Positions 1 through 64,000 of a stretch of 64,000 nucleotides of DNA are shown piece after piece. The notes under the pieces were generated by a model. It was not told the DNA's origin and did not search any database. It saw only the letters and a program-made list of their open reading frames with translations. Origin of the DNA: Rhodanobacter sp. (lineage in GTDB: Bacteria; Pseudomonadota; Gammaproteobacteria; Xanthomonadales; Rhodanobacteraceae). How positions within the stretch are numbered: the first letter of the stretch is position 1; the number at the start of each line of letters is the position of its first letter. The stretch covers positions 1 to 64,000 of the forward strand of contig DZBX01000002.1 of the NCBI GenBank assembly GCA_022730075.1, given 5' to 3'. The position numbers and the translations under genes are program-made.

Positions 1-76
1 CGCGTTCCTGCCGTTGATCGGCCTGCTGGCGTATTTCCTGCCGGATTTGCGCAGCTTGCATCAGGCCACAGCCTGA
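1..76 (+). CDS. 3' end of an unidentified membrane protein (partial)
   Basis: Only the last 24 codons are inside the window, ending in TGA at 74-76. The readable tail is hydrophobic (AFLPLIGLLAYFLPD) and then becomes polar, as at the end of a final transmembrane helix followed by a short cytoplasmic tail. This would fit the C-terminus of a major facilitator transporter, but too little is present to name a family. It converges on the minus-strand SPOR gene, with only 6 bases between the two stop codons. Confidence 0.5.
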   Translation, partial: AFLPLIGLLAYFLPDLRSLHQATA

Positions 77-82
77 TCCGCC

Positions 83-730
83 TCAGCCGTTTTCCTTCAG
101 CGCGATGGTCGGGATGCCGGCGCCACTGAGCTGCTGCTTGATCTGTTCCAGGCGCGCGGCATTGGCGTAGGGGCCGAGGCGCACGCGGTACCAAGTCTGC
201 TGGCCGATCCTGACCACCTGCACATGCGCGACGAAGCCCTGCAGTGCCAGCTTCGCCTTCACTGCCTGTGCCTTGGCGTTGTCGGGGAACGCGCCGACCT
301 GCAGCACATAAGCACCGCTGCCGGTCGCCGAGCCGACGGCGGCGGGCGTGACGCGCGTGCTGGCTACGGCGGGCGAGCCTGACGCAACCGGTTGGGGCGC
401 CGCGGCGGGCGCGGCAGCCTGCGTCTCGGCCTTGGCCTTGGCGCTGAGTTCGGCGTCCGGGATCACTACTTCCTTGCCCGGCAGCACCTGATAAAAATCG
501 AAGCTGGGCTTTTTCGCGGTACCCGCTTCGGCGATGCCGCCCTCGCCGGCGCCCGGTGCCGTGGCGTTGGGATTGGCCTCGGGGCCGGCATTGCTGCGCA
601 GGCTGGGGATCCAGCCGCGATGCGCGACGTAGCCCATGCCGCCGGCGCCGATCAGGATGCCGATGCCGACCAGCATCCAGGCCGGCACGCCACCGCTGCG
701 CACGGCCTGCCTCTTGCGTTTGTCTGCCAT
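83..730 (-). CDS. SPOR-domain membrane protein (FtsN/DedD-like)
   Basis: A protein of 215 aa. It has a basic cytoplasmic N-terminus (MADKRKRQ), one transmembrane helix near residues 16-36, a low-complexity Pro/Ala periplasmic linker, and a C-terminal SPOR domain in roughly the last 75 residues (YVLQVGAF...WYRVRLGPY). SPOR domains bind denuded peptidoglycan glycan strands at the division septum, so a role in cell division or envelope maintenance is inferred. The ATG at 730 overlaps the argS stop by one base (TGATG), so the gene is probably translationally coupled to argS. A SPOR protein directly after argS is a familiar arrangement in Xanthomonadaceae. Confidence 0.85.
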   Translation of the reverse strand: MADKRKRQAVRSGGVPAWMLVGIGILIGAGGMGYVAHRGWIPSLRSNAGPEANPNATAPGAGEGGIAEAGTAKKPSFDFYQVLPGKEVVIPDAELSAKAKAETQAAAPAAAPQPVASGSPAVASTRVTPAAVGSATGSGAYVLQVGAFPDNAKAQAVKAKLALQGFVAHVQVVRIGQQTWYRVRLGPYANAARLEQIKQQLSGAGIPTIALKENG

Positions 731-2418
731 CACATGTGCTCCGGGGCGGAGACGCCCAGCAGGCCGAGGCCGTTGGCCAGCACCTGCTGCGTCGCGCGTG
801 CCAGCAGCAGGCGCGCATCACGCAGCTCGGTGTCATCGACCAGAAACGGTTCGGCGTTGTACCAAGTATGGAAAGCGTAGGCGATTTCGCCCAGAAACTG
901 CGCGATCTGCTGCGGCTGCAGATCGCGCGCAGCGGTGTCCACCACCTCGGGATAACGCGAGATCTCCCACAGCAGCGTCTGCGCCGTCGTGCTGTCCAGA
1001 CGCAACAGCGCGGTCGCGCCGCGCGCCGCGTCGTGCGCCATGCCGCGTTCGCCTGCCTGGCGCAGCACGCTGGCAATGCGCGCGTGCGCGTATTGCACGT
1101 AGAACACCGGATTGTCGTTGCTCTGCGCGCGCGCCAGATCGATGTCGAAGGTGAGCTGCGAGTCGGCCTTGCGCGCCGCCAGGAACCAGCGCGTGGCGTC
1201 GCGGCCGACCTCGTCAATCAGGTCGCGCAGGGTCACGTAGCTGCCGGCGCGCTTGGACAGCTTCACCTCCTCGCCGCCGCGCAACACGGTGACCATCTGG
1301 TGCAGCACGTAGTCGGGGTAGCCGGCGGGGATGCCGCAGTCCAGCGCCTGCAGGCCAGCGCGCACCCGCGCCAGCGAGCCGTGGTGATCGGCGCCCAGCT
1401 CGGTGATCGCGCGCACATAGCCGCGCTGCCACTTGCTGAGGTGGTAGGCCACATCCGGCACGAAGTAGGTGTAGCTGCCGTCGGACTTGCGCATCACGCG
1501 GTCCTTGTCGTCGCCGAAATCGGTGCTGCGCAGCCACAGCGCACCACCGTCTTCGTAGGTGTGGCCGTGGGCGATCAGCGCGCGCACGGTTTCCTCGACC
1601 TTGCCCTCGGCGTACAGCGATGACTCCAGGAAATACACATCGAAGCGCACGCCGAAGGCTTCCAGGTCGAGGTTCTGCTCATGGCGCAGGGCGGCCACGG
1701 CGAAACGACGGATGGCGTCGAGATCGTCCACCTCAGCGCTGGCGTGAACGGTATGGCCCTCGACGGTGGCGCTGTCGCGTGCCAGGTAGCGCCGTGCCAG
1801 TTCGTTGATGTAATCGCCGCGATAACCGTCGGCGGGCCAACCGTCCGAGTCAGGGCCGAGGCCGCGCGCGCGCGCCTGCACCGACAGCGCCAGATTCATG
1901 ATCTGCGCACCGGCGTCGTTGTAATAAAACTCGCGCGTCACCGCCCAGCCGCTGGCCTCCAGCAGGCGCGCGATGCAATCGCCCTGCGCGGCGGCGCGGC
2001 CGTGACCGACATGCAGCGGCCCGGTCGGATTGGCGGAGACGAACTCCACGCCCACGCGTCGCCCACCACCCTGCGCGTTGTGGCCATAACGCGCGCCTTC
2101 GCGCAGCGCGCGCAGCAGTTCGGCGTGATATGCCGCCGGTGCCAGAAACAGATTGATGAAGCCGGGTCCGGCCACCTCGGCGCGTGCCAGCAGCGCATGC
2201 GCCGGCAGTGCCGCCACCAGTGCCTCGGCCAGCGCGCGCGGATTCATGCGCGCCGGCTTGGCCAACAACAAGGCCACGTTGCAGGCGAAATCACCGTGCG
2301 CGCGTGTCTTGCTGCGTTCGAGCGTGTAATCCGGCGGCGCGTCCAGCGCCGGCAGGCGCGCGTCACGCTGCAACGTGGCGAGGGCGGTATCCAGCAGGTT
2401 GCGCAGCAGGTCTTTCAC
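730..2418 (-). CDS. argS: Arginyl-tRNA synthetase
   Basis: A class I aminoacyl-tRNA synthetase of 562 aa that charges tRNA-Arg. The HIGH signature appears as HVGHG at residues 136-140, and a KMSKS-like loop appears as KLSKR. The N-terminal additional domain (residues 1-100) and the C-terminal DALR anticodon-binding domain are complete. The GTG at 2418 (VKDLLRNLL) is chosen because it gives the usual family length of about 560 aa. The frame stays open upstream without homology, and the only nearby ATG, inside the N-terminal domain, would remove conserved sequence. The 271 bases between this start and def (2419-2689) hold the divergent promoters and no recognisable gene. Confidence 0.95.
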
Positions 2419-2689
2419 GGCGGCTTCGGATCGGAGCAAACGCGGAATCGTACAGCAAGCCCGGCATGCGCCCGGCCCGCGTGTCGCCGCTGGCGTCGGC
2501 GTACAGCGCGCGCTGCTGGACGTTATGCGCATTGCCGGCTTGCAGGAACCACGGTTCCAGGCCCCGTGGCATGCCCATCGCAATGATCGATCAGACGCGG
2601 CCCACGCCGCGTGCTTACAATAGTCACCGCCACGGCGGCGTGCTTGAGATCGGCTCCGCGATCCGCATCTCCGCCTGGGAGGCATGGCC

Positions 2690-3199
2690 ATGGCCAAACT
2701 TGAAATTCTCGAATTCCCCGATCCGCGTCTGCGCACCGTCGCGCAGCCGGTCACGCAGTTCGACGCCGCGCTGGCGCAACTGGTGCGCGACATGTTCGAG
2801 ACCATGTATGCCGCGCCGGGCATTGGCCTGGCGGCAACCCAGGTCAACGTGCACCGGTGCGTACTGATCTGCGATGTCAGCGAGGATCACGACCAGCCCC
2901 TGGTCCTGGTCAACCCGCGCATCCTCGCGCGCGATGGCGCGCAGACCTATCAGGAGGGTTGCCTGTCGGTGCCCACCATCTTTGCGGACATCGATCGCGC
3001 GCTGACGGTGACCGTCGAGGCCGAGGATATCGAGGGCAAGACGTTCACCCTCAAGGCCAGCGACCTGCTTGCCGTGTGCATCCAGCACGAGATGGATCAC
3101 CTGCAAGGCAAGCTGTTCGTCGATTACCTCTCGCCGCTCAAGCGCGAGATGGTGCGGCGCAAGCTGGACAAGCGGCACCGTCAGGCTGCCACGGCCTGA
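2690..3199 (+). CDS. def: Peptide deformylase
   Basis: A protein of 169 aa that removes the formyl group from the N-terminal formyl-methionine of nascent proteins. All three family motifs are present: GIGLAATQ at 44-51, EGCLSVP with metal ligand Cys91, and HEMDH with His133, Glu134 and His137. The ATG at 2690 is chosen over the ATG at 2684 because the Shine-Dalgarno TGGGAGG at 2676-2682 lies 7 nt before 2690 but only 1 nt before 2684. The gene is the first of the def-fmt-rsmB operon; fmt starts 2 nt after its stop. The product and fmt act at opposite ends of the formyl-methionine cycle. Confidence 0.96.
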
Positions 3200-3201
3200 G
3201 C

Positions 3202-4149
3202 ATGCAGCGTGAACCCTTGCGGCTGGTGTTCGCCGGAACGCCAGCTTTCGCCTTGCCCAGTTTCGCGGCATGCCGCGGTGCGCCGGGCGTCCGTCTGGTG
3301 GGCGTCTATACGCAACCCGAGCGCCCGGCCGGGCGCGGACGTGCGCTGGCCGTCAGTCCGATCAAACAGGCCGCGCTCGCGGCTGGCGTGCCGGTGCTGC
3401 AGCCCGAGTCGCTCAAAAGCCGGGATGTGCAGGCGCAGCTGGCGGCGCTGGCCCCCGATCTGTTGATCGTCGTGGCCTACGGGCTGATCCTGCCGCGCGC
3501 GGCGCTGGCGCTGCCGCGCCACGGCTGCTGGAATGTGCACGCATCGTTGTTGCCGCGCTGGCGTGGCGCGGCGCCGATCCAGCGCGCGCTGCTGGCCGGC
3601 GATGCGCAGACCGGCGTGTGCCTGATGCAGATGCAGGCCGGCCTCGACACCGGTCCGGTGCTGCTGACGCGACGCACCCCGATCATCGCCGCGGACACCG
3701 GCGGCAGTCTGCACGATCGTCTCGCCGCGCTTGGTGGCGAAATGCTGGGCATCGGCCTGGCGCGACTCGGCGCCGGCACGTTGCCGGTGGCGCAGGCGCA
3801 GGCCGAATCCGGCGTGAGCTACGCGCACAAGCTGGCCAAGGCCGAAGCCATGCTCGATTTCAGCAAGCCCGCGCCCGAACTGGAGCGCCAGGTGCGCGCG
3901 TTCGATCCGTGGCCGGTGGCCGAAGCCGAAATCGCCGGCGAGCGCGTGCGGGTATGGCGTGCCCAGGCACTGCCGGCCGACGTATCCGGCGCCGCGCCAG
4001 GCGGCATCCTGGATGCGACGCGCGCAGGCATTGATCTGGCCACCGGCGCGGGCGTGTTGCGTGTACTTGAGCTGCAGCGTGCCGGTGCGCGCCGCATCAG
4101 CGCTGCCGATTACCTCAACGCACGGCCCGAGTTGCGCGCGCGCGGATGA
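3202..4149 (+). CDS. fmt: Methionyl-tRNA formyltransferase
   Basis: A protein of 315 aa that transfers a formyl group from 10-formyl-tetrahydrofolate to initiator Met-tRNA. It has an N-terminal formyltransferase Rossmann domain ([13 protein letters not shown]) with the conserved [13 protein letters not shown] folate-binding and active-site segment, and a C-terminal OB-like tRNA-binding domain. Length is normal for the family. The ATG at 3202 follows the def stop by 2 nt. The TGA overlaps the ATG of rsmB (ATGA), so the three genes form a tightly coupled translation-maturation operon. Confidence 0.96.
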
Positions 4150-5465
4150 GTACCGCCGCGCCCGCCGACACCCGTGCCGTCGCCGCGCGCGCGCTGGCCG
4201 AGATCGCGCTGGGCGGTCGCTCCCTGCGCGAGGTGCTGGCGCAGCAGTTGCCGCAGTTGTCAGCGCCGCGCGAACGCGCCTTCGCCAGCGCGCTGGTGTT
4301 CGCCGGTGCGCGCGGCTGGCTGCGCTGGAACGCGGCGCTGCCGTTGCTGCTGCAAAAGCCCTTGTCGCGGCGCCTTGGCGCATTGCATGCGTTGCTGGTG
4401 CTGGGCCTGACGCAATTGGAGGATCTCGGCGTGCCCGCGCACGCGGCGGTAGCTGCCACGGTGGAGGCGGCGCGCGCATTGGGCCACGACGCGCAACGCG
4501 GCATGGTCAATGCGGTGCTGCGGCGCTGGTTGCGCGAGCGCACTGCGCTGCTGACGCAACTCGACGCGGATAGCGTCAGCCGCACGCGCCTGCCCACCTG
4601 GTTGCTGCAGGCGCTGTACGCGGACTGGCCCGCACAGGCCGATGCCATCATCAGCGCCAGCAATGCCGAGGTGCCGCCGACGCTGCGCGTGAACCTGGCG
4701 CGCGTGTCACGCGCGGATTACCTGCGGCGTCTGGCCGCCGCCGGCATCGACGCGCGGCCGCACGCCTGGATCGACAGCGCGGTGACGCTGTCGGCATCGC
4801 TCGATGTCACCCGCTTGCCGGGCTGGGGCGAGGGGCTGTGCGCCGTGCAGGACGGCGCCGCGCAACTGGCGGCGCTGCTGCTGGATGCGCCGCCCGGCGC
4901 GCGCGTGCTGGATGCCTGTGCCGCGCCGGGCGGCAAGGCCTGCCACATCCTCGAACGCAGCGCCGTGCAACTGACTGCCCTGGAACTGGCCCCGGCGCGT
5001 CTGACGCGCGTGCGCGACAACCTCGCGCGTCTGCATCTGCATGCCGATCTGCGCATGGGCGACGCAACGCAGCCGGCGCTGTGGTGGGATGGCGTCGCCT
5101 GCACGCATATCCTGCTGGATGCACCATGCTCCGCCACGGGTGTGCTGCGTCGCCAGCCCGACGTGCGCCTGCACCGCCGCGCCAGCGATCTGCCCGCGCT
5201 GCTCGCGCAGCAGCGCGCGCTGCTCGACGCGTTGTGGCCACTGCTGGCGCCCGGCGGCACCTTGCTGTACGCCACCTGCTCGGTCCTGCGCAGCGAAAAC
5301 GCCGCGCAAGCCGCGGCATTCGTGGCCGCGCACGCGGATGCCGAAGCGCTGCCCATCGCGCTGCCGGCGGGTCGCGCCGATGGCCCCGGCTGGCAGGTCC
5401 TGCCCGGCGAGGATGGCCTCGACGGCATGTTCTACGCGCGTTTGCGCAAGCGCGGCCCATGCTGA
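4146..5465 (+). CDS. rsmB: 16S rRNA (cytosine-967-C5)-methyltransferase
   Basis: A protein of 439 aa. The N-terminal half is a NusB-like all-helical RNA-binding domain (ending near residue 140). The C-terminal half is a SAM-dependent RNA m5C methyltransferase: [14 protein letters not shown] is the SAM-binding motif, [14 protein letters not shown] contains the Pro-Cys motif IV, and [13 protein letters not shown] contains the catalytic Thr-Cys motif VI. Both cysteines expected of the RsmB/Sun family are present. The start overlaps the fmt stop by 4 nt. Confidence 0.95.
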
Positions 5466-5547
5466 ACCCGTGTGCTGCGCCACTGCCGGCGGACGACAAC
5501 GCGGCTACACTTCCACGCGTGTTCGTACCGACGTCCAGGAGCCTGCC

Positions 5548-6222
5548 GTGATCCCGACTTCCCCGCGACCGATGCGCCGCCTCGTGCCGGGACTGGCGCT
5601 GATCCTCGGTCTGACGATCGCTGGCATGGCCTTGTCCGCGACCGCCACCGGCCCGGTGCAATACCGCTGGCACGATGCGCACGGCGTCCTGCAATTCAGC
5701 GACACACTCAGCGCCGACGCCATCGCGCACGGTTACGACGTCGTCAATGCCCAGGGCGTGGTCGTGCAGCACGTACCCAGTCCCGCCGAGCGCCGCGCCG
5801 AGGAAGTCGCCGCCCAAGCGCAGGCCAGGCTCGATGCCGAGCGCGCGCACCAGCAGGCCGCCGACGCGCAATTGCTCAATGCCTATCCAACCGAAGACGC
5901 ACTGCGCAGTGCGCTGCAGGCGCAGGTGAGCACGATCAGTCAATCCATGAGCGCCATCGAGATCAACCTGCACAGCCAGGAAAGCAGCCTGGCGGACATG
6001 CTGCAGCGCGCCGCCGAGATCGAGCACGAGAAAAACCCCGTGCCGCCGTATCTGACCCACGATATCGCGCAGCAGCGCCGCGTGGTCGAGCAACAGCGCC
6101 TCGCCCTGCAGCGTCAGCAGCGACAGCGCGATGCCGCGCAGGCGGCGATCGCGCCGCAGTTGGCTCGTTACCGCCAGATCAAGCTGCAGGCGCAAGCGCA
6201 GGCCGACGGCCAAGTTCCCTAG
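5548..6222 (+). CDS. Exported DUF4124-domain protein with coiled coil
   Basis: A protein of 224 aa with an N-terminal signal or anchor segment (RRLVPGLALILGLTIAGMAL) followed by a DUF4124 domain (QYRWHDAHGVLQFSDT). After this comes a Gln- and Ala-rich stretch of about 130 residues likely to form a coiled coil. DUF4124 is common in envelope proteins of Xanthomonadales and relatives and has no assigned reaction. The GTG at 5548 is chosen because AGGAG at 5537-5541 sits 6 nt upstream; the ATG at 5572 is an alternative that keeps the signal segment. The 3' end overlaps the convergent algC stop by 4 nt. Confidence 0.75.
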   Translation: MIPTSPRPMRRLVPGLALILGLTIAGMALSATATGPVQYRWHDAHGVLQFSDTLSADAIAHGYDVVNAQGVVVQHVPSPAERRAEEVAAQAQARLDAERAHQQAADAQLLNAYPTEDALRSALQAQVSTISQSMSAIEINLHSQESSLADMLQRAAEIEHEKNPVPPYLTHDIAQQRRVVEQQRLALQRQQRQRDAAQAAIAPQLARYRQIKLQAQAQADGQVP

Positions 6223-8588
6223 AACGGCAGCTTCAGGTCCGCCTGCTGCGCCAGCAGTTGCTTGCGGAATGCATCCTGGATGCGCTTGAGCGCCTCGGCG
6301 CTGTCGGCGGCGAAACGCAGCACCAGCACCGGCGTGGTGTTGGACGCGCGCACCAGGCCGAAACCATCCGACCAGTCCACGCGCACGCCGTCGAGCAGGC
6401 TGGTGCGACCGCCCTCGAAGCGCGCGTTGGCGCGGAAGCGCTCGATGAAGGCGTAGTGCGCGCCCTCGGCCAGCGCGATTTTCAGCTCCGGCGTACTCAC
6501 ATCCTGCGGCAGCGCGGCGAGGATCGCGCCCGGCGCGCGCCGCTCGGGGTCGGCGGCGAGGATTTCCAGCAGCCGGCAGGCGGCGTACATGCCATCGTCG
6601 AAGCCATACCAGCGCTCGCGGAAGAAGAAGTGCCCGCTCATCTCGCCGGCCAGCGCGGCTTCGGTCTCGCGCATCTTGGCCTTGATCAGCGAATGCCCGG
6701 TGCGCCACATCAGCGGCACGCCGCCGTGACGCAGGATCGCCGGTGCCAGATGGCCGGTGCACTTGACGTCATAAATCACCGTGGCGCCGGGATCGCGCGT
6801 CAGCACATCGGCGGCGAACAGCATCAGCAAACGGTCGGGAAAGATGTTGTCACCACTTGGCGTGACCACGCCGAGGCGGTCGCCGTCGCCGTCGAAGGCC
6901 ACGCCCAGATCCGCGCCCATGCGCTTGACCGACAGGATCAGGTCCTCGAGATTGTGCGGATCGGACGGATCGGGATGGTGGTTGGGAAAGCTGCCGTCCA
7001 CCTCGCAGTACAGCGGGATCACCTCGGCGCCGATCGCCTGCAGCAGTTGCGGGGCGAATGCGCCGGCGATGCCGTTGCCGCAATCCACCACGACTTTCAG
7101 CGGGCGCTCCAGTTGCACGTCGCCGCTGATGCGCTCGAGATAATCGTGGCCGACATCCTGCTGGCGCAGACTGCCGCCCTCGGCGCGCTTGAGGCGGCCC
7201 TCGCTGATGCGCGCGTACAAATCCTGGATCGCGTCCTCGCTCAGCGTCTCGCCGCCGACGACGATCTTGAAGCCGTTGTACTCGGGTGGATTGTGGCTGC
7301 CGGTGACGGCCACCCCGCAGCCGGTGTTGAGCAGGTACGCGGCGAAATACACCACCGGCGTGGGCGCTGCGCCAAGGTCGACGACATGGCAGCCGGCATC
7401 GCGCAGACCCTCGCCCAGCGCGGCCACCAACTCGGCGCCGGACAGGCGCCCGTCGCGGCCGATGACGATCTCGCCGAGGTTTTTCTCGCGCATCAGGTTG
7501 CCGATGGCCTGGCCGAGCAGACGCGCGAATTCGGCGGTCAACTGCGTGCCCACGATGCCGCGGATGTCGTAGGCGCGGAAGATGCTGCGGTCCAGCGCCA
7601 CCGGCGCGGCGCTGGCGGCGGGCGCCGCAGTGGCTGCCTTGACGGGGGCGGGGGCGCTGGGCGCGGTTTGTGGCTGGTCGCGCAGGACATCGGCCAAGGT
7701 GGGTTCTCCGAGGAGTGAGGAAGTCGAGCCGATCGCGCGTCGGCGCAGCCACAGCAGCACGATGCCGGCGCCAAATCCCAGCACCACCCAGAGCAAGGCC
7801 AGCGGCAGTGATTCGGCCAGCACGACATAGTCGTTGGGCGGCACCACGCGCACGCTCAGCGTGCTGCCAGGCACCGGCAGGCCGGCGTCCTCGGCACCCG
7901 GCTGGGCGCTGCCGCCGCGCGCCAGCAGCAGCAGGCTCGACTGGCGCAGCTCAAGACGTCCGCCGCCTTGGGGCAGGGGCAGTGAATCGAAACGCGCACG
8001 CAGCGGCGCAAACGGGAAGTCGATCCAGGCGTAGCCAAGCAGGCGGGTACCCTCGCGCAGGGGGGCCGCGAGGCCGAGGCCTTGCCTGCCGACATCGCCG
8101 CGTACCTCGAACGGCACCATCGCCGCCGTGCTTTGCGCGCGCATGAGTTGCGCCGCCTTGGCGTAACCGAAACGGGCGTAGTCGGCGTGCAGCACTTCGC
8201 GGAGATCAGGGCCGAACAGCTCGATGCGGCGCGTTTGCGGCAACAGTGCCCGCAGGCGCGTTTGCGCCGCGGCGCTGTCGGCAGCGGCCATATCCGACTG
8301 CAGGGCGTGGTCCTGCAGCGCCTGCGCGATCTGCTTGCGCTGGCCGGCCAGCCAATCGCCCAGGTCTTGCGCCGCGCGCGCGCGCGTCGGTGTCAGCGCC
8401 GCCACGGCCTGTTGCACCTGCCACAACTCCCAGGTCTGCCAGGCCGCGAACAGGCCGAACAACAGCGCCGCGGTGGCGCCAGCCAGCGGCAGCTCGCGGC
8501 GCCAGTCGAAGGTTCCGAACGCCGCGCGCCAGCCGCGCGGTGGCCGCGCGGGCGGATGCCTGGCGGGTTGCTCGCGGGCTGCCGTCAT
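6219..8588 (-). CDS. algC: Phosphomannomutase/phosphoglucomutase with N-terminal membrane domain
   Basis: A protein of 789 aa. The C-terminal ~455 residues are a complete alpha-D-phosphohexomutase interconverting hexose 1- and 6-phosphates for LPS and exopolysaccharide precursors. The phosphoserine loop VTGSHNPPEYNG, the metal loop FDGDGDR, the sugar loop GEMSGH and the phosphate-binding RASNTTP are all present. The N-terminal ~330 residues are an extension with a first helix near residues 35-50, an extracytoplasmic region, a second helix (LALLWVVLGFGAGIVLLWL) and a Pro/Ala linker. Long forms of AlgC/XanA with such a membrane module are known in pseudomonads and xanthomonads. The gene is in line with dut and coaBC upstream on the same strand. 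Confidence 0.92.
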   Translation of the reverse strand: MTAAREQPARHPPARPPRGWRAAFGTFDWRRELPLAGATAALLFGLFAAWQTWELWQVQQAVAALTPTRARAAQDLGDWLAGQRKQIAQALQDHALQSDMAAADSAAAQTRLRALLPQTRRIELFGPDLREVLHADYARFGYAKAAQLMRAQSTAAMVPFEVRGDVGRQGLGLAAPLREGTRLLGYAWIDFPFAPLRARFDSLPLPQGGGRLELRQSSLLLLARGGSAQPGAEDAGLPVPGSTLSVRVVPPNDYVVLAESLPLALLWVVLGFGAGIVLLWLRRRAIGSTSSLLGEPTLADVLRDQPQTAPSAPAPVKAATAAPAASAAPVALDRSIFRAYDIRGIVGTQLTAEFARLLGQAIGNLMREKNLGEIVIGRDGRLSGAELVAALGEGLRDAGCHVVDLGAAPTPVVYFAAYLLNTGCGVAVTGSHNPPEYNGFKIVVGGETLSEDAIQDLYARISEGRLKRAEGGSLRQQDVGHDYLERISGDVQLERPLKVVVDCGNGIAGAFAPQLLQAIGAEVIPLYCEVDGSFPNHHPDPSDPHNLEDLILSVKRMGADLGVAFDGDGDRLGVVTPSGDNIFPDRLLMLFAADVLTRDPGATVIYDVKCTGHLAPAILRHGGVPLMWRTGHSLIKAKMRETEAALAGEMSGHFFFRERWYGFDDGMYAACRLLEILAADPERRAPGAILAALPQDVSTPELKIALAEGAHYAFIERFRANARFEGGRTSLLDGVRVDWSDGFGLVRASNTTPVLVLRFAADSAEALKRIQDAFRKQLLAQQADLKLPF

Positions 8589-8663
8589 GCGCCTGGTCCC
8601 CGCGCCCGACGCGCGTGGTCGAGTTGCATGCCCGGTATCCGTGCGGTGATGCTCTGCATCGCG

Positions 8664-9119
8664 CTAACCTGTGCCTGTGGAACCAAAACCGCCCGTTCCG
8701 CGTGTGCTGGGGACGAATTCCGCCACCGGCACCCATTGTGCCTGCGCCACCGGCAGCAGCAGCAACTGCGCGATGCGATCCCCCGGCGCGATGGTAAACG
8801 CGGCTTGGCTGCGGTTCCAGCACGAGATCATCAGTGGACCCTGGTAATCGGCATCGATCAGACCGGTGAGATTGCCCAGCACCAGGCCGTGCTTGTGGCC
8901 CAGACCGGAACGCGGCAGCAGCAACGCGCACCAGCCCGGATCGCCGATATGCAGGGCGAGTCCGGTGGGCACCAGCGCGGTGTCGCCCGGCGCCAGCGTG
9001 AGCGCGGACTCAGGCGCGGCGCGCAGGTCCATGGCCGCGCTGCCCGGCGTGGCATACGCGGGCAGCGGAATGCTGACGCCGAGGCGCGCGTCGAGCACGC
9101 GATACTGCACCACGATCAT
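8664..9119 (-). CDS. dut: dUTP diphosphatase
   Basis: A trimeric dUTPase of 151 aa that hydrolyses dUTP to dUMP and pyrophosphate, keeping uracil out of DNA and feeding thymidylate synthesis. The conserved motifs run in order: GSAAMDLRA (I), [10 protein letters not shown] (II), [15 protein letters not shown] (III), [12 protein letters not shown] (IV), and the C-terminal arm [10 protein letters not shown] (V) that closes over the active site. The ATG at 9119 overlaps the coaBC stop (ATGA), and the coaBC-dut order is widespread in gammaproteobacteria. Confidence 0.96.
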
Positions 9120-10339
9120 GGCGCTGCCTCGCGTGCGGCGGCGCGGCGCGTGGCGATCAGCGCCAGCAATTCGCGCGCCAGCGTGGTCTTGTCGGCGCGC
9201 GCCAGTTCGTGCTGGCCACCGTGCCAGAACACGCTGAGGGCGTTGTCCTCGGTTTCGATGCCCAAGCCGGCGCCGACGCGATTGCCGGCGATCAGGTCCG
9301 CGCCCTTGCTGACCAGTTTGGCGCGCGCGCGCGTTTCGAGCTGTTCGGTTTCCGCGGCAAAGCCCACCAGGAAGGGCCTGGGCCGCAGCGCGGCCAGCGC
9401 GGCGAGGATGTCGGGATTCTCGAGCAGCTCCAGGGTCAATGCGCCACCGTGCTTCTTGAGCTTGTGCGTGCTGACCTGCGCCGGTCGGTAATCGGCCACC
9501 GCTGCGGCGGCGATCACGATGTCGGCGGCACGCGCGGCATCGAGCATCGCGGCGTGCATCTGGCGCGCGCTGCGCACATCCACGCGCCGCGCCACGCCCG
9601 GCGGTGTCGGCAGGCTGACCGGCCCGGCCACCAGCGTGACCGTGGCACCGGCCTGCGCGGCGGCGGCGGCGATGGCGAAACCCATGCGCCCGGAGCTGCG
9701 ATTGCCCAGATAGCGCACCGGGTCGAGATCCTCCAGGGTGGGCCCGGCACTGACCAGCACGCGCAAGCCGCGCAGGTCGGCCGCCGCCGCGGGTGCCAGC
9801 GTGGCCAGCGCCGCGACGATGGCATCCGGCTCCAGCATGCGCCCCGTGCCGACCTCGCCACAGGCCTGCGCGCCGCTGTCCGGACCCAGAATCTGCGCGC
9901 CGCGCGCCTGCAGCAAAGCCAAATTGGCCTGCGTCGCCGGGTGCGCCCACATCAAGCGGTTCATTGCCGGTGCCAGCAGCAGGGGGCGGTCGCTGGCCAG
10001 GCACAGCGTGCCGAGCAGATCATCGGCCAGGCCATGCGCCAATCGCGCCAGGGTATTGGCGCTGGCCGGCGCGATCAGCACCACATCGGCCCAGCGCGCC
10101 AGCTCGATATGGCCCATGGCGGCCTCGGCCGCGGCATCCCACAAGCTGTTGCGCACCGGCTGCCCGGACAGCGCCTGCAACGTGGTCGCGCCGACGAAGC
10201 GCTCGGCGTTGGCGGTGAGCACCACGCGCACCTCCACTTCACGCTCGCGCAGGCGCCGCACCAGTTCGCAGGCTTTGTACGCGGCGATGCCGCCGCTGAC
10301 GCCCAGCAGCACGCGCTGCGGCCCGTGCCAGGCGCTCAT
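9116..10339 (-). CDS. coaBC: Bifunctional phosphopantothenoylcysteine decarboxylase / phosphopantothenate-cysteine ligase
   Basis: A protein of 407 aa carrying two consecutive steps of coenzyme A synthesis. The N-terminal CoaC flavoprotein domain shows [14 protein letters not shown], the PAMNRLMW motif and the catalytic Cys in [11 protein letters not shown]. The C-terminal CoaB domain starts at [17 protein letters not shown] and keeps NRSSGRMG. Length matches E. coli Dfp (406 aa). The ATG at 10339 gives the canonical N-terminus; further in-frame upstream sequence is not conserved. The upstream region to 10482 is shared divergently with radC. Confidence 0.96.
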
Positions 10340-10482
10340 GGCGCGGCCCGTGTCGTGCGCGAATCGCATGGACCAGTGAGGATCATGTGGGCGCAACCCG
10401 ACAGCCAGCAAAGCGCAGAGCTTACCGGATGCCGTGGCCGCCGCCGCTGCGCATCGCATCACGGTCGCGCGATGCTGGGTGC

Positions 10483-11151
10483 ATGAGCATCCGCGATTGG
10501 CCCGAGGATTCACGTCCGCGCGAGCGCCTGCTGCAACACGGCGCCGGCAGTCTGGCGCCTGCCGAGCTGATCGCCGTGCTGCTGGGCAGCGGCGTGCGCG
10601 GCGCCAGCGCGGTGGAACTGGGCCAGCGCCTGCTGGCGCGGGCCGGCAGTCTCTCGGCCCTGCTCAACGCACCGGAAGCCTGTCGCATGTCCGGTCTCGG
10701 CCCGGCCAAGCGCGCGCGTCTGCTGGCTGCGCTGGAGCTGGCGCGGCGCAGCCTGGGCGAGGAGCTGGCTGCGCGCCCCACGCTGAGCAGCCCCGGCGAC
10801 AGCGCCGCATTCCTGCGCGCGCAACTGCGCGATCGCGCCTACGAGGTGTTCGCCTGCCTGTTCCTGGACAACCGCCACCGCGTGCTGGCCTTCGCCGAGT
10901 TGTTCCGCGGCACGCTGGATGGCGCCAGCGTGCCGCCGCGCGAGGTGGTGCGCGCCTGCCTGCAACACAACGCCGCCGCGGTGATCCTGGCGCACAACCA
11001 TCCCTCGGGCGTGGCCGAGCCCAGCGCCGCCGATGTGGCGCTGACGCAAACACTCAAACAGGCGCTGGATCTGATCGGTGTGCGCGTGCTCGATCATCTG
11101 GTCATCGGCAGCGGCACGCCGGTGTCGCTGAGCCAGCGCGGGCTGTGTTGA
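10483..11151 (+). CDS. radC: RadC-family JAB-domain protein
   Basis: A protein of 222 aa with an N-terminal helix-hairpin-helix-like UPF0758 region (residues 1-100) and a C-terminal JAB/MPN metalloprotease-like domain with the signature AHNHPSGVAEPSAAD. Historically named for DNA repair, its true function is unsettled. The ATG at 10483 gives the usual family N-terminus (IRDWPEDSRPRERLL). It is transcribed divergently from coaBC, a standard neighbour. A hairpin at 11191-11212 probably ends the transcript. Confidence 0.92.
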   Translation: MSIRDWPEDSRPRERLLQHGAGSLAPAELIAVLLGSGVRGASAVELGQRLLARAGSLSALLNAPEACRMSGLGPAKRARLLAALELARRSLGEELAARPTLSSPGDSAAFLRAQLRDRAYEVFACLFLDNRHRVLAFAELFRGTLDGASVPPREVVRACLQHNAAAVILAHNHPSGVAEPSAADVALTQTLKQALDLIGVRVLDHLVIGSGTPVSLSQRGLC

Positions 11152-11190
11152 ACCGGCGCGGCGCCACGCGCAAGGACGGCCAAAAGAGAC

Positions 11191-11212
11191 GGCGCGGTGT
11201 CGCCACCGCGCC
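11191..11212 (+). terminator. Hairpin downstream of radC
   Basis: A 9-bp perfect stem (GGCGCGGTG with CACCGCGCC) and a 4-nt loop lie 39 nt after the radC stop. There is no U-tract, so it may act as a barrier or a weak terminator between convergent radC and the DUF929 gene. Confidence 0.5.
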
Positions 11213-11310
11213 GCAAGTGCCGCAATACCCAGGTCGTGCCCCATGCTGGCCCGTGGAGAGTTCGGTCAGCTCGCGCAAGTTAGCTGCGCTGCATGACGCC
11301 GGCGTGACGG

Positions 11311-12135
11311 TCAGTGGTGCGGCTGGAGGATGCCTTCGAGGTCGGCCAGCCCCGCGTTGGCAGCCATCACGCCGGGGGCCGCACACACACGCGTGGGCCG
11401 GTTGCCGTCGACACGGCAGATCGCGGCGCTGAACGCATTGACCTGCGGCATCATCTGCGCGAACAGCGCGCTGCGCGGAGCGGCCAGTTGCGTGGCGATC
11501 TGCTGCCAGTCCATGCCCTGCAGACTGGCCGGCGAGATCATCGGCTGGGTCAGCAGGTAGGCGCCATCGAGATAGACGAAAGGAATGCCGTAGGCGAACC
11601 GCACGTAGGGCGGCACATCGAAAGCGCCGAAGACCTGCTTGGCCTGCGCGGTCATCGGCATCAACCGCTGATTGGCGCGATTGGCTGTTTCGATGGCCTG
11701 GAAGCGCAGATACGGGCTGCTGAACCGCGCGAACTGGAACGTGAAAGTCGCCGTGTTGGCGTACACGTCGGTAGGCGAGGAGAGCATGTAGCGCACGCCG
11801 GACAACTGGCCGAAGCGCAACAGCGCGAGCGCCAGTCCCCAGCGCTGCGCGGCGCAATACGGGCAGAAATCGGCGCCGATATACAGCAGCACCGGCGGCT
11901 TGCCCAGCGCCGGCCCCTGGATGGCCTTGATGTAGCTGACGGCCGGCCGCTGCGTGATGCGCAGGCCCGCCGTGCTGGCACGCAGCAGTTGCTGCATCAG
12001 CGCCGGTGCGACCGCATGGTTCAACTGCGCCGCGAGCGCCGGTGGCGTGGTGTCGGCGCACGCGGTGCCGGCCAGCGCCAGGCCCGCCAGCATGGCGCAC
12101 AGCATGAGACTGAAACGCAAGCGGATATTCGACAT
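11311..12135 (-). CDS. Secreted DUF929 thioredoxin-fold protein with CPYC motif
   Basis: A protein of 274 aa with an Ala/Leu-rich signal peptide ending near residue 27. The body matches DUF929, a family first defined in Sulfolobus: [18 protein letters not shown] with Cys91 and Cys94, then [15 protein letters not shown] and later IPFVYLDG. The CxxC after a beta strand, in the context G-A-x-F-C-P-Y-C, is a thioredoxin-like redox site, so an extracytoplasmic thiol-disulfide role is inferred; no substrate is known. Further cysteines (ICRVDG, RVCAAP) lie in the C-terminal third. The gene is oriented in line with the MFS operon upstream, but 174 nt and a repeated hairpin separate them, so it is probably a separate transcript. 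Confidence 0.8.
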
Positions 12136-12279
12136 GATCGATCCTCAAAGCATGGCGCGGGCACATGCGCGCGGTACGAAGCCTGCGCTTGGACAACGCC
12201 GCGCGCGTGAAGTGCGCCCCGGCGGATGGCCGACACGTGGGCGAGGGTGTCGTTACCGCGCCAAGCCGCAGGCATGCCG

Positions 12280-12313
12280 GCGCTCAGAGGCTGAAAAATT
12301 CACAGCCCCTCAG
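12280..12313 (-). repeat. Stop-codon hairpin element, copy C
   Basis: Read on the minus strand this is CTGAGGGGCTGTGAATTTTT, continuing CAGCCTCTGAGCGC. The TGA near its 5' end (12312-12310) is the stop codon of the MFS gene. The arms GAGGGGCTG and CAGCCTCTG pair around an AT-rich loop. Related copies lie at 35641-35674 and 50165-50199, in both of which the TGA is also the stop codon of the preceding gene. Confidence 0.75.
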
Positions 12314-14049
12314 TGTTCGTGATGGATGTAGTGCTGTCCGCGCGACCACGATGCGGCCGCGGCGATCAGGCACATCAGAGCCGCGAAGATGAAGGCCTCG
12401 GCCAGGCCCGCATGGAACGGCCGGGCGATCAGATCGGAAAAATATGAATGCCCGGTCAACTGCATGCGCTTGGCGCTCGAGAGATGATCCAGCACGCCCG
12501 CGCCGACCAGCGTGCGGATCGGGTTGTAGCCGAGGAAGGCCGCGAACAGGATCGAAGCCGGCGGCAACGCCCCCACGCGTTCGGCGGCCGCTGCCGGCAC
12601 GCCGTGCTGCATCAGGCCCTGCACCAGCGTCGTCGACAGGGTCGAGGAGAGTCCCGCGATCATCAGCGTGAAGAAAATGCCGATCGACAGCACCTGGGCC
12701 GAGTTCTGGAAGGTCGAGTTCATGCCGCCGCCGGCGCCGCGGTCGCGCGCGGGCAGGCTGTTCATGACCGCCGCCCGGTTGGGCGCCGCGAAAGCGCCCA
12801 TGCAGAGCCCGTTGAACAGGAGGATCGCGGCGAAGGCCGCGTAGTTGAAGTCGATCGGCAGCAGCATCAGCAAGGCGAAGCTCACGGCGGCACCGAGCAT
12901 GCCGCCGGTGGCGAAGTAGCGCGCGCCCAGCCGATCCGACAGGTAACCCGCGAGCGGCCCCGAAAGCAGGAATCCCGCGGTCAGCGGCAGCATGAAAATC
13001 CCCGCCCACAGTGGCGTCTGCTCAAAGCTGTAACCGTGCAGGGGCAGCCAGATGCCCTGCAGCCAGATGATCAGCATGAACATCAGGCCGCCGCGGCCGA
13101 TGGCTGACAGGAAAGTCGAGAGGGTGCCGAAGGTGAAAGCCTTGATCCTGAACAGTGGGAACCGGAACATCGGCTCGGCCACGTGCGTTTCGACGACGGC
13201 GAAAGCAAGCAGCGATGCGGTGCCAGCCGCCAGCAACGCGATGACCGGCGCGCTGGTCCAGCCCATGGCATGGCCGTTGGCCGGTTCGATGCCCAGCGTG
13301 ACCCCGATCATGATCAGGATCAGCCCGGCGGCGAAGGTGATGTTGCCGGCCCAGTCGATCCGCGCGCGGTGGCGTTGCCCGAGTTCCTTCAGCTTCATGT
13401 ACGACCAGATGGTGCCGAACAGCCCGAACGGCACCGACACCAGGAACACCAGCCGCCAGTCGATGGCGGCCAGCACGCCGCCAAGGATCAGGCCGATGAA
13501 GGAGCCGGCGATGCCGGCGATGTTGTTGATGCCCAGCGCCAGGCCGCGCTGACCAGGCGGGAACGCGTCGGTCAGGATGGCCGCGGAATTGGCGATCAGA
13601 AAGGCCGCGCCGATGCCCTGGAAGATGCGGCCGATGATCAGCCAGTCGGCTCCGGCGCGTGCCGTGAACGGATCGAGCGCCAGCAGCAGCGAGGCCACGG
13701 TGAACACGACGAAGCCGAGGTTGTACATCTTCACGCGCCCGAACATGTCGCCCAGGCGGCCCAGACTCACCACCAGCACGCTGCTGACGATCAGGAAACC
13801 CAGGATCATCCACAGCAGGTAAAACGTGTTGCCCGGATCGAGCGGATTCAACTGGATGCCGCGAAAAATCTCCGGCATGGCGATCAGCATGATCGAGGAA
13901 TCGATGGTCGCCAGCAGCACCGCGATGGTGGTGTTGGACAGCGCCAGCCATTTGTAGTGCATGGAAGTGCTCGCCGGGTCGGCCGCGGCGGTGGTTGCAA
14001 CCGCGGCATCCGTTGCCGCGTGTCGTGGCGGGATGTGCCGTCGGGTCAC
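12310..14049 (-). CDS. MFS efflux transporter, DHA2 (EmrB/QacA) type
   Basis: A protein of 579 aa with about 14 predicted membrane segments after a ~30-residue cytoplasmic N-terminus. The first helix reads NTTIAVLLATIDSSIMLIAM, typical of 14-TM drug:H+ antiporters, and the loop SLGRLGDMFGRVKMY is the MFS motif A. Proton-driven export of a small toxic compound across the inner membrane is expected. The gene overlaps the isochorismatase-like gene (ATGA), which itself follows a marR gene, so the transporter is probably regulated by the local MarR protein. An internal Met (MHYKWLAL, codon at 13962) is an alternative start. Its stop codon lies inside a dispersed hairpin repeat. Confidence 0.9.
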   Translation of the reverse strand: MTRRHIPPRHAATDAAVATTAAADPASTSMHYKWLALSNTTIAVLLATIDSSIMLIAMPEIFRGIQLNPLDPGNTFYLLWMILGFLIVSSVLVVSLGRLGDMFGRVKMYNLGFVVFTVASLLLALDPFTARAGADWLIIGRIFQGIGAAFLIANSAAILTDAFPPGQRGLALGINNIAGIAGSFIGLILGGVLAAIDWRLVFLVSVPFGLFGTIWSYMKLKELGQRHRARIDWAGNITFAAGLILIMIGVTLGIEPANGHAMGWTSAPVIALLAAGTASLLAFAVVETHVAEPMFRFPLFRIKAFTFGTLSTFLSAIGRGGLMFMLIIWLQGIWLPLHGYSFEQTPLWAGIFMLPLTAGFLLSGPLAGYLSDRLGARYFATGGMLGAAVSFALLMLLPIDFNYAAFAAILLFNGLCMGAFAAPNRAAVMNSLPARDRGAGGGMNSTFQNSAQVLSIGIFFTLMIAGLSSTLSTTLVQGLMQHGVPAAAAERVGALPPASILFAAFLGYNPIRTLVGAGVLDHLSSAKRMQLTGHSYFSDLIARPFHAGLAEAFIFAALMCLIAAAASWSRGQHYIHHEH

Positions 14050-14621
14050 GGGGTGTGCCGCGAATGGGCTGGCGCGAGCCGATCGATGATCGCGCGGGTG
14101 CTGCCGGTTTCGCCCAGCCGCGGAAAGATGCGCGTGATGCTGTTGTCGTGCGCCTCGGGGCTCATGTCGGTCATGGCGTCGATGGCGAGGGCGACGTTGA
14201 ACCCGAGCTCGTGGGCCTGGCGTGCGCTGGACTCGACGCCGATGCTGGTGGCGACGCCGGCCAGCACGACCTGCGTGACGCCCCGCTGGCTCAGGTACTC
14301 GGCGAGGCCGGTGCCGGTGAATGCGCCCCAGGTGCGCTTGGTCACCACGTGGTCCTGCGGCTGCGGGTCGAGCTCGGCGACGAGATCGGCCCAGTCGGCG
14401 GGAAGCTCGCCCAGGCGGCGCGACTGTTCGGTCCGGCCCGGCGCACCTCCCGTGACGTTGACCAGCACCACCGGCAGGTCGCGGGCGCGGAACGCATCGG
14501 CCAGGGCGCGGGCATTCTGCACGACCGTCGCGAGCGGATGCGCGGTGGGCAGCGCGACAATGCCTTGCTGCAAGTCGATGACGATGAGCGCGGTATGCGC
14601 GTCAAGCGTGGTCGGGGCCAT
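14046..14621 (-). CDS. Isochorismatase-family hydrolase lacking the catalytic cysteine
   Basis: A protein of 191 aa with a Rossmann-like cysteine-hydrolase fold. The catalytic Asp16 (LIVIDLQQG) and Lys95 (VVTKRTWGAF) are in place. At the position of the nucleophilic Cys in nicotinamidase-type members it has Gly128 (GVATSIGVESS). True isochorismatases such as PhzD and EntB also lack Cys at this position, so the protein may hydrolyse an ether-like substrate or be non-hydrolytic. The ATG at 14621 is chosen because AGGAG lies 7 nt upstream, against 1 nt for the ATG at 14627. It overlaps the MFS gene and follows marR by 28 nt; I infer that it processes or binds the compound handled by that system. 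Confidence 0.85.
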   Translation of the reverse strand: MAPTTLDAHTALIVIDLQQGIVALPTAHPLATVVQNARALADAFRARDLPVVLVNVTGGAPGRTEQSRRLGELPADWADLVAELDPQPQDHVVTKRTWGAFTGTGLAEYLSQRGVTQVVLAGVATSIGVESSARQAHELGFNVALAIDAMTDMSPEAHDNSITRIFPRLGETGSTRAIIDRLAPAHSRHTP

Positions 14622-14649
14622 GTGCATCTCCTGATGATGAGGATCGGGG

Positions 14650-15138
14650 TTATCGCGGGTCGGCGTGCGGAAGCATGGCGTCCGCTGGCGCATCGACCAG
14701 GCGCTTGAGCAATTCCACGGCATTCGCCAGCTGGTCCTGCTCGACGGCGGAGAAGTTTGCGCGGATGGCGCGCAGCAACCAGTCCTCGCGTGCCGCCCGA
14801 CTGGTCTCGATCATTTCCCGGCAGGCCGGCGTGAGCGACAAAATGGTTTGCCGCCCATCGGTCGGATCCGCCGCGCCGCGCAGCAAACCGGCACCCAGCA
14901 GGACGGAAACCGTGGCGCCCATGGATTGCGGACGCACACCCTCGGCGCGCGCGAGACGCGTCACCGTGGCCGGGCCATCGCGCTCCAGGCGACCGAGCAC
15001 GGACATCTGCGACCAGGTGACAGCGCCCGGATGCGCCTGTTCACGCAGCCGTCGGCCGAGTTGACCGACCACGACACGCAGCGCAGCCGCGACCCTGGCG
15101 GCGCGTGCGGTTTCGGGATCACTCGCTTGCGGGCTCAT
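14650..15138 (-). CDS. MarR-family transcriptional regulator
   Basis: A protein of 162 aa with a central winged helix-turn-helix (residues ~40-105: TWSQMSVLGRLERDGPATVTRLARAEGVRPQSMG...) and flanking dimerisation helices. DPTDGRQTILSLTP is the wing. It is the first gene of the marR-isochorismatase-MFS operon, the classical layout of a ligand-responsive repressor controlling its neighbours. Two overlapping dyads and an AT-rich -10 box lie just before its start, consistent with autorepression. Confidence 0.9.
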   Translation of the reverse strand: MSPQASDPETARAARVAAALRVVVGQLGRRLREQAHPGAVTWSQMSVLGRLERDGPATVTRLARAEGVRPQSMGATVSVLLGAGLLRGAADPTDGRQTILSLTPACREMIETSRAAREDWLLRAIRANFSAVEQDQLANAVELLKRLVDAPADAMLPHADPR

Positions 15139-15149
15139 ATTCAGGGCAG

Positions 15150-15183
15150 TTTATATGAAGTAAGACTTCCAAGTTTGACTTGG
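15150..15183 (-). promoter_or_regulatory. marR promoter with tandem dyad operators
   Basis: On the minus strand a TATAAA -10 box (complement of 15150-15155) lies 12 nt before the marR start. Two inverted repeats follow upstream: GAAGT-AAG-ACTTC at 15157-15169 and CCAAGT-TTG-ACTTGG at 15169-15183. Both cover the -10 to -35 region and have MarR-type dimensions. The position suggests the binding site of the adjacent MarR protein; binding itself is inferred. Confidence 0.55.
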
Positions 15184-15390
15184 CAGATTGCGGTCCCGCG
15201 CACGCGGCGCGGCGCGCGATGGTGTGTGCGGCAAGTAGACAGGCCGTTTGCGCGGGGTGTAAGGAATCCGGTGCGCGCCGCGACCAAGGCTTGGCGGCGC
15301 ATTCCATCGGCGCGCGCCAAGCCGAACTGCAGCGGTCATCCGGCCGCATTCAACCCACCCGACTCCTGTCTCCAATCGAGGATATCCAGC

Positions 15391-15720
15391 ATGAACAAGC
15401 ATCAATTTCTCAGCATGACCGCGGCTTCCCTGATCGCCGCCGGCGCCCTCGCTGCTGCGCCGGCCTCGCATGCCGCCAGCATGGAGAAGTGCTTTGGCGT
15501 CGCCACGGCCCACCACAACGATTGCGCGGGCATCTCCGGACTGCACTCGTGCAAGGGCTCGTCCCCGAACAACTACAACCCCGGCGATTTCCGCGTGGTG
15601 CCCACCGGCACCTGCGAAAAAATGGGGGGTCTGGACATGGCCCAGGCCGAGAAGGTCCTGAAGAGCCCGGCCGAGGTCAAGGCATTCGAGGCCAAGATGG
15701 AAGCGAAGGCCAAGGGCTGA
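15391..15720 (+). CDS. DUF2282 (BufA1-like) periplasmic bufferin precursor
   Basis: A protein of 109 aa with a signal peptide (residues 1-28, ending SHAAS) and a mature part with four cysteines (34, 45, 54 and 75): EKCFGVATAHHNDCAG, LHSCKG and PTGTCEKMGG. This matches DUF2282, now described as BufA1, a ribosomally made copper-sequestering peptide whose cysteines are modified by the MNIO enzyme BufB (DUF692) with partner BufC. Here bufB and bufC are not next to it; a DoxX gene follows after 126 nt. Metal buffering in the periplasm is inferred from the family. A GAGGA Shine-Dalgarno sequence lies at 15378-15382. Confidence 0.85.
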   Translation: MNKHQFLSMTAASLIAAGALAAAPASHAASMEKCFGVATAHHNDCAGISGLHSCKGSSPNNYNPGDFRVVPTGTCEKMGGLDMAQAEKVLKSPAEVKAFEAKMEAKAKG

Positions 15721-15734
15721 ACCCTGTCGTCCCG

Positions 15735-15771
15735 CGGTCGCCGCGTCGCCATGTCGACGGCGCGGCGACCG
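15735..15771 (+). terminator. Hairpin between the DUF2282 and DoxX genes
   Basis: An 11-bp perfect stem (CGGTCGCCGCG with CGCGGCGACCG) encloses a 15-nt loop, 15 nt after the DUF2282 stop. There is no U-tract. It could stabilise the upstream message so that the small precursor is made in excess over DoxX, or partly terminate transcription. Confidence 0.5.
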
Positions 15772-15846
15772 TGGGATGCGCATCCGGGCTGGCGCGGCTG
15801 ATCCGGGGCCGCGCTTGCCACTCACATCCACCGGCGGAGCTTGTCG

Positions 15847-16314
15847 ATGAGCACACTCACATTGGCCGGCACCACTACGCGCCGCGCCTGGCGCGGTCTG
15901 GAGCGCGGTCTCGAATACCTGCAAGCGCCGGCCCTGCTGGCGGCACGTTTGTACGTGGCCTGGGTGTTTTTCGTGTCCGGGCTGCAAAGCCTGCGCGACT
16001 GGCCGGCCACGCTGTGGTTGTACGAAAACTGCTTTCACGTGGCGCTGCTGCCACCCGCCGCGGCGGCCGTGGCCGGCACCGCCGGCGAAATACTGTTGCC
16101 GCCGCTGCTGGCGCTGGGACTGTTTGGGCGCTTCGGCGCACTGGGCCTGTCCGTGGTCAACGTGGTGGCGTTGCTGTCTTATCTGCATGCGCTGCAGACG
16201 CCGGCGATCATGTTCCACTTCATCTGGGGCATCCTGCTGCTGCTGGTGGCGCTATGGGGTCCGGGCGCGTGGTCGCTGGATGCGTGGCGCGCGCGCGCCC
16301 GACGCGTGGCATAG
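15847..16314 (+). CDS. DoxX-family membrane protein
   Basis: A protein of 155 aa with four hydrophobic segments (about residues 30-50, 75-95, 97-115 and 118-140) and the DoxX pattern ARLYVAWVFFVSGLQSLRDW near the start. DoxX proteins are inner-membrane proteins often found next to DUF2282-DUF692-DUF2063 genes, where a role in electron transfer or redox support of the bufferin system is supposed. The ATG at 15847 is preferred over the TTG at 15841 because GGAG at 15835-15838 is 8 nt upstream of it. Confidence 0.88.
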   Translation: MSTLTLAGTTTRRAWRGLERGLEYLQAPALLAARLYVAWVFFVSGLQSLRDWPATLWLYENCFHVALLPPAAAAVAGTAGEILLPPLLALGLFGRFGALGLSVVNVVALLSYLHALQTPAIMFHFIWGILLLLVALWGPGAWSLDAWRARARRVA

Positions 16315-16409
16315 CGCCGGCGTGTCGGAGTGGTGCAGCTTGCTGCGCGGCAGCCATCGAGCTGCGAATGCGCATTGGGCGCGACGAGGCACGAAGCGGC
16401 GGGCGCGGA

Positions 16410-19400
16410 TTATTCGGGCGCGGCCACGCGCAGCATCGCGGGCAAGTGCGTGATGCGCAGCGCGCCATGCGTCCACGTCACCGGCTGGCCATCGAGCAGG
16501 GTGGCGCCGGGCGCTGCGGCATACGGCCAGGTGAGCAGCAGGCCGCCGGGTGGCATGGCGCTGCCGGCGGGGATTTCCAGGTGCACGCTGCCATCGTGCG
16601 CGCGCCAGTAGTGATAACCCAGCTTGCCCCACGGCGTGCGCAAGCCCTCGATGCGGATGCCGCCGTCATCCAGCCATGACCCGGGCACGCCGGCGGCCAG
16701 CACCATCGCCTGGTCGTGGTCGCTGCGGTAGGCCAGCATGTCGAGTGCGCTGCGCAGGAAGTCGCTGGCCACCCAGCCGTGCGGCATGTCGCCGATGAAG
16801 CCAGGCGCATCCGCATCGCGCCGGACCACTTCGGCCCACTGGTGCCAGGCGGCGGGGCGCTGCCCGGCGAAGAAGAAGCGCAGCAGCGCGGGGATGCGCG
16901 CGCGCCAGCCCAGGCGCACGAAGGCATCGACGTTGCGCCATTCGTAAGGCGTGTAGGTCTGCCATGGCGTGCGGCCATCGGCGCGCGCCTCGAAGTCGCG
17001 CCAGTAGCGCGCGAAGGTATCGCGCAGCAGATCCTGCGGCAGTGCGTGCTGCACTCCCACGGGCGACAGCGCGATGGTGGTGGAGGTGGGGTCGAAGTCG
17101 CCGAGGTCGGCACTGCCGGCGATGTAGTCGATGTGGTGCCAGCGCGCCGTGGCCGCGATGGAAGCGAAGAAGTCCTGCTGGAAATCGTCGGCGTCGCGGG
17201 TCATGGCTTGCCGCTGGTGTGTCTTGCCGAGTTGTCCGGCCAGCCAGGCCGCATCGCGGTAGCCGAGCAGCGACCAGAAGTCGTCCCAGTACGAATGCAT
17301 GGGTTTGGCCGAATAGCCCTCGTGGCTGATCGAGCGCGGCATCAGGCCGTAGTACAGCGTGCGCTCGCCCTGCCGGTAGGCGGCGGTTTTCTGCGTGGCG
17401 CGCAGATGGTTCATGTAATGCACGGCGGCGACGACATGCGGCCACAGTTGCCGCGCCAGCGCCAGGTCGTGCGTGTAGCGCGTGTACTCGGCGATGGCGA
17501 AGATCAGCTCACCCTGCGAGTCGTTCTCGGGCGTGGGATCGGCGCCTTTCCAGTCCACGCAGCACGGCACCTTGCCGTTGCTGAACTGGTGCGGCGCGTA
17601 CCACAGCAGATAGTCGCGCACGGCGCGGTCCTCGCCCATGCGCAGCAGCGCCTCGCTCATCATGGCGCCGTCGCGGATCCAGCTGCGCGCATAGCTGCGC
17701 GGTCCGGGCTGCAGCGCGGCGCCGTCGCGATCCAGCAAGATCTGCCACAGCGCGCTGTAGATCGTCTGCTGGAAGTCCTGCGCCTGCGGCGGCAGCTGCA
17801 CCTGCACGCGTTGCAGCCGCGCCTGCCAGGCCGCGGCCACCGCGGTTTCGTCATGCTGCAACTGCACGGCGGCTTTTTCAGCACTGGTCAGCGACAGTGG
17901 CGCGGCGCCCGTCCACGGGATGGCGATGCCGACGCTGGCGGTGCCGTGCGCGGGAACATCCAATGGATACAACAGGGCGCCCTGCGCCAGTCCGTCGGTT
18001 TGCGTGACGGCGGCCCGTGCCAGCGGCATCGTCGCGAGCAGTTGCGGCAACGACTGGCGAGCGAGGTCGCCCGTCACGAAACCGGCGGGCCTTCCCAGCG
18101 TCACCAGCGTCTGCGCGTCATTCACGCGCAGCACGCCATCGCGGAAATCCAGCGCATGGATGGGCCCGAAGCCACCCGGCGTGTTGAGAAACTGCTGCGG
18201 CGGGTTGACCTGCAATGGCCGCACGGCCAATGCCAGCGTGACGTGCCGTGCGGCATCGCCGTCGTTGCGCACGGTGTAGCGCGCCAGCAACCGTGCCGCC
18301 GCCGGCGTGCCGGCGCCGAACGCGGTGACTTGCAAGTGCAGCGGGCCTTTCGTCCAGGTGACCGACGGCAGCGGCAGATAGCCATCGCGCAGCGCCTGGG
18401 TGATGCGCACGTCGCTCCAGTCCAGCAAGCCGCCGCGTGTCTGCAGGAACGGTTCGATGGACCAGCCGCCCTTGAACGGCTCGATGCGGCCGTCGGTTGA
18501 GAGCAAACCCGTCTGCTTGCCGCCATCGACGCCGAGTACGGTCCAGTCGTTCTGCTGGCCGGAAAGCCCGCGCGGAAACGTGCCGCGCGGCGCCAGCTGC
18601 GCCAGCGTCTGCAGCAAGGACGTCGGTTGCCCCCAGCCCGGCGCCTGCAGCGTCAACTGGCCCAGCGCGTAGCCCTGAGTGTTGCCGGAAAACGCCAGGC
18701 GCAGCCAGTGCGCGACCGGATCTTGCGGCAGGCCCAGCAAAACCTGCGTGCCGCTGCGCAGCAGCAGGCTGCGCTGCGCCTGCCAGTGCCTGCCGTCGCG
18801 TGAGGATTCCACGCGCACCCCGGGCGTGCCGGTGCTCGCGGCCACGGCGAAGGACAGACCACCGAGCGGGCGCTCGGCACCGAGATCCAGCGTCAGCGTC
18901 TGCGCGCCGCCCGCGGCGCTGCGCCATGTGCGCCCGGCGCGCATGGCCAGCGCCAGCGCGGCGGGGTGACCGGGCAGCGCGCTGCTGGCGCTGGCGCGCG
19001 GCACCGGCCATTGCGCCGGCGGCGCGGGCGCGTGCAGCAGCGCGAAATGATCGAAGCACAGTTCGCCGCGGCCACCCTGCACCGCGGCGATGGTGAGCTG
19101 CAGCGCGGCGCTGCGCCGCAGGCGGTGATCCTTGCGCGGGCCCCAGGCGAAGCCAACCTCGCGCTGCGCGATGTGCAGTGTGGTCCACGTCGCGGGCGGC
19201 GCGAATTCGGGTTGCTGGTACCACCACACGTTCCAGCCGTCGGCGCTGATGAACTTGAGCTGCAGGCCGTTGCGCGGCCCCTGCCCGCGCACGCCGAGTC
19301 GCAGCGCGTAGTGCGCGGGAAAATCCAGCGGCAGCGGATGCTGCATCTCGACGTAGCCGGCCACGCCTTTCGGAAAGTCATAGCCGAGGCACAGCGCCGT

Positions 19401-19595
19401 GCGCCCGTTCGCGCCCGGCGCGACACGCAGGCTGGCGTGCACGTCCTCGCTGGCATGCAGTGTCCACGCGCTGGCGTTGCCAAACTCGAGCGCGCGGATC
19501 ACCACGCCCGGTGCTTGCGCCGCCAGCGCAGGCAAAGCACAGACCAGCATCAGCAGCGACAGCAAACCGCGGACCGCAACGTGGCGCACCTGCAT
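16410..19595 (-). CDS. Large secreted six-hairpin glycosidase with discoidin-like domain
   Basis: A protein of 1061 aa. A signal peptide (residues 1-25) is followed by a beta-sandwich region (~30-190), a discoidin/F5-8 type C-like region (~210-330), and a long catalytic part with an (alpha/alpha) barrel. Typical barrel signatures are RSYARSWIRDGAMMSEALLRM and later PCCVDWKGADPTPENDSQGE. The WIRDG motif and acidic residues resemble GH15/GH63-like six-hairpin enzymes, but I cannot assign a GH family or substrate. It is the last gene of the sugar locus, 16 nt after the second permease. The ATG at 19595 is preferred because GAGAGG lies about 9 nt upstream; a GTG at 19601 is in frame. Confidence 0.75.
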   Translation of the reverse strand: MQVRHVAVRGLLSLLMLVCALPALAAQAPGVVIRALEFGNASAWTLHASEDVHASLRVAPGANGRTALCLGYDFPKGVAGYVEMQHPLPLDFPAHYALRLGVRGQGPRNGLQLKFISADGWNVWWYQQPEFAPPATWTTLHIAQREVGFAWGPRKDHRLRRSAALQLTIAAVQGGRGELCFDHFALLHAPAPPAQWPVPRASASSALPGHPAALALAMRAGRTWRSAAGGAQTLTLDLGAERPLGGLSFAVAASTGTPGVRVESSRDGRHWQAQRSLLLRSGTQVLLGLPQDPVAHWLRLAFSGNTQGYALGQLTLQAPGWGQPTSLLQTLAQLAPRGTFPRGLSGQQNDWTVLGVDGGKQTGLLSTDGRIEPFKGGWSIEPFLQTRGGLLDWSDVRITQALRDGYLPLPSVTWTKGPLHLQVTAFGAGTPAAARLLARYTVRNDGDAARHVTLALAVRPLQVNPPQQFLNTPGGFGPIHALDFRDGVLRVNDAQTLVTLGRPAGFVTGDLARQSLPQLLATMPLARAAVTQTDGLAQGALLYPLDVPAHGTASVGIAIPWTGAAPLSLTSAEKAAVQLQHDETAVAAAWQARLQRVQVQLPPQAQDFQQTIYSALWQILLDRDGAALQPGPRSYARSWIRDGAMMSEALLRMGEDRAVRDYLLWYAPHQFSNGKVPCCVDWKGADPTPENDSQGELIFAIAEYTRYTHDLALARQLWPHVVAAVHYMNHLRATQKTAAYRQGERTLYYGLMPRSISHEGYSAKPMHSYWDDFWSLLGYRDAAWLAGQLGKTHQRQAMTRDADDFQQDFFASIAATARWHHIDYIAGSADLGDFDPTSTTIALSPVGVQHALPQDLLRDTFARYWRDFEARADGRTPWQTYTPYEWRNVDAFVRLGWRARIPALLRFFFAGQRPAAWHQWAEVVRRDADAPGFIGDMPHGWVASDFLRSALDMLAYRSDHDQAMVLAAGVPGSWLDDGGIRIEGLRTPWGKLGYHYWRAHDGSVHLEIPAGSAMPPGGLLLTWPYAAAPGATLLDGQPVTWTHGALRITHLPAMLRVAAPE

Positions 19596-19611
19596 CGACA
19601 CAAGCCTCTCT

Positions 19612-20436
19612 TCAGCCCTTGACGCTGCCGAGCAGCAGCCCCTGGATGTAATAACGCTGCAGCAGCAGGAACAGCACCAGCACCGGCACCACGGTGACGA
19701 CCGAACCCGCCATCAGCATCTCCACGTCCTGGCTGTGCTGGCGCGCCAGCGAGGCCAGCGCGATCGGCAGCGTGTAGTGGCTGCTGCCGGTCAGCACGAT
19801 CAGCGGCCACATGAAGTCGTTCCACGCGGTGAGAAAGGTGAGGATGGTCAGCGTGAGAATGATCGGCTTGAGCAGCGGCAGCACCACGCGCGCGAAGATG
19901 CGGAACTCGCTGGCGCCGTCGATGCGCGCGGCCTCGAGCATCTCGGTGGGGATGGCGCGCGCGTACTGGCGCACCAGATAGATACCGAAGATGCTGGCCA
20001 GCGAAGGCAGGATCACGCCCGCGTAGCTGTTGACGATGTGCATCTCGCGCGCCAGCAGGAACAACGGCATCATCGCCACCTGCGTGGGGATCACCAGCGC
20101 GCCCAGCAGCAGGCTGAAGGTGCGCTCGCGCCCGGCGTAGCGCAGCTTGGCGAAGGCATAGCCGGCAAGCACGTTGCAGGCCAGCGAGCCCAGCGTGATG
20201 CCGCCGGAGACGATCAGGCTGTTGAGCAGATAGCGGCCCAGGTCGGCGCCGACGAACAGCGCGCGGTAATTCGCCAGTGTCGGATGCAGCGGCAGCAGCG
20301 GCGGCGGAAACGTGCTGGCCGAACCCAGCGGCATCAGCGACACCGACAGCATCCACAACAGCGGAAACAGCGCGACCAGCGCGACCAGCGCCAGCAGTCC
20401 GTTGACCCCCCATGTGGCGGCACGCGCGGCCTTCAT
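19612..20436 (-). CDS. Carbohydrate ABC transporter permease, MalG type
   Basis: A protein of 274 aa with six predicted membrane helices. The EAA loop, which contacts the ATPase, reads EAARIDGASEFRIFARVVLPLLKP. The C-terminus YYIQGLLLGSVKG is typical of CUT1-family MalG/AraQ permeases. The start overlaps the stop of the partner permease (ATGA at 20433-20436). It works with the preceding permease and lipoprotein to import a sugar, probably an oligosaccharide. No ATP-binding subunit is encoded in the cluster. Confidence 0.92.
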   Translation of the reverse strand: MKAARAATWGVNGLLALVALVALFPLLWMLSVSLMPLGSASTFPPPLLPLHPTLANYRALFVGADLGRYLLNSLIVSGGITLGSLACNVLAGYAFAKLRYAGRERTFSLLLGALVIPTQVAMMPLFLLAREMHIVNSYAGVILPSLASIFGIYLVRQYARAIPTEMLEAARIDGASEFRIFARVVLPLLKPIILTLTILTFLTAWNDFMWPLIVLTGSSHYTLPIALASLARQHSQDVEMLMAGSVVTVVPVLVLFLLLQRYYIQGLLLGSVKG

Positions 20437-21317
20437 ACCCAGCCCTTGCGGCGGCCCACGCGCACCAGCAGGAACGTGGCCGCCAGCGTGAACACGAACA
20501 GCGTGAAGGCGATGGCCGAGGCCAGGCCCAGGTTCCACCAGTCGAAGCCCTGGTTGTACATCAGGTACAGCACCGACAGCGTGCTTTGCAGCGGCCCGCC
20601 CTCGGTCATCACGTAGGGCTCGGCGAACAGCTGGAAATAACCCACCATGGTCAGCAGGCCGACCGTCATCAGCGTCGGCCCGAGCATGGGCAGGGTGATG
20701 TGGCGCACCTGTTTCCAGGCGCTCGCGCCATCGAGCCGCGCCGCCTCGTAGAGCTCGTCGGGGATCGCCTGCAGCCCGGCCAGCACGATGATCATGGCGT
20801 AGCCGAAGTTCTTCCACAGCGCGAAGAAGATGATCGTCGGCATGGCCATGTGCGGATTGCCCAGCCAGTCGATGGGCTGCACGCCGAACCAGCCCAGCAC
20901 GTAATTGACGACGCCGTAGTGTTGCTGGAACAGGTATTTCCAGATCACCGCCACGGCGATGATGTTGGCCACCACGGGCGTGAACAGGGCGGTGCGGAAA
21001 AATCCCTTCCAGCGCGCCAGGCGCGAATGCACCAGCAGCGCCGCGCCCAGCGCCGCGGCGATGGACAGCGGCACGCCGACCACGACGAAGTACAGCGTGT
21101 TGCCCAGCGCCTTCCAGAACAGGCCCATGCGCAGCACGGTCAGGTAATTATCGAAGCCGACGAACTGCACGTTCTTCAGGCTGGCCAGGGCGTAGATGTC
21201 GAAATCGGTGAAGCTCAGGCCCAGCGCCAGCAGCACCGGCACCAGGAAGAACAGGCCGATGACGATCAGCGCCGGGCCGGTGAACACCCATGCCGCCAGG
21301 GTCTGGTTGGACTTCAT
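20433..21317 (-). CDS. Carbohydrate ABC transporter permease, MalF/UgpA type
   Basis: A protein of 294 aa with six membrane helices. The EAA loop reads YEAARLDGASAWKQVRHITLP. The first periplasmic loop is short, as in CUT1 permeases outside the enteric MalF group. It overlaps the binding-protein gene upstream (ATGA at 21314-21317) and the MalG-type gene downstream, so the importer subunits are made in coupled fashion. Confidence 0.92.
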   Translation of the reverse strand: MKSNQTLAAWVFTGPALIVIGLFFLVPVLLALGLSFTDFDIYALASLKNVQFVGFDNYLTVLRMGLFWKALGNTLYFVVVGVPLSIAAALGAALLVHSRLARWKGFFRTALFTPVVANIIAVAVIWKYLFQQHYGVVNYVLGWFGVQPIDWLGNPHMAMPTIIFFALWKNFGYAMIIVLAGLQAIPDELYEAARLDGASAWKQVRHITLPMLGPTLMTVGLLTMVGYFQLFAEPYVMTEGGPLQSTLSVLYLMYNQGFDWWNLGLASAIAFTLFVFTLAATFLLVRVGRRKGWV

Positions 21318-22606
21318 GGCGCCAGCCTCCCGTGCGCGATCATCCAGCGCCGCTTGGCGAGGATGGCGTCGGTCTTGCGATCCAGCAAGGCGGTGGTCTG
21401 CGCCACATCGAGGCGGCCCCAGGCCGCACGCGCGGCAATGGTCTGCATCTCGCGCACGATCTGCTCGTATTCGGCGATGCGCGGCACCGCGCGCGCGCGC
21501 TGAAGTTGCGCGAAAAACGCCGCGGCGTAGGGATCGCTGGCGATGTCCGGCCGCGCGAAGGTGCTGCGCCGCGGTGGCAGGTCGCCGGTGAGCTGGTGGA
21601 AACGGTCCTGCACCGCGGGCTGCGAGAGGTACTCGATCAGTTTCCACGCCGCCGCCTTGTGCCGGCTGCTGCGGAAGATCACCAGGCTGGCGCCGCCGGC
21701 GATGCCCGAGTTGCTGTCGGCGCCGGTCGGCCCGGGCAGTGGCGCGGTGGCCCAATCCTTCTGCACCGAGGCCGGCATGCGCGTCTCGAATTCGCGGATC
21801 ATCCACGGCCCGGAAACATAGAACGCATAGTGTCCGCGCGCGAATTCGATGGGCACGCTGGCGATCTGCGTGTCGTCGATGCGTGGTGCGTAGCCGTCGC
21901 GGAAGAAACTCAGGTAGAAGCGCAAGGCGGCGGTGAACTGCGGCGACTGGAAGTTGCCGTACTGGTCGTGGCCCTTGAGGAACGAGCCGGGCTGCTCCAG
22001 AGAAAACGACACCAGCTGCTCGAACTCGTTCAGCGGCAGCAGCGCGGCCCAGTCGCCGGGTCGGGCGCGCGCCTTGATCGCCGCCATCATGCGTGTCCAT
22101 CCGGCCCAACTGGTGGGTGGATGGTCGAAGCCGGCCGCGGCGAGGATGTCCTTGCGATAGAAGATCAGCCGTGTATCCACGTACCACGGCACGCCATAGT
22201 CCTTGCCGGCGATGACGTTGCTCTTCCAGATGCCGGGGAAATAATCGGCCGGGGTGACGATGTGCGAGCCGGCGATGAAACGGTCCAGCGGCACGATCGC
22301 CCTCAGCGCGGCCATTTCCGGGATCCAGGTGTTGCCCATCTGCGCGATGTCGGGCGTGGTGCCCCCGGCGTAGGCGGTGAGCAGCTTGGCGTGCGCGGCG
22401 GTCCACGGCAGCTGCTGCACCTCGACGCGGATATCCGGGTGCAGCGTCTCGAAGCCCTTGACCAGTTGCGCGGCGGCCTGGCCTTCCTCGCCCATCGTCC
22501 AGAAGCGCAGCACGATGCGCGACTCGGACGGCGCCCGCGCGCAGCCGGCCAACAGCGCGGCCAGCAGCACGGGCAGCAACCACAGCAGGTGCAGCGCGCG
22601 CTTCAT
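21314..22606 (-). CDS. Sugar ABC transporter substrate-binding lipoprotein
   Basis: A protein of 430 aa with a lipoprotein signal peptide (lipobox LLAGC, Cys22) and a family 1 extracellular solute-binding fold: IVLRFWTMGEEGQAAAQLVKGF at the N-terminus and TTPDIAQMGNTWIPEMAA in lobe 1. It should capture a sugar in the periplasm and deliver it to the two permeases encoded next. The ATG at 22606 starts directly at the signal peptide; an in-frame ATG at 22615 would add three residues. It follows the glucanase stop by 16 nt, so polysaccharide cleavage and oligosaccharide uptake are co-expressed. Confidence 0.9.
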   Translation of the reverse strand: MKRALHLLWLLPVLLAALLAGCARAPSESRIVLRFWTMGEEGQAAAQLVKGFETLHPDIRVEVQQLPWTAAHAKLLTAYAGGTTPDIAQMGNTWIPEMAALRAIVPLDRFIAGSHIVTPADYFPGIWKSNVIAGKDYGVPWYVDTRLIFYRKDILAAAGFDHPPTSWAGWTRMMAAIKARARPGDWAALLPLNEFEQLVSFSLEQPGSFLKGHDQYGNFQSPQFTAALRFYLSFFRDGYAPRIDDTQIASVPIEFARGHYAFYVSGPWMIREFETRMPASVQKDWATAPLPGPTGADSNSGIAGGASLVIFRSSRHKAAAWKLIEYLSQPAVQDRFHQLTGDLPPRRSTFARPDIASDPYAAAFFAQLQRARAVPRIAEYEQIVREMQTIAARAAWGRLDVAQTTALLDRKTDAILAKRRWMIAHGRLAP

Positions 22607-22622
22607 GGCTGGCATGCGCTGC

Positions 22623-24089
22623 TCATTGCGTGGCCGGCTTGCCGTCCAGCCAGCCGCCGGTGAAGCCGGCGCGCTCGAGGCCACGGCGGATGGATGGGTT
22701 CTTGCGCATCACCCGCCAGACGAAGCCGGAACGGTAGTTCTCCAGCATCAGCAGGATCGGCCCCTGGTCGATGCCGAGGCGTTCGGAGTCCACCCAGCCC
22801 ACCCCCGGCACCACGCTTCCGCTGTTCAACGCCACGTTGCGATCGTGGAAGCTGGGATTGAAGGCATCGACATAGCCGTAGCGGCCATAAATGGATTTGC
22901 CGTACCTGGCCTGCATGGCCTCGACCATGGGGATGACGATCTTGGGCGCGAAAGCGATCGAGCCCAGCGCCGCCGTCGGCGCGATGGTGCCGTCGTCCAA
23001 GGTGCCGACGATGCCCGCCCCGCGTGCGGCATAACCGTAGAATTGCCGCCGCTTGCCATCGACCTTGAGCACGAAGTTGCCGGGACCGTCGCAGGCGGTC
23101 AGCCCCCACAAATCCTTGCCGTAACCGGTCCAGCCCATGGGGTTGGCGATGGCGTAGTCGCGCTGCGATTCGGTGGCGCGGCGACTGTTGATGAAATAGT
23201 CGCTGTGGTGGGCGCGCATGAAGGCATCCTGGATGCCGCGGAAATCGACCCACGACTGCGAATACTGCGAGGTGAACAACGGCCCGTAGCTGAGCTGTTC
23301 GCGACCGTAGTAGTCACCCCAGAACTTCGGATAGGTCGCGCTCCACGCGGCCCAGGCGTCCTTGTGGATCGGATGCGTGGGCGAGCCCAGCGCCTCGATG
23401 TACAGGATCATCGCTTCGTCATAGCCGCGATAGCTGTGCGGAATGAAGCCGGCTTCGGGCGTCCAGCCCATGCCGATCAACGGCGGATGCGGTTGCATCC
23501 AGGGCCAGTCGACGCGCTTGTAAAGTTTGCCGGTGATCGCGCGGATCTCGCGTTCCTGCGCCGTGTCGCGGTCGAAATAGCTCTGGTCGAACAACACGCC
23601 GGCCATGAACAGCGCGGTGTCGATGCTCGAAAGCTCGGTGCCGGGCCAGCGTTTGCCCGTGCGCATGTCGAGGAAGTGGTAGTAGAAACCCTTGTAGCCG
23701 GTCTCGCCCGATGCCGCCTTGCCCTGCGGCGCGTGCTCGAAGAACTTCAGCGTGGTCAGTACGCGCGCGATGGCCTGCTGGCGCGTGATCCAGCCGCGCT
23801 CCACGCCGATCGGATACGCGGTAAGCGCGAAGCCCACCGCCGCGATGCTGGAAAACGACGGTCCCGGATAATGATCGGGCGCGAGGCCATTGGCGGGGTT
23901 GGTGGTATCCCAGAAAAATTCGAAGGTGCGCTTTTCAAGCTGATCGAAGAACGGCGGCAGCGTGTGCTCCACCGGCAGCGTGGATACGAACGGCGCGGGC
24001 CGCGGCGCAGTGCCGGCCGGCGCCGCCAGCAGCGCACCGGGAAGCATGGCCAGCAGGATCGCGCAGACAATGGCATTGCGTTTCAACAT
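22623..24089 (-). CDS. Secreted glycoside hydrolase, GH144-type (PF10091 'glucoamylase' family)
   Basis: A protein of 488 aa with a signal peptide (residues 1-23, ending LLAAP) and an all-helical barrel. Recognisable stretches are LEKRTFEFFWDTTNPANGL, SSIAAVGFALTAYPIG, SSIDTALFMAGVLFDQ and SYRGYDEAMILYIEALGSP. This is the family formerly called glucoamylase (PF10091), whose characterised members are endo-beta-1,2-glucanases (GH144); that substrate is a family inference here. The ATG at 24089 has GAGG 6 nt upstream. A textbook intrinsic terminator on the same strand ends only 15 nt before the start, so transcription probably passes through an attenuator. Confidence 0.85.
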   Translation of the reverse strand: MLKRNAIVCAILLAMLPGALLAAPAGTAPRPAPFVSTLPVEHTLPPFFDQLEKRTFEFFWDTTNPANGLAPDHYPGPSFSSIAAVGFALTAYPIGVERGWITRQQAIARVLTTLKFFEHAPQGKAASGETGYKGFYYHFLDMRTGKRWPGTELSSIDTALFMAGVLFDQSYFDRDTAQEREIRAITGKLYKRVDWPWMQPHPPLIGMGWTPEAGFIPHSYRGYDEAMILYIEALGSPTHPIHKDAWAAWSATYPKFWGDYYGREQLSYGPLFTSQYSQSWVDFRGIQDAFMRAHHSDYFINSRRATESQRDYAIANPMGWTGYGKDLWGLTACDGPGNFVLKVDGKRRQFYGYAARGAGIVGTLDDGTIAPTAALGSIAFAPKIVIPMVEAMQARYGKSIYGRYGYVDAFNPSFHDRNVALNSGSVVPGVGWVDSERLGIDQGPILLMLENYRSGFVWRVMRKNPSIRRGLERAGFTGGWLDGKPATQ

Positions 24090-24104
24090 GATTGCCTCGG
24101 CTGG

Positions 24105-24141
24105 AAAAAAACCGCGCACCGCCTGTTCGGTCGGTGCGCGG
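24105..24141 (-). terminator. Rho-independent terminator / possible attenuator ahead of the glucanase gene
   Basis: On the minus strand CCGCGCACC (from 24141) pairs perfectly with GGTGCGCGG across a 12-nt loop and is followed by seven T residues (24111-24105). It lies 37 nt after the halogenase stop (24179) and its T-tract ends 15 nt before the glucanase ATG, right before that gene's ribosome-binding site. There is no room for a promoter between it and the gene. Confidence 0.9.
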
Positions 24142-24178
24142 AATCACGCACACACTTGAAAAACGTCGTGACGACCGC

Positions 24179-25693
24179 TCATGCGGGCGCCGCGCAGCGG
24201 CGGTCGATGAAGGTCTGATGCGGCGGCATCATGCCGGTACAGCTTTCGATCACCTGCGCCACGCCCTGCACGAACTGCCGGAGCTGGTCGTCGGGCATCT
24301 GGTCGACCAGCGGGTGATAGGTGCGCGGCAGGATGTTCTGCCCGATCATCACCTCCACCCAACTGGGTTCGGCGAAAAGTTCCTCGCTCTCGCGGAAGCA
24401 CCGCCCGCTGTCCGCGAACAGGCGCATCTTGTGCGCCAAGGCATCGGGAATCGACATGCGGGCGCACTCGCGCCACAGCGGCGCGTCGTCGCGCTGGGTG
24501 GCGTGGTAGTGCAGGATCAGGAAATCGCGGACGCGCTCCAGCTCGAAACCGAGCTGGGCGTTGTACTCGTCGATCACCACCTCGCTGAAATCATTCCACG
24601 GCAGCAGGCTGAGCAAGCGTGCGATGCCGGACTGGATGAGGAAAATGCTGGTGGATTCCAGCGGCTCCAGAAAGCCGCTGGCCAGCCCCAGCGCGACCAC
24701 GTTCTTGTTCCAGAACTTCTTGCGCATGCCGGGCGTGAAGCGCAGGAAACGCGGCTCGCCCAGCGGCTTGCCATCCAGGTTGGCCAGCAGGGTGGCCGCG
24801 GCCTCATCGTCGCTGATCAGCGCGCTGCTGTAGACGTGGCCATTGCCGGTGCGGTGCTGCAACGGGATGCGCCACTGCCAGCCGGCCGTGCGCGCGGTGA
24901 CGCGCGTATAGGGCGTGGGCGGGCCGACTTTTTCGCAGCCGACCGCCACGGCGCGGTCGCAACGCAGCCATTGCGAATAATCGGTGTAGCCGGTGTGCAG
25001 CGCCTGCTCGATCAGCAGGCCGCGGAAGCCGGAGCAGTCGATGAACAGGTCGCCGCCGATGACGCTGCCGTTCTCCAGCATCACCGATTCGACGTAGCCG
25101 TCCGCGCCGCGCAGCTGCACGTGTTTGATCTTGCCCTCGGTGCGGCGCACGCCGCGCGCCTCGGCATAGCCGCGCAGGTAGCGCGCGTACAGGCTGGCGT
25201 CGAAGTGGTAGGCGTAGCGGATGTCCGCCAGCGGCGAATTGGCCGGGGCGTCGCTGGCCGAGGGCATGAACCTGCCGCGTGGCGCCGCCGCCGTGTTGAT
25301 CGAATAATCGCCCAACGGACCGGCCCAGCCCTGTTGCCGCGCCTTGATCCAGAATTGGTGGAACGGCAGCGGGCCGACATTGGCGCCCAGCGTGCCGAAA
25401 CCGTGGATGTAACTGTCGCCCAGCCGGCCCCAGTCGTTGAACTGGATGCCCAGCTTGAACGTGCCCTTGACGGCCTTGACGAACTCGACCTCGTCGATCT
25501 CCAGCAGCGTGTTGAACTGCTTGAGGTGCGGCACCGTGGCCTCGCCCACGCCGATGGTGCCGATCTCCTCCGACTCGATCAGTTGCACGGCATAGCCCGC
25601 GCCCAGCACCTTGGCGCAGGCCGCCGCCGCCATCCAGCCGGCGGTGCCGCCGCCGACGATGACGATGTTTTTCACGGCTTGTAACGTGGGCAT
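24179..25693 (-). CDS. Flavin-dependent tryptophan-halogenase-family enzyme
   Basis: A protein of 504 aa. The FAD-binding GGGTAGW is at residues 14-20, the catalytic lysine is Lys80 (GTFKLGIQF; PrnA Lys79), the WxWxIP signature is W272-P277, and the active-site Glu346-Ser347 lies in FLEPLESTS, at the same numbers as in PrnA. All residues for FADH2-dependent hypohalous acid chemistry are present, so it is probably active. Such genes recur beside TonB-dependent receptors in xanthomonads and caulobacters, and Xanthomonas members have been reported as indole brominases. The substrate is unknown. The ATG at 25693 gives the canonical N-terminus. Confidence 0.92.
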   Translation of the reverse strand: MPTLQAVKNIVIVGGGTAGWMAAAACAKVLGAGYAVQLIESEEIGTIGVGEATVPHLKQFNTLLEIDEVEFVKAVKGTFKLGIQFNDWGRLGDSYIHGFGTLGANVGPLPFHQFWIKARQQGWAGPLGDYSINTAAAPRGRFMPSASDAPANSPLADIRYAYHFDASLYARYLRGYAEARGVRRTEGKIKHVQLRGADGYVESVMLENGSVIGGDLFIDCSGFRGLLIEQALHTGYTDYSQWLRCDRAVAVGCEKVGPPTPYTRVTARTAGWQWRIPLQHRTGNGHVYSSALISDDEAAATLLANLDGKPLGEPRFLRFTPGMRKKFWNKNVVALGLASGFLEPLESTSIFLIQSGIARLLSLLPWNDFSEVVIDEYNAQLGFELERVRDFLILHYHATQRDDAPLWRECARMSIPDALAHKMRLFADSGRCFRESEELFAEPSWVEVMIGQNILPRTYHPLVDQMPDDQLRQFVQGVAQVIESCTGMMPPHQTFIDRRCAAPA

Positions 25694-25770
25694 CGAGGCA
25701 ATTCTCGCGGAGGTCTGCACAACTACGGCGCGCCGGTCCATGGCACAGGATCAAGCCCGGCGCAGTCGCC

Positions 25771-25799
25771 GCGCGCCGGCGGATTGCCCGCCGGCGCGC
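25771..25799 (-). terminator. Strong hairpin between the TonB receptor and halogenase genes
   Basis: A 12-bp perfect GC-rich stem (GCGCGCCGGCGG with CCGCCGGCGCGC) with a 5-nt loop starts 10 nt after the receptor stop. It lacks a U-tract. Such hairpins can protect the 3' end of a highly expressed receptor message and reduce downstream expression. Confidence 0.6.
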
Positions 25800-25809
25800 C
25801 AGTTCGGGC

Positions 25810-28800
25810 TCAGAAATTGACGCCCACGGTCAGCTTAAGGTAACGCGGGTAACCGCTGATGTCGCCGGTCGGGTCATAAGTGATCGGATACTTGTTGAGC
25901 ACGCCATTGCTGCCGTAGTTGTAGACGTAGCTCGAGTAGTTGTGCCAGTTGAACACGTTGATGATGTCGGCGCGCGCGTAGGCATTGAGGCCGTAGAGCT
26001 TGAAGTTCTTGGTGAACTGCACCGAGAAGTCGCGATAGCCCCAGATGCGCCCGCCCACCAGGAAGTGCGAGCCTTCCGGCGTGGCCGCCACCGGAACGCA
26101 GCCGCTGGCCGTGTTGGGATCGTTGTAGCAGGCCAGGTTGACGGCGGGGATCGGCGTGGCCAGGGTCAGGCGCGCGCCCATGGCGATGTCCCACGGCCCC
26201 TTCAGGGTGCCGGCCACGACGAGGCGCGACTTGGCCACCGGCTCGCTGATGAACGGGTACTGCCAGGGATACTCGGCGTCGAAGGAGTAGTTGTTGTTGA
26301 GCGACTGGTTGTCCATGTTCCACTTGGCGTGGGTATAGGTGTAGGCCACGGTCAGGCCCCAGCCGGATTCCTCGGTGTAGGGTTTTTCCGCGGACAGCAG
26401 CAACTGCGTGGTGCGCGTCGACAGCGAGTTGCCCCACAGGATCAGGTTGCCGAATCCGGGCAGCGGATAGGTCCAGGGCTGGCCCACACCACCCCAGGGT
26501 TCGTTGACCCAGAACGCACCGCCGGGCGCGCGGTTGCCCAGGAAGCCGGTGAGGCCGTCGTAGCTGAGCACACGCGTGACCGCCACGCTGGTGTTCCAGT
26601 CGCCGATCTGGTTGCGCATGCCGATCGAGAACTGGTCGGAATACGGCGTCTTCAGGTCGTTGGGCATCATGTCCACTTCCTTGCCGGCGAACGAGCCGCC
26701 CACCAGTGCCTGCAGCGCCGGAATGCTCAGGTAGGACGGATTCCAGGCGTAACAAGGCGTCTGCCCGGTCTGGCAGGGCTGCGACGCCGTGCCGAAGTAG
26801 ATCGTCGGCTGCGACAGCACGTACTTGGTCTGCTCGACCTGCAGCAGGTTGTAGAGGTTCTGGTTGTAGGTGCGACCCACGCCACCGAAGATCACGTGTT
26901 TCTGGTTGCCGTCGATGTCGTACGAGGCGCCCAGGCGCGGCGAGAAATTCCATTTGGCGCTGCGGCTGTGGCCGTTGCTGATGTAGTCGTTGATGTTGAT
27001 GCCGCCTTGCGCCAACTGCTGCGCGTAGGTGACCCCGGGTGCCGCACCGGGCGCTTGCGTGTTGAGCGCCGCCAGCACGGGCGCCGGGGTCACATAGTTC
27101 AGGTAGGCCGGGGTGCGGTTGTAGTCGGCGCGCACGCCGACATTGAAGGTCCAGTGCTTGTTGAAGGTCCAGGTGTCCTGCAGGAAGGCATCGAACAGCG
27201 TGTTCTTGCTCACCGAGATCGGGCTGAGGCCGGGAACCGGCGAACCGAACTGCACCTGGTAGGGGCTGCTATAGGTGCCCGTGGTCGGCGAAACCTTGTA
27301 ATAGAACAGCGCGTTGCTGTCGCCCGCATCCTGCGCCGTCAGCGTGACGCGCTGCAGGTCGAAGCCCGCCTTGATCACGTGGCTGCCGTGCCACTCCAGC
27401 CCGTCATAGGTGAAGTGGTCGAAAATGCCGGTGCCGCGCTGGCCCTTGTTCTGCTGTGCCAGCGGCGAATTGCCGGTTTGCAGGATGGTCTGGTTGGGAT
27501 CGAGCGGGTAGTTGGTGTTGATCGCGGCCGTGTAGGCGTTGCCGATGCCGAGCAGGATCGGCGTCGGCTGGTAGGCCGCATCCTGCCAGGTGGCCTCGAG
27601 ACGGTTGAACCAGTCGTAGCCGCTGTGCTCCCAGGCCAGGTCGGCGGTCTTCTGGTAATTGATGGTATTCAGGCCCGCCGATTGCGTGCTGACGCCGCCG
27701 ACGCCGCTGATGCTGGTCTCGTTGCGGATATGCGTTTCCAGCACGAAGCGGTCGCGATCGGTGGGCTCGTAGTCGATCTTGCCGAACCAGTTGTTCTCGA
27801 GGAACGGCAGGTTGGCCGGACCGATCTGCGCCTGCACGCTGGCCGGCAACTGGCTCACGTACACCTGCGGCGCATTGGGTACCACCACGCTCGGGGTGTT
27901 GAACTTCTTGCCTTCATAGGCAATGAAGAAGTGCATCTTGTTCTTGATGATCGGGCCGCCGAAATCGAAGCCATAGTCCTTGTCGGTGGAAGGCGTCTTG
28001 GGTGGCTTGGCGTTCTCGGCCGGCGTGGCCGCGCGCATGCCGGTACTGTTGAAGCTGGCGAAGACGCCGCCCTTGAACTCGTTGGTGCCCGACTTGGTGG
28101 AGGCGACGATGGCGGCGCTGGACAGCGTGCCGTACTCCGCTTCCTGGTTGTTGGTGATCACGCGGTATTCGCCGATGGCCAGCTGCGGGAACGGATTGCC
28201 CTGACTGGCGGTCTGCCCGACGATGCCGCCAGCGAGCACCATGCTCTTCTGGCTGACGCCGTCGATGTACACGTTGATGCCGCTGTCGGCTTGGCCGCCA
28301 GCCTGCAGTTTGGTATCGCCATTGGCGCTGCGGCTAAACACCATGCCGGGCACGGTATCGGCGAACTGCAGGAAGTTGCGCGAGGCCGCGGGCATGTTCT
28401 GGATCTGGTGCAGCGACACGTAGCTGCCGACCTGCGAGGTATTCACGTCGATGGCGTTCATGTTGATCGCGGTGGCGCTGACCTTCACCGCCGCCAGCTC
28501 GGTGGCCGACTGCAGGTTGAGCGTGATCGTCGAGGCCACGCTGAGGCGGATCTTCTGTGTGGGTCCGTTGCCCGCCTGCGCCGTGTAGGTGCCTGGCGGC
28601 AGCCCGGGCAGCACGTAGGTGCCCTTGCTGTTGGACTCGGTCTTGCGCGTCAGGCCAGTGGCGATCTCGCGTACCACGATCTGCGTGTTGGGCGTGGTGG
28701 TGCCACGCAGCGTGGCGTCGGCGCTGGCTGCCAGCGCGGAGGTGGGCAGCACGGCGCCCGCGCTCACCAGCGAGGTGGCGATCAGGCTGGCAAGCAATTT

Positions 28801-28827
28801 CTTTTTGAAGCTCTGCGGCGTTTTCAT
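25810..28827 (-). CDS. TonB-dependent outer-membrane receptor, Oar-like with N-terminal regulatory-like domain
   Basis: A protein of 1005 aa. A signal peptide (residues ~1-32) is followed by a carboxypeptidase-regulatory-like beta-sandwich (ATLRGTTTPNTQIVVREIATGL...PGTYTAQAG), a plug domain (MPAASRNFLQFADTVPG, then DGVSQKS) and a long 22-strand barrel ending in the aromatic YLKLTVGVNF. It should import an oligosaccharide across the outer membrane using TonB energy. The ATG at 28827 has AGGA 8 nt upstream. It follows lacI by 78 nt and begins the structural part of the locus. The large size and N-terminal domain are typical of Xanthomonadales carbohydrate receptors. Confidence 0.92.
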   Translation of the reverse strand: MKTPQSFKKKLLASLIATSLVSAGAVLPTSALAASADATLRGTTTPNTQIVVREIATGLTRKTESNSKGTYVLPGLPPGTYTAQAGNGPTQKIRLSVASTITLNLQSATELAAVKVSATAINMNAIDVNTSQVGSYVSLHQIQNMPAASRNFLQFADTVPGMVFSRSANGDTKLQAGGQADSGINVYIDGVSQKSMVLAGGIVGQTASQGNPFPQLAIGEYRVITNNQEAEYGTLSSAAIVASTKSGTNEFKGGVFASFNSTGMRAATPAENAKPPKTPSTDKDYGFDFGGPIIKNKMHFFIAYEGKKFNTPSVVVPNAPQVYVSQLPASVQAQIGPANLPFLENNWFGKIDYEPTDRDRFVLETHIRNETSISGVGGVSTQSAGLNTINYQKTADLAWEHSGYDWFNRLEATWQDAAYQPTPILLGIGNAYTAAINTNYPLDPNQTILQTGNSPLAQQNKGQRGTGIFDHFTYDGLEWHGSHVIKAGFDLQRVTLTAQDAGDSNALFYYKVSPTTGTYSSPYQVQFGSPVPGLSPISVSKNTLFDAFLQDTWTFNKHWTFNVGVRADYNRTPAYLNYVTPAPVLAALNTQAPGAAPGVTYAQQLAQGGININDYISNGHSRSAKWNFSPRLGASYDIDGNQKHVIFGGVGRTYNQNLYNLLQVEQTKYVLSQPTIYFGTASQPCQTGQTPCYAWNPSYLSIPALQALVGGSFAGKEVDMMPNDLKTPYSDQFSIGMRNQIGDWNTSVAVTRVLSYDGLTGFLGNRAPGGAFWVNEPWGGVGQPWTYPLPGFGNLILWGNSLSTRTTQLLLSAEKPYTEESGWGLTVAYTYTHAKWNMDNQSLNNNYSFDAEYPWQYPFISEPVAKSRLVVAGTLKGPWDIAMGARLTLATPIPAVNLACYNDPNTASGCVPVAATPEGSHFLVGGRIWGYRDFSVQFTKNFKLYGLNAYARADIINVFNWHNYSSYVYNYGSNGVLNKYPITYDPTGDISGYPRYLKLTVGVNF

Positions 28828-28905
28828 GGATTTCCTACCTTGGTCAGGTATGTGAGTTGCGCAGTTTCGGGACGACACTGCGTGCGTTGCTGGAGCGATG
28901 CGGGA

Positions 28906-30015
28906 CTAACGGTGCCTGGGTGCAGGTTGCGGTTTGCCTTGCGTGGCAGGCCCGGCCTGCGCGCGCTTCTTGGAAACGGTGTCCGGGTTGCGCGTTGGCG
29001 CCGCGGCGGCGTGGCTGTGCATGCCGCAGGACGCGCGCAGCACCAGTTCCGGCGCCAGCATCTGCACGCTGTGCGTTTGCGCCACGCCGCCGTTGGCGAT
29101 GTCCGCGACGAGTTGATCCAGCGCGCGCCCGCCGAGATCGGCGATGCGCACGCGCACCGTGGTCAGCGGCGGCTGCGTGAAGCGCGCGGTGGGAATGTCG
29201 TCGAAGCCGGCCAGCGCGATGTCATCGGGCACACGCAGCCCGGCCTCGGTGAGCGCGAACAGGCAACCGATGGCCATGGAATCATTGGCCGCGAATATGG
29301 CCTGCGGACGCGGACTTTGCCGGGCGATCAGGCTGCCGGCGCGGTAGCCGGATTCCTCGCTGAAATCGCCAGCGACGAGCTGCGGCGTGCTCTGCGGCAA
29401 CAGCTCGCGCAGCGCCTCGAGGCAGCCCTGCAGACGTTCTTCTGCATCGAGGTTGCCGCGCGGACCGCCGATGAAGGCGATCTCGCGGTGGCCGCAATGC
29501 AGCAGATGCCGGGTCATGGCATAGGCGCCGGCACGATTGTCCACCGCCAGCGCCGACAGACGCGTGTGTCCGTGCACCGGATTGAGCAGGATCGCGGGCA
29601 GATCCTCGGGCAGATGGCGCTCGATGAAACCCGGATCGGCATGCGGCGACATGATCAGCAGCCCGTCGACACGACCCAGCATGGCCTGCAGCGCGGCGGC
29701 GGTTTCGCCGGCGTCGCCATGCGAGCTGGACAACAGCAGGTGATAGCCCTGCCCGCGCGCGGCGCGGTCGATGCCGCGGATCAGCTCGGAAAAGAATTCG
29801 CCATGCATGTCCGGCAGCAGCGCGCCGATGGTCTGCGTGCGTCGCGTGATCAGGCTGCGCGCCGCGCTGTGCGGCACGTAACGCAGGCGCGTGGCGACTT
29901 CCTGCACGTGCGCACGCACCGCCGCGGCGACGTTTTCGCGACCATTGAGCGCACGCGACACGGTGGCCACCGACACCTCGGCCTCGCGCGCCACGTCTCT
30001 GATCGTGATTGCCAC
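28906..30015 (-). CDS. LacI/GalR-family transcriptional regulator
   Basis: A protein of 369 aa. The N-terminal HTH is TIRDVAREAEVSVATVSRALNG, followed by the hinge helix (YVPHSAARSLITRR) and a periplasmic-binding-protein-like sensor domain (IGALLPDMHGEFFSELIRGID... FDDIPTARFTQPPLTTV). It is probably the sugar-responsive repressor of the receptor-glycosidase-transporter locus downstream. The start codon is GTG at 30015. Two LacI-type palindromes lie 25-85 nt upstream, pointing to autoregulation and to control of the whole operon from this promoter. Confidence 0.92.
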   Translation of the reverse strand: MAITIRDVAREAEVSVATVSRALNGRENVAAAVRAHVQEVATRLRYVPHSAARSLITRRTQTIGALLPDMHGEFFSELIRGIDRAARGQGYHLLLSSSHGDAGETAAALQAMLGRVDGLLIMSPHADPGFIERHLPEDLPAILLNPVHGHTRLSALAVDNRAGAYAMTRHLLHCGHREIAFIGGPRGNLDAEERLQGCLEALRELLPQSTPQLVAGDFSEESGYRAGSLIARQSPRPQAIFAANDSMAIGCLFALTEAGLRVPDDIALAGFDDIPTARFTQPPLTTVRVRIADLGGRALDQLVADIANGGVAQTHSVQMLAPELVLRASCGMHSHAAAAPTRNPDTVSKKRAQAGPATQGKPQPAPRHR

Positions 30016-30038
30016 GTCCCACCACCCTTGCCGATTCG

Positions 30039-30055
30039 TTGCAAAGCGCTTACCG
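30039..30055. promoter_or_regulatory. Candidate LacI-family operator (AAGCGCTT core)
   Basis: TTGCAAAGCGCTTACCG has a perfect AAGCGCTT palindrome at 30044-30051, the core common to many LacI/GalR operators. It is 24 nt upstream of the lacI GTG, where bound repressor would block transcription or early elongation. Confidence 0.5.
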
Positions 30056-30085
30056 GAATTGCCGGAAGCGAGGATTCGGCGCGGA

Positions 30086-30100
30086 ATGTAAACGTTTCCA
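30086..30100. promoter_or_regulatory. Candidate LacI-family operator (cre-like)
   Basis: ATGTAAACGTTTCCA matches the 15-nt LacI/CcpA-type consensus WTGNAANCGNWNNCA at every fixed position. It is centred about 78 nt upstream of the lacI start and 49 nt from the AAGCGCTT site. The remaining sequence of the 269-nt gap to ppc (30016-30284) shows no gene. Confidence 0.55.
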
Positions 30101-30284
30101 TATGGCTTTGCAAAAGCCGGATTTCATGCTGCATTGCAATAAAAGATCATACTAAACAAATGGTTGCATCAATCCATATTATTGCTGGATTCGAGCTTGA
30201 AATGCGCGGGCGGATATTTAACAAAAATGTCGCAATGCGACATGTAACCGTTGCCGGCAAGCCGTGCGTGCAGGCCGCGCTGCC

Positions 30285-32993
30285 TCAGCCGGTGTTCTGC
30301 AAACCCTGCGCGATGCCGTTGACCGTGGTCACCAGCGCGGCGAACAAGGCCTCGTCGTTGCGCCCGGTTGCGCGCCAGCGCGCCAGCAGGTCGAGCTGGA
30401 TCAGGCTCATCGGGTCGATGTAGGGGTTGCGCAGGCGGATGGATTGCGCGAGGCGCGGATCGGCAGCCAGCAGTTCGTCGTTGCCCTTGAGCCGCAGCAC
30501 CCAATGCCGGGTGAGCGCGAACTCGTCGCGCAGGCGCGGGAAAAAACGCGCATGCAGGTCAGCATCGGCGAGCTGCGAGAAACGCGCGGCGATATCCATG
30601 TCGCACTTGGCCAGCACCATCTCGACGTCGTCCAGCAACGTGCGCAGGAACGGCCAGTCGCGCGCCATGTCCAGCAGCGCGGTCTCGCCCAGGGTCTCCG
30701 CGGCACGGCGCAGCGCGCTGCCCACGCCATACCACGCAGTCATGCCGGCGCGGCACTGCGTCCATGCGAACACCCATGGAATCGCACGCAGGCTTTCGAT
30801 GCCGCCTTCACTGACGCCGCGGCGCGGCGGGCGCGAGCTGAGCGTCATGCGCTCGATCACGTCGATCGGCGTGGCGGCGCGGAAGTAGGCGACGAACCCC
30901 GGCGTCTCGAGCAGCGCGCGATAGGCGGCCTGGCCCTCGGCGGCGATGGTGTCCATGGCCGCGGCCCAGTGCGGCTCGCGCGCATCGACACCCGGCGTGA
31001 TCAGACTGGCGCGCAGCACCGCGCCGCTGAGCTGTTCCAGCGTGCGCAGCGCCAGTGCGCGGATGCCGTAATTACGATGGACCACCTCGCCCTGTTCGGT
31101 GAAGCGCAGGCGGCCGTCGACGCTGCCCGGCGGCGCGGCCAGCACCGCGCGCGTGGTCTTGCCGCCGCCGCGGCTGACCGAGCCGCCACGGCCATGGAAA
31201 AACGTCAGTCGCACGCCGGCCTGCGCGGCCACCGCGAGCAATTGCGTTTGCGCGCGCTGCAGCGCCCAGCGCGAGGCCACGATGCCGCCGTCCTTGGCGC
31301 TGTCGGAATAACCCAGCATCACGGTCTGCACGCCGCCGCGGGCGGCAAGATGCGCGCGGTACACCGGCTCGTCCAGCAGCGCGGCGAGCATGTCGGCGCC
31401 GCGCTGCAGGTCATCGATGGTTTCCAGCAGTGGCGCGATGTCCAGCGGCACCGCGCCCGCGCCGGGCAGGCCACCGCGCCGTGCCAGTGCCAGCACCGCC
31501 AGCACGTCGGCGACACTGTGCGCCATGCTGATGATGTACAGCCCGATGCTGGCAGCGCCGTGCGCGCCGCGCGCCGCGCCGAGCGTGGCGAACACGGCGT
31601 CGAGCGCGCGCCCGACGGCATCCGCGGGCGCCGGCAAGCGCGCGCTGCCGGCGGCATACGGCGCCAGACGCCGCGCCTGCGCGGCGACATCGCGCTCGCT
31701 CCACTGCGCATCATCCAGCGCCGCCGCCAGCGCCTGCGCATGTATGCGCGCGTCCTGGCGCACGTCCAGGCGCGCCAGATGAAAACCGAAGGTGCGCACG
31801 CGCCACAGCAGGCGGCGCACGCCGAACCAGCCGGCGTGTTCACCCGCGTGCGCGCGCAGGCTGGCGCCGATCAGCGCCACGTCGCTGGCGAATTCATCGG
31901 CGCTGAGGTATGCGTGCTCGGCCTCGTCGATGCAGGCACGCAAGCGCGCCTGCATCAGTGTCAGCAGCACGCGGTAGGGCATCTCGGCATGACGTGGGCG
32001 GATCAGGGCCGCGGCCTGCGGCAGCGCGCGTCGGTACTCGGCGATGCGCGCGATGACGCGCGCATCCACGCCGACGCGACTCTGCGACTGGCTGAGCAGA
32101 CGCGCCAGCCGGCCCACCTCGGCGAGATAGCGCTCCAGCACCAGCGTGCGTTGCGCGCGCAGCGTGGCCTCGATGGTCTCGGCGCCGACGTTGGGGTTGC
32201 CATCCATGTCGCCACCCACCCAGGTGCCGAAGCGCAGCAGCGTGGGCAGCTCGATGGTTGCCCCGGTGCAGGTGCGCAGCGCGTCATCGAGAATCTCGTA
32301 GTACACCGGCAGCACGCGGTACAGCACGTCGGACAGATAAAAGCCGGTGTGGTCGACCTCGTCCTGCACGCTGGGGCGCAGCGCCGAGGCCTCGGCGGTC
32401 TGCCAGCCCACGCTCAGCGCCATGCGCATCTGCGCGATGCCGGCGGCGCGCTCGCCCGGCGTCTGCTCGCCATCGAGATCGGCGACCAGACAGCGCACGA
32501 TCACCTGTTCCTTTTCCAGCAGCGAGCGCCGCACCGACTCGGTGGGATGCGCGGTGAACACCGGTTCGATGCGCAGCCGCCCCAGCATCTCGCGCAGCGC
32601 ATCGGCGCCGATGCCGAGCTCGCGCAGGCGCATCAGCACGTCGTGCAGGCCATCGGGTTGCGGCGTAGCCAGCGCGCGTTGCCAGGCGCGTCGACGGCGA
32701 ATGCGGTGCACGCGCTCGGCGACATTGACCACGTGGAAATACGTGGAGAACGCGCGCGTCAGCGCATCGGCCAAGGCCGGCGCCAGACTCTGCAAGCGCG
32801 CGCCCAGCGCATCGACCGCGGCCGCCGACTCGCGGCGCTGGATGGCCGCGGCGCGGATCGCCTCGACCATGGCGAGGAATTCGGCGCCCATCTGCTCGCC
32901 AAGCATGGTGCCGACGAGGGCGCCAAGGCGGCGCACGTCCTCGCGCAGCGGGGCGTCCTGCGGGCGAAATTCGGATTCACGCGAGTCGTGCAT
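30285..32993 (-). CDS. ppc: Phosphoenolpyruvate carboxylase
   Basis: A protein of 902 aa that carboxylates phosphoenolpyruvate to oxaloacetate to replenish the TCA cycle. The catalytic His lies in [15 protein letters not shown]; the other active-site segments are [16 protein letters not shown] and [14 protein letters not shown]. The C-terminus ends in the family-typical short tail after the [12 protein letters not shown] segment. Length agrees with bacterial PEPC (about 880-930 aa). It is transcribed alone, divergently from the ahcY leader. Confidence 0.96.
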
Positions 32994-33043
32994 GCAAGTT
33001 CCGGATCATGGGCGTCGACCGTATCCCTGCCAGCATACGCGCG

Positions 33044-33090
33044 TTGACAAAGTCTTTATCTCTCCATCCGGAGAGAGCGATATACTAAAT
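33044..33090 (+). promoter_or_regulatory. ahcY promoter region with 7-bp dyad
   Basis: TATACT at 33081-33086 is a good -10 box and would place the transcript start near 33093, just before the riboswitch. A perfect TTGACA (33044-33049) lies 31 nt upstream of it, too far for a normal -35 element. The intervening DNA contains the perfect dyad TCTCTCC-ATCC-GGAGAGA (33059-33076). Either the promoter is activator-dependent with the dyad as a site, or TTGACA is fortuitous. Confidence 0.5.
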
Positions 33091-33100
33091 CCTCTGCACG

Positions 33101-33183
33101 CCGAGGGGCGCTGCGACCGTGTCCTGGCCGAAACTCGACCACGCGGCCAGGCTCGGTGCGGCAGTCAGTACAACCGCGCCCGC
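33101..33183 (+). promoter_or_regulatory. S-adenosylhomocysteine (SAH) riboswitch
   Basis: The leader of ahcY has the SAH riboswitch architecture. P1 pairs CCGAG (33101-33105) with CTCGG (33152-33156); P2 pairs CCTGGCCG (33123-33130) with CGGCCAGG (33144-33151); the conserved GGGGCGCTGCGACC core lies between them; and GGCGC (33107-33111) forms the pseudoknot with GCGCC (33176-33180). In known SAH riboswitches the ligand raises expression of SAH-recycling genes, which fits ahcY directly downstream and metF after it. A free P4-like hairpin is not obvious. Confidence 0.92.
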
Positions 33184-33242
33184 CGGGTTTGCATGCTGCT
33201 TGTGCGGGCCCCGTCTTATCCGCGCATCCATTGGAGTCCATC

Positions 33243-34673
33243 GTGAACGCACTCGCCCATGCCGCCGCCGGCGCTGACTACAAGATCGCCGACATCGCGC
33301 TTGCTGATTTCGGCCGCAAGGAAATCGACATCGCCGAGCAGGAAATGCCCGGGCTGATGTCGATCCGCAAGAAGTACGCCGCCGCGCGACCGCTCAAGGG
33401 CGTGCGCGTCACCGGCTCGCTGCACATGACCATCCAGACCGCGGTGCTGATCGAGACGCTGAAGGATCTCGGCGCCGACGTGCGCTGGGCGAGCTGCAAC
33501 ATCTTCAGCACCCAGGACCACGCTGCCGCGGCGATCGCCAGAACCGGCACGCCGGTGTTCGCCTGGAAAGGCGAGACGCTGGAGGAATACTGGGATTGCA
33601 CGCTCGATGCGCTGGGCTTTGCCCACGGCACGCAGGGCCCGCAGCTGGTGGTCGATGACGGCGGCGACGTGACCCTGCTGATCCACAAGGGCTTTGATCT
33701 GGAAAACGGCAGCGACTGGGTCAACACGCCATCGACCAGCCACGAGGAACAGGTGATCAAGAACCTGCTCAAGCGCGTCGCCAAGGAGCGCCCTGGCTAT
33801 TGGCACAAGGTCGTGGCCGAGTGGAAGGGCGTCTCCGAGGAAACCACCACCGGCGTGCATCGTCTGTACCAGCTGGCCGAGGCCGGCACGCTGCTGGTGC
33901 CGGCGATCAACGTCAACGACTCGGTGACCAAGAGCAAGTTCGACAATCTGTACGGCTGCCGCGAATCGCTGGCCGACGGCCTCAAGCGCGCCATGGACGT
34001 GATGCTGGCCGGCAAGGTCGCCGTGGTCTGCGGTTACGGCGACGTCGGCAAGGGTTGCGCGCACTCGCTGCGCGCGTACGGCGCGCGCGTGGTGGTCACC
34101 GAAATCGATCCGATCAACGCGCTGCAGGCGGCGATGGAAGGCTTCGAGGTCAACAGCGTGGAAAGCACGCTGGGCCGCGGCGACATCTACGTCACCACCA
34201 CCGGCAACAAGGACGTGCTGACGCTGGAGCACATGCAGGCGATGAAGGACCAGGCCATCGTCTGCAACATCGGCCACTTCGACAACGAGATCCAGGTCGA
34301 CCGGCTCAACAACTGCGGCGCCACCCGGCTCAACATCAAGCCGCAGGTGGACAAGTACACGTTCGCCAAGGGCAACTCGATCTTCCTGCTGGCCGAGGGC
34401 CGCCTGGTCAACCTGGGTTGCGCCACCGGTCACCCCAGCTTCGTCATGTCCAACAGCTTCAGCAACCAGACGCTGGCGCAGATCGAACTGTGGGCCAACC
34501 GCGAACAGTATCAGGCCAAGGTCTACATCCTGCCCAAGAAACTCGACGAGGAAGTCGCGCGCCTGCACCTGGAGAAGATCGGCGTCAAGCTGACCACGCT
34601 CAGCGCCGCGCAGGCCGCCTACCTCGGCGTGCCGATCGAGGGGCCGTACAAGCCCGAGCATTACCGTTACTGA
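33243..34673 (+). CDS. ahcY: Adenosylhomocysteinase (SAH hydrolase)
   Basis: A protein of 476 aa that splits S-adenosylhomocysteine into adenosine and homocysteine, relieving product inhibition of methyltransferases. Characteristic are [15 protein letters not shown], the substrate region [18 protein letters not shown], the NAD-binding [13 protein letters not shown] and the C-terminal KPEHYRY whose Lys and Tyr reach the neighbouring subunit. The GTG at 33243 is the start; GGAG at 33234-33237 lies 5 nt upstream. The preceding riboswitch senses the enzyme's own substrate. The gene is followed by metF, so homocysteine remethylation is controlled together. Confidence 0.97.
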
Positions 34674-34723
34674 GCAGCGAGCAGGCAAGCGGAAATGGCC
34701 AGCCGTACAGCACGACAAGCCTT

Positions 34724-34748
34724 GCGCCGCGGTCAGGATGCGCGGCGC
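34724..34748 (+). terminator. Hairpin between ahcY and metF
   Basis: An 8-bp perfect stem (GCGCCGCG with CGCGGCGC) with a 9-nt loop lies in the 113-nt gap between ahcY and metF. It has no U-tract, so partial termination or message stabilisation is more likely than a full stop. Confidence 0.4.
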
Positions 34749-34786
34749 GGATTCCCGCTGTCGGCGCGTGCGATTCACCTCAGGGC

Positions 34787-35644
34787 ATGAACCGGATGAC
34801 CGGCATGAGCGATGCGATGCAAGTCCCCGTTTCCTTCGAGTTCTATCCGCCCAAGACCCCCGAACAGCACGAACAGCTCGAACGCACGGTAGCGCGCCTG
34901 AAAGCGCACGCCCCGCAATTCGTGTCGGTGACCTTCGGCGCCGGCGGCTCGACGCTGAGCTACACGCCGGACACGGTGCGCACGCTGCGCGCGACCCACG
35001 GGCTGGATGCCGTGCCGCACCTGTCGTGCATGGGCGGCACGCGCAGCGAGATCGCCGCGCTGCTGGCGCAGTATCGCGAGATCGGCTGCACGCGCGTGGT
35101 GGCGCTGCGCGGTGACTTGCCATCGGGCATGGCCACCAGCGGCGATTTCCGCTACGCCGCCGATCTGGTGCGCTTCATCCGCAGCGAACACGCGCGGCAT
35201 TTCCACATCACCGTGGCGGCCTATCCGGAAACCCATCCGCAGGCCGAGGATGCGCATGCCGACGTACGCCACTTCGTCGCCAAGATCGAGGCCGGCGCCG
35301 ACACTGCGATCACCCAGTATTTCTTCAACGCCGACGCCTATTTCCACTTCGTCGAGGACGCGCGCCGCGCCGGCGTGACCGCGCCGATCGTGCCCGGCAT
35401 CATGCCGGTGTCCAACTTCGCGCAACTGCGGCGCTTCTCCGAGCAGTGCGGCGCCGAGATTCCGCGCTGGATCGTGCGCCGCTTGCAGGCCTATGGCGAT
35501 GACACCGCGTCGATCCGCAGCTTCGCCGCCGATGTGGTGGCCGGCATGTGCAGGCGCCTGATCGAAGGCGGTGCGCCCGAGTTGCACTTCTACACGTTGA
35601 ATCTGGCCAAGCCCACCGAGGCCGTGCTCGAGCGTTTGCACTGA
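34787..35644 (+). CDS. metF: 5,10-Methylenetetrahydrofolate reductase
   Basis: A FAD-dependent TIM-barrel enzyme of about 285 aa that makes 5-methyltetrahydrofolate for methionine synthesis. Typical stretches are VSFEFYPPKT, FVSVTFGAGGSTL, the FAD-region RGDLP and ITQYFFNADAYFHFV, and PGIMPVSNFAQLRRFS. Four in-frame ATGs (34787, 34796, 34805, 34814) lie before the conserved FEFYPPK. None has an ideal Shine-Dalgarno sequence; AGGG at 34782-34785 best serves the second. The longest form is listed and the true start is uncertain by up to nine codons. The TGA lies within a dispersed hairpin repeat. Confidence 0.94.
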   Translation: MNRMTGMSDAMQVPVSFEFYPPKTPEQHEQLERTVARLKAHAPQFVSVTFGAGGSTLSYTPDTVRTLRATHGLDAVPHLSCMGGTRSEIAALLAQYREIGCTRVVALRGDLPSGMATSGDFRYAADLVRFIRSEHARHFHITVAAYPETHPQAEDAHADVRHFVAKIEAGADTAITQYFFNADAYFHFVEDARRAGVTAPIVPGIMPVSNFAQLRRFSEQCGAEIPRWIVRRLQAYGDDTASIRSFAADVVAGMCRRLIEGGAPELHFYTLNLAKPTEAVLERLH

Positions 35645-35674
35645 GAGGCTGTGATTTTTTCAGCCTCTGGGCGC
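35641..35674 (+). repeat. Stop-codon hairpin element, copy A (metF 3' end)
   Basis: The element begins CTGAGAGGCTGTGATTTTTT and continues CAGCCTCTGGGCGC. Arms AGAGGCTG (35644-35651) and CAGCCTCT (35661-35668) pair perfectly. The TGA at 35642-35644 is the metF stop codon. It probably also works as a terminator, though the T-run sits in the loop rather than after the stem. Confidence 0.8.
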
Positions 35675-35701
35675 GTCAGGCGCTCCGTTAGACTGTCGCG
35701 C

Positions 35702-36313
35702 ATGATGCGCCAGGCTTTGCTGATCGTGTTCGTCGGCCTCGTGCTGTGCGCGCCACTGCAAGTGCGCCGCGCCTGGGCGCGTGGTGATTCCATCGCGCCG
35801 CAACCCATCTATCGGTGTCTGGGTCCGGACGGCAGCACCATGTTCAGCGGCACGCCGTGCAACCAAGACAGTCTCGCGCAGGGCGCATTGCCCGAGGTCG
35901 CCGCGATCGGCGACCGTACGCCGCTGCACCTGTGTCCGCTCGATCCGGACGAGCTGCGCGCGCGTGTCGCGGATGCATTCCTGGCGCATGACATCAACCG
36001 CCTCGCCGGACTGATGTTGTGGCAGGGCTACGGCAAGCGCGCCGCGATCGCGCGCATGCAGACGCTGAGCAGTGCCATGCGCGAAGGGCTGCTGCGCATC
36101 GAACTGCATGGCCCGCCCTCGCCACTCGCGCCTTTTGCCGCGCCTGACGCAGCGTTCGGCACCACTGCGAGCATGGCGCTGTCGGGCGACAGCCTGGCCC
36201 ATGCCGACAATGACGCGCCGGCGCCCACGCGCCTGCGCATCCGCCTCGACGGCGGGCATGAGCTGGGGTTCGCCATCGAAAGCGACCACGGCTGTTGGTG
36301 GCTGTTGCCCTGA
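35702..36313 (+). CDS. Exported hypothetical protein with DUF4124-like N-terminus
   Basis: A protein of 203 aa with a signal peptide (RQALLIVFVGLVLCAPL, cleavage near residue 27) followed by a short DUF4124-like motif (IYRCLGPDGSTMFSGTPC) and a helical region of about 120 residues ending in GCWWLLP. Four cysteines in the mature part could form disulfides. The function is not recognised. An ATG at 35705 is one codon further on. It stands alone between metF and ilvE. Confidence 0.65.
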   Translation: MMRQALLIVFVGLVLCAPLQVRRAWARGDSIAPQPIYRCLGPDGSTMFSGTPCNQDSLAQGALPEVAAIGDRTPLHLCPLDPDELRARVADAFLAHDINRLAGLMLWQGYGKRAAIARMQTLSSAMREGLLRIELHGPPSPLAPFAAPDAAFGTTASMALSGDSLAHADNDAPAPTRLRIRLDGGHELGFAIESDHGCWWLLP

Positions 36314-36438
36314 GTGCGCCCAGCGCGGGATGAGCTTGCTGCTTCGGGTGCCCTTGCCGCATCGTCTTGCCCGCAATGGGCGACTCAGTCGCGGTACCGG
36401 CTCCGTTATCATGTCGCGTTCCCCAAGCGGAGTTCGCC

Positions 36439-37362
36439 ATGACGCAGACCTATCCCGAGTTCATCTGGCACAACGGCGCAATCAAGCCCTGGGCCGCGGC
36501 CACCACGCATGTCATGGCGCACGCGGTGCACTATGGCTCATCGGTGTTCGAAGGCATCCGCAGCTACAAGACGCCACGCGGCGCGATGATTTTTCGCCTG
36601 CAGGATCACCTCAGGCGCCTGTTCAATTCGGCGCGCATCTACGCGATGGCCATGCCCTATGATCAGGCGCAATTGACCGCTGCGTGTCGCGCGGTGATGC
36701 AAGCCAACAAGCTGGAGGCAGCCTATCTGCGCCCGGTGGCTTATCTCGGTCTGGGCGGTTTCGGCCTGGCCGCGGATTGCCCCACCGATGTCGCCATCGC
36801 GGCACGGCCGATGGGCGCGTATCTGGGCGAGGGCGTGCTCGAGCAGGGCATCGATGCCTGCGTGTCGAGCTGGCAGCGTTTCGCGCCCAACACCATTCCG
36901 GCCGGCGCCAAGGCTGGCGGCAATTACCTGTCCGGCCAGTTGATCGCGCGCGAGGCGCGGCGGCTGGGTTTCGGCGAGGGCATCGCGCTGGCGCACAACG
37001 GCCTGCTCAGCGAGGGCGCCGGCGAAAACCTGTTCCTGGTGATGGATGGCGCGCTGCACACGCCGCCGGTGGCCGCCAGCCTGCTCAACGGCATCACCCG
37101 GCACACGCTGATCACGCTGGCCGAGCAGGCCGGCATCAAGGTGGTCGAGCGCGATCTGCCGCGCGAGTATCTGTATCTGGCCGACGAGGTATTCATGTGC
37201 GGCACCGCGGCCGAGATCACGCCGATCCGCAGCGTCGATGGCCGCAGCATCGGCAACGGCGGCATGGGCCCGATCACGCGGCGCATGCAGCAGCTCTACT
37301 TCGGCCTGTTCGATGGCAGCACCGCGGACCAGTGGGGCTGGCTGGAGCCGGTCGCGGGCTGA
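36439..37362 (+). CDS. ilvE: Branched-chain amino acid aminotransferase
   Basis: A protein of 307 aa, a fold-type IV PLP enzyme that transfers the amino group between glutamate and the keto acids of valine, leucine and isoleucine. Signatures are AHAVHYGSSVFEGIRSY, the PLP-lysine segment PAGAKAGGNYLSG, LLSEGAGENLFLV and the C-terminal FMCGTAAEITPI. Length equals that of E. coli IlvE (309 aa). The ATG at 36439 has GCGGAG at 36428-36433 upstream. Confidence 0.95.
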   Translation: MTQTYPEFIWHNGAIKPWAAATTHVMAHAVHYGSSVFEGIRSYKTPRGAMIFRLQDHLRRLFNSARIYAMAMPYDQAQLTAACRAVMQANKLEAAYLRPVAYLGLGGFGLAADCPTDVAIAARPMGAYLGEGVLEQGIDACVSSWQRFAPNTIPAGAKAGGNYLSGQLIAREARRLGFGEGIALAHNGLLSEGAGENLFLVMDGALHTPPVAASLLNGITRHTLITLAEQAGIKVVERDLPREYLYLADEVFMCGTAAEITPIRSVDGRSIGNGGMGPITRRMQQLYFGLFDGSTADQWGWLEPVAG

Positions 37363-37376
37363 ATCCTGCGGCGGCC

Positions 37377-38435
37377 TCACACCACATCGTCGAGCCCGGA
37401 CAAGTCCGGCTCGACGTGCAGGCGTTTGTGCATCAGCGGGCTGGTGGTGGTGTATTGCAGGTGCACTTTCTCGCCGGGCGTGAGCTGTTCCTTGATGGCG
37501 AAGGCAGCCAGCGCGGCCTCGTGGAAGCCGGACAGGATCAGTTTCTTCTTGCCCGGGTAGGTGTTGATGTCGCCCACGGCATACACACCGGGCTGGCTGG
37601 TCTGGAAGTGCGCGCTGTCCACCTGCAGTTGGTGCCGATCCAGCGCCATGCCCCAGTCGGCGATCGGTCCCAGCTTGGGGTGCAGGCCCCAGAACACCAG
37701 CAATTGCGCAGCCTCGACGCGCACCGTCAGGCCGGCGCGGGTGCGCACGCGCACGGCCTGCAGCGCGGTGTCCGCGGTGTCCGCGGCATCGAGGCCGACG
37801 ATATCGCCTTCCAGAAATTGCATGCGCAACGCATCGCACAGGGCATGCATGCGCGCCACGCTGGCCGGCGCGGCCTTGAAGCGCGGTGAGCGGTGCAGCA
37901 GCACCACGCTGCGGGCGTGCTCGACCAGCTCCAGCGCCCAGTCCAGTGCCGAGTCGCCGCCGCCGGCGACGACGATGTCCTGCCCGGCAAACGCTTTCGC
38001 GTCGCGTACCAGATAATGCAGCGCGTGGCCCTCCAGTGCGGCGGCTTGCGGCAATGCCAGCCGGCGCGGTTCGAAAGCGCCCAGACCCGCGGCGATCACC
38101 ACCGCACCGCAACGCAGGCGCGTGCCGGCGCTGGTGTCCAGCACGAAGCCGCCACCAGCCTGCGGCTGCAATGCCGTCACCGTATGGCCAAGATGAAACT
38201 GCGGCGCGAACGGGCGGATCTGCTCGTGCAGGCGCTCGATCAGCTCGCGCGCACCGCACACCGGCAACGCCGGTATGTCGTAAATGGGCTTGTCCGGATA
38301 CAGCTCGACGCACTGGCCGCCGATATGCGGCATGGCATCGACCACATGCGCCTTGAGGCCGAGCAGGCCCAGCTCGAATACCTGGAACAGGCCCACCGGG
38401 CCCGCGCCCACGATCACTACATCGGTCTCGATCAT
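37377..38435 (-). CDS. TrxB-like ferredoxin-NADP+ reductase (FNR type 2)
   Basis: A protein of 352 aa with two Rossmann domains: FAD-binding DVVIVGAGPVGLFQVFELG at the N-terminus and NADPH-binding IVVAGGGDSALDWALEL in the middle, then the second FAD motif PGVYAVGDINTYPGKKK. It lacks the CxxC of thioredoxin reductase, which places it with YumC/FNR2-type ferredoxin (flavodoxin) reductases. It could supply the [4Fe-4S] ferredoxin encoded at 55978, but that link is inference. The ATG at 38435 gives the canonical start; an upstream in-frame ATG at 38462 would add nine residues. Confidence 0.88.
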   Translation of the reverse strand: MIETDVVIVGAGPVGLFQVFELGLLGLKAHVVDAMPHIGGQCVELYPDKPIYDIPALPVCGARELIERLHEQIRPFAPQFHLGHTVTALQPQAGGGFVLDTSAGTRLRCGAVVIAAGLGAFEPRRLALPQAAALEGHALHYLVRDAKAFAGQDIVVAGGGDSALDWALELVEHARSVVLLHRSPRFKAAPASVARMHALCDALRMQFLEGDIVGLDAADTADTALQAVRVRTRAGLTVRVEAAQLLVFWGLHPKLGPIADWGMALDRHQLQVDSAHFQTSQPGVYAVGDINTYPGKKKLILSGFHEAALAAFAIKEQLTPGEKVHLQYTTTSPLMHKRLHVEPDLSGLDDVV

Positions 38436-38502
38436 CCGCGTCTCGTGCCTGCATCCGGTCAAAGCGCGGCATTATCCGACGTGGCGCCGGACGATGGCAG
38501 CC

Positions 38503-39828
38503 TCAAGCCCCTGCTGCGACAGCAGGGCGCAGCGCGGCATCGAATTCCAGAATCGCCACCGCGCCGCCCTGCGGGCGTGGCGCCAGGCGCACGCGCCAGC
38601 CATACAGATCGCACAGCCGGCGCACGATCGCCAGCCCCAGGCCCGCACCACCACCTGTCACGCCTTCGCCGCGCACGCCGCGTTCGAACAGATGCTCGGC
38701 GTCCTCGGGCTTGATGCCGGGACCGGAATCCTCGACCAGTACGCGGCCTTCCTGCACACGCACCAGCACGTCACCCTGCTGCGTGTACTTGAAGGCATTG
38801 CCGACCAGGTTCGACAGCGCCACCGACACCACCGAGGCCGGCGCGTTGACGACCAGCGCCGCCTCCACCTGCAAGGACACGCTGACCGGCTTGTTGCGCA
38901 ACTGCGGGCGCTGCAGTTCCAGCACATCGGCGACGGCCTTGGCCACGTCGGTGCTCTCGCCATCGGCCGGCCCCTGGCGCTCGGCGCGCGAAAGCAGCAG
39001 CAGCGCGTCGATGATCTCGGCGGCCTGGCGGCTGGCACGCTCGATGCGCTTGAGCCGCTCGCGCAGCTTTTCGCTCATTTCCGGCGCCGCCAGCATCAGC
39101 TCGGTGGTGCTGGCGATCACCGCCAGCGGCGTGCGCAGCTCGTGGCTGACATCGGCATTGAACTCGTGGTCGCGGCGCACCATGCTGGTCAGGCGCTCGG
39201 CGTATTCGTCCAGCGCGCGCGCCAGTTCGCCTACCTCGTCGTCGGCGAAGTGCGGTGCCAGTTTCTGCAAAGTGCCGGCACGGCGCGAAGCGCGCAGGCG
39301 TCCGGCCAGTTCGGTTACCGGATGCATCACGCGCCGCGACATCCACAGCCCGATGACCACCGACAGCGCGCCAAACAGCAGCACCGCGACGATCAGCGCC
39401 ATCAGCAATTGCTGTTCGCCTTCGCGCTGACTGCTGATGTCGTAGCGCAGGAATGCCCAGTAATGGTGGCTGCGATACACGGCCAGCTTGTACGGCACCA
39501 GCTTGCCGCCGGCATCGCGCTCGGTGATGTCGTAGACGCCGGTTTTGGCGTAGGGCTGCCACTCGAACGGCACGTTGGCAAAGTGCTGGCGCGAGAAGAT
39601 GTTCATGCGCACCAGGGGATAGAAAAACGGTGCTTCGGGCGAGGGGTTCTCGCGCTTGAACTCGACGAATCGATCGACCTGCTTCTGCAGCGTGTTGTTG
39701 ATCAGCTGGTCTTCCAGCCGTGCGCGCATGTAGATCGTCGCCACCGCGAACAACGAAGTCAGCGCCAGCCCGAAAATAACGAACGAGATGAAGATGCGGC
39801 TGCGCAGCCTACGCCGTGACTTGAGCAT
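38503..39828 (-). CDS. Sensor histidine kinase
   Basis: A protein of 441 aa: first transmembrane helix at residues ~12-32, a periplasmic sensor segment of about 120 residues, a second helix (LMALIVAVLLFGALSVVIGLWM), a HAMP linker, a HisKA domain with the phospho-accepting His in ADVSHELRTPLAV, and a HATPase domain with N box (NLVGNAFKYT), G1 (VEDSGPGI) and G2 (GGGAGLGLAIV). The start overlaps the response-regulator gene by 20 nt, so the two form one operon and should be cognate. Similar pairs in xanthomonads respond to envelope or metal stress; the signal here is unknown. Confidence 0.92.
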   Translation of the reverse strand: MLKSRRRLRSRIFISFVIFGLALTSLFAVATIYMRARLEDQLINNTLQKQVDRFVEFKRENPSPEAPFFYPLVRMNIFSRQHFANVPFEWQPYAKTGVYDITERDAGGKLVPYKLAVYRSHHYWAFLRYDISSQREGEQQLLMALIVAVLLFGALSVVIGLWMSRRVMHPVTELAGRLRASRRAGTLQKLAPHFADDEVGELARALDEYAERLTSMVRRDHEFNADVSHELRTPLAVIASTTELMLAAPEMSEKLRERLKRIERASRQAAEIIDALLLLSRAERQGPADGESTDVAKAVADVLELQRPQLRNKPVSVSLQVEAALVVNAPASVVSVALSNLVGNAFKYTQQGDVLVRVQEGRVLVEDSGPGIKPEDAEHLFERGVRGEGVTGGGAGLGLAIVRRLCDLYGWRVRLAPRPQGGAVAILEFDAALRPAVAAGA

Positions 39829-40498
39829 CCGTCTCGCCCATGCGGTAGCCGATGCCGTGTCGCGTGTGGATCAGCGGCTTGGGGAAGGGTTTGTCGATCA
39901 GCTGGCGCAGGCCGTGAATGTGCACGCGCAGTGAATCGGAATCGGGCAGTTCCTCGCCCCACACGTGATGCTCGAGCTCGTGCCGCGTGACCACCGAGGG
40001 GCTGGCTTCCATCAGCGCCTGCAGCAGCTTCAATCCGATCGGATTGAGCGGGATGTCCTTGCCGGCGCGGGTGACGATCAGCGTGTCGAGGTTGTAGGTG
40101 AGATCGGCAACCTTGAGCACGCGGCTTCTGGGGCCCTTGCCGCGCCGCGCCAGCACCTCCAGGCGCACACCCAGCTCCTGCAGCGCGAAGGGTTTGGTCA
40201 TGTAGTCGTCGGCGCCGGATTCGAAGCCGGTGAGCTTCTGCTCCAGCGCGTCGCGCGCGGTCAGCATCAGCACCGGGGTCTGCTTGTGCGCCTCGTGGCG
40301 CAGCTTGCGGCATAGCTCCAGCCCGTCCATGCCGGGCAGGGTCAAGTCCAGCACGATCACATCGAAATCGTGCACCACGGCCAGATGCAGTCCGGTCACG
40401 CCATCGCCGGCGAAATCGACCACATGGCCGCGATCTTCCAGGTAGTCGCCGATATTGGTGGCGATATCGTTGTTGTCTTCGATGACCAGCACGCGCAT
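39809..40498 (-). CDS. OmpR/PhoP-family response regulator
   Basis: A protein of 229 aa. The receiver domain carries the acidic pocket (EDNND), the phospho-acceptor Asp in VIVLDLTLPGMDG, Thr in LMLTARD and Lys in MTKPFALQE. The C-terminal winged helix has the OmpR pattern HELEHHVWGEELPDSDSLRV and THRGIGYRMG-like end (RHGIGYRMG). It is the first gene of the operon with the kinase. It resembles PhoP/ColR-type regulators, but I cannot choose between them. Confidence 0.92.
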   Translation of the reverse strand: MRVLVIEDNNDIATNIGDYLEDRGHVVDFAGDGVTGLHLAVVHDFDVIVLDLTLPGMDGLELCRKLRHEAHKQTPVLMLTARDALEQKLTGFESGADDYMTKPFALQELGVRLEVLARRGKGPRSRVLKVADLTYNLDTLIVTRAGKDIPLNPIGLKLLQALMEASPSVVTRHELEHHVWGEELPDSDSLRVHIHGLRQLIDKPFPKPLIHTRHGIGYRMGETDAQVTA

Positions 40499-40611
40499 GA
40501 AACATCCTCCGCCACGCGGCCGCTGCCGCGCGGACAAGAGCTTACCGCGATCGTCGCCGGGGTTGCCGCGGATACCGGCAAGCGCGAATGCGCGCCGCGT
40601 GCAAGCAACGC

Positions 40612-40663
40612 AAAGAAAAAGGCCCGACGAGGCGCCGTTGGGGGAAACCCGCCTCATCGGGCC
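40612..40663 (-). terminator. Rho-independent terminator downstream of rimK
   Basis: On the minus strand GGCCCGATGAGGCG pairs with CGCCTCGTCGGGCC (one G-T pair) and is followed by TTTTTCTTT, a canonical intrinsic terminator 122 nt after the rimK stop. The rest of the 287-nt gap (40499-40785) holds a 9-bp inverted repeat GGGCCCAAG/CTTGGGCCC (40660-40668 and 40706-40714) and a small hairpin CGCACT-AC-AGTGCG at 40719-40732. Confidence 0.85.
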
Positions 40664-40785
40664 CAAGCTACTGCCCCGATTACCGTAATCCGCAACAGCC
40701 CGAGACTTGGGCCCGCTCGCACTACAGTGCGGCTTTTATAGACGCGTGGCCTTTAAGACCGCGTTAACCGTGCTGCAGTGGCGCG

Positions 40786-41670
40786 TTAAGCCGCTCGGCG
40801 CAGGCGGCGCTCGATCAAGGCGATGATCGCGCTGGCCACATCGACGCCCGATGCGGCCTCGATCCCCTCCAGCCCGGGCGAGGCATTGACCTCCAGCACC
40901 AGCGGGCCACGTGCCGAACGGATCAGATCGACCCCGGCCACCTCCAGTCCCAGGGTCGCGGCGGCTTGCAACGCCAGCTTGCGTTCGGTCGCGCTCAACT
41001 TCACCGCCACCGCATTGCCGCCGCGATGCAGATTGGCGCGAAACTCTCCGGGTTGCGCGCAGCGTTGCATGGCGGCGAGCACGCGCCCGCCGACCACGAA
41101 ACAGCGCAGGTCGCAGCCGTTCGCTTCGGCGACGAATTCCTGCACCAGAAAATTGGCGTACAGGCCGCGGAACGCCTCGATCACGCTCTGCGAGGACGCG
41201 CGCTTTTCCGCCAGCACCACGCCCTGCCCCTGCGAACCCTCGTTGAGCTTGATCACATGCGGCGGCTCGCCCAGCAGCGAGAGCAGGTCGGCGGTGTCGT
41301 CGGGGTTGTCGCCAAAGACGGTGCACGGCAGCGGCAGCCCCGCGACCGCCAGCAATTGCAGGCAGCGCAGCTTGTCGCGCGCCTTGAGGATGGCATCGGC
41401 GCCGTTGGGTGTATACGCGCCCATCAATTCCATCTGGCGCAGTACCGCGGTGCCATAGAACGTGACCGTGGTGCCGATGCGCGGGATCACCGCGTCGATG
41501 CCGCGCAGCGCGCGACCGCGGTAGTGCAGGGCAAAATCATCCGGCGCGATGCGCATGTAGCAGCGCAGCGGATCGAGCACGCGCACCTGGTGGCCGCGCG
41601 CGCGCGCGGCCTCGAGCAAGCGCCGCGTCGAATACAGCTTGGTGTTGCGCGAGAGGATGGCGAGCTTCAA
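40786..41670 (-). CDS. rimK: RimK-family ATP-grasp ligase (ribosomal protein S6 glutamylation)
   Basis: A protein of 294 aa. The N-terminal domain starts [22 protein letters not shown], nearly as in E. coli RimK, and the ATP-grasp core shows [41 protein letters not shown] and the metal-binding [14 protein letters not shown]. RimK adds glutamates to the C-terminus of ribosomal protein S6 and can make polyglutamate. A TTG at 41670 is proposed as start because it matches the family N-terminus and AGGAT lies 10 nt upstream; an ATG at 41712 would add 14 residues. A tRNA-Gly gene lies directly upstream on the same strand. Confidence 0.9.
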
Positions 41671-41726
41671 GCGCGGATCGATCCTGCACCGGGAGCGGGC
41701 TGCCAGGCGCAAGCCACGCGGAAGAC

Positions 41727-41800
41727 TGGAGCGGGTGAAGGGAATCGAACCCTCGTCAGTAGCTTGGGAAGCTACAGCTCTGCCATTGAGCTACACCCGC
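41727..41800 (-). tRNA. tRNA-Gly (anticodon CCC)
   Basis: A 74-nt cloverleaf with an encoded CCA. The acceptor stem GCGGGTG pairs with CACCCGC, the D-arm is GCTC...GAGC, the anticodon stem GTAGC/GCTAC encloses the loop TTCCCAA with anticodon CCC, and the T-arm contains TTCGATT. It reads GGG glycine codons. It lies 56 nt upstream of the proposed rimK start. Confidence 0.95.
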
Positions 41801-41986
41801 GCTGCCCGTGAAGCTTACGCAGGCGACCGAATTGCGGCAAGCTGCGCCGGGTACTTGCACGGTCTTGCGCGTTTTGGTTGACAGGCGCAGCAGCGTGCAT
41901 GAAATCGTGCAGGACGCGTTCAGGCGCATGCGCGAAAGTAGGCTCCGAATCCAGTTGGCCGCCGTGGCGGCAGCGAGGGAACAGGC

Positions 41987-44269
41987 ATGAACATGCGCAA
42001 GCTTTGGGTGCTGGTCGCCATGGGCTGCGGGCTGTGGACCGCCGTGACAGCGGCGCAGGCGCAGTCCGCCGAGGAAGCGCCGCCGGATCGCGTGGCGCGC
42101 CTGGCGGTGATCGATGGCAGTGCCAGCCTGCTGCCGGTCGGCAGCCAGGATTGGGGCAACGCTTCGATCAATCGTCCGCTGGGCACCGGTGACAAGCTAT
42201 GGATCCCGGAAGGCAGCCGTGTGTCGCTGGAGCTGGGCGGCACTGAGATGCGCCTCGATGGCGACAGCGGCTTCGGTCTTCTGCATCTGGGCAACGACAC
42301 CGCGCAGGCGCAACTGACCTCGGGCACGCTCAATCTCAACGTGCGCCACCTGTACTCGGGACAGGATTACGAGATCGACACGCCCACGCTGGCCTTGGTC
42401 ACGCGCCAGCGTGGCCAGTACCGCCTCGACATCGCGCCGGATGGCAAGGGCACCCAGGTCACGGTGTTCAGCGGCGAGGCCACGGTGTACGGGCAAGGCG
42501 GCGCCGAGCGCCGCGTCACCGCGGGCAATTCGTATCGTTTTCTCGACTCGAGCCTGGCGCAGGTCGAGGTGTTCGCCGTGCCCGCGCCGGACAGCTTCGA
42601 TCGCTGGTGTTTCGCGCGCGACGCGCGCTATCAGCGCGACTACGGCAGCTCGCGTGAATACGTCTCCCGCGAAGTGATCGGTTATCAGGATCTGACCAAT
42701 TACGGCACCTGGCAGAACGAGACCGAGTACGGCCCGATGTGGTTCCCGACCGCGGTGCCGGTGGGTTGGGCGCCTTATCGCTACGGCCACTGGGCGTGGA
42801 TCGCGCCCTGGGGCTGGACCTGGATCGACAACGCGCCATGGGGTTTCGCGCCGTTCCACTACGGGCGTTGGGCCTACATCGGCAACCGCTGGGGCTGGGT
42901 CCCAGGCCCGCTGGCGATGCGCCCGGTCTATGCGCCGGCGCTGGTGGCTTTCGTCGGCGGATTTGGCGGCGGCATCGGCTGGAACGTCGGCGTCGGCGGC
43001 CCGGTGGGCTGGTATCCGCTATGGCCGGGCGCGGTATTCGTGCCGTGGTACCGCTGCGGGCCGCGCTACTTCCGCAACGTCAATGTCACCAATATCCGCG
43101 TGGTCAACAACACCACGATCAACAACATCAACAACACCTACAACATCTACCGCCGCGGTGGCCATCTCAATCTCACGCAGATCGGCGATCATCGCATCCC
43201 GCCGCGCGCGCTGACCCTGGTGCCGCATGATGTGTTCACCGGCGCGCACCAGATCGGCCCGCACAGACTGGTGCAACGCCCGCACGGCACGGTTTTGCGT
43301 GGGCCGCTGGCGCTAGGTGCGCCGCCGGTTCCAGGGCGCGGCAGCCTGATGGCGCCCAACCACGGGCTTCGACCCGAGGTGCCGCGGCCGATTTTCGCGC
43401 GCAACGTGATGGCGCACCGGCTGCCGCCGCAAAAGGTCTACGCGCTGCCGCAGCGCGCCGATGGCTATCGCCTGGCGCGCGGTGACCAGGCGCGGCCGAT
43501 GTTGCCGGCGCAGCCGGTGCGCATCGCCAGTAACGTGCAGGTGATCGGTGCGCGCGCGCAGCCTGGCATGCGTCCGGCGCGCGGCGATGTTGCCCTGCCG
43601 CAGGCACCGCGCATCGAGCGCGCGCAAGGTGGGCCCGCCGCCGCGCCGATGGCGCGTTCCCCCATGCAGCGGCGGGACGCGATGCCATCGGCGAATTTCG
43701 TACCGCATCGCTGGCAACCGGAGATCTTGCCGCGTGCCACGCGCCTCGAACCGGCGCCGATGGTCGCGCCGGGCGCGCGCACGCAGATCCGGCGCGAGCA
43801 TGGCGCGCAGATCATCGAGGGTCGTCCGCAGAGCGGTGGCGGCAGCTTCAGCGTGATGCCGGGCAACCGCAATGCACCGCCTGCGCAGGCAGGTGGCCGC
43901 CCAGGTTATGACGTGTCACGCCAGGGCGGCTATCCGCAGGCACCGCGAGCGGATTTCAATGCGCCGCGCAATGGCATGCGCGAGGCGCGTCCGCGCGAAC
44001 CGGCCTATGGCCAAGGCGTCCAGGTGATCGAAGCACCGCGCAGCGGCAACAACGCACCGCGCGAGAATTTCCGCGCGGCACGTCCGCGCGAACCGGCCTA
44101 TGGTCAGCGCGCGCCCATGCCGCCACCGCGCATGCCGCAGTACCAGCCGCCGCCACAGCAGTTTCGCGCACCGCCCCAGGCGAGGCCGATGCCTGCACCG
44201 CGCGAAGCGCCGCCACCGCGCGCGCGCGCGGAAGAACCGCATCCGCCACACGGCGGCGGGCGCGACTGA
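41987..44269 (+). CDS. Secreted DUF6600/FecR-like protein with low-complexity tail
   Basis: A protein of 760 aa with a signal peptide (residues 1-25, ending AQAQS), a FecR-like beta-rich domain (~35-190: RLAVIDGSASLLPVGS...VTVFSGEATVYGQGG) and a Trp/Tyr/Gly-rich DUF6600 region (~230-390: YGHWAWIAPWGWTWIDNAPW). The tail of more than 300 residues is rich in Pro, Arg, Gln and Ala. DUF6600 proteins are exported and uncharacterised; an envelope or matrix role is a guess. TTGACA at 41878-41883 with TGAAAT 16 nt downstream is a possible promoter. Confidence 0.8.
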   Translation: MNMRKLWVLVAMGCGLWTAVTAAQAQSAEEAPPDRVARLAVIDGSASLLPVGSQDWGNASINRPLGTGDKLWIPEGSRVSLELGGTEMRLDGDSGFGLLHLGNDTAQAQLTSGTLNLNVRHLYSGQDYEIDTPTLALVTRQRGQYRLDIAPDGKGTQVTVFSGEATVYGQGGAERRVTAGNSYRFLDSSLAQVEVFAVPAPDSFDRWCFARDARYQRDYGSSREYVSREVIGYQDLTNYGTWQNETEYGPMWFPTAVPVGWAPYRYGHWAWIAPWGWTWIDNAPWGFAPFHYGRWAYIGNRWGWVPGPLAMRPVYAPALVAFVGGFGGGIGWNVGVGGPVGWYPLWPGAVFVPWYRCGPRYFRNVNVTNIRVVNNTTINNINNTYNIYRRGGHLNLTQIGDHRIPPRALTLVPHDVFTGAHQIGPHRLVQRPHGTVLRGPLALGAPPVPGRGSLMAPNHGLRPEVPRPIFARNVMAHRLPPQKVYALPQRADGYRLARGDQARPMLPAQPVRIASNVQVIGARAQPGMRPARGDVALPQAPRIERAQGGPAAAPMARSPMQRRDAMPSANFVPHRWQPEILPRATRLEPAPMVAPGARTQIRREHGAQIIEGRPQSGGGSFSVMPGNRNAPPAQAGGRPGYDVSRQGGYPQAPRADFNAPRNGMREARPREPAYGQGVQVIEAPRSGNNAPRENFRAARPREPAYGQRAPMPPPRMPQYQPPPQQFRAPPQARPMPAPREAPPPRARAEEPHPPHGGGRD
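43989..44103 (+). repeat. 22-nt direct repeat in the DUF6600 gene tail
   Basis: The same 22-base sequence, coding for RPREPAY in the ARPREPAYGQ motif, occurs at 43989-44010 and 44082-44103, a spacing of 93 nt or 31 codons. It reflects an in-frame duplication in the disordered tail. Confidence 0.75.
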
Positions 44270-44282
44270 GGGCAAGTCAAAG

Positions 44283-44312
44283 CGTCACGCCGCGGCGGCA
44301 TGCGGCGTGACG
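44283..44312. terminator. Bidirectional hairpin between convergent genes
   Basis: An 11-bp perfect stem (CGTCACGCCGC with GCGGCGTGACG) with an 8-nt loop sits between the DUF6600 stop (44269) and the convergent pilin-fusion stop (44349). It is symmetric and could terminate both transcripts, although there is no T-tract. Confidence 0.65.
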
Positions 44313-44348
44313 GTCGCAGGTGGCGCGACGATCGGCACGCGTGCCGGA

Positions 44349-45875
44349 TTACTGCCGGCAACTGCTCGGCAGGTAGCGCCGCGGCAAATCCAGCCCCTGG
44401 CAAGTCCAGGCGAGCGTGCCGTCCCGCGCGCGCGGCGCCAGCATCAGCATCTTGCCGCTGATCTGCACGTTCGCGGTGTTGCCGTACTGCACCAGGATAT
44501 TGCCGTCACGCACCGCGACCGCGGCGACATACCTGCCGCTGATGCTGCTCGCCGCCGGCAAGCCCGCGCTGGCGTTGTCGGCAGGATAGCGATGGGTGTT
44601 CGCATAGAACCGCGCCACGTCAGTTCTGGCGCCGCCAGCCAGGGTCAGGCCCTCGGTCACTTGCGCGCGCACAATGTAATTCTGATACGCCGGAATCGCG
44701 ATTGCGGCCAGGATCGGAACGATCAGAAACGCGAACACACCCGCGAACACGATGCCGACAATGGCGCCGGCCGAGAGCCCCGGACGATAGCCGCTACTTG
44801 CCACGGTGCCGCTGCGCAACGCGCTGCGATACCCCGCCAGGCCCTCCCTGCGCACCACAAGCGTGCCGGCGATCATGTCGTGCAATGCCTGCTTGCGCTG
44901 CGTCCAGCCGATCATGAAATAACCGAAAAACAAGATCATCGCCGAAAGATAAGAGGCGAAAAAACGCCCCGTGGCACGTCCGAAACCAATGCGCGCGCCA
45001 TCCAGCGCAGTCACATGCAAGCCCAGCGCCAGCATGCCGGGCGAGGCTTGCAGCCTGGAACTCTGGAACAGGGATGCGTACAGCCAGGCAACACTGATGT
45101 TGATGAAAAACATCAGTACATGCAGACCGGCATATCCGCTCCAGGCAAAATCCCAACCCGCCAGCACCGCAAACGGCGCTCCTGCTGCCGCACTCGCCAG
45201 CGCGACCACGAACATGCTGCCCGCGGACAGAATCAGCCCGTCCAGTATCGCCGCGATCAAGCGCAGCCAGAAGCCGCCATACAGATCGCGGCGCTCATGG
45301 TGCGTTGGCAGCCAGCCGGAGCCAAGAGACGCAGCCGCGGCGACCGGAGTGCCCGCGGCGGGCATCGTGCTATCTGCGCTGACCGCCCACCCGTCAACGG
45401 CTGCGGCTGGCGCGGCATCGGGTGTTACCGGTGCCACAGCGGGGCTGGGATCGCCGGTGTCCAGCGCAAGGTCCAGATCCTTGCCGGCGCGCCAGTCGCT
45501 GGCTGCGATCCACGCTGCATTCGCAGCCAGCGCGCGCACCTTGTCCTGCGCCGGAACGCTGCCGGCGTCCAGTGCCTGCTCGAGCCAGCGTGCACTCAAA
45601 GGCCCGCATACCCGATCCTCATGATGTAACCACACGCGCTCGCCCTGCTCGGGCAGTAGCGCCACTTCAAGGCCAGCCTGTTGCAGGGCATCGGCTTGAC
45701 GCCGTGCTTGCGACTCGTCAACCGGCTTCAGGCTCAGCGGCATGCGGCGCTGCACCTCCGCGAGGAAAACCTCGGGCGATTTGCGCAGCAAACCCGCCGC
45801 ACGTGTCCAGACCTGATCGACGTCCGCACCGCTTTGCACGCGCCCCGTGAGCGTGACCGCGAATTGCATCTCCAT
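44349..45875 (-). CDS. Multidomain membrane protein: GYF-like, RDD and type IV pilin-like domains fused
   Basis: A protein of 508 aa. Residues 1-80 form a small alpha/beta domain. Residues 81-128 resemble a GYF_2/DUF4339 module (VWLHHEDRVCGPLSARWLEQ...AWIAASDW). Residues 200-343 are an RDD domain with several membrane helices (GFWLRLIAAILDGLIL). Residues 370-508 look like a major pilin: helix VPILAAIAIPAYQNYIVRAQ, then VTEGLTLAGGARTDVARFY and the Cys492-Cys506 loop ending YLPSSCRQ. No GFTLIE prepilin peptidase site precedes the helix, so it should stay membrane-anchored. The ATG at 45875 follows AAGGGG by 6 nt. Function unknown. Confidence 0.8.
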   Translation of the reverse strand: MEMQFAVTLTGRVQSGADVDQVWTRAAGLLRKSPEVFLAEVQRRMPLSLKPVDESQARRQADALQQAGLEVALLPEQGERVWLHHEDRVCGPLSARWLEQALDAGSVPAQDKVRALAANAAWIAASDWRAGKDLDLALDTGDPSPAVAPVTPDAAPAAAVDGWAVSADSTMPAAGTPVAAAASLGSGWLPTHHERRDLYGGFWLRLIAAILDGLILSAGSMFVVALASAAAGAPFAVLAGWDFAWSGYAGLHVLMFFINISVAWLYASLFQSSRLQASPGMLALGLHVTALDGARIGFGRATGRFFASYLSAMILFFGYFMIGWTQRKQALHDMIAGTLVVRREGLAGYRSALRSGTVASSGYRPGLSAGAIVGIVFAGVFAFLIVPILAAIAIPAYQNYIVRAQVTEGLTLAGGARTDVARFYANTHRYPADNASAGLPAASSISGRYVAAVAVRDGNILVQYGNTANVQISGKMLMLAPRARDGTLAWTCQGLDLPRRYLPSSCRQ

Positions 45876-45923
45876 GAGATCCCCCTTGTGCGGGCCACCC
45901 GCATCAACGCCTAGAATAGCGCC

Positions 45924-46124
45924 ATGAATCTGCTGCTCAATGGCCAGCCGCATCACTGTGCCGCGCCCTGCAACGTTGCGAAATTGCTCGAAGACGCCGG
46001 TTACGCGCAGCGCCGTGTCGCGGTCGAGGTCAATCGATGCATCGTGCCGCGCTCCGAACACGCCACACACCTGCTCGCCGAAGGCGATCGCGTCGAGATC
46101 GTCCACGCCATCGGCGGTGGGTGA
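45924..46124 (+). CDS. thiS: Sulfur-carrier protein ThiS
   Basis: A protein of 66 aa with a ubiquitin-like beta-grasp fold ending in the flexible Gly-Gly-Gly that is adenylated and thiocarboxylated to deliver sulfur to the thiazole of thiamin. MNLLLNGQPHHC and LAEGDRVEIVHAIGGG are typical. The usual downstream thiG is not present here; a strong hairpin follows the stop codon immediately. It is divergent from the RDD-pilin fusion gene, with 48 nt between the starts. No TPP riboswitch is visible in the short leader. Confidence 0.9.
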   Translation: MNLLLNGQPHHCAAPCNVAKLLEDAGYAQRRVAVEVNRCIVPRSEHATHLLAEGDRVEIVHAIGGG

Positions 46125-46167
46125 GCACTGGCGTTTGCGATCTGCCAGCGGCAGATCGCGCCAGTGC
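46125..46167 (+). terminator. Long stem-loop directly after thiS
   Basis: GCACTGGC pairs with GCCAGTGC and, after a 4-nt bulge on one side, GCGATCTGCC pairs with GGCAGATCGC around a 3-nt loop: 18 base pairs in total. It starts at the base following the thiS stop. There is no U-tract. The following stretch to 46345 shows no gene. Confidence 0.7.
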
Positions 46168-46345
46168 GACGTGCGTGCAGGAGCAACGCACGAACGCCGC
46201 AGGCGGCCCGCAGGGTAAGCGCCATGGACGACGCGCATCACGCCCGAGGCAGGATGCCTTGGGCCGGGCTTGCGCGCGACGCGAAGCAGCGCATCCGCGC
46301 CTCTACCCCACTGCTATGCTCGTCCCCTTTGTGGCGGAGGCGTGC

Positions 46346-46789
46346 ATGACCCAAGGCAGCAAGGCAGTAGCGTGGTTGAATCTGGCCTTCGGCACGCTCA
46401 ACGTGGTGCTCGGCGCGCTGGCGCTGGCGGCGGTGTGGGCGTTCGCGGCGATGTTCAGCCAACGCACGCTGGCGCCGGCAGCCTTGCTGCTGGGATTGGG
46501 TACGGGTTTGCTTGCGCGCGCGTCGTTGCCGCAGGCGCGACGCTACGCGGCGTTGTTGGCACTCGCGGCCACGTTCGCCGCAGCGTATTACCAGCAGATC
46601 CTGATGGCGGCGGTGCGCATCGCCGGCACGCTCGGCGTGCCGCTGCTCGCGGCGCTGCGCGAGAGCGGGCTGGGCATGCTCGCGCTGCTGGCGCGCATGG
46701 CGATGAGCAGCTCCTTGCTGGCCTGGATCGGCGCCGGCATGGCGCTGGCCGCGCTGGCCGCATGGCCGTTCAATCGTCGAGGTTCTTGA
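46346..46789 (+). CDS. Small hydrophobic membrane protein of unknown function
   Basis: A protein of 147 aa with about four predicted membrane helices (for example LNLAFGTLNVVLGALALAAVWAF and LLALAATFAAAYYQQI). No family was recognised. The ATG at 46346 has GCGGAGG at 46333-46339, a good Shine-Dalgarno at 6 nt spacing, which supports real translation. The 3' end overlaps the convergent pntB stop by 20 nt. Confidence 0.6.
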   Translation: MTQGSKAVAWLNLAFGTLNVVLGALALAAVWAFAAMFSQRTLAPAALLLGLGTGLLARASLPQARRYAALLALAATFAAAYYQQILMAAVRIAGTLGVPLLAALRESGLGMLALLARMAMSSSLLAWIGAGMALAALAAWPFNRRGS

Positions 46790-48239
46790 TCTCGCTGACC
46801 AGCCTGGCGGCCACGCTTTGCCCATCGCCGTACAGCATGCGCGCGTTGTCGGCGTAGAACAGCGCGTTCTCGATGCCGGCGAAGCCGGTGCCGCGCCCGC
46901 GCTTGATCACGATCACGTTCTTCGCATTGGCCACATCCAGAATCGGCATGCCGTAGATCGGCGAGGCGGGGTCGGTCCTGGCCACCGGATTGACCACGTC
47001 GTTGGCGCCGATCACCAGCACCACATCGGTGGCGGGAAACTCGGGGTTGATGTCGTCCATGTCGGCGATCAGATCGTAGGGCACGCCGGCTTCGGCCAGC
47101 AGCACATTCATGTGCCCGGGCATGCGTCCGGCCACCGGGTGGATGGCGAACTTCACCTTGACCCTGCGCGCGATCAGCGCCTGCGCGAACTCCCACACCT
47201 TGTGCTGCGCCTGCGCCACGGCCATGCCGTAGCCGGGCACGATCACCACGCGTTCGGCGTAGGCCATCATCACCGCGGCATCAGCCGCCTCGATGGGTTT
47301 CTGCGCGCCGGCGATGGCCTGTGCATCGGATCCCGCCGTGCCAGCGCCGAAACTGCCGAACAGCACATTGCCGATCGAGCGGTTCATGGCCTTGGCCATG
47401 AGCTGGGTGAGCAGGGTGCCGGCCGCGCCCACCACCATGCCGGCGATGATCATCAGCTCGTTGTGCAGCACGAAGCCTTCGAAGGCCACGGCCAGCCCGG
47501 TGAAGGCGTTGTACAGCGAGATCACCACCGGCATGTCGGCGCCGCCGATGGGCAGCGTCATCAGCAAGCCAAAGGCCAGCGCCAGCGCGAAGAACACCAC
47601 CACCATGGTGGTGCCCGCGCTGTGCGGCATCGCGATCAGCAGCGCGCCTGCCAGCAGCGCGCCGAGCAGGGCCAGCAGGTTGATGCCTTGTTGCCCGGCG
47701 AACACGAAGCGCCGGTCCATCCAGCCCTGCAATTTGGCGAAGGCGATCAGCGAGCCTGAAAACGACACCGCGCCGATCAGCGCCCCGACCACCGCCAGCA
47801 CCAGCTGCGGCAGTGGCGGTGCGGGCGGCAGCGTCCTGATCGCCAGCACCGGCGCGCCGCCGAAATGCAACGCCGCCAGCACCACCTCGCCGCCGCCGCT
47901 GAAGCGCAGCAGTTCGGTGGCGCCGATCGCCGCCGCCGCGCCGCCACCCATGCCGTTGTACAGGGCCACCATCTGCGGCATGTTGGTCATCGCCACGCGC
48001 TTGCCCGACACCCACGCGGCGGCCACGCCGATGACCAGCGCCAGACCGATCAGCGCCAGGTTCTGCATGCCGGGCAGGAAAAACGTGACCAGCACCGCCA
48101 GCAGCATGCCGACGCCCGCCCACAGGATGCCGCCGCGCGCGGTGCGCGGCGAACTCATGCGCTTGAGGCCGAGGATGAACAGCAGCGCCGCGATGAAATA
48201 GCTGGCGCTGATCAGATGCGTGAGCCAGGCGCCGGTCAT
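46770..48239 (-). CDS. pntB: NAD(P) transhydrogenase subunit beta
   Basis: A protein of 489 aa. The N-terminal half holds about nine membrane helices of the proton channel (domain II). The C-terminal domain III binds NADP(H): VVIVPGYGMAVAQAQHKVW, RMPGHMNVLLAEAGVPYD, DVVLVIGANDVVNPVA and GRGTGFAGIENALFY. With PntAA and PntAB it couples hydride transfer from NADH to NADP+ to proton entry, supplying NADPH. Its ATG overlaps the pntAB stop by one base (TGATG). Confidence 0.96.
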   Translation of the reverse strand: MTGAWLTHLISASYFIAALLFILGLKRMSSPRTARGGILWAGVGMLLAVLVTFFLPGMQNLALIGLALVIGVAAAWVSGKRVAMTNMPQMVALYNGMGGGAAAAIGATELLRFSGGGEVVLAALHFGGAPVLAIRTLPPAPPLPQLVLAVVGALIGAVSFSGSLIAFAKLQGWMDRRFVFAGQQGINLLALLGALLAGALLIAMPHSAGTTMVVVFFALALAFGLLMTLPIGGADMPVVISLYNAFTGLAVAFEGFVLHNELMIIAGMVVGAAGTLLTQLMAKAMNRSIGNVLFGSFGAGTAGSDAQAIAGAQKPIEAADAAVMMAYAERVVIVPGYGMAVAQAQHKVWEFAQALIARRVKVKFAIHPVAGRMPGHMNVLLAEAGVPYDLIADMDDINPEFPATDVVLVIGANDVVNPVARTDPASPIYGMPILDVANAKNVIVIKRGRGTGFAGIENALFYADNARMLYGDGQSVAARLVSEIKNLDD

Positions 48240-48532
48240 CACTTGCCCTCCTCGCGCTTGCTCGACTTGAACATCTCCAGCATGCGTTCGGTCACCACGT
48301 AGCCGCCGGCGGCGTTGCCCGCGCCCAGCAGCACCGCGATGAAGCCGATAGCCTGCTCCAGCGGCGTATGCGCGTGGCCCAGGGCCACCATCGCGCCGAC
48401 CAGCACGATGCCGTGGATGAAGTTGGAGCCGGACATCAGCGGTGTGTGCAGGATCACCGGTACGCGCGCGATGATCTCGTAGCCGGTGAAGGCCGCCAGC
48501 ATGAACACGTACAGCACCAGAAAACCATCCAT
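48239..48532 (-). CDS. pntAB: NAD(P) transhydrogenase subunit alpha part 2 (membrane)
   Basis: A protein of 97 aa with three membrane helices (FLVLYVFMLAAFTGYEI, NFIHGIVLVGAMVALGHA and AIGFIAVLLGAGNAAGGYV) corresponding to the C-terminal membrane portion of E. coli PntA. This split form is usual in xanthomonads and alphaproteobacteria. Its partner pntAA would normally lie directly upstream but is 1.7 kb away, beyond an oppositely oriented sigma-factor operon, so this gene must have its own promoter in 48533-48661. Confidence 0.93.
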   Translation of the reverse strand: MDGFLVLYVFMLAAFTGYEIIARVPVILHTPLMSGSNFIHGIVLVGAMVALGHAHTPLEQAIGFIAVLLGAGNAAGGYVVTERMLEMFKSSKREEGK

Positions 48533-48661
48533 CCCACATCCCCCGCGCGCCAGGAATCCGCTGCATCATACGCAGGCCGGTCAACCGCGGGGAAGCTGGC
48601 GCGTTGTCGATACTGTCGAAGCAGGCGCGGGCCATGGCAACAGCACGCGCCGGAGCCGGGA

Positions 48662-49255
48662 ATGGATGACATGAACCTCGCCGCCGCGCTGCACCCCGAA
48701 GGCTTGGCCGTGCCGCGCGCTGTCGAACTGCCGGCGACCATGGAGGCGTTTCTGGCGCAGGTGCAGCGGCGTGCGTTTCGCGTCGCCGAGATGGGCCTGG
48801 GCAATGCCGATGACGCGCTCGATGCAGTGCAGGACGCCATGTTGCGCCTGCACCAGCATTACCGGCAGCACCCGGCACAGGAATGGTCGCCGCTGTTCTG
48901 GGGCATCCTGCGCCGCCGCATCACCGACCTGCAGCGGCGGCGCAAGGTGCGCAGCATCGTGGTCGGCTGGCTGGGCACGGCAGGCGAGGATGGCGAGGAC
49001 GGGCCGGTGTGGGAACCCGCTGATGCGCTGGCCGATCCGGCCCGCGCGATCGCCGGTCGCGCCGCCTACGCGGATCTGTCGCGCGCGGTGCGGGCGCTGC
49101 CGCGGCGCCAGCGCGAGGCCTTCATGCTGCGCGTGCTCGAGGGCCTCGATGTTGCGGCCACCGCGCAGGCCATGGGCTGCTCGGACGGCAGCGTGAAAAC
49201 CCATTTATCGCGCGCCATGGAGGCGCTGCGGCACAAACTGGAGGACTGGAGATGA
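48662..49255 (+). CDS. ECF-type RNA polymerase sigma factor
   Basis: A protein of 197 aa. Region 2 includes GNADDALDAVQDAMLRLHQHY and FWGILRRRITDLQRRRK; region 4 is AVRALPRRQREAFMLRVLEGLDVAATAQAMGCSDGSVKTHLSRAMEALR, with the HTH. It is the first gene of a three-gene operon with ATGA overlaps. The ATG at 48662 has GGAG at 48652-48655; a second ATG at 48671 is possible. It shares its upstream region divergently with pntAB. Confidence 0.9.
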   Translation: MDDMNLAAALHPEGLAVPRAVELPATMEAFLAQVQRRAFRVAEMGLGNADDALDAVQDAMLRLHQHYRQHPAQEWSPLFWGILRRRITDLQRRRKVRSIVVGWLGTAGEDGEDGPVWEPADALADPARAIAGRAAYADLSRAVRALPRRQREAFMLRVLEGLDVAATAQAMGCSDGSVKTHLSRAMEALRHKLEDWR

Positions 49256-49662
49256 AACCAGACACGACCGCTGACCTGGACAAAAACCATCCACGCCGCA
49301 CCGAGGCCGATCTAGCCGCGCGCGCGCACGCACTGTTCGGCAGTGCCAGCGAACACATCGACGGCGACACGCTGCGCCGGCTGCGCGCCGCGCGCGTGAC
49401 CGCGCTCGGCACGCCGCGCCGGCGCAATCTGCTGCCGGTGCTGGTGCCCGCGGGCGCACTGGCTGCCGCTGCGCTGGCGCTGGCCGTGGTCTGGCATCCG
49501 CTGCGCGCGCCAGGCAGTGCGCCGGCGGTTGCAGGGACTGGCGCCTTGCTGGCCAGCGCCAACAGCAGCGAGGTCGACATGGCGCAGAATCTCGACTTTT
49601 ACGGCTGGCTTGCCAGCCAGCCGCAACCCGCACAGGCCGCGCAGGCCACGAGCGTGCAATGA
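49252..49662 (+). CDS. Single-pass membrane protein, likely anti-sigma factor
   Basis: A protein of 136 aa. The N-terminal ~60 residues are charged and cytoplasmic, one helix spans ~60-80 (LLPVLVPAGALAAAALALAVVW), and a short periplasmic tail follows (DMAQNLDFYGWLASQ). It overlaps the sigma gene by 4 nt and the DUF3106 gene by 4 nt. Position and topology suggest the anti-sigma factor of the adjacent ECF sigma; no ZAS cysteine motif is present, so this is inference. Confidence 0.65.
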   Translation: MKPDTTADLDKNHPRRTEADLAARAHALFGSASEHIDGDTLRRLRAARVTALGTPRRRNLLPVLVPAGALAAAALALAVVWHPLRAPGSAPAVAGTGALLASANSSEVDMAQNLDFYGWLASQPQPAQAAQATSVQ

Positions 49663-50168
49663 AACCGCATGCACGGCTGATCGCTGCAGCAATACTGACC
49701 GGGGTCGTCGCGCTGGTACCGGCGCTGGTCAGCGCGCAGCCCGCGCCCGCGCCGCAATGGCGGCAGCTCGATGCCGAGCAGCAGCGCCTGCTGGCGCCGT
49801 TCCGCGAGCACTGGGACCGCATGCCGCCGGCGCGCCGCCAGCAACTGCTGCTGCGTGAGCACAACTGGCAGCACCTGCCGCCGCAGCGCCAGCGGCAGAT
49901 CGACCAGCGCATCGAACACTGGCAGCACATGAGCCCCGAGCAGCGCCTGCGCCTGCGCGAAAATCTGCAGCGCCTGCGCGAGATGAGCCCGCAGCAACGC
50001 CAGCGGCTGCGCGAGGCCTATGCGCGGTTCCAGCGCATGAGTCCGGAAGAGCGCCAGGCATTGCGCCAGCGCTGGCAGCATATGAGTCCCGCGCAGCGCG
50101 CGCAGTGGCTGCATGAGCGCGCGTCGCCGCCGCGCGCTGGCGGCCGCCGCCGCGACGGCCCGGGCTGA
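49659..50168 (+). CDS. Exported DUF3106 protein
   Basis: A protein of 169 aa with a signal peptide (residues 1-26, ending VSAQP) and a strongly repetitive helical body of RM[SP]PEQRQxLRxR-like units (for example WQHMSPEQRLRLRENLQRL and FQRMSPEERQALRQRWQ), which is DUF3106. The repeat resembles the CpxP/Spy-type LTxxQ helices, so a periplasmic stress sensor or chaperone feeding back on the sigma factor is plausible but unproven. The TGA is part of a dispersed hairpin repeat. Confidence 0.85.
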   Translation: MKPHARLIAAAILTGVVALVPALVSAQPAPAPQWRQLDAEQQRLLAPFREHWDRMPPARRQQLLLREHNWQHLPPQRQRQIDQRIEHWQHMSPEQRLRLRENLQRLREMSPQQRQRLREAYARFQRMSPEERQALRQRWQHMSPAQRAQWLHERASPPRAGGRRRDGPG

Positions 50169-50199
50169 GAGGCTGTGAATTTTCACAGGCTCTGAGCGC
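50165..50199 (+). repeat. Stop-codon hairpin element, copy B (DUF3106 3' end)
   Basis: The sequence reads CTGAGAGGCTGTGAATTTTC followed by ACAGGCTCTGAGCGC. AGAGGCTGTGAA pairs with TTCACAGGCTCT with one G-G mismatch. The TGA at 50166-50168 is the stop codon of the DUF3106 gene. The pntAA stop lies 26 nt downstream on the other strand. Confidence 0.75.
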
Positions 50200-50224
50200 A
50201 GCGCACGCGCATCGCGGTGTCGAA

Positions 50225-51328
50225 TCACTCAGTGAACTTCACCGCCGCGTCCTGCACCACGCAGCTCTGCGCCAGCAGCTCGTCGCTGAAATCCGGCGCC
50301 AGCGCGCCGTCCTTGTTCACCAGCAGCTCGACGAAATGCGCGAAGTTGCGCGCGATCATCTCGCTGGCGTGCAGCGGATGCCCCGCCGCCATGTTCAGCG
50401 GTCCGAGTATGCTGATGCCATTGTGCTCGACGCGCTCGCCGGGTCGCGTCAGCTCGCAATTGCCGCCGCTCTCGGCGGCCAGGTCAACGATGATCGCGCC
50501 CGGCTTCATGCCGGCGACCATGGCCGCGGTGACGATGCGCGGCGCGGCGCGGCCGGGTACCGCCGCGGTGGTGATCAGCGCGTCGATATTGCGCAGGTGT
50601 TCGCTTAGTGCCTGCTGCTGACGCGCGCGCTCCTCGGTGGACAGCTCGCGCGCATAACCGCCGCTGCCGCTGGCGCTGACGCCGAGTTCGAGAAACTTGG
50701 CGCCCAGTGACTGCACCTGCTCGCGCGTTTCCGGGCGCACGTCGAAACCCTCGACCTGCGCCCCCAGCCGCCGCGCCGTGGCCAGAGCCTGCAGGCCAGC
50801 GACACCGGCGCCGATTACCAGCACCCGACTGGGGCGGATGGTGCCGGCCGCCGTGGTCAGCATCGGGAAAAACCGCGGCGCGGCTTCGGCCGCCAGCAGC
50901 ACGGCACGGTAACCGGCCACCGCCGCCTGCGAGGACAGCGTATCCATGGCCTGCGCGCGCGTGCTGCGCGGCAATCGCTCCAGCGCGAATGCGGTGATCT
51001 GGCGCTGCGCCAGCGCGGCCAGGCGTGTGGCGGCGCCGTAGGGGCGCAGTTGCCCGACCAGCGTGGCGCCGGGACGCATGGCGGCAACCGTCGCGTCGCT
51101 GGGCGGCAGCACGCACAGCAGGATGTCGGCGGCGGCGGCCACGTTTGCGGCATCGCCCCATTCAATTCCGGAGTAACTGGCGTCGGGAAAGCTTGCGCTG
51201 TCGCCGGCGCCGTGCTCGAGCAGCACGCGCAGACCGCGCGCGGCGTACTTTTTCGCGGTTTCCGGCGTGATCGCCACGCGCCGCTCGCCGGCGGCGGTTT
51301 CGCGCAAGGCTGCGATGGTGATCGGCAT
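50225..51328 (-). CDS. pntAA: NAD(P) transhydrogenase subunit alpha part 1 (NAD-binding)
   Basis: A protein of 367 aa, soluble domain I of the transhydrogenase, homologous to alanine dehydrogenase: ALRETAAGERRVAITPETAKKY at the N-terminus, the RQD-type loop RSTRAQAMDTLSSQAAVAGY and the NAD-binding VLVIGAGVAGLQALATARRL. Its start has GGAGA about 8 nt upstream. It is transcribed toward pntAB-pntB but separated from them by the ECF operon on the opposite strand. Confidence 0.95.
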   Translation of the reverse strand: MPITIAALRETAAGERRVAITPETAKKYAARGLRVLLEHGAGDSASFPDASYSGIEWGDAANVAAAADILLCVLPPSDATVAAMRPGATLVGQLRPYGAATRLAALAQRQITAFALERLPRSTRAQAMDTLSSQAAVAGYRAVLLAAEAAPRFFPMLTTAAGTIRPSRVLVIGAGVAGLQALATARRLGAQVEGFDVRPETREQVQSLGAKFLELGVSASGSGGYARELSTEERARQQQALSEHLRNIDALITTAAVPGRAAPRIVTAAMVAGMKPGAIIVDLAAESGGNCELTRPGERVEHNGISILGPLNMAAGHPLHASEMIARNFAHFVELLVNKDGALAPDFSDELLAQSCVVQDAAVKFTE

Positions 51329-51438
51329 GCTGGCTCTCCCCGGATCGTTGCCGAATGCTAGCAGGCTGCATGCGCGGCGGATGCGGATCGCCGCGCCGGT
51401 TCGGCAGATCTGCGCGCGTGTCCACTAGACTGCGCGTC

Positions 51439-52032
51439 ATGTCCGAATCCCGTCAGGCCGATGCGGCCGTACAGCAGTTCCTTGACGCACGGCGCTCGAT
51501 CCCGGCCCGTCTTCTGTCGATGCCTGGCCCCGATGCCGCGCAGCGCGCGTGGCTGCTCGAACACGCGTTGCGCGTGCCGGACCACGGTGCGCTGACGCCG
51601 TGGCGGCTGATCAGTCTGGAAGGTGCGGCCAAGCTGCGCTTTGGCGAGCACCTCGCGGCGCTGGCGCTGGCCCGGGATGCGGCGTTGCCGCAAGACAAGC
51701 GCGACAAGGAACGCCTGCGCTACACGCACGCGCCCTGGGTGCTGGTGGTGGTGGCGCGCATCGACGCGGCGCACGCGAAGATTCCGGCGCAGGAGCAGCT
51801 GCTGTCGGCTGGCTGCGTGGCCTACAACCTGCTGCTCGGTGCGCAGGCGCTGGGTTTCGGCGCGCAATGGCTGACCGGCTGGGCGGCATACGATGCGCGG
51901 GTCGCCGCGCTGCTCGGACTGGCCGCGGATGAGCGCGTGATCGGCTTCGTGCACATCGGCAGCGTGACCAGCGAAACCGCCGCGCGCGCGCGCCCGGCGC
52001 ACGCAGCCAAGGTCAGTGCGTGGACGGGTTGA
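51439..52032 (+). CDS. Nitroreductase-family protein (YdjA-like)
   Basis: A protein of 197 aa with the compact FMN-binding nitroreductase fold: RRSIPARLLSMPGP, then ALRVPDHGALTPWRL near the flavin phosphate, and GCVAYNLLLGAQALGFGAQWLTGW for dimer and flavin contacts. It is most like the small YdjA subgroup. It probably reduces nitro or quinone compounds with NAD(P)H; the substrate is unknown. The 3' end overlaps the exonuclease gene by 13 nt. Confidence 0.88.
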   Translation: MSESRQADAAVQQFLDARRSIPARLLSMPGPDAAQRAWLLEHALRVPDHGALTPWRLISLEGAAKLRFGEHLAALALARDAALPQDKRDKERLRYTHAPWVLVVVARIDAAHAKIPAQEQLLSAGCVAYNLLLGAQALGFGAQWLTGWAAYDARVAALLGLAADERVIGFVHIGSVTSETAARARPAHAAKVSAWTG

Positions 52033-52937
52033 ATCCACGCGGCAAGGCCTATCTGGTCGATGCCAGCATGTATGTATTCCGCGGCTGGTTTGCGTACCCG
52101 GCCGCCGCATTCCTCGATGCCGACGGTCAGCCGGCCAACGCCACTTATGGCTTTGTGCGCTTTCTGCTGGATTTCCTGCAGCGCGTGCGACCGGCGCAGG
52201 TGATGCTGGGTTTCGACATCGCCCTCGGCGGCTCGTTCCGCAACCTGCTGTACCCGGCCTACAAGGCCAACCGCGAGCCGGCGCCCGCCGAGTTGCTGCG
52301 CCAGTTCGACGCCTGCCGCGCGTTCGCCCGGGCCTTCGGGCTGAGCACGCACGCGCATGCCAGCTACGAGGCCGACGATCTGATCGGCAGCGCCAGCGTA
52401 CGCGCACGCGCGCTGGATCTGGATTGCGTGATCGTCTCCGCCGACAAGGATTTCGGCCAGCTGCTGGATGCGCGCGACGAACAGTGGGACTGGGCGCGCG
52501 CGACGCGCTGGGGACCGGCGGGCGTGCACCAGCGCTTCGGCGTGTGGCCGCGGCAGATCAGCGATTACCTGGGCCTGTGCGGCGACGCCGTGGACAACAT
52601 TCCAGGCGTGCCCGGCATCGGCGCGCGTACCGCCGCGCGCCTGCTGGCGCAATTCGGCGATCTGGACACGCTGCTGGCGGGCACCGCCGAACTGGCCGCG
52701 AGCAAGACCCTGCGTGGCGCGGCGTTGCTGGCGCGGCGCTTGCGCGAACACGCCGACGCCGCACGCCTGTGCAAGCGGCTGGCCACGATCGCATGCGACG
52801 TGCCGTTGCCGGCGGATTGCCTCGTGCGCGGCCGCGGCGATGGCGCCGCACTGGATGCCTTGCTGCAGCAACACCGCTTCGGCCCGCATACGCGCAGCCG
52901 TGCGCTGACCTTGATCGAGGAGCCCTTGCCGACATGA
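52020..52937 (+). CDS. 5'-3' exonuclease (FEN/PolA N-terminal type)
   Basis: A protein of 305 aa with the metal-binding acidic residues of the flap nuclease family: VDASMYVFRG, the YPAYKANR arch-base motif, YEADDLIGS, IVSADKDFGQLLD, and the helix-hairpin-helix DNVPGVPGIG-like segment DNIPGVPGIGARTA. It corresponds to the 5' nuclease domain of DNA polymerase I as a free protein. The start is a GTG at 52020 inside the nitroreductase gene. It overlaps the Nudix gene by 4 nt (ATGA). Confidence 0.9.
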   Translation: MDGLNPRGKAYLVDASMYVFRGWFAYPAAAFLDADGQPANATYGFVRFLLDFLQRVRPAQVMLGFDIALGGSFRNLLYPAYKANREPAPAELLRQFDACRAFARAFGLSTHAHASYEADDLIGSASVRARALDLDCVIVSADKDFGQLLDARDEQWDWARATRWGPAGVHQRFGVWPRQISDYLGLCGDAVDNIPGVPGIGARTAARLLAQFGDLDTLLAGTAELAASKTLRGAALLARRLREHADAARLCKRLATIACDVPLPADCLVRGRGDGAALDALLQQHRFGPHTRSRALTLIEEPLPT

Positions 52938-53491
52938 GCACCACGCCGCCGATCCCTGCCGACCTGCCCGCCGTCAGTACCTTGTTCACGGGCAATTGGC
53001 TGCGTCTGCAAGTCCGTGGCCGCTGGGAATACGCCGAACGCACGCGCGCCAGCGGCGCGGTGATCATCGTCGCGCTCACGCCCGACGATCAGGTGCTGTT
53101 CGTCGAGCAATTCCGCGTCGCGCTGGCACAGTGGACCATCGAGATGCCGGCCGGACTGGTCGGCGATCTGGCCGATGCCCACGACGAAAGCGTGCTGCTG
53201 GCCGCCGCGCGCGAACTCGAGGAAGAGACCGGCTGGCGCGCGGCACGCATCGAGTTTCTGCACGCCGGGCCGTCATCGGCCGGCATGAGCAACGAGATCA
53301 TCAGCTTCGTGCGCGCGCATGACCTGCGCAAAGTCGGTGCCGGTGGCGGCGACGCCACCGAGAACATCCGTGTGCACGCGGTGCCGCGTGGCAACGCGCA
53401 CGCATGGTTGCTGACGCAGGCCAGTGCGGGCTATTCGATCGATCCGAAACTGTTCGCCGGGCTGTGGTTTCTGCACCACGGCGCGGGCTGA
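52934..53491 (+). CDS. Nudix hydrolase (ADP-ribose pyrophosphatase-like)
   Basis: A protein of 185 aa. The catalytic end of the Nudix box is intact (ESVLLAAARELEEETGW, matching E-x7-REUxEExGU). The spacing from the leading glycine is seven residues (GDLADAHDE) instead of five, so the loop is two residues longer than the consensus. The surrounding fold (QVLFVEQFRVALAQWTIEMPAGL) is like ADP-ribose pyrophosphatases. It is coupled to the exonuclease gene by ATGA overlap. Confidence 0.87.
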   Translation: MSTTPPIPADLPAVSTLFTGNWLRLQVRGRWEYAERTRASGAVIIVALTPDDQVLFVEQFRVALAQWTIEMPAGLVGDLADAHDESVLLAAARELEEETGWRAARIEFLHAGPSSAGMSNEIISFVRAHDLRKVGAGGGDATENIRVHAVPRGNAHAWLLTQASAGYSIDPKLFAGLWFLHHGAG

Positions 53492-53502
53492 TCGCGCCGC
53501 AT

Positions 53503-53910
53503 TCAGCGCGCCAGCAGGAGCCACGCGGCGAGGCCGTGCCACAACGTCAGGCCCAGCATGGCCAGCATCACCAGCCAGGTAAGCACGGTGCCGACACCGC
53601 GTCCGAACGAATAGCCGGACGCGCGCGAAAGACCCATTGCATGCAGCACGCGCGCCACGAGCAAGGCAACGCCGAACACGTTCAGCCACGCTGCCGCGAT
53701 GTGTTGCAGCTCGAGGATCAGCAGCAGCAGCAAGGCCAGTGGCAGATATTCGACGGCGTTGGCGTGCGCGCGGATGGCGCGCGCCAGTTGTCGGTCGCCG
53801 CCATCGCCGAGGCCGATCTTGCGCACGTTGCGCAGCCACACGATGCGGGCCGCGAGCACCAGTACCAGCAGGGTGGCGAGCGCGGCGTAGAAACCGGCGA
53901 TCAGGGGCAT
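53503..53910 (-). CDS. MAPEG-family membrane protein
   Basis: A protein of 135 aa with four membrane helices and the MAPEG signature RAIRAHANAVEYLPLALLLLLILE followed by GRVLHAMG-like VARVLHAMGLS. Bacterial members are glutathione-dependent membrane enzymes or of unknown role. AAGGAA lies 5 nt upstream of the ATG at 53910. It converges on the Nudix gene with an 11-nt gap. Confidence 0.88.
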   Translation of the reverse strand: MPLIAGFYAALATLLVLVLAARIVWLRNVRKIGLGDGGDRQLARAIRAHANAVEYLPLALLLLLILELQHIAAAWLNVFGVALLVARVLHAMGLSRASGYSFGRGVGTVLTWLVMLAMLGLTLWHGLAAWLLLAR

Positions 53911-54020
53911 GCGGATTCCTTGGTTGATGATCCCTGGATTGGGGAAAGCCATGGGCCGCGCGCAAGCGGCGCCAACGCTTTGCCGGCCACAGTTGCCGAA
54001 TGGCCGTCGTCCGTCGCCGC

Positions 54021-55108
54021 CTATCGCGCGCGGCGCAGCATGATGGTTCCGCCACGCCAACGCCACCACGCGATGCCCAGCGCAATCAGCGATGCGGCCA
54101 GCAGACACAAGCCGAGCCGGATGGAGAATGTCATCCACAGCACCGTGGGCAGCAACAGCATCGGCACCGCGCCGGCAGCCAGTGTCAGCAGCGGGTCCAA
54201 GTCGCGCCGCTGCGCGCGCAGCAGCAAGGCAACGCCCAGCGCCGCCAGCAGCCAGCCGATGATGCGGCCGACCCACAGGCCATACGGCTGCGGCGGCAGC
54301 TGTGGCAGCAAGTCGCCGAGGCTGCGATCACCCAGTTGCACGCTGGCACCGGGCGCGGGCAGCAAACGCCCGTCGTCGACGCGCGCCAGCACGGTGATTT
54401 CCTGCGGCGGTACCGTGCTCCAGCGCAGGCGCACCTCGCCGAGGCGCGGTTGCGTTGGATTGCCGCTGTACAAGTCGCCTTCGTAAGCGCTGAACGTCGC
54501 GGCCAGATTGGGCGGCAACGCCGCGGCGTCGACCGGGTGGGGGTCATGGCCCGGGATCAGCTTCACCAGCGCGGCTGCGAGGATGAAGCCATGCAGACGC
54601 ACGCGCGGTGCCGGGAAGTCCATGGATGCGATCGGCAGCGGCGGATTGGCATGGCCCGCGGGACGCGTGAAGGCGCTGGAATCGACATGGCCATGCACCC
54701 ATTCCAGTTCGTAGATGGGGTAGCCCACATTGACCTGCTGCCACTGGAACATGGCGACCTCGCGCCGCAACAGCAGTGCATTGGAGCTCTGGTTGAAATC
54801 GGGATCGCGCGGCGACTCGATGACCCGCGGCATGCCGACCACGCGCACCAAGTCGCCCTGCAAGCGCTTCGATGGCAGCGCGTTGCGGCCCAGATCGACC
54901 ACTTCGGCACCGGCGCCGGCAATCTTGCGCAGACCCTGCTGATAGCGCAGCGCACTCGATTCGACGCGCCACGACAACAACAGCGCCACCAGCACCAGCA
55001 CGGCCCCGGCAGCGCGCCACGACCACGCCGAGCTGCGCCAGTCGCGCGGCGCGCGTGCGGCCCTGCGCTGTTGCTGCAATTGCTTGCGGATGCGGCGTGT
55101 GGCGGGCT

Positions 55109-55112
<4 letters not shown>
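54021..55112 (-). CDS. TMEM43-family membrane protein
   Basis: A protein of 363 aa. One helix near the N-terminus ([15 protein letters not shown]), a large extracytoplasmic domain with the family pattern [14 protein letters not shown], and three to four helices at the C-terminus ([20 protein letters not shown] and following) match PF07787. The molecular role in bacteria is unknown. The start codon is GTG, overlapping the MBL-fold gene stop (GTGA). It is the last gene of the ferredoxin-MBL-TMEM43 unit. Confidence 0.8.
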
Positions 55113-56280
<1,168 letters not shown>

Positions 56281-56775
56281 TCACATCTGCACGAATTTGT
56301 AGGTGGCGCTGGTCGGTGCCACCGCCTTTTGCACGGCGGCGTCATCGGCCTTGTCGCCGATGAACAGCACGGTCACGCCCTTGAACGATCCTGCCGCCGC
56401 GCCCATGAAGGAGTCCTCGATCATCTTCGCGGTCAATGCCGAATCCGGGCCACCAAAGGCCAGCATGTTGCCCGGCAGCACGGTGCGCGCGACCACGCCT
56501 TGCACCTGCTCGAGCTGGCGCTGACGCTCGGCGACCGCGGTGGGATCGCTGCCCGCGGGCACGAAGTACACATACGGGCTGCTGGCGCTGACGCCCTGCA
56601 TGTTGTCTTGCACGACCTGGCTCAGGTAGGCCTGCCAGCCCGGGATGTCGTTGGCGCTGGTGGGCTTCTGCACGGTGGCCACCTGTTGCGTGACAGCCGC
56701 TTGCTTGTCGTGGCAGGCAGCCAGTGACAGTGCCATGCCGAGGCCCAGTGCCGCGACAATCAGAATCTTGCGCAT
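56281..56775 (-). CDS. Hypothetical lipoprotein
   Basis: A protein of 164 aa with a lipoprotein signal peptide (lipobox SLAAC, Cys21) and a soluble domain of about 140 residues (IPGWQAYLSQVVQDNMQGV... GVTVLFIGDKADDAAVQKAV). No family was identified. Envelope location is inferred from the lipobox. It follows coaD by 23 nt on the same strand. Confidence 0.7.
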   Translation of the reverse strand: MRKILIVAALGLGMALSLAACHDKQAAVTQQVATVQKPTSANDIPGWQAYLSQVVQDNMQGVSASSPYVYFVPAGSDPTAVAERQRQLEQVQGVVARTVLPGNMLAFGGPDSALTAKMIEDSFMGAAAGSFKGVTVLFIGDKADDAAVQKAVAPTSATYKFVQM

Positions 56776-56798
56776 GTGCGTTCTCCTCTCGGTGATTT

Positions 56799-57353
<555 letters not shown>

Positions 57354-57365
57354 TTACTTTAGCAG

Positions 57366-57956
57366 CTAGCCCGGCGCATCGACGCGATACAACGCGTAGT
57401 CCACCGCGCCGGCGCGCGCGCTGCGCAATGCCTGCCAATGCGGCGGCAACCGCGGCGCGGGCGCGGCAGAGGGATGCTCGAGGTACACGCGCGCCCGCGG
57501 CGCCAGCCACGGTCGCAGCGCCAGCGCCGCCTGCGACCACGCATCCGCGGCGTAGGGCGGATCGAGAAACACCACGTCGAAGGCTTGTGGCGCGCGCGCC
57601 AGATAATCCAATGCCGCGGCTTGCACGACCGTGCCGGCGTGTTGCTTGAGGCGCTCGAGATTGGCGCGCAGCGCGGCGGCCAGCACCGGTTCGCGTTCGA
57701 CCAGGCACACCGATTGCGCGCCGCGCGACAGCGCCTCGATGCCCAGCGCGCCGCTGCCGGCGTACAGATCCAGACAGCGCGCACCCGGCAGCAGCGGCTG
57801 CAGCCAGTTGAACAGGGTTTCGCGCACGCGGTCCGGCGTGGGCCGCAGCCCGGGCAGCGCGGGCACCGCCAGGCGCGAGCCACGCAGGCTGCCGGCGATG
57901 ATGCGCACGCGTCCGGGCGGCGCCACGCGCGCGGCGCCAGGACGCGCGCGGCTCAC
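57366..57956 (-). CDS. rsmD: 16S rRNA (guanine-966-N2)-methyltransferase
   Basis: A protein of 196 aa with RIIAGSLRGSRL at the N-terminus, PTPDRVRETLFNWL, the SAM-binding LDLYAGSGALGIEALSRG and the catalytic DPPY of the N6/N2 methylase superfamily (VVFLDPPYA). The start is a GTG at 57956, which leaves a short basic leader. It is divergent from ftsY, the usual arrangement. Confidence 0.94.
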   Translation of the reverse strand: MSRARPGAARVAPPGRVRIIAGSLRGSRLAVPALPGLRPTPDRVRETLFNWLQPLLPGARCLDLYAGSGALGIEALSRGAQSVCLVEREPVLAAALRANLERLKQHAGTVVQAAALDYLARAPQAFDVVFLDPPYAADAWSQAALALRPWLAPRARVYLEHPSAAPAPRLPPHWQALRSARAGAVDYALYRVDAPG

Positions 57957-58053
57957 GTGCGCACCCGCGCCGCAACGGATCGCCGCGCGCGCTCAGCAAG
58001 GGCTTTATTTCGCGGTGTTAGCATGCGTGCATTCTCGCCGTATTGCCGTCTGC

Positions 58054-59055
58054 ATGATCAAGCTGTTCCGCAAACAGGGCCCGGCGCCGGTTGCCGCCGA
58101 CGCCACAGCCGCAGATGAAGTCACCGAAGCGTCGCCTGCGCGCAATTGGCGCGAGCGCCTGGCGGGCAGCGCGCTGGCGCGCGGCCTGGCCGGCATGTTC
58201 GGTCGTCATCCGCGCCTGGATGACGATCTGCTCGATGAGCTGGAAACCCAGCTGCTGGGTGCCGACGTCGGCATCGCCGCCGCCACCGCGCTGATCGCGG
58301 ACCTGCGCAAGCGCATGCGCGCGCGCGAGTTCGCCGATGCCGATGCGCTGCTGAGCGCGTTGCGCGCGGCGTTGCTGACGTTGTTGCAGCCGATCGCGCA
58401 ACCGCTGCGCATCGCCGGGGCGCATCCTTTCGTCGTGCTGATGGTCGGCGTCAACGGCGCCGGCAAGACCACCACCATCGGCAAATTGGCGCAGCGCTAC
58501 CGCCACGAAGGCCGCAGCGTGATGCTGGCTGCGGGCGATACCTTTCGTGCCGCCGCGGTCGAGCAGCTCAGGACCTGGGGTGAACGCAATCAGGTGCCGG
58601 TGATCGCGCAGGCGCAGGGTTCCGATTCGGCCAGCGTGATCTTCGATGCATTGCAGGCCGCGATCGCGCGCGACAGCGACGTGCTGATCGCCGACACCGC
58701 CGGACGCTTGCACACGCAGGGCGGACTGATGGATGAGCTGGCCAAGATCCGGCGCGTGCTGGGCAAACTCGATGGCAACGCGCCGCACGAGGTGCTGATG
58801 GTGATCGACGGCACCACGGGCCAGAATGCGATCAACCAGGTGCGCCAGTTCCGCGACAGCGCCGGGGTCACCGGCCTGGTGGTGACCAAGCTCGATGGCA
58901 GTGCCAAGGGCGGCGTGGTGTTCGCGCTGGCAAGGGAGTTCGGTTTGCCGATCCGCTATGTCGGGCTGGGCGAACGCCTGCACGATCTTGAAGTTTTCGA
59001 TGCCGCCGCCTTTGTCGACGGCCTGCTGCCCGAGCGTTTGCAGGCTCCGGCCTGA
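58054..59055 (+). CDS. ftsY: Signal recognition particle receptor FtsY
   Basis: A protein of 333 aa, an SRP-family GTPase that docks ribosome-nascent chain complexes at the membrane. NG domain motifs are G1 GVNGAGKTTTIGKLA, the insertion-box DTFRAAAVEQL, G3 DTAGRLHTQ and G4 TKLDGSAKGG. The acidic A domain is only about 40 residues, much shorter than in E. coli (~200). It heads a run of four plus-strand genes (ftsY, AsmA-like, mutY, yggX). Confidence 0.96.
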   Translation: MIKLFRKQGPAPVAADATAADEVTEASPARNWRERLAGSALARGLAGMFGRHPRLDDDLLDELETQLLGADVGIAAATALIADLRKRMRAREFADADALLSALRAALLTLLQPIAQPLRIAGAHPFVVLMVGVNGAGKTTTIGKLAQRYRHEGRSVMLAAGDTFRAAAVEQLRTWGERNQVPVIAQAQGSDSASVIFDALQAAIARDSDVLIADTAGRLHTQGGLMDELAKIRRVLGKLDGNAPHEVLMVIDGTTGQNAINQVRQFRDSAGVTGLVVTKLDGSAKGGVVFALAREFGLPIRYVGLGERLHDLEVFDAAAFVDGLLPERLQAPA

Positions 59056-59064
59056 GCCCGTGCG

Positions 59065-60117
59065 ATGAGCCTGCGCCGGCGTACACGCATCCTGTTGCTG
59101 AGCATGGGCGGCGTGCTGCTGGCGCTGCTGCTGGGCGCGCTGCTGGCGGTGCATCTGCTGCTGCAACCGCAGCGTTTCACGCAATTGCTGGAAAGCGCCG
59201 CCGCCAGCGCCGGCCTGCGCCTGCAACTGGCGCAGCCGGCCAGCGCCGAACTGTTTCCAAGGCTCGGCCTGGTGCTGCAAAGCCTGAGCCTGAGCGTGCC
59301 CACGCACACCACGCCGATACTCAGCGCCAGTGGCGGCAAGATTTTCGTGCCGTGGCGCGCGCTGTTCGGCGGCGTGCCGGTGATCACGCGCCTGCAACTC
59401 GATGGCGCACGGATCGACCTCGATGAACTCGATGCGTACATCGCCAGCGTGCCCGCCGGCAAGGCGCCATGGCTGCCGCGCATCAGCGCCGGGGTCAATA
59501 TCAACGATGGCGCGCTGATCAGCAGCGGCCAGACCTTGTTCAGCGCCATCAACGTGAGTGCCGGCCAGCTCGAGCCAGGGCGCCCGTTCGTGCTCACGCT
59601 GAGCGCGCGCAACGCGCAGGCGCAGATCCTGCAATGCCGCTTGCAGGGCACGCCGCGCAGCAGCGCCAGCATGGTGGCACTGGATCCGCTCGAGCTCGTG
59701 GGCACGCTGCCTGGCTATGGCGATTTCAAATTCACCGGACTGGCGCGCTGGTTCGGCGGCAGCCGATTGCAATCGACCCTGCAGGGCAGCGTCGGCCAGC
59801 CTGCCGCGCAGTTGCGACTGGCATTCACCAGTACCAGCGGCACGGCGCGCATGCACGTCAGCGCCACGCGCCCGGGCCAGCGGCTGCAGGCCAGTTTCGA
59901 TCCATCCGCGCTGCTGGCATGGTGGCACGGGGTGTTGGCCAGCGGCCGCGACCTGCCGCCGCTGACACCGCCGCCGCTGGCCGCCAGTGCCAGCGTGGCG
60001 CAACTCGACGCCGCCGGTGTGCACATCGAGGGTCTCAGCGTGCGCATCGATGCCAGTGCCGCGCCCGCCACCAGCGCCACCGCGCCGAAACGGCCCGCTG
60101 CGCCGGTCAAGCGATGA
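59065..60117 (+). CDS. AsmA-family envelope protein
   Basis: A protein of 350 aa. An N-terminal membrane helix (ILLLSMGGVLLALLLGALLAVHLL) precedes a periplasmic beta-rich AsmA region (VLQSLSLSVPTH, IFVPWRALFGGVPVITRLQLDGARIDL). AsmA-like proteins act in lipid transport and outer-membrane homeostasis. This one is short, covering mainly the N-terminal AsmA part. It overlaps mutY by 4 nt. Confidence 0.82.
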   Translation: MSLRRRTRILLLSMGGVLLALLLGALLAVHLLLQPQRFTQLLESAAASAGLRLQLAQPASAELFPRLGLVLQSLSLSVPTHTTPILSASGGKIFVPWRALFGGVPVITRLQLDGARIDLDELDAYIASVPAGKAPWLPRISAGVNINDGALISSGQTLFSAINVSAGQLEPGRPFVLTLSARNAQAQILQCRLQGTPRSSASMVALDPLELVGTLPGYGDFKFTGLARWFGGSRLQSTLQGSVGQPAAQLRLAFTSTSGTARMHVSATRPGQRLQASFDPSALLAWWHGVLASGRDLPPLTPPPLAASASVAQLDAAGVHIEGLSVRIDASAAPATSATAPKRPAAPVKR

Positions 60118-61160
60118 GCGCGCTGGCGCCGGCGCTGCTGCATTGGCATGCGCGCCACGGCCGCCACGATCTGCCCTGGCAACAGGCGCCGCGCAGCGCC
60201 TACCGCATCTGGCTGGCGGAAGTCATGCTGCAGCAGACCCAGGTTGTCACGGCGATTCCCTATTACACGCGTTTTTTGCGCGCGTTGCCGGATCTGCCGG
60301 CGCTGGCCGCGGCCCGCGAGGACCGTGTGCTGGCGTTGTGGTCGGGTCTTGGCTATTACCGGCGCGCACGTCATCTGCATGCCGCCGCGCGGCGTTGCAT
60401 GACAGAGCATGCGGGTGATTTGCCGCGCGACTTCGACGCGCTGGCGGCGCTGCCAGGCATCGGTCGTTCCACCGCCGGGGCGATCCTCGCGCAGGCCTGG
60501 GATCTGCCCTTCGCCATCCTCGATGGCAACGTCAAGCGCGTGCTGGCCCGCTACCACGCCATCAGCGGCTGGCCGGGCCAGCCGGCGCTCACGCGCGAGC
60601 TCTGGAGCCTTGCCGCCGCGCACACACCGCGCCGGCGCGCCGGCGACTATGCGCAGGCGATCATGGATCTCGGCGCCACGCTGTGCACGCCGCAGCAACC
60701 CGACTGCCCAAGCTGCCCGCTGCGCACGTCGTGCGCGGCGCACGCGCGCGGGCTGAGTACCAGCCTGCCCACGCCACGCCCGCGGCGCGTGCTGCCGCGG
60801 CGCCATCTGCACTGGTTGCTGCTGCGCGACGCGCAGGGTCGCATCCTGCTCGTGCAGCGCGATGGCGATGGCATCTGGCCGCGCTTGTGGAGTCTGCCCG
60901 AGACCGAGCAAGCACCCGAGGCGCACGCTGCCAGCTTCGCGCAGCTGCACGCCGCGCCGCGCGCGCTGCCGCCTTTGCGGCACAGCTTCACGCACTTTCG
61001 GCTCGAGGCGCAGCCGTTGTTGTTCGACGGCGTGCGCGCGCATGATGCGGTCCGCGATCAGCCGGCATGGCGCTGGTGCACGCCGCAGGCCGCACTGGCG
61101 CTGGCCCTGCCTGCGCCAGTGCGGCGCCTGCTCAAGCAACTTCCGGAGATCAACCGATGA
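60114..61160 (+). CDS. mutY: A/G-specific adenine DNA glycosylase
   Basis: A protein of 348 aa that removes A mispaired with 8-oxoG. The HhH-GPD core shows EVMLQQTQVVTAIPYY, LPGIGRSTAGAIL and the catalytic Asp in VKRVL-following region with Glu in the first motif. The [4Fe-4S] ligands are in CTPQQPDCPSCPLRTSC. The C-terminal MutT-like domain (LLLRDAQGRILLVQR) recognises 8-oxoG. Overlaps with both neighbours indicate one operon. Confidence 0.95.
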   Translation: MSALAPALLHWHARHGRHDLPWQQAPRSAYRIWLAEVMLQQTQVVTAIPYYTRFLRALPDLPALAAAREDRVLALWSGLGYYRRARHLHAAARRCMTEHAGDLPRDFDALAALPGIGRSTAGAILAQAWDLPFAILDGNVKRVLARYHAISGWPGQPALTRELWSLAAAHTPRRRAGDYAQAIMDLGATLCTPQQPDCPSCPLRTSCAAHARGLSTSLPTPRPRRVLPRRHLHWLLLRDAQGRILLVQRDGDGIWPRLWSLPETEQAPEAHAASFAQLHAAPRALPPLRHSFTHFRLEAQPLLFDGVRAHDAVRDQPAWRWCTPQAALALALPAPVRRLLKQLPEINR

Positions 61161-61441
61161 CGCGCATGGTGTTCTGCCAATACCTCAAACGCGAGGCCGA
61201 GGGCCTGCCCTACGCGCCCTGGCCCGGCGCGCTCGGCCAGCGCATTTACGCCGGAATTTCGCGCGAAGCCTGGGGCAAGTGGCAGCAGCAGCAGACCATG
61301 CTGATCAATGAAAACCGCCTCAGCCCGCTCGATCCAAAAGCGCGGGTGCTGCTCGCCGCGGAGATGGAAAAGTTCCTGTTCGGTGGTGGCGCCGCGCCAC
61401 CACCCGGTTATCAGCCGCCCGAGGATGCCGCTGCCGGCTGA
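61157..61441 (+). CDS. yggX: Oxidative-damage-protecting Fe(II)-trafficking protein YggX
   Basis: A protein of 94 aa with the family signature RMVFCQYLKREAEGLPYAPWPG (single N-terminal Cys) and LINENRLSPLDPKARVLLAAEMEKFLF. YggX protects Fe-S enzymes and DNA from iron-driven oxidation, in keeping with its coupling to the Fe-S repair enzyme mutY (ATGA overlap). The last 31 nt overlap the convergent DUF6491 gene. Confidence 0.95.
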   Translation: MTRMVFCQYLKREAEGLPYAPWPGALGQRIYAGISREAWGKWQQQQTMLINENRLSPLDPKARVLLAAEMEKFLFGGGAAPPPGYQPPEDAAAG

Positions 61442-61890
61442 TGGGCGCTGGTCTCCGCCGTCATCGGCTTGGGATCGAGCACCTTGCCCTGCGTGCTCTC
61501 GGACTTGCGCAGCGCGCGATAATCAACCTTGCGGATGGTCTCGATCTGGCACGGCATGCCGCGCACGTGGATCGAATCGAAGCGCGCCTGCAACTGATTC
61601 ATGTGCGGATTGATGCCGACGCTGTTGGTCCAGCTCAGGTTGATGCAGGGCTTGGCGACCTTGATCAGGTACACATCGTTGACCCCCGTCCAGATCGCGA
61701 TGTGGTCATCGCCCAGCGGCTGCCAGCCCTGCAACTGGAACACGGTGACCGCGCCCTGCGGCTTGCCGGCGTAATGCTCGAAACGGGCGAGGTTGTTCGC
61801 CATCACTTTGGCGGTATCGGCCAGCGCCGTGCCCGCGAACAGCACCAGCACCGACGCCATGAGGCCCGACAACACGATTTTGCTGCGCAT
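61411..61890 (-). CDS. Exported DUF6491 protein
   Basis: A protein of 159 aa with a signal peptide (residues 1-24: LSGLMASVLVLFAGTALA) and a domain of about 100 residues (GWQPLGDDHIAIWTGVNDVYLIKVAKPC... GMPCQIETIRKVDYRALRK) matching DUF6491, an exported family frequent in Xanthomonadales. Two cysteines probably form a disulfide. The ATG at 61890 has AAGGAG 7 nt upstream. The function is unknown. Confidence 0.8.
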   Translation of the reverse strand: MRSKIVLSGLMASVLVLFAGTALADTAKVMANNLARFEHYAGKPQGAVTVFQLQGWQPLGDDHIAIWTGVNDVYLIKVAKPCINLSWTNSVGINPHMNQLQARFDSIHVRGMPCQIETIRKVDYRALRKSESTQGKVLDPKPMTAETSAHQPAAASSGG

Positions 61891-62097
61891 GGGAATCTCC
61901 TTCACGTACCGCGTGCCCGACCCGACCGGTTGGCCGCGGTTTCGCGACGATCATAGTCCCGCGCCAAAGCGCCGCCGCGCGCGCCGCACCCGTGTTCGTG
62001 CCGCGTTCATGGCGGCACGCGCGCCAGACTCGGGCTTGACGCAAAGTGCCCGCAGCCGCTGTAATACGCGGCCCGCAACGCAAGGCTGCGGTGTTCC

Positions 62098-62173
<76 letters not shown>

Positions 62174-62324
62174 TTAAATCAATCACCTACACAAGTCGCA
62201 ATGTTTGCGGTTGCCTTGCGTGTCGAGGCAAATCGCTGTTTATCGTTGGAATCCTCAGAGCGCCCGGAACTGGGCGTTGAAAATCCTAGTCGCGACATCG
62301 ACCCCACTTCGCTTGTGCCGGTGC

Positions 62325-62729
62325 TCATGCCCAGTTGCGCACCTGCAGCCCCGGTACGCGCCTGAACTCGCGCTCGTTGTTGGTCACCACGATGAGCCCC
62401 GCCGCCTTGGCGTGCGCGGCGATCCACAGATCGTTGTTGCCGATCGGCTCGCCTTTCGCTTCGAGTGCGGCACGGATCGCACCATAGGTCCGCCCCGCCG
62501 CTTCCGGTAGCGGCATGACCGGCAGCATCGTCACCAATTCTTCGAGCAGCGCAAGCACCTTGTCGCGTTGGCGGCTCTTCTCCGCGCCATAGGACAACTC
62601 GCCCCAGGTGATCACCGAGATCACCGCCTCGCCAGACTTGAGCTTGCGGAATCGTTCCAGCACCGCAGGCGGCCGTTGCCGCTGGATGTAGATGCAGATG
62701 TTGGTGTCGATCAGATAGCGTGCCGCCAT
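62325..62729 (-). CDS. vapC: VapC-type PIN-domain ribonuclease toxin
   Basis: A protein of 134 aa. The acidic active-site residues of the PIN domain are present: Asp in YLIDTNICIY, Glu in WGELSYGAEKS, and Asp in NNDLWIAAHAKA. VapC toxins cleave specific RNAs, often initiator tRNA or the sarcin-ricin loop. The gene overlaps the antitoxin gene by one base, the usual layout of a type II toxin-antitoxin pair. Confidence 0.94.
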   Translation of the reverse strand: MAARYLIDTNICIYIQRQRPPAVLERFRKLKSGEAVISVITWGELSYGAEKSRQRDKVLALLEELVTMLPVMPLPEAAGRTYGAIRAALEAKGEPIGNNDLWIAAHAKAAGLIVVTNNEREFRRVPGLQVRNWA

Positions 62730-62959
62730 TACAGCCCCTCGCGCCGCTGCGGCGGCGTGTCATCGCGGCCATCGGGCAGAAAGTCATCCGGCAATTGCGT
62801 GAGCAGGTCGAACGCGCGCGCGAGCCCGCCGGAAGGTTCGCGCAACACGAGTTCATCACCGCGCCGGAAAATCTCGAGCTCGGCGCTGCGCACGCGGAAC
62901 TCTTTCGGCAGTCGCACGGCCTGGCTGTTGCCGGACATGAAGACTCTGGCGGTTGTCAT
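62729..62959 (-). CDS. vapB: VapB-type AbrB-fold antitoxin
   Basis: A protein of 76 aa with an N-terminal AbrB/SpoVT swapped-hairpin DNA-binding domain (ARVFMSGNSQAVRLPKEFRV) and a C-terminal segment (FDLLTQLPDDFLPDGR) that should wrap around the VapC active site. It represses its own promoter through the palindrome at 62973-62998. Confidence 0.93.
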   Translation of the reverse strand: MTTARVFMSGNSQAVRLPKEFRVRSAELEIFRRGDELVLREPSGGLARAFDLLTQLPDDFLPDGRDDTPPQRREGL

Positions 62960-62972
62960 CAGGCCTGCTCCT

Positions 62973-62998
62973 ATGTATACACATCAACGTGCATACAT
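62973..62998. promoter_or_regulatory. vapBC operator palindrome
   Basis: ATGTATACAC (62973-62982) and GTGCATACAT (62989-62998) are inverted repeats with one mismatch, separated by 6 nt and lying 13 nt upstream of the vapB ATG. Such palindromes are the usual binding sites of VapB-VapC complexes. Confidence 0.7.
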
Positions 62999-63182
62999 TG
63001 CAGCATGCGGCGTCATCGCGCAAGGATGCCAGCGCTGCGCTAAAAAGCAGCGCATGTGCCGTACTCAATCGGCAGTCAACGCATCACATCATGCGCGTGA
63101 CGAAAACGTGCCGGACCGCAGCGTCACGCCGATCACCGCCGCCGTGCCCGGCAGGCCGATGCAGGGCGAGACGGAGGCATGC

Positions 63183-63941
63183 TCAGGCGTCGTCGTCCTG
63201 CAGTAGCGCGCGCAGCGCGGCGGGCTGCTGCAAATGCACCTCGCGGCCGGTGATCTCGACCATGCCCTGTTCGCGGAAGCGCGCCAGCACGCGGCTGACG
63301 GTTTCGGCGGCGAGGTGCAAAAAGTTGGCGATGTCGCTGCGCGGCATGGGCAGATGGAAATGCTCCGGCGACAAACCACGCAGTGCATAGCGCGCCGACA
63401 GATCGAGCAGGAACGCTGCCACGCGCTGATCGGCACCCATGTCCCAGCTGCGTGCCTCGTGCTGCGCAATGGCGTGGCTGAACATGCGGAACAGGTGCTG
63501 CTGCACTTCCGGTTCACGTTGCGCCACGTGGCTGACCGCATCGAACGGCAGCTTGCACAGGCGTGTGCTTTCCAGCGCCACGCCATCGCATGGATACACG
63601 CCGGGGTCGACCGCCTCCAGTCCCACGACCTCGCCGGGCAGATAAAAGCCCAGCACCTGGGCGCGGCCCTCGGCGTCGACTTGCACGGTCTTGACCATGC
63701 CGGACTTCACCGCGAACAGCGTGCGGAACGGCTCGCCGGATTTGAATACGTGGTCATTGCTGCGAAACGGTCCGATGTCCTCGACCAGCTTGCGCATGTC
63801 GGCGAAGGCCACGCTGCCGTTGCCGGACATGCCGCAAGCGTGCACCAATCCGCAGCGATCACAGGAGACCCTTGCATCGCGTGGCTCGGCGCAGGCCATG
63901 CCGGGTACGGCCAGCGCGCAGAGTTTCGGCTTGGCGGTCAT
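63183..63941 (-). CDS. FNR/Anr-type oxygen-sensing transcriptional regulator
   Basis: A protein of 252 aa. The [4Fe-4S] ligands of FNR are all present: Cys27, Cys30 and Cys36 (SCDRCGLVHAC) and a fourth Cys in YPCDGVALE. The cAMP-receptor-like beta-roll, the dimerisation helix and the C-terminal HTH with ETVSRVLARF (Glu, Ser and Arg that read TTGAT half-sites) follow. It is expected to switch on anaerobic genes when oxygen is absent. GGAGG lies 5 nt upstream of the ATG at 63941. Nothing is recognised in 63942-64000. Confidence 0.94.
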   Translation of the reverse strand: MTAKPKLCALAVPGMACAEPRDARVSCDRCGLVHACGMSGNGSVAFADMRKLVEDIGPFRSNDHVFKSGEPFRTLFAVKSGMVKTVQVDAEGRAQVLGFYLPGEVVGLEAVDPGVYPCDGVALESTRLCKLPFDAVSHVAQREPEVQQHLFRMFSHAIAQHEARSWDMGADQRVAAFLLDLSARYALRGLSPEHFHLPMPRSDIANFLHLAAETVSRVLARFREQGMVEITGREVHLQQPAALRALLQDDDA

Positions 63942-64000
63942 CACAGCCTCCGTCGCGACTGCAGCACTCGAGCGCGCGATTCTAGCGCGCACGGACCCGC

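Follow-up and report, generated by a model that had tools for sequence, protein, structure and literature searches.

Locus and domain architecture

Within the 64,000-nucleotide stretch of Rhodanobacter sp. DNA analysed here (the window), a minus-strand gene with an ATG start codon at position 45875 and a stop codon at 44349-44351 encodes a protein in which an RDD membrane domain runs on into a type IV pilin domain, a building block that is normally cut free to build pili (Table 1). An earlier note on this DNA gave no strand for the gene. A G-rich stretch lies upstream of the start codon, and the gene is located between a divergent ThiS-like gene (45915-46121, plus strand) and a convergent DUF6600 gene (41987-44269, plus strand). 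The small ThiS-like gene is conserved at this site across the genus.

Table 1. Features of the RDD-pilin gene in the window.
Feature	Coordinates	Strand	Evidence and remarks
Whole gene	44349..45875	-	508 aa: L7/L12-like + GYF_2-like + linker + RDD + uncleaved pilin; full-length homologues exist
L7/L12-CTD/ClpS-like fold (predicted), residues 1-77	45645..45875	-	Foldseek 1ctf; weak profile search
Degenerate GYF_2-like module, residues 80-132	45480..45638	-	hhalign 95.4; weak Foldseek matches to GYF domains
Ala/Pro-rich linker, residues 140-198, evolving fast	45282..45458	-	pLDDT < 50; low orthologue identity
RDD membrane domain, residues 199-337, two long helices and a broken third	44865..45281	-	PF06271, 69.5 bits (cut-off 24.1); model; hydropathy
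alpha1N (hydrophobic first half of pilin helix alpha1), residues 369-395, without G/F/E processing motif	44691..44771	-	
Type IV pilin domain, residues 402-507	44355..44672	-	PF00114, 85.3 bits (cut-off 22); pLDDT ~98; Foldseek Neisseria pilins, E 1e-9
Disulfide loop Cys492 to Cys506, ending YLPSSCR	44358..44402	-	invariant in A1

The single unbroken frame described in the earlier note is borne out by intact orthologues in sister genomes (93, 77 and 64% identity) and by purifying selection, and an assembly artefact or lone chance fusion is ruled out by these orthologues together with the wide recurrence of the architecture. As for the domains named in that note, RDD and Pilin both exceed their Pfam cut-offs, while GYF_2 is present only as a derived GYF_2-like module: no Pfam match to GYF_2 (PF14237) was found in the window protein at E <= 1. 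Alignment of a profile of its own subfamily with the clear GYF_2 domains of homologues, which score up to 63 bits, gave an hhalign probability of 95.4 (E 1.8e-8), and one member of the subfamily (L100) matches GYF_2 at E 6e-4, under the cut-off. For residues 1-77, Foldseek aligned the model with the ribosomal L7/L12 C-terminal domain 1ctf at a probability of 1.00 and a TM score of 0.75 by target, but with an E value of 0.07, and three of the four weak matches in a profile search were to L7/L12 (E ~0.5); the L7/L12 C-terminal-like fold assigned to this region is a suggestion only. Within the RDD domain, the conserved residues R205, D212 and HD332-333 are invariant. The N-termini vary among RDD-pilin relatives, consisting of L7/L12-like and GYF-like modules, GYF_2, a zinc ribbon (L076/L109), or nothing.

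Pilin fold and membrane topology

That the C-terminal region folds as a pilin, the claim on which the earlier note had staked its interpretation, is supported by modelling. A full-length AlphaFold run on 11 sequences modelled the membrane parts poorly (pLDDT 61.6); running residues 195-508 with 63 sequences solved this (mean pLDDT 90.3, pTM 0.67, pilin head ~98). In this model, pilin helix alpha1 spans residues 369-427 and is followed by a four-stranded sheet; Foldseek matched it to the N. gonorrhoeae pilus subunit 5vxx (E 1e-9, TM 0.75 by target), and a phmmer search against the PDB returned Neisseria pilins over residues 382-499 (best E 2.5e-24). The Cys492-Cys506 pair is conserved, as is the YLPxxC end, and at least two cysteines occur in 42 of 45 fused heads. 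The region shares alpha1, the four-stranded sheet and the C-terminal disulfide loop with PilA/PilE (PF00114), at 30-36% identity to the Neisseria structures; unlike these pilins, it lacks a leader and Gly-1, Phe1 and Glu5, and it is the C-terminal part of a large membrane protein.

Hydropathy analysis identified four hydrophobic stretches, the strongest of which is the pilin's own alpha1N (2.83). The RDD part had been proposed to hold the pilin fold in the membrane; however, it is not the sole anchor, as alpha1N forms a fourth, separate membrane helix. In the structure model, the third RDD hydrophobic stretch is not continuous but forms two short helices, suggesting that the N-terminus would be cytosolic and the pilin head periplasmic.

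Loss of the processing site and retention of the helix core

When aligned on Pro22, the window pilin carries Val, Gly and Ala at positions -1, +1 and +5, and no G-F-x3-E motif occurs anywhere in the 508 residues, ruling out a prepilin peptidase site farther upstream and confirming the absence of such a site proposed from the initial reading of the DNA. The same holds across the family: Glu5 is found in none of the 45 fused pilins (27 RDD-bearing and 18 GYF-pilins without RDD) compared with 111 of 113 canonical pilins of the collected loci, a set chosen partly by motif, such that the latter fraction is not independent while the former is. Gly-1 is likewise present in 5/45 fused and 110/113 canonical pilins. 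Lacking both the prepilin peptidase site and Glu5, the fused pilin would be neither cut free nor built into a filament in the way of a normal subunit.

Positions 1-13 of the fused pilins are merely hydrophobic, and positions 15-24 (ILAAIAIPAY) are near-invariant, with P22 in all 45, Y24 in 44, and A17 and A18 in 43. Judged from these alignments, the segment is as conserved in fused pilins as in PilA, which fits retained pilin-pilin or platform contacts.

Conservation of the locus within the genus

Full-length orthologues occupy the window site in three sister genomes (G012, G009 and G005), and a further one in G011 is split by a contig end. Four genomes (G004, G007, G008 and G010; L298-L301) carry only the cytosolic L7/L12-like and GYF-like half, which ends at the first RDD residues, and G001 has a broken copy at the same site. 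Among intact orthologues, dN/dS is about 0.2-0.3 over the protein as a whole and 0.22-0.33 in the pilin head, and it stays below 1 in each domain; all domains are under purifying selection. The truncated forms give values of about 0.33-0.48, and the cytosolic-half orthologues are apparently still under selection.

No pilus assembly genes were found among the recurrent neighbours of approximately 26 loci examined, including that of the window, which speaks against a link to pil operons. Elsewhere in the same genome, a prepilin peptidase gene adjoins a gene for a PilB-like ATPase, and other ATPases of the T2SSE family are encoded as well, two of them side by side and of PilT/PilU size, indicating that a pilus system exists for the RDD-pilin protein to act on. 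A pilA gene was not found in this fragmented assembly; close relatives have canonical pilins.

Fused and split forms across the order

The survey of RDD-pilin fusions proposed in the earlier note reveals a recurrent rather than unique architecture. RDD and pilin domains occur in one frame in at least 22 of 299 genomes of the order, a lower bound given that five candidates were scored per genome, and are distributed among families f1, f2, f4, f10 and f12, with others among near relatives. Among 369 genomes of the class (~364 of them outside the order), the only such fusion was the window's own.

In family f2, about a dozen loci have the co-oriented gene order dprA-smg-[GYF-pilin]-[GYF-RDD]x1-3-topA, whereas smg is directly followed by topA in most other families. 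The GYF-pilin and GYF-RDD genes are adjacent in L088, L089, L091-L093, L095, L097, L127, L128, L175 and L177, as separate genes for what the window protein has in one chain. Two or three tandem GYF_2-RDD genes lie directly 3' of the GYF_2-pilin gene in the smg-topA interval of L127, L128, L091 and L095. The corresponding position is occupied by a single fused gene (dprA-smg-[RDD-pilin]-topA) in L110-L114, and in L103 (f4) the fused gene follows dprA-smg while topA is elsewhere in that genome. In the window's family, f1, smg was found in one sampled genome only (G028). The alternation between fused and split genes at one orthologous site makes the strongest case for joint action of RDD and the uncleaved pilin. 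At this site, the GYF-RDD genes of L086/L129 and L131 stop just past alpha1 (...IIAAIALPAYQEYVRR) and retain only the first helix of the pilin, showing that the pilin head can be dropped; from its distribution, the head is dispensable in several relatives and the pilin would not be needed for every function of the family. Taken across the order, the relatives, fused or split, point to a pilin-sensing or docking protein and not a fibre former.

Uncleavable pilin modules on other proteins

Motif-less pilins also form the C-terminus of an M48 peptidase (L136:6079-7497) and of lipoprotein-like proteins of ~730 residues (L133, L134, L137, L182, L185 and L198), and occur in GYF_2 proteins with a DUF4234-like part just under its cut-off (L180; similar in L006, L123 and L135) and, in another order, in a DUF2628-like protein (L306); the DUF2628 and lipoprotein labels are a reading of the sequence. 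The lipoprotein-like proteins have a puzzling topology, with a hydrophobic helix after an apparently exported domain. Frames of 182 to 559 residues in the same genus (L195, L196 and L068, the last at G000:C227:33526-33780) match the pilin head only, apparently without alpha1N.

In a pilin tree of poor resolution, the window's group includes several of these other carriers, suggesting that the pilin module may have been swapped among them. The best tree, in which the regex used for labelling wrongly called L047, L134 and probably L189 canonical, places the fused pilins in three groups; however, the AU test does not reject a single clade uniting RDD- and GYF-fused pilins (p 0.19).

Comparison with described proteins

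No description of the RDD-pilin architecture was found in literature searches on RDD or GYF with pilin. The closest described proteins are XAC3805 of Xanthomonas citri and AZ78_3612 of Lysobacter capsici, DUF4339 pilin-like proteins without a prepilin leader and encoded away from pil clusters, the latter being called probably not a bona fide pilin (PMC10333488, PMC4960238, citing Dunger 2014). The window protein shares these properties with the two DUF4339/GYF_2 proteins; however, these papers describe no RDD part, and the window protein unites all its parts in a single chain that has an L7/L12-like domain in addition. Ordinary RDD (PF06271) and GYF_2-RDD proteins resemble it in the RDD helices with their R, D and HD motifs and in the GYF_2 placed in front, but stop after these helices where the window protein continues into a pilin. 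Weak profile similarity to ComP (PF16732) covers alpha1 and the first part of the head, although the match is below the cut-off (17.3 bits against 27.3), and the fused family is unprocessed with heads that are not generally basic.

Putative function of the RDD-pilin protein

The reading tentatively favoured here, at somewhat less than even confidence, is an inner-membrane adaptor or sensor that keeps an uncleaved pilin as a permanent periplasmic domain. Its cytosolic N-terminus would present two modules of a protein-binding type, the L7/L12-like and the GYF_2-like one, ahead of the RDD helices, and a cytosolic linker would lead to alpha1, which would cross the membrane outwards and carry the folded head into the periplasm. 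In the inner membrane, the conserved lower part of alpha1 and the head would engage pilins, minor pilins or the assembly platform, leaving the cytosolic modules to report or recruit; this topology, the binding to pilus components and the direction of signalling are what we infer for the protein.

The role of receptor, assembly adaptor or decoy for the pilus machinery that the earlier note had suggested finds no backing in the recurrent neighbours or in relatives that do without the head. The adaptor stays the leading hypothesis chiefly because ILAAIAIPAY is conserved although the processing site is gone. Counting against it, the head, or the whole RDD-pilin half, has been lost repeatedly while the rest was kept, and the same pilin module is carried by unrelated proteins, including lipoprotein-like ones of differing topology.

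Nearly as likely is that the pilin is simply a convenient folded domain that brings its own membrane helix and has been recruited as the outward part of a GYF or zinc-ribbon plus RDD envelope sensor or transporter with no link to pili left. The mix-and-match partners speak for this possibility, with GYF, zinc ribbon or nothing in front and RDD, DUF4234-like, DUF2628-like, M48 peptidase or lipoprotein-like parts, as do the acidic and divergent heads of many relatives, the loss of the head in several lineages and the lack of pil neighbours at the loci examined. However, positions 15-24 of alpha1 are much more conserved than plain membrane anchoring would require, and the head in the window's group retains about 50-57% identity to PilA from related species.

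A role in natural transformation, in which the protein, related to the DNA-binding pilin ComP but fixed in place, would pass DNA on from the pilus to the inner membrane, is improbable. The weak ComP_DUS match of 17 bits, the basic window head (pI 9.8) and the location of the locus downstream of dprA in two families are in its favour; however, dprA-smg-topA carries no insert in most families and looks like a housekeeping operon that received genes, and the window copy is not at dprA. The heads of relatives are also mostly acidic (median pI 5.5 when RDD-fused and 4.9 when GYF-fused), which argues against a ComP-like DNA receptor as a family trait. A recent accidental fusion without function, to which the one broken and four half-length sister copies might point, is highly improbable, and for the family as a whole the observed conservation already refutes it: fusions occur in five or more families of the order, dN/dS is low over the whole protein and below 1 in each domain, and the disulfide and motif are preserved.

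Beyond the adaptor or sensor favoured for the window protein, a broader and rather doubtful proposal is that these proteins belong to a widespread, undescribed inner-membrane class in which an uncleavable pilin serves as a portable C-terminal module on RDD, DUF4234-like, DUF2628-like, M48-peptidase and lipoprotein-like parts. Such proteins would couple cytosolic GYF or zinc-ribbon modules, or enzymes, to the membrane pilin pool, sensing retraction or controlling the pilin stock. Annotation by the Pilin domain alone mislabels fused proteins of this kind as PilA. The fixed-pilin family, with its cytosolic binding modules, is a concrete candidate for the sensing of pilus retraction and the management of the inner-membrane pilin pool.
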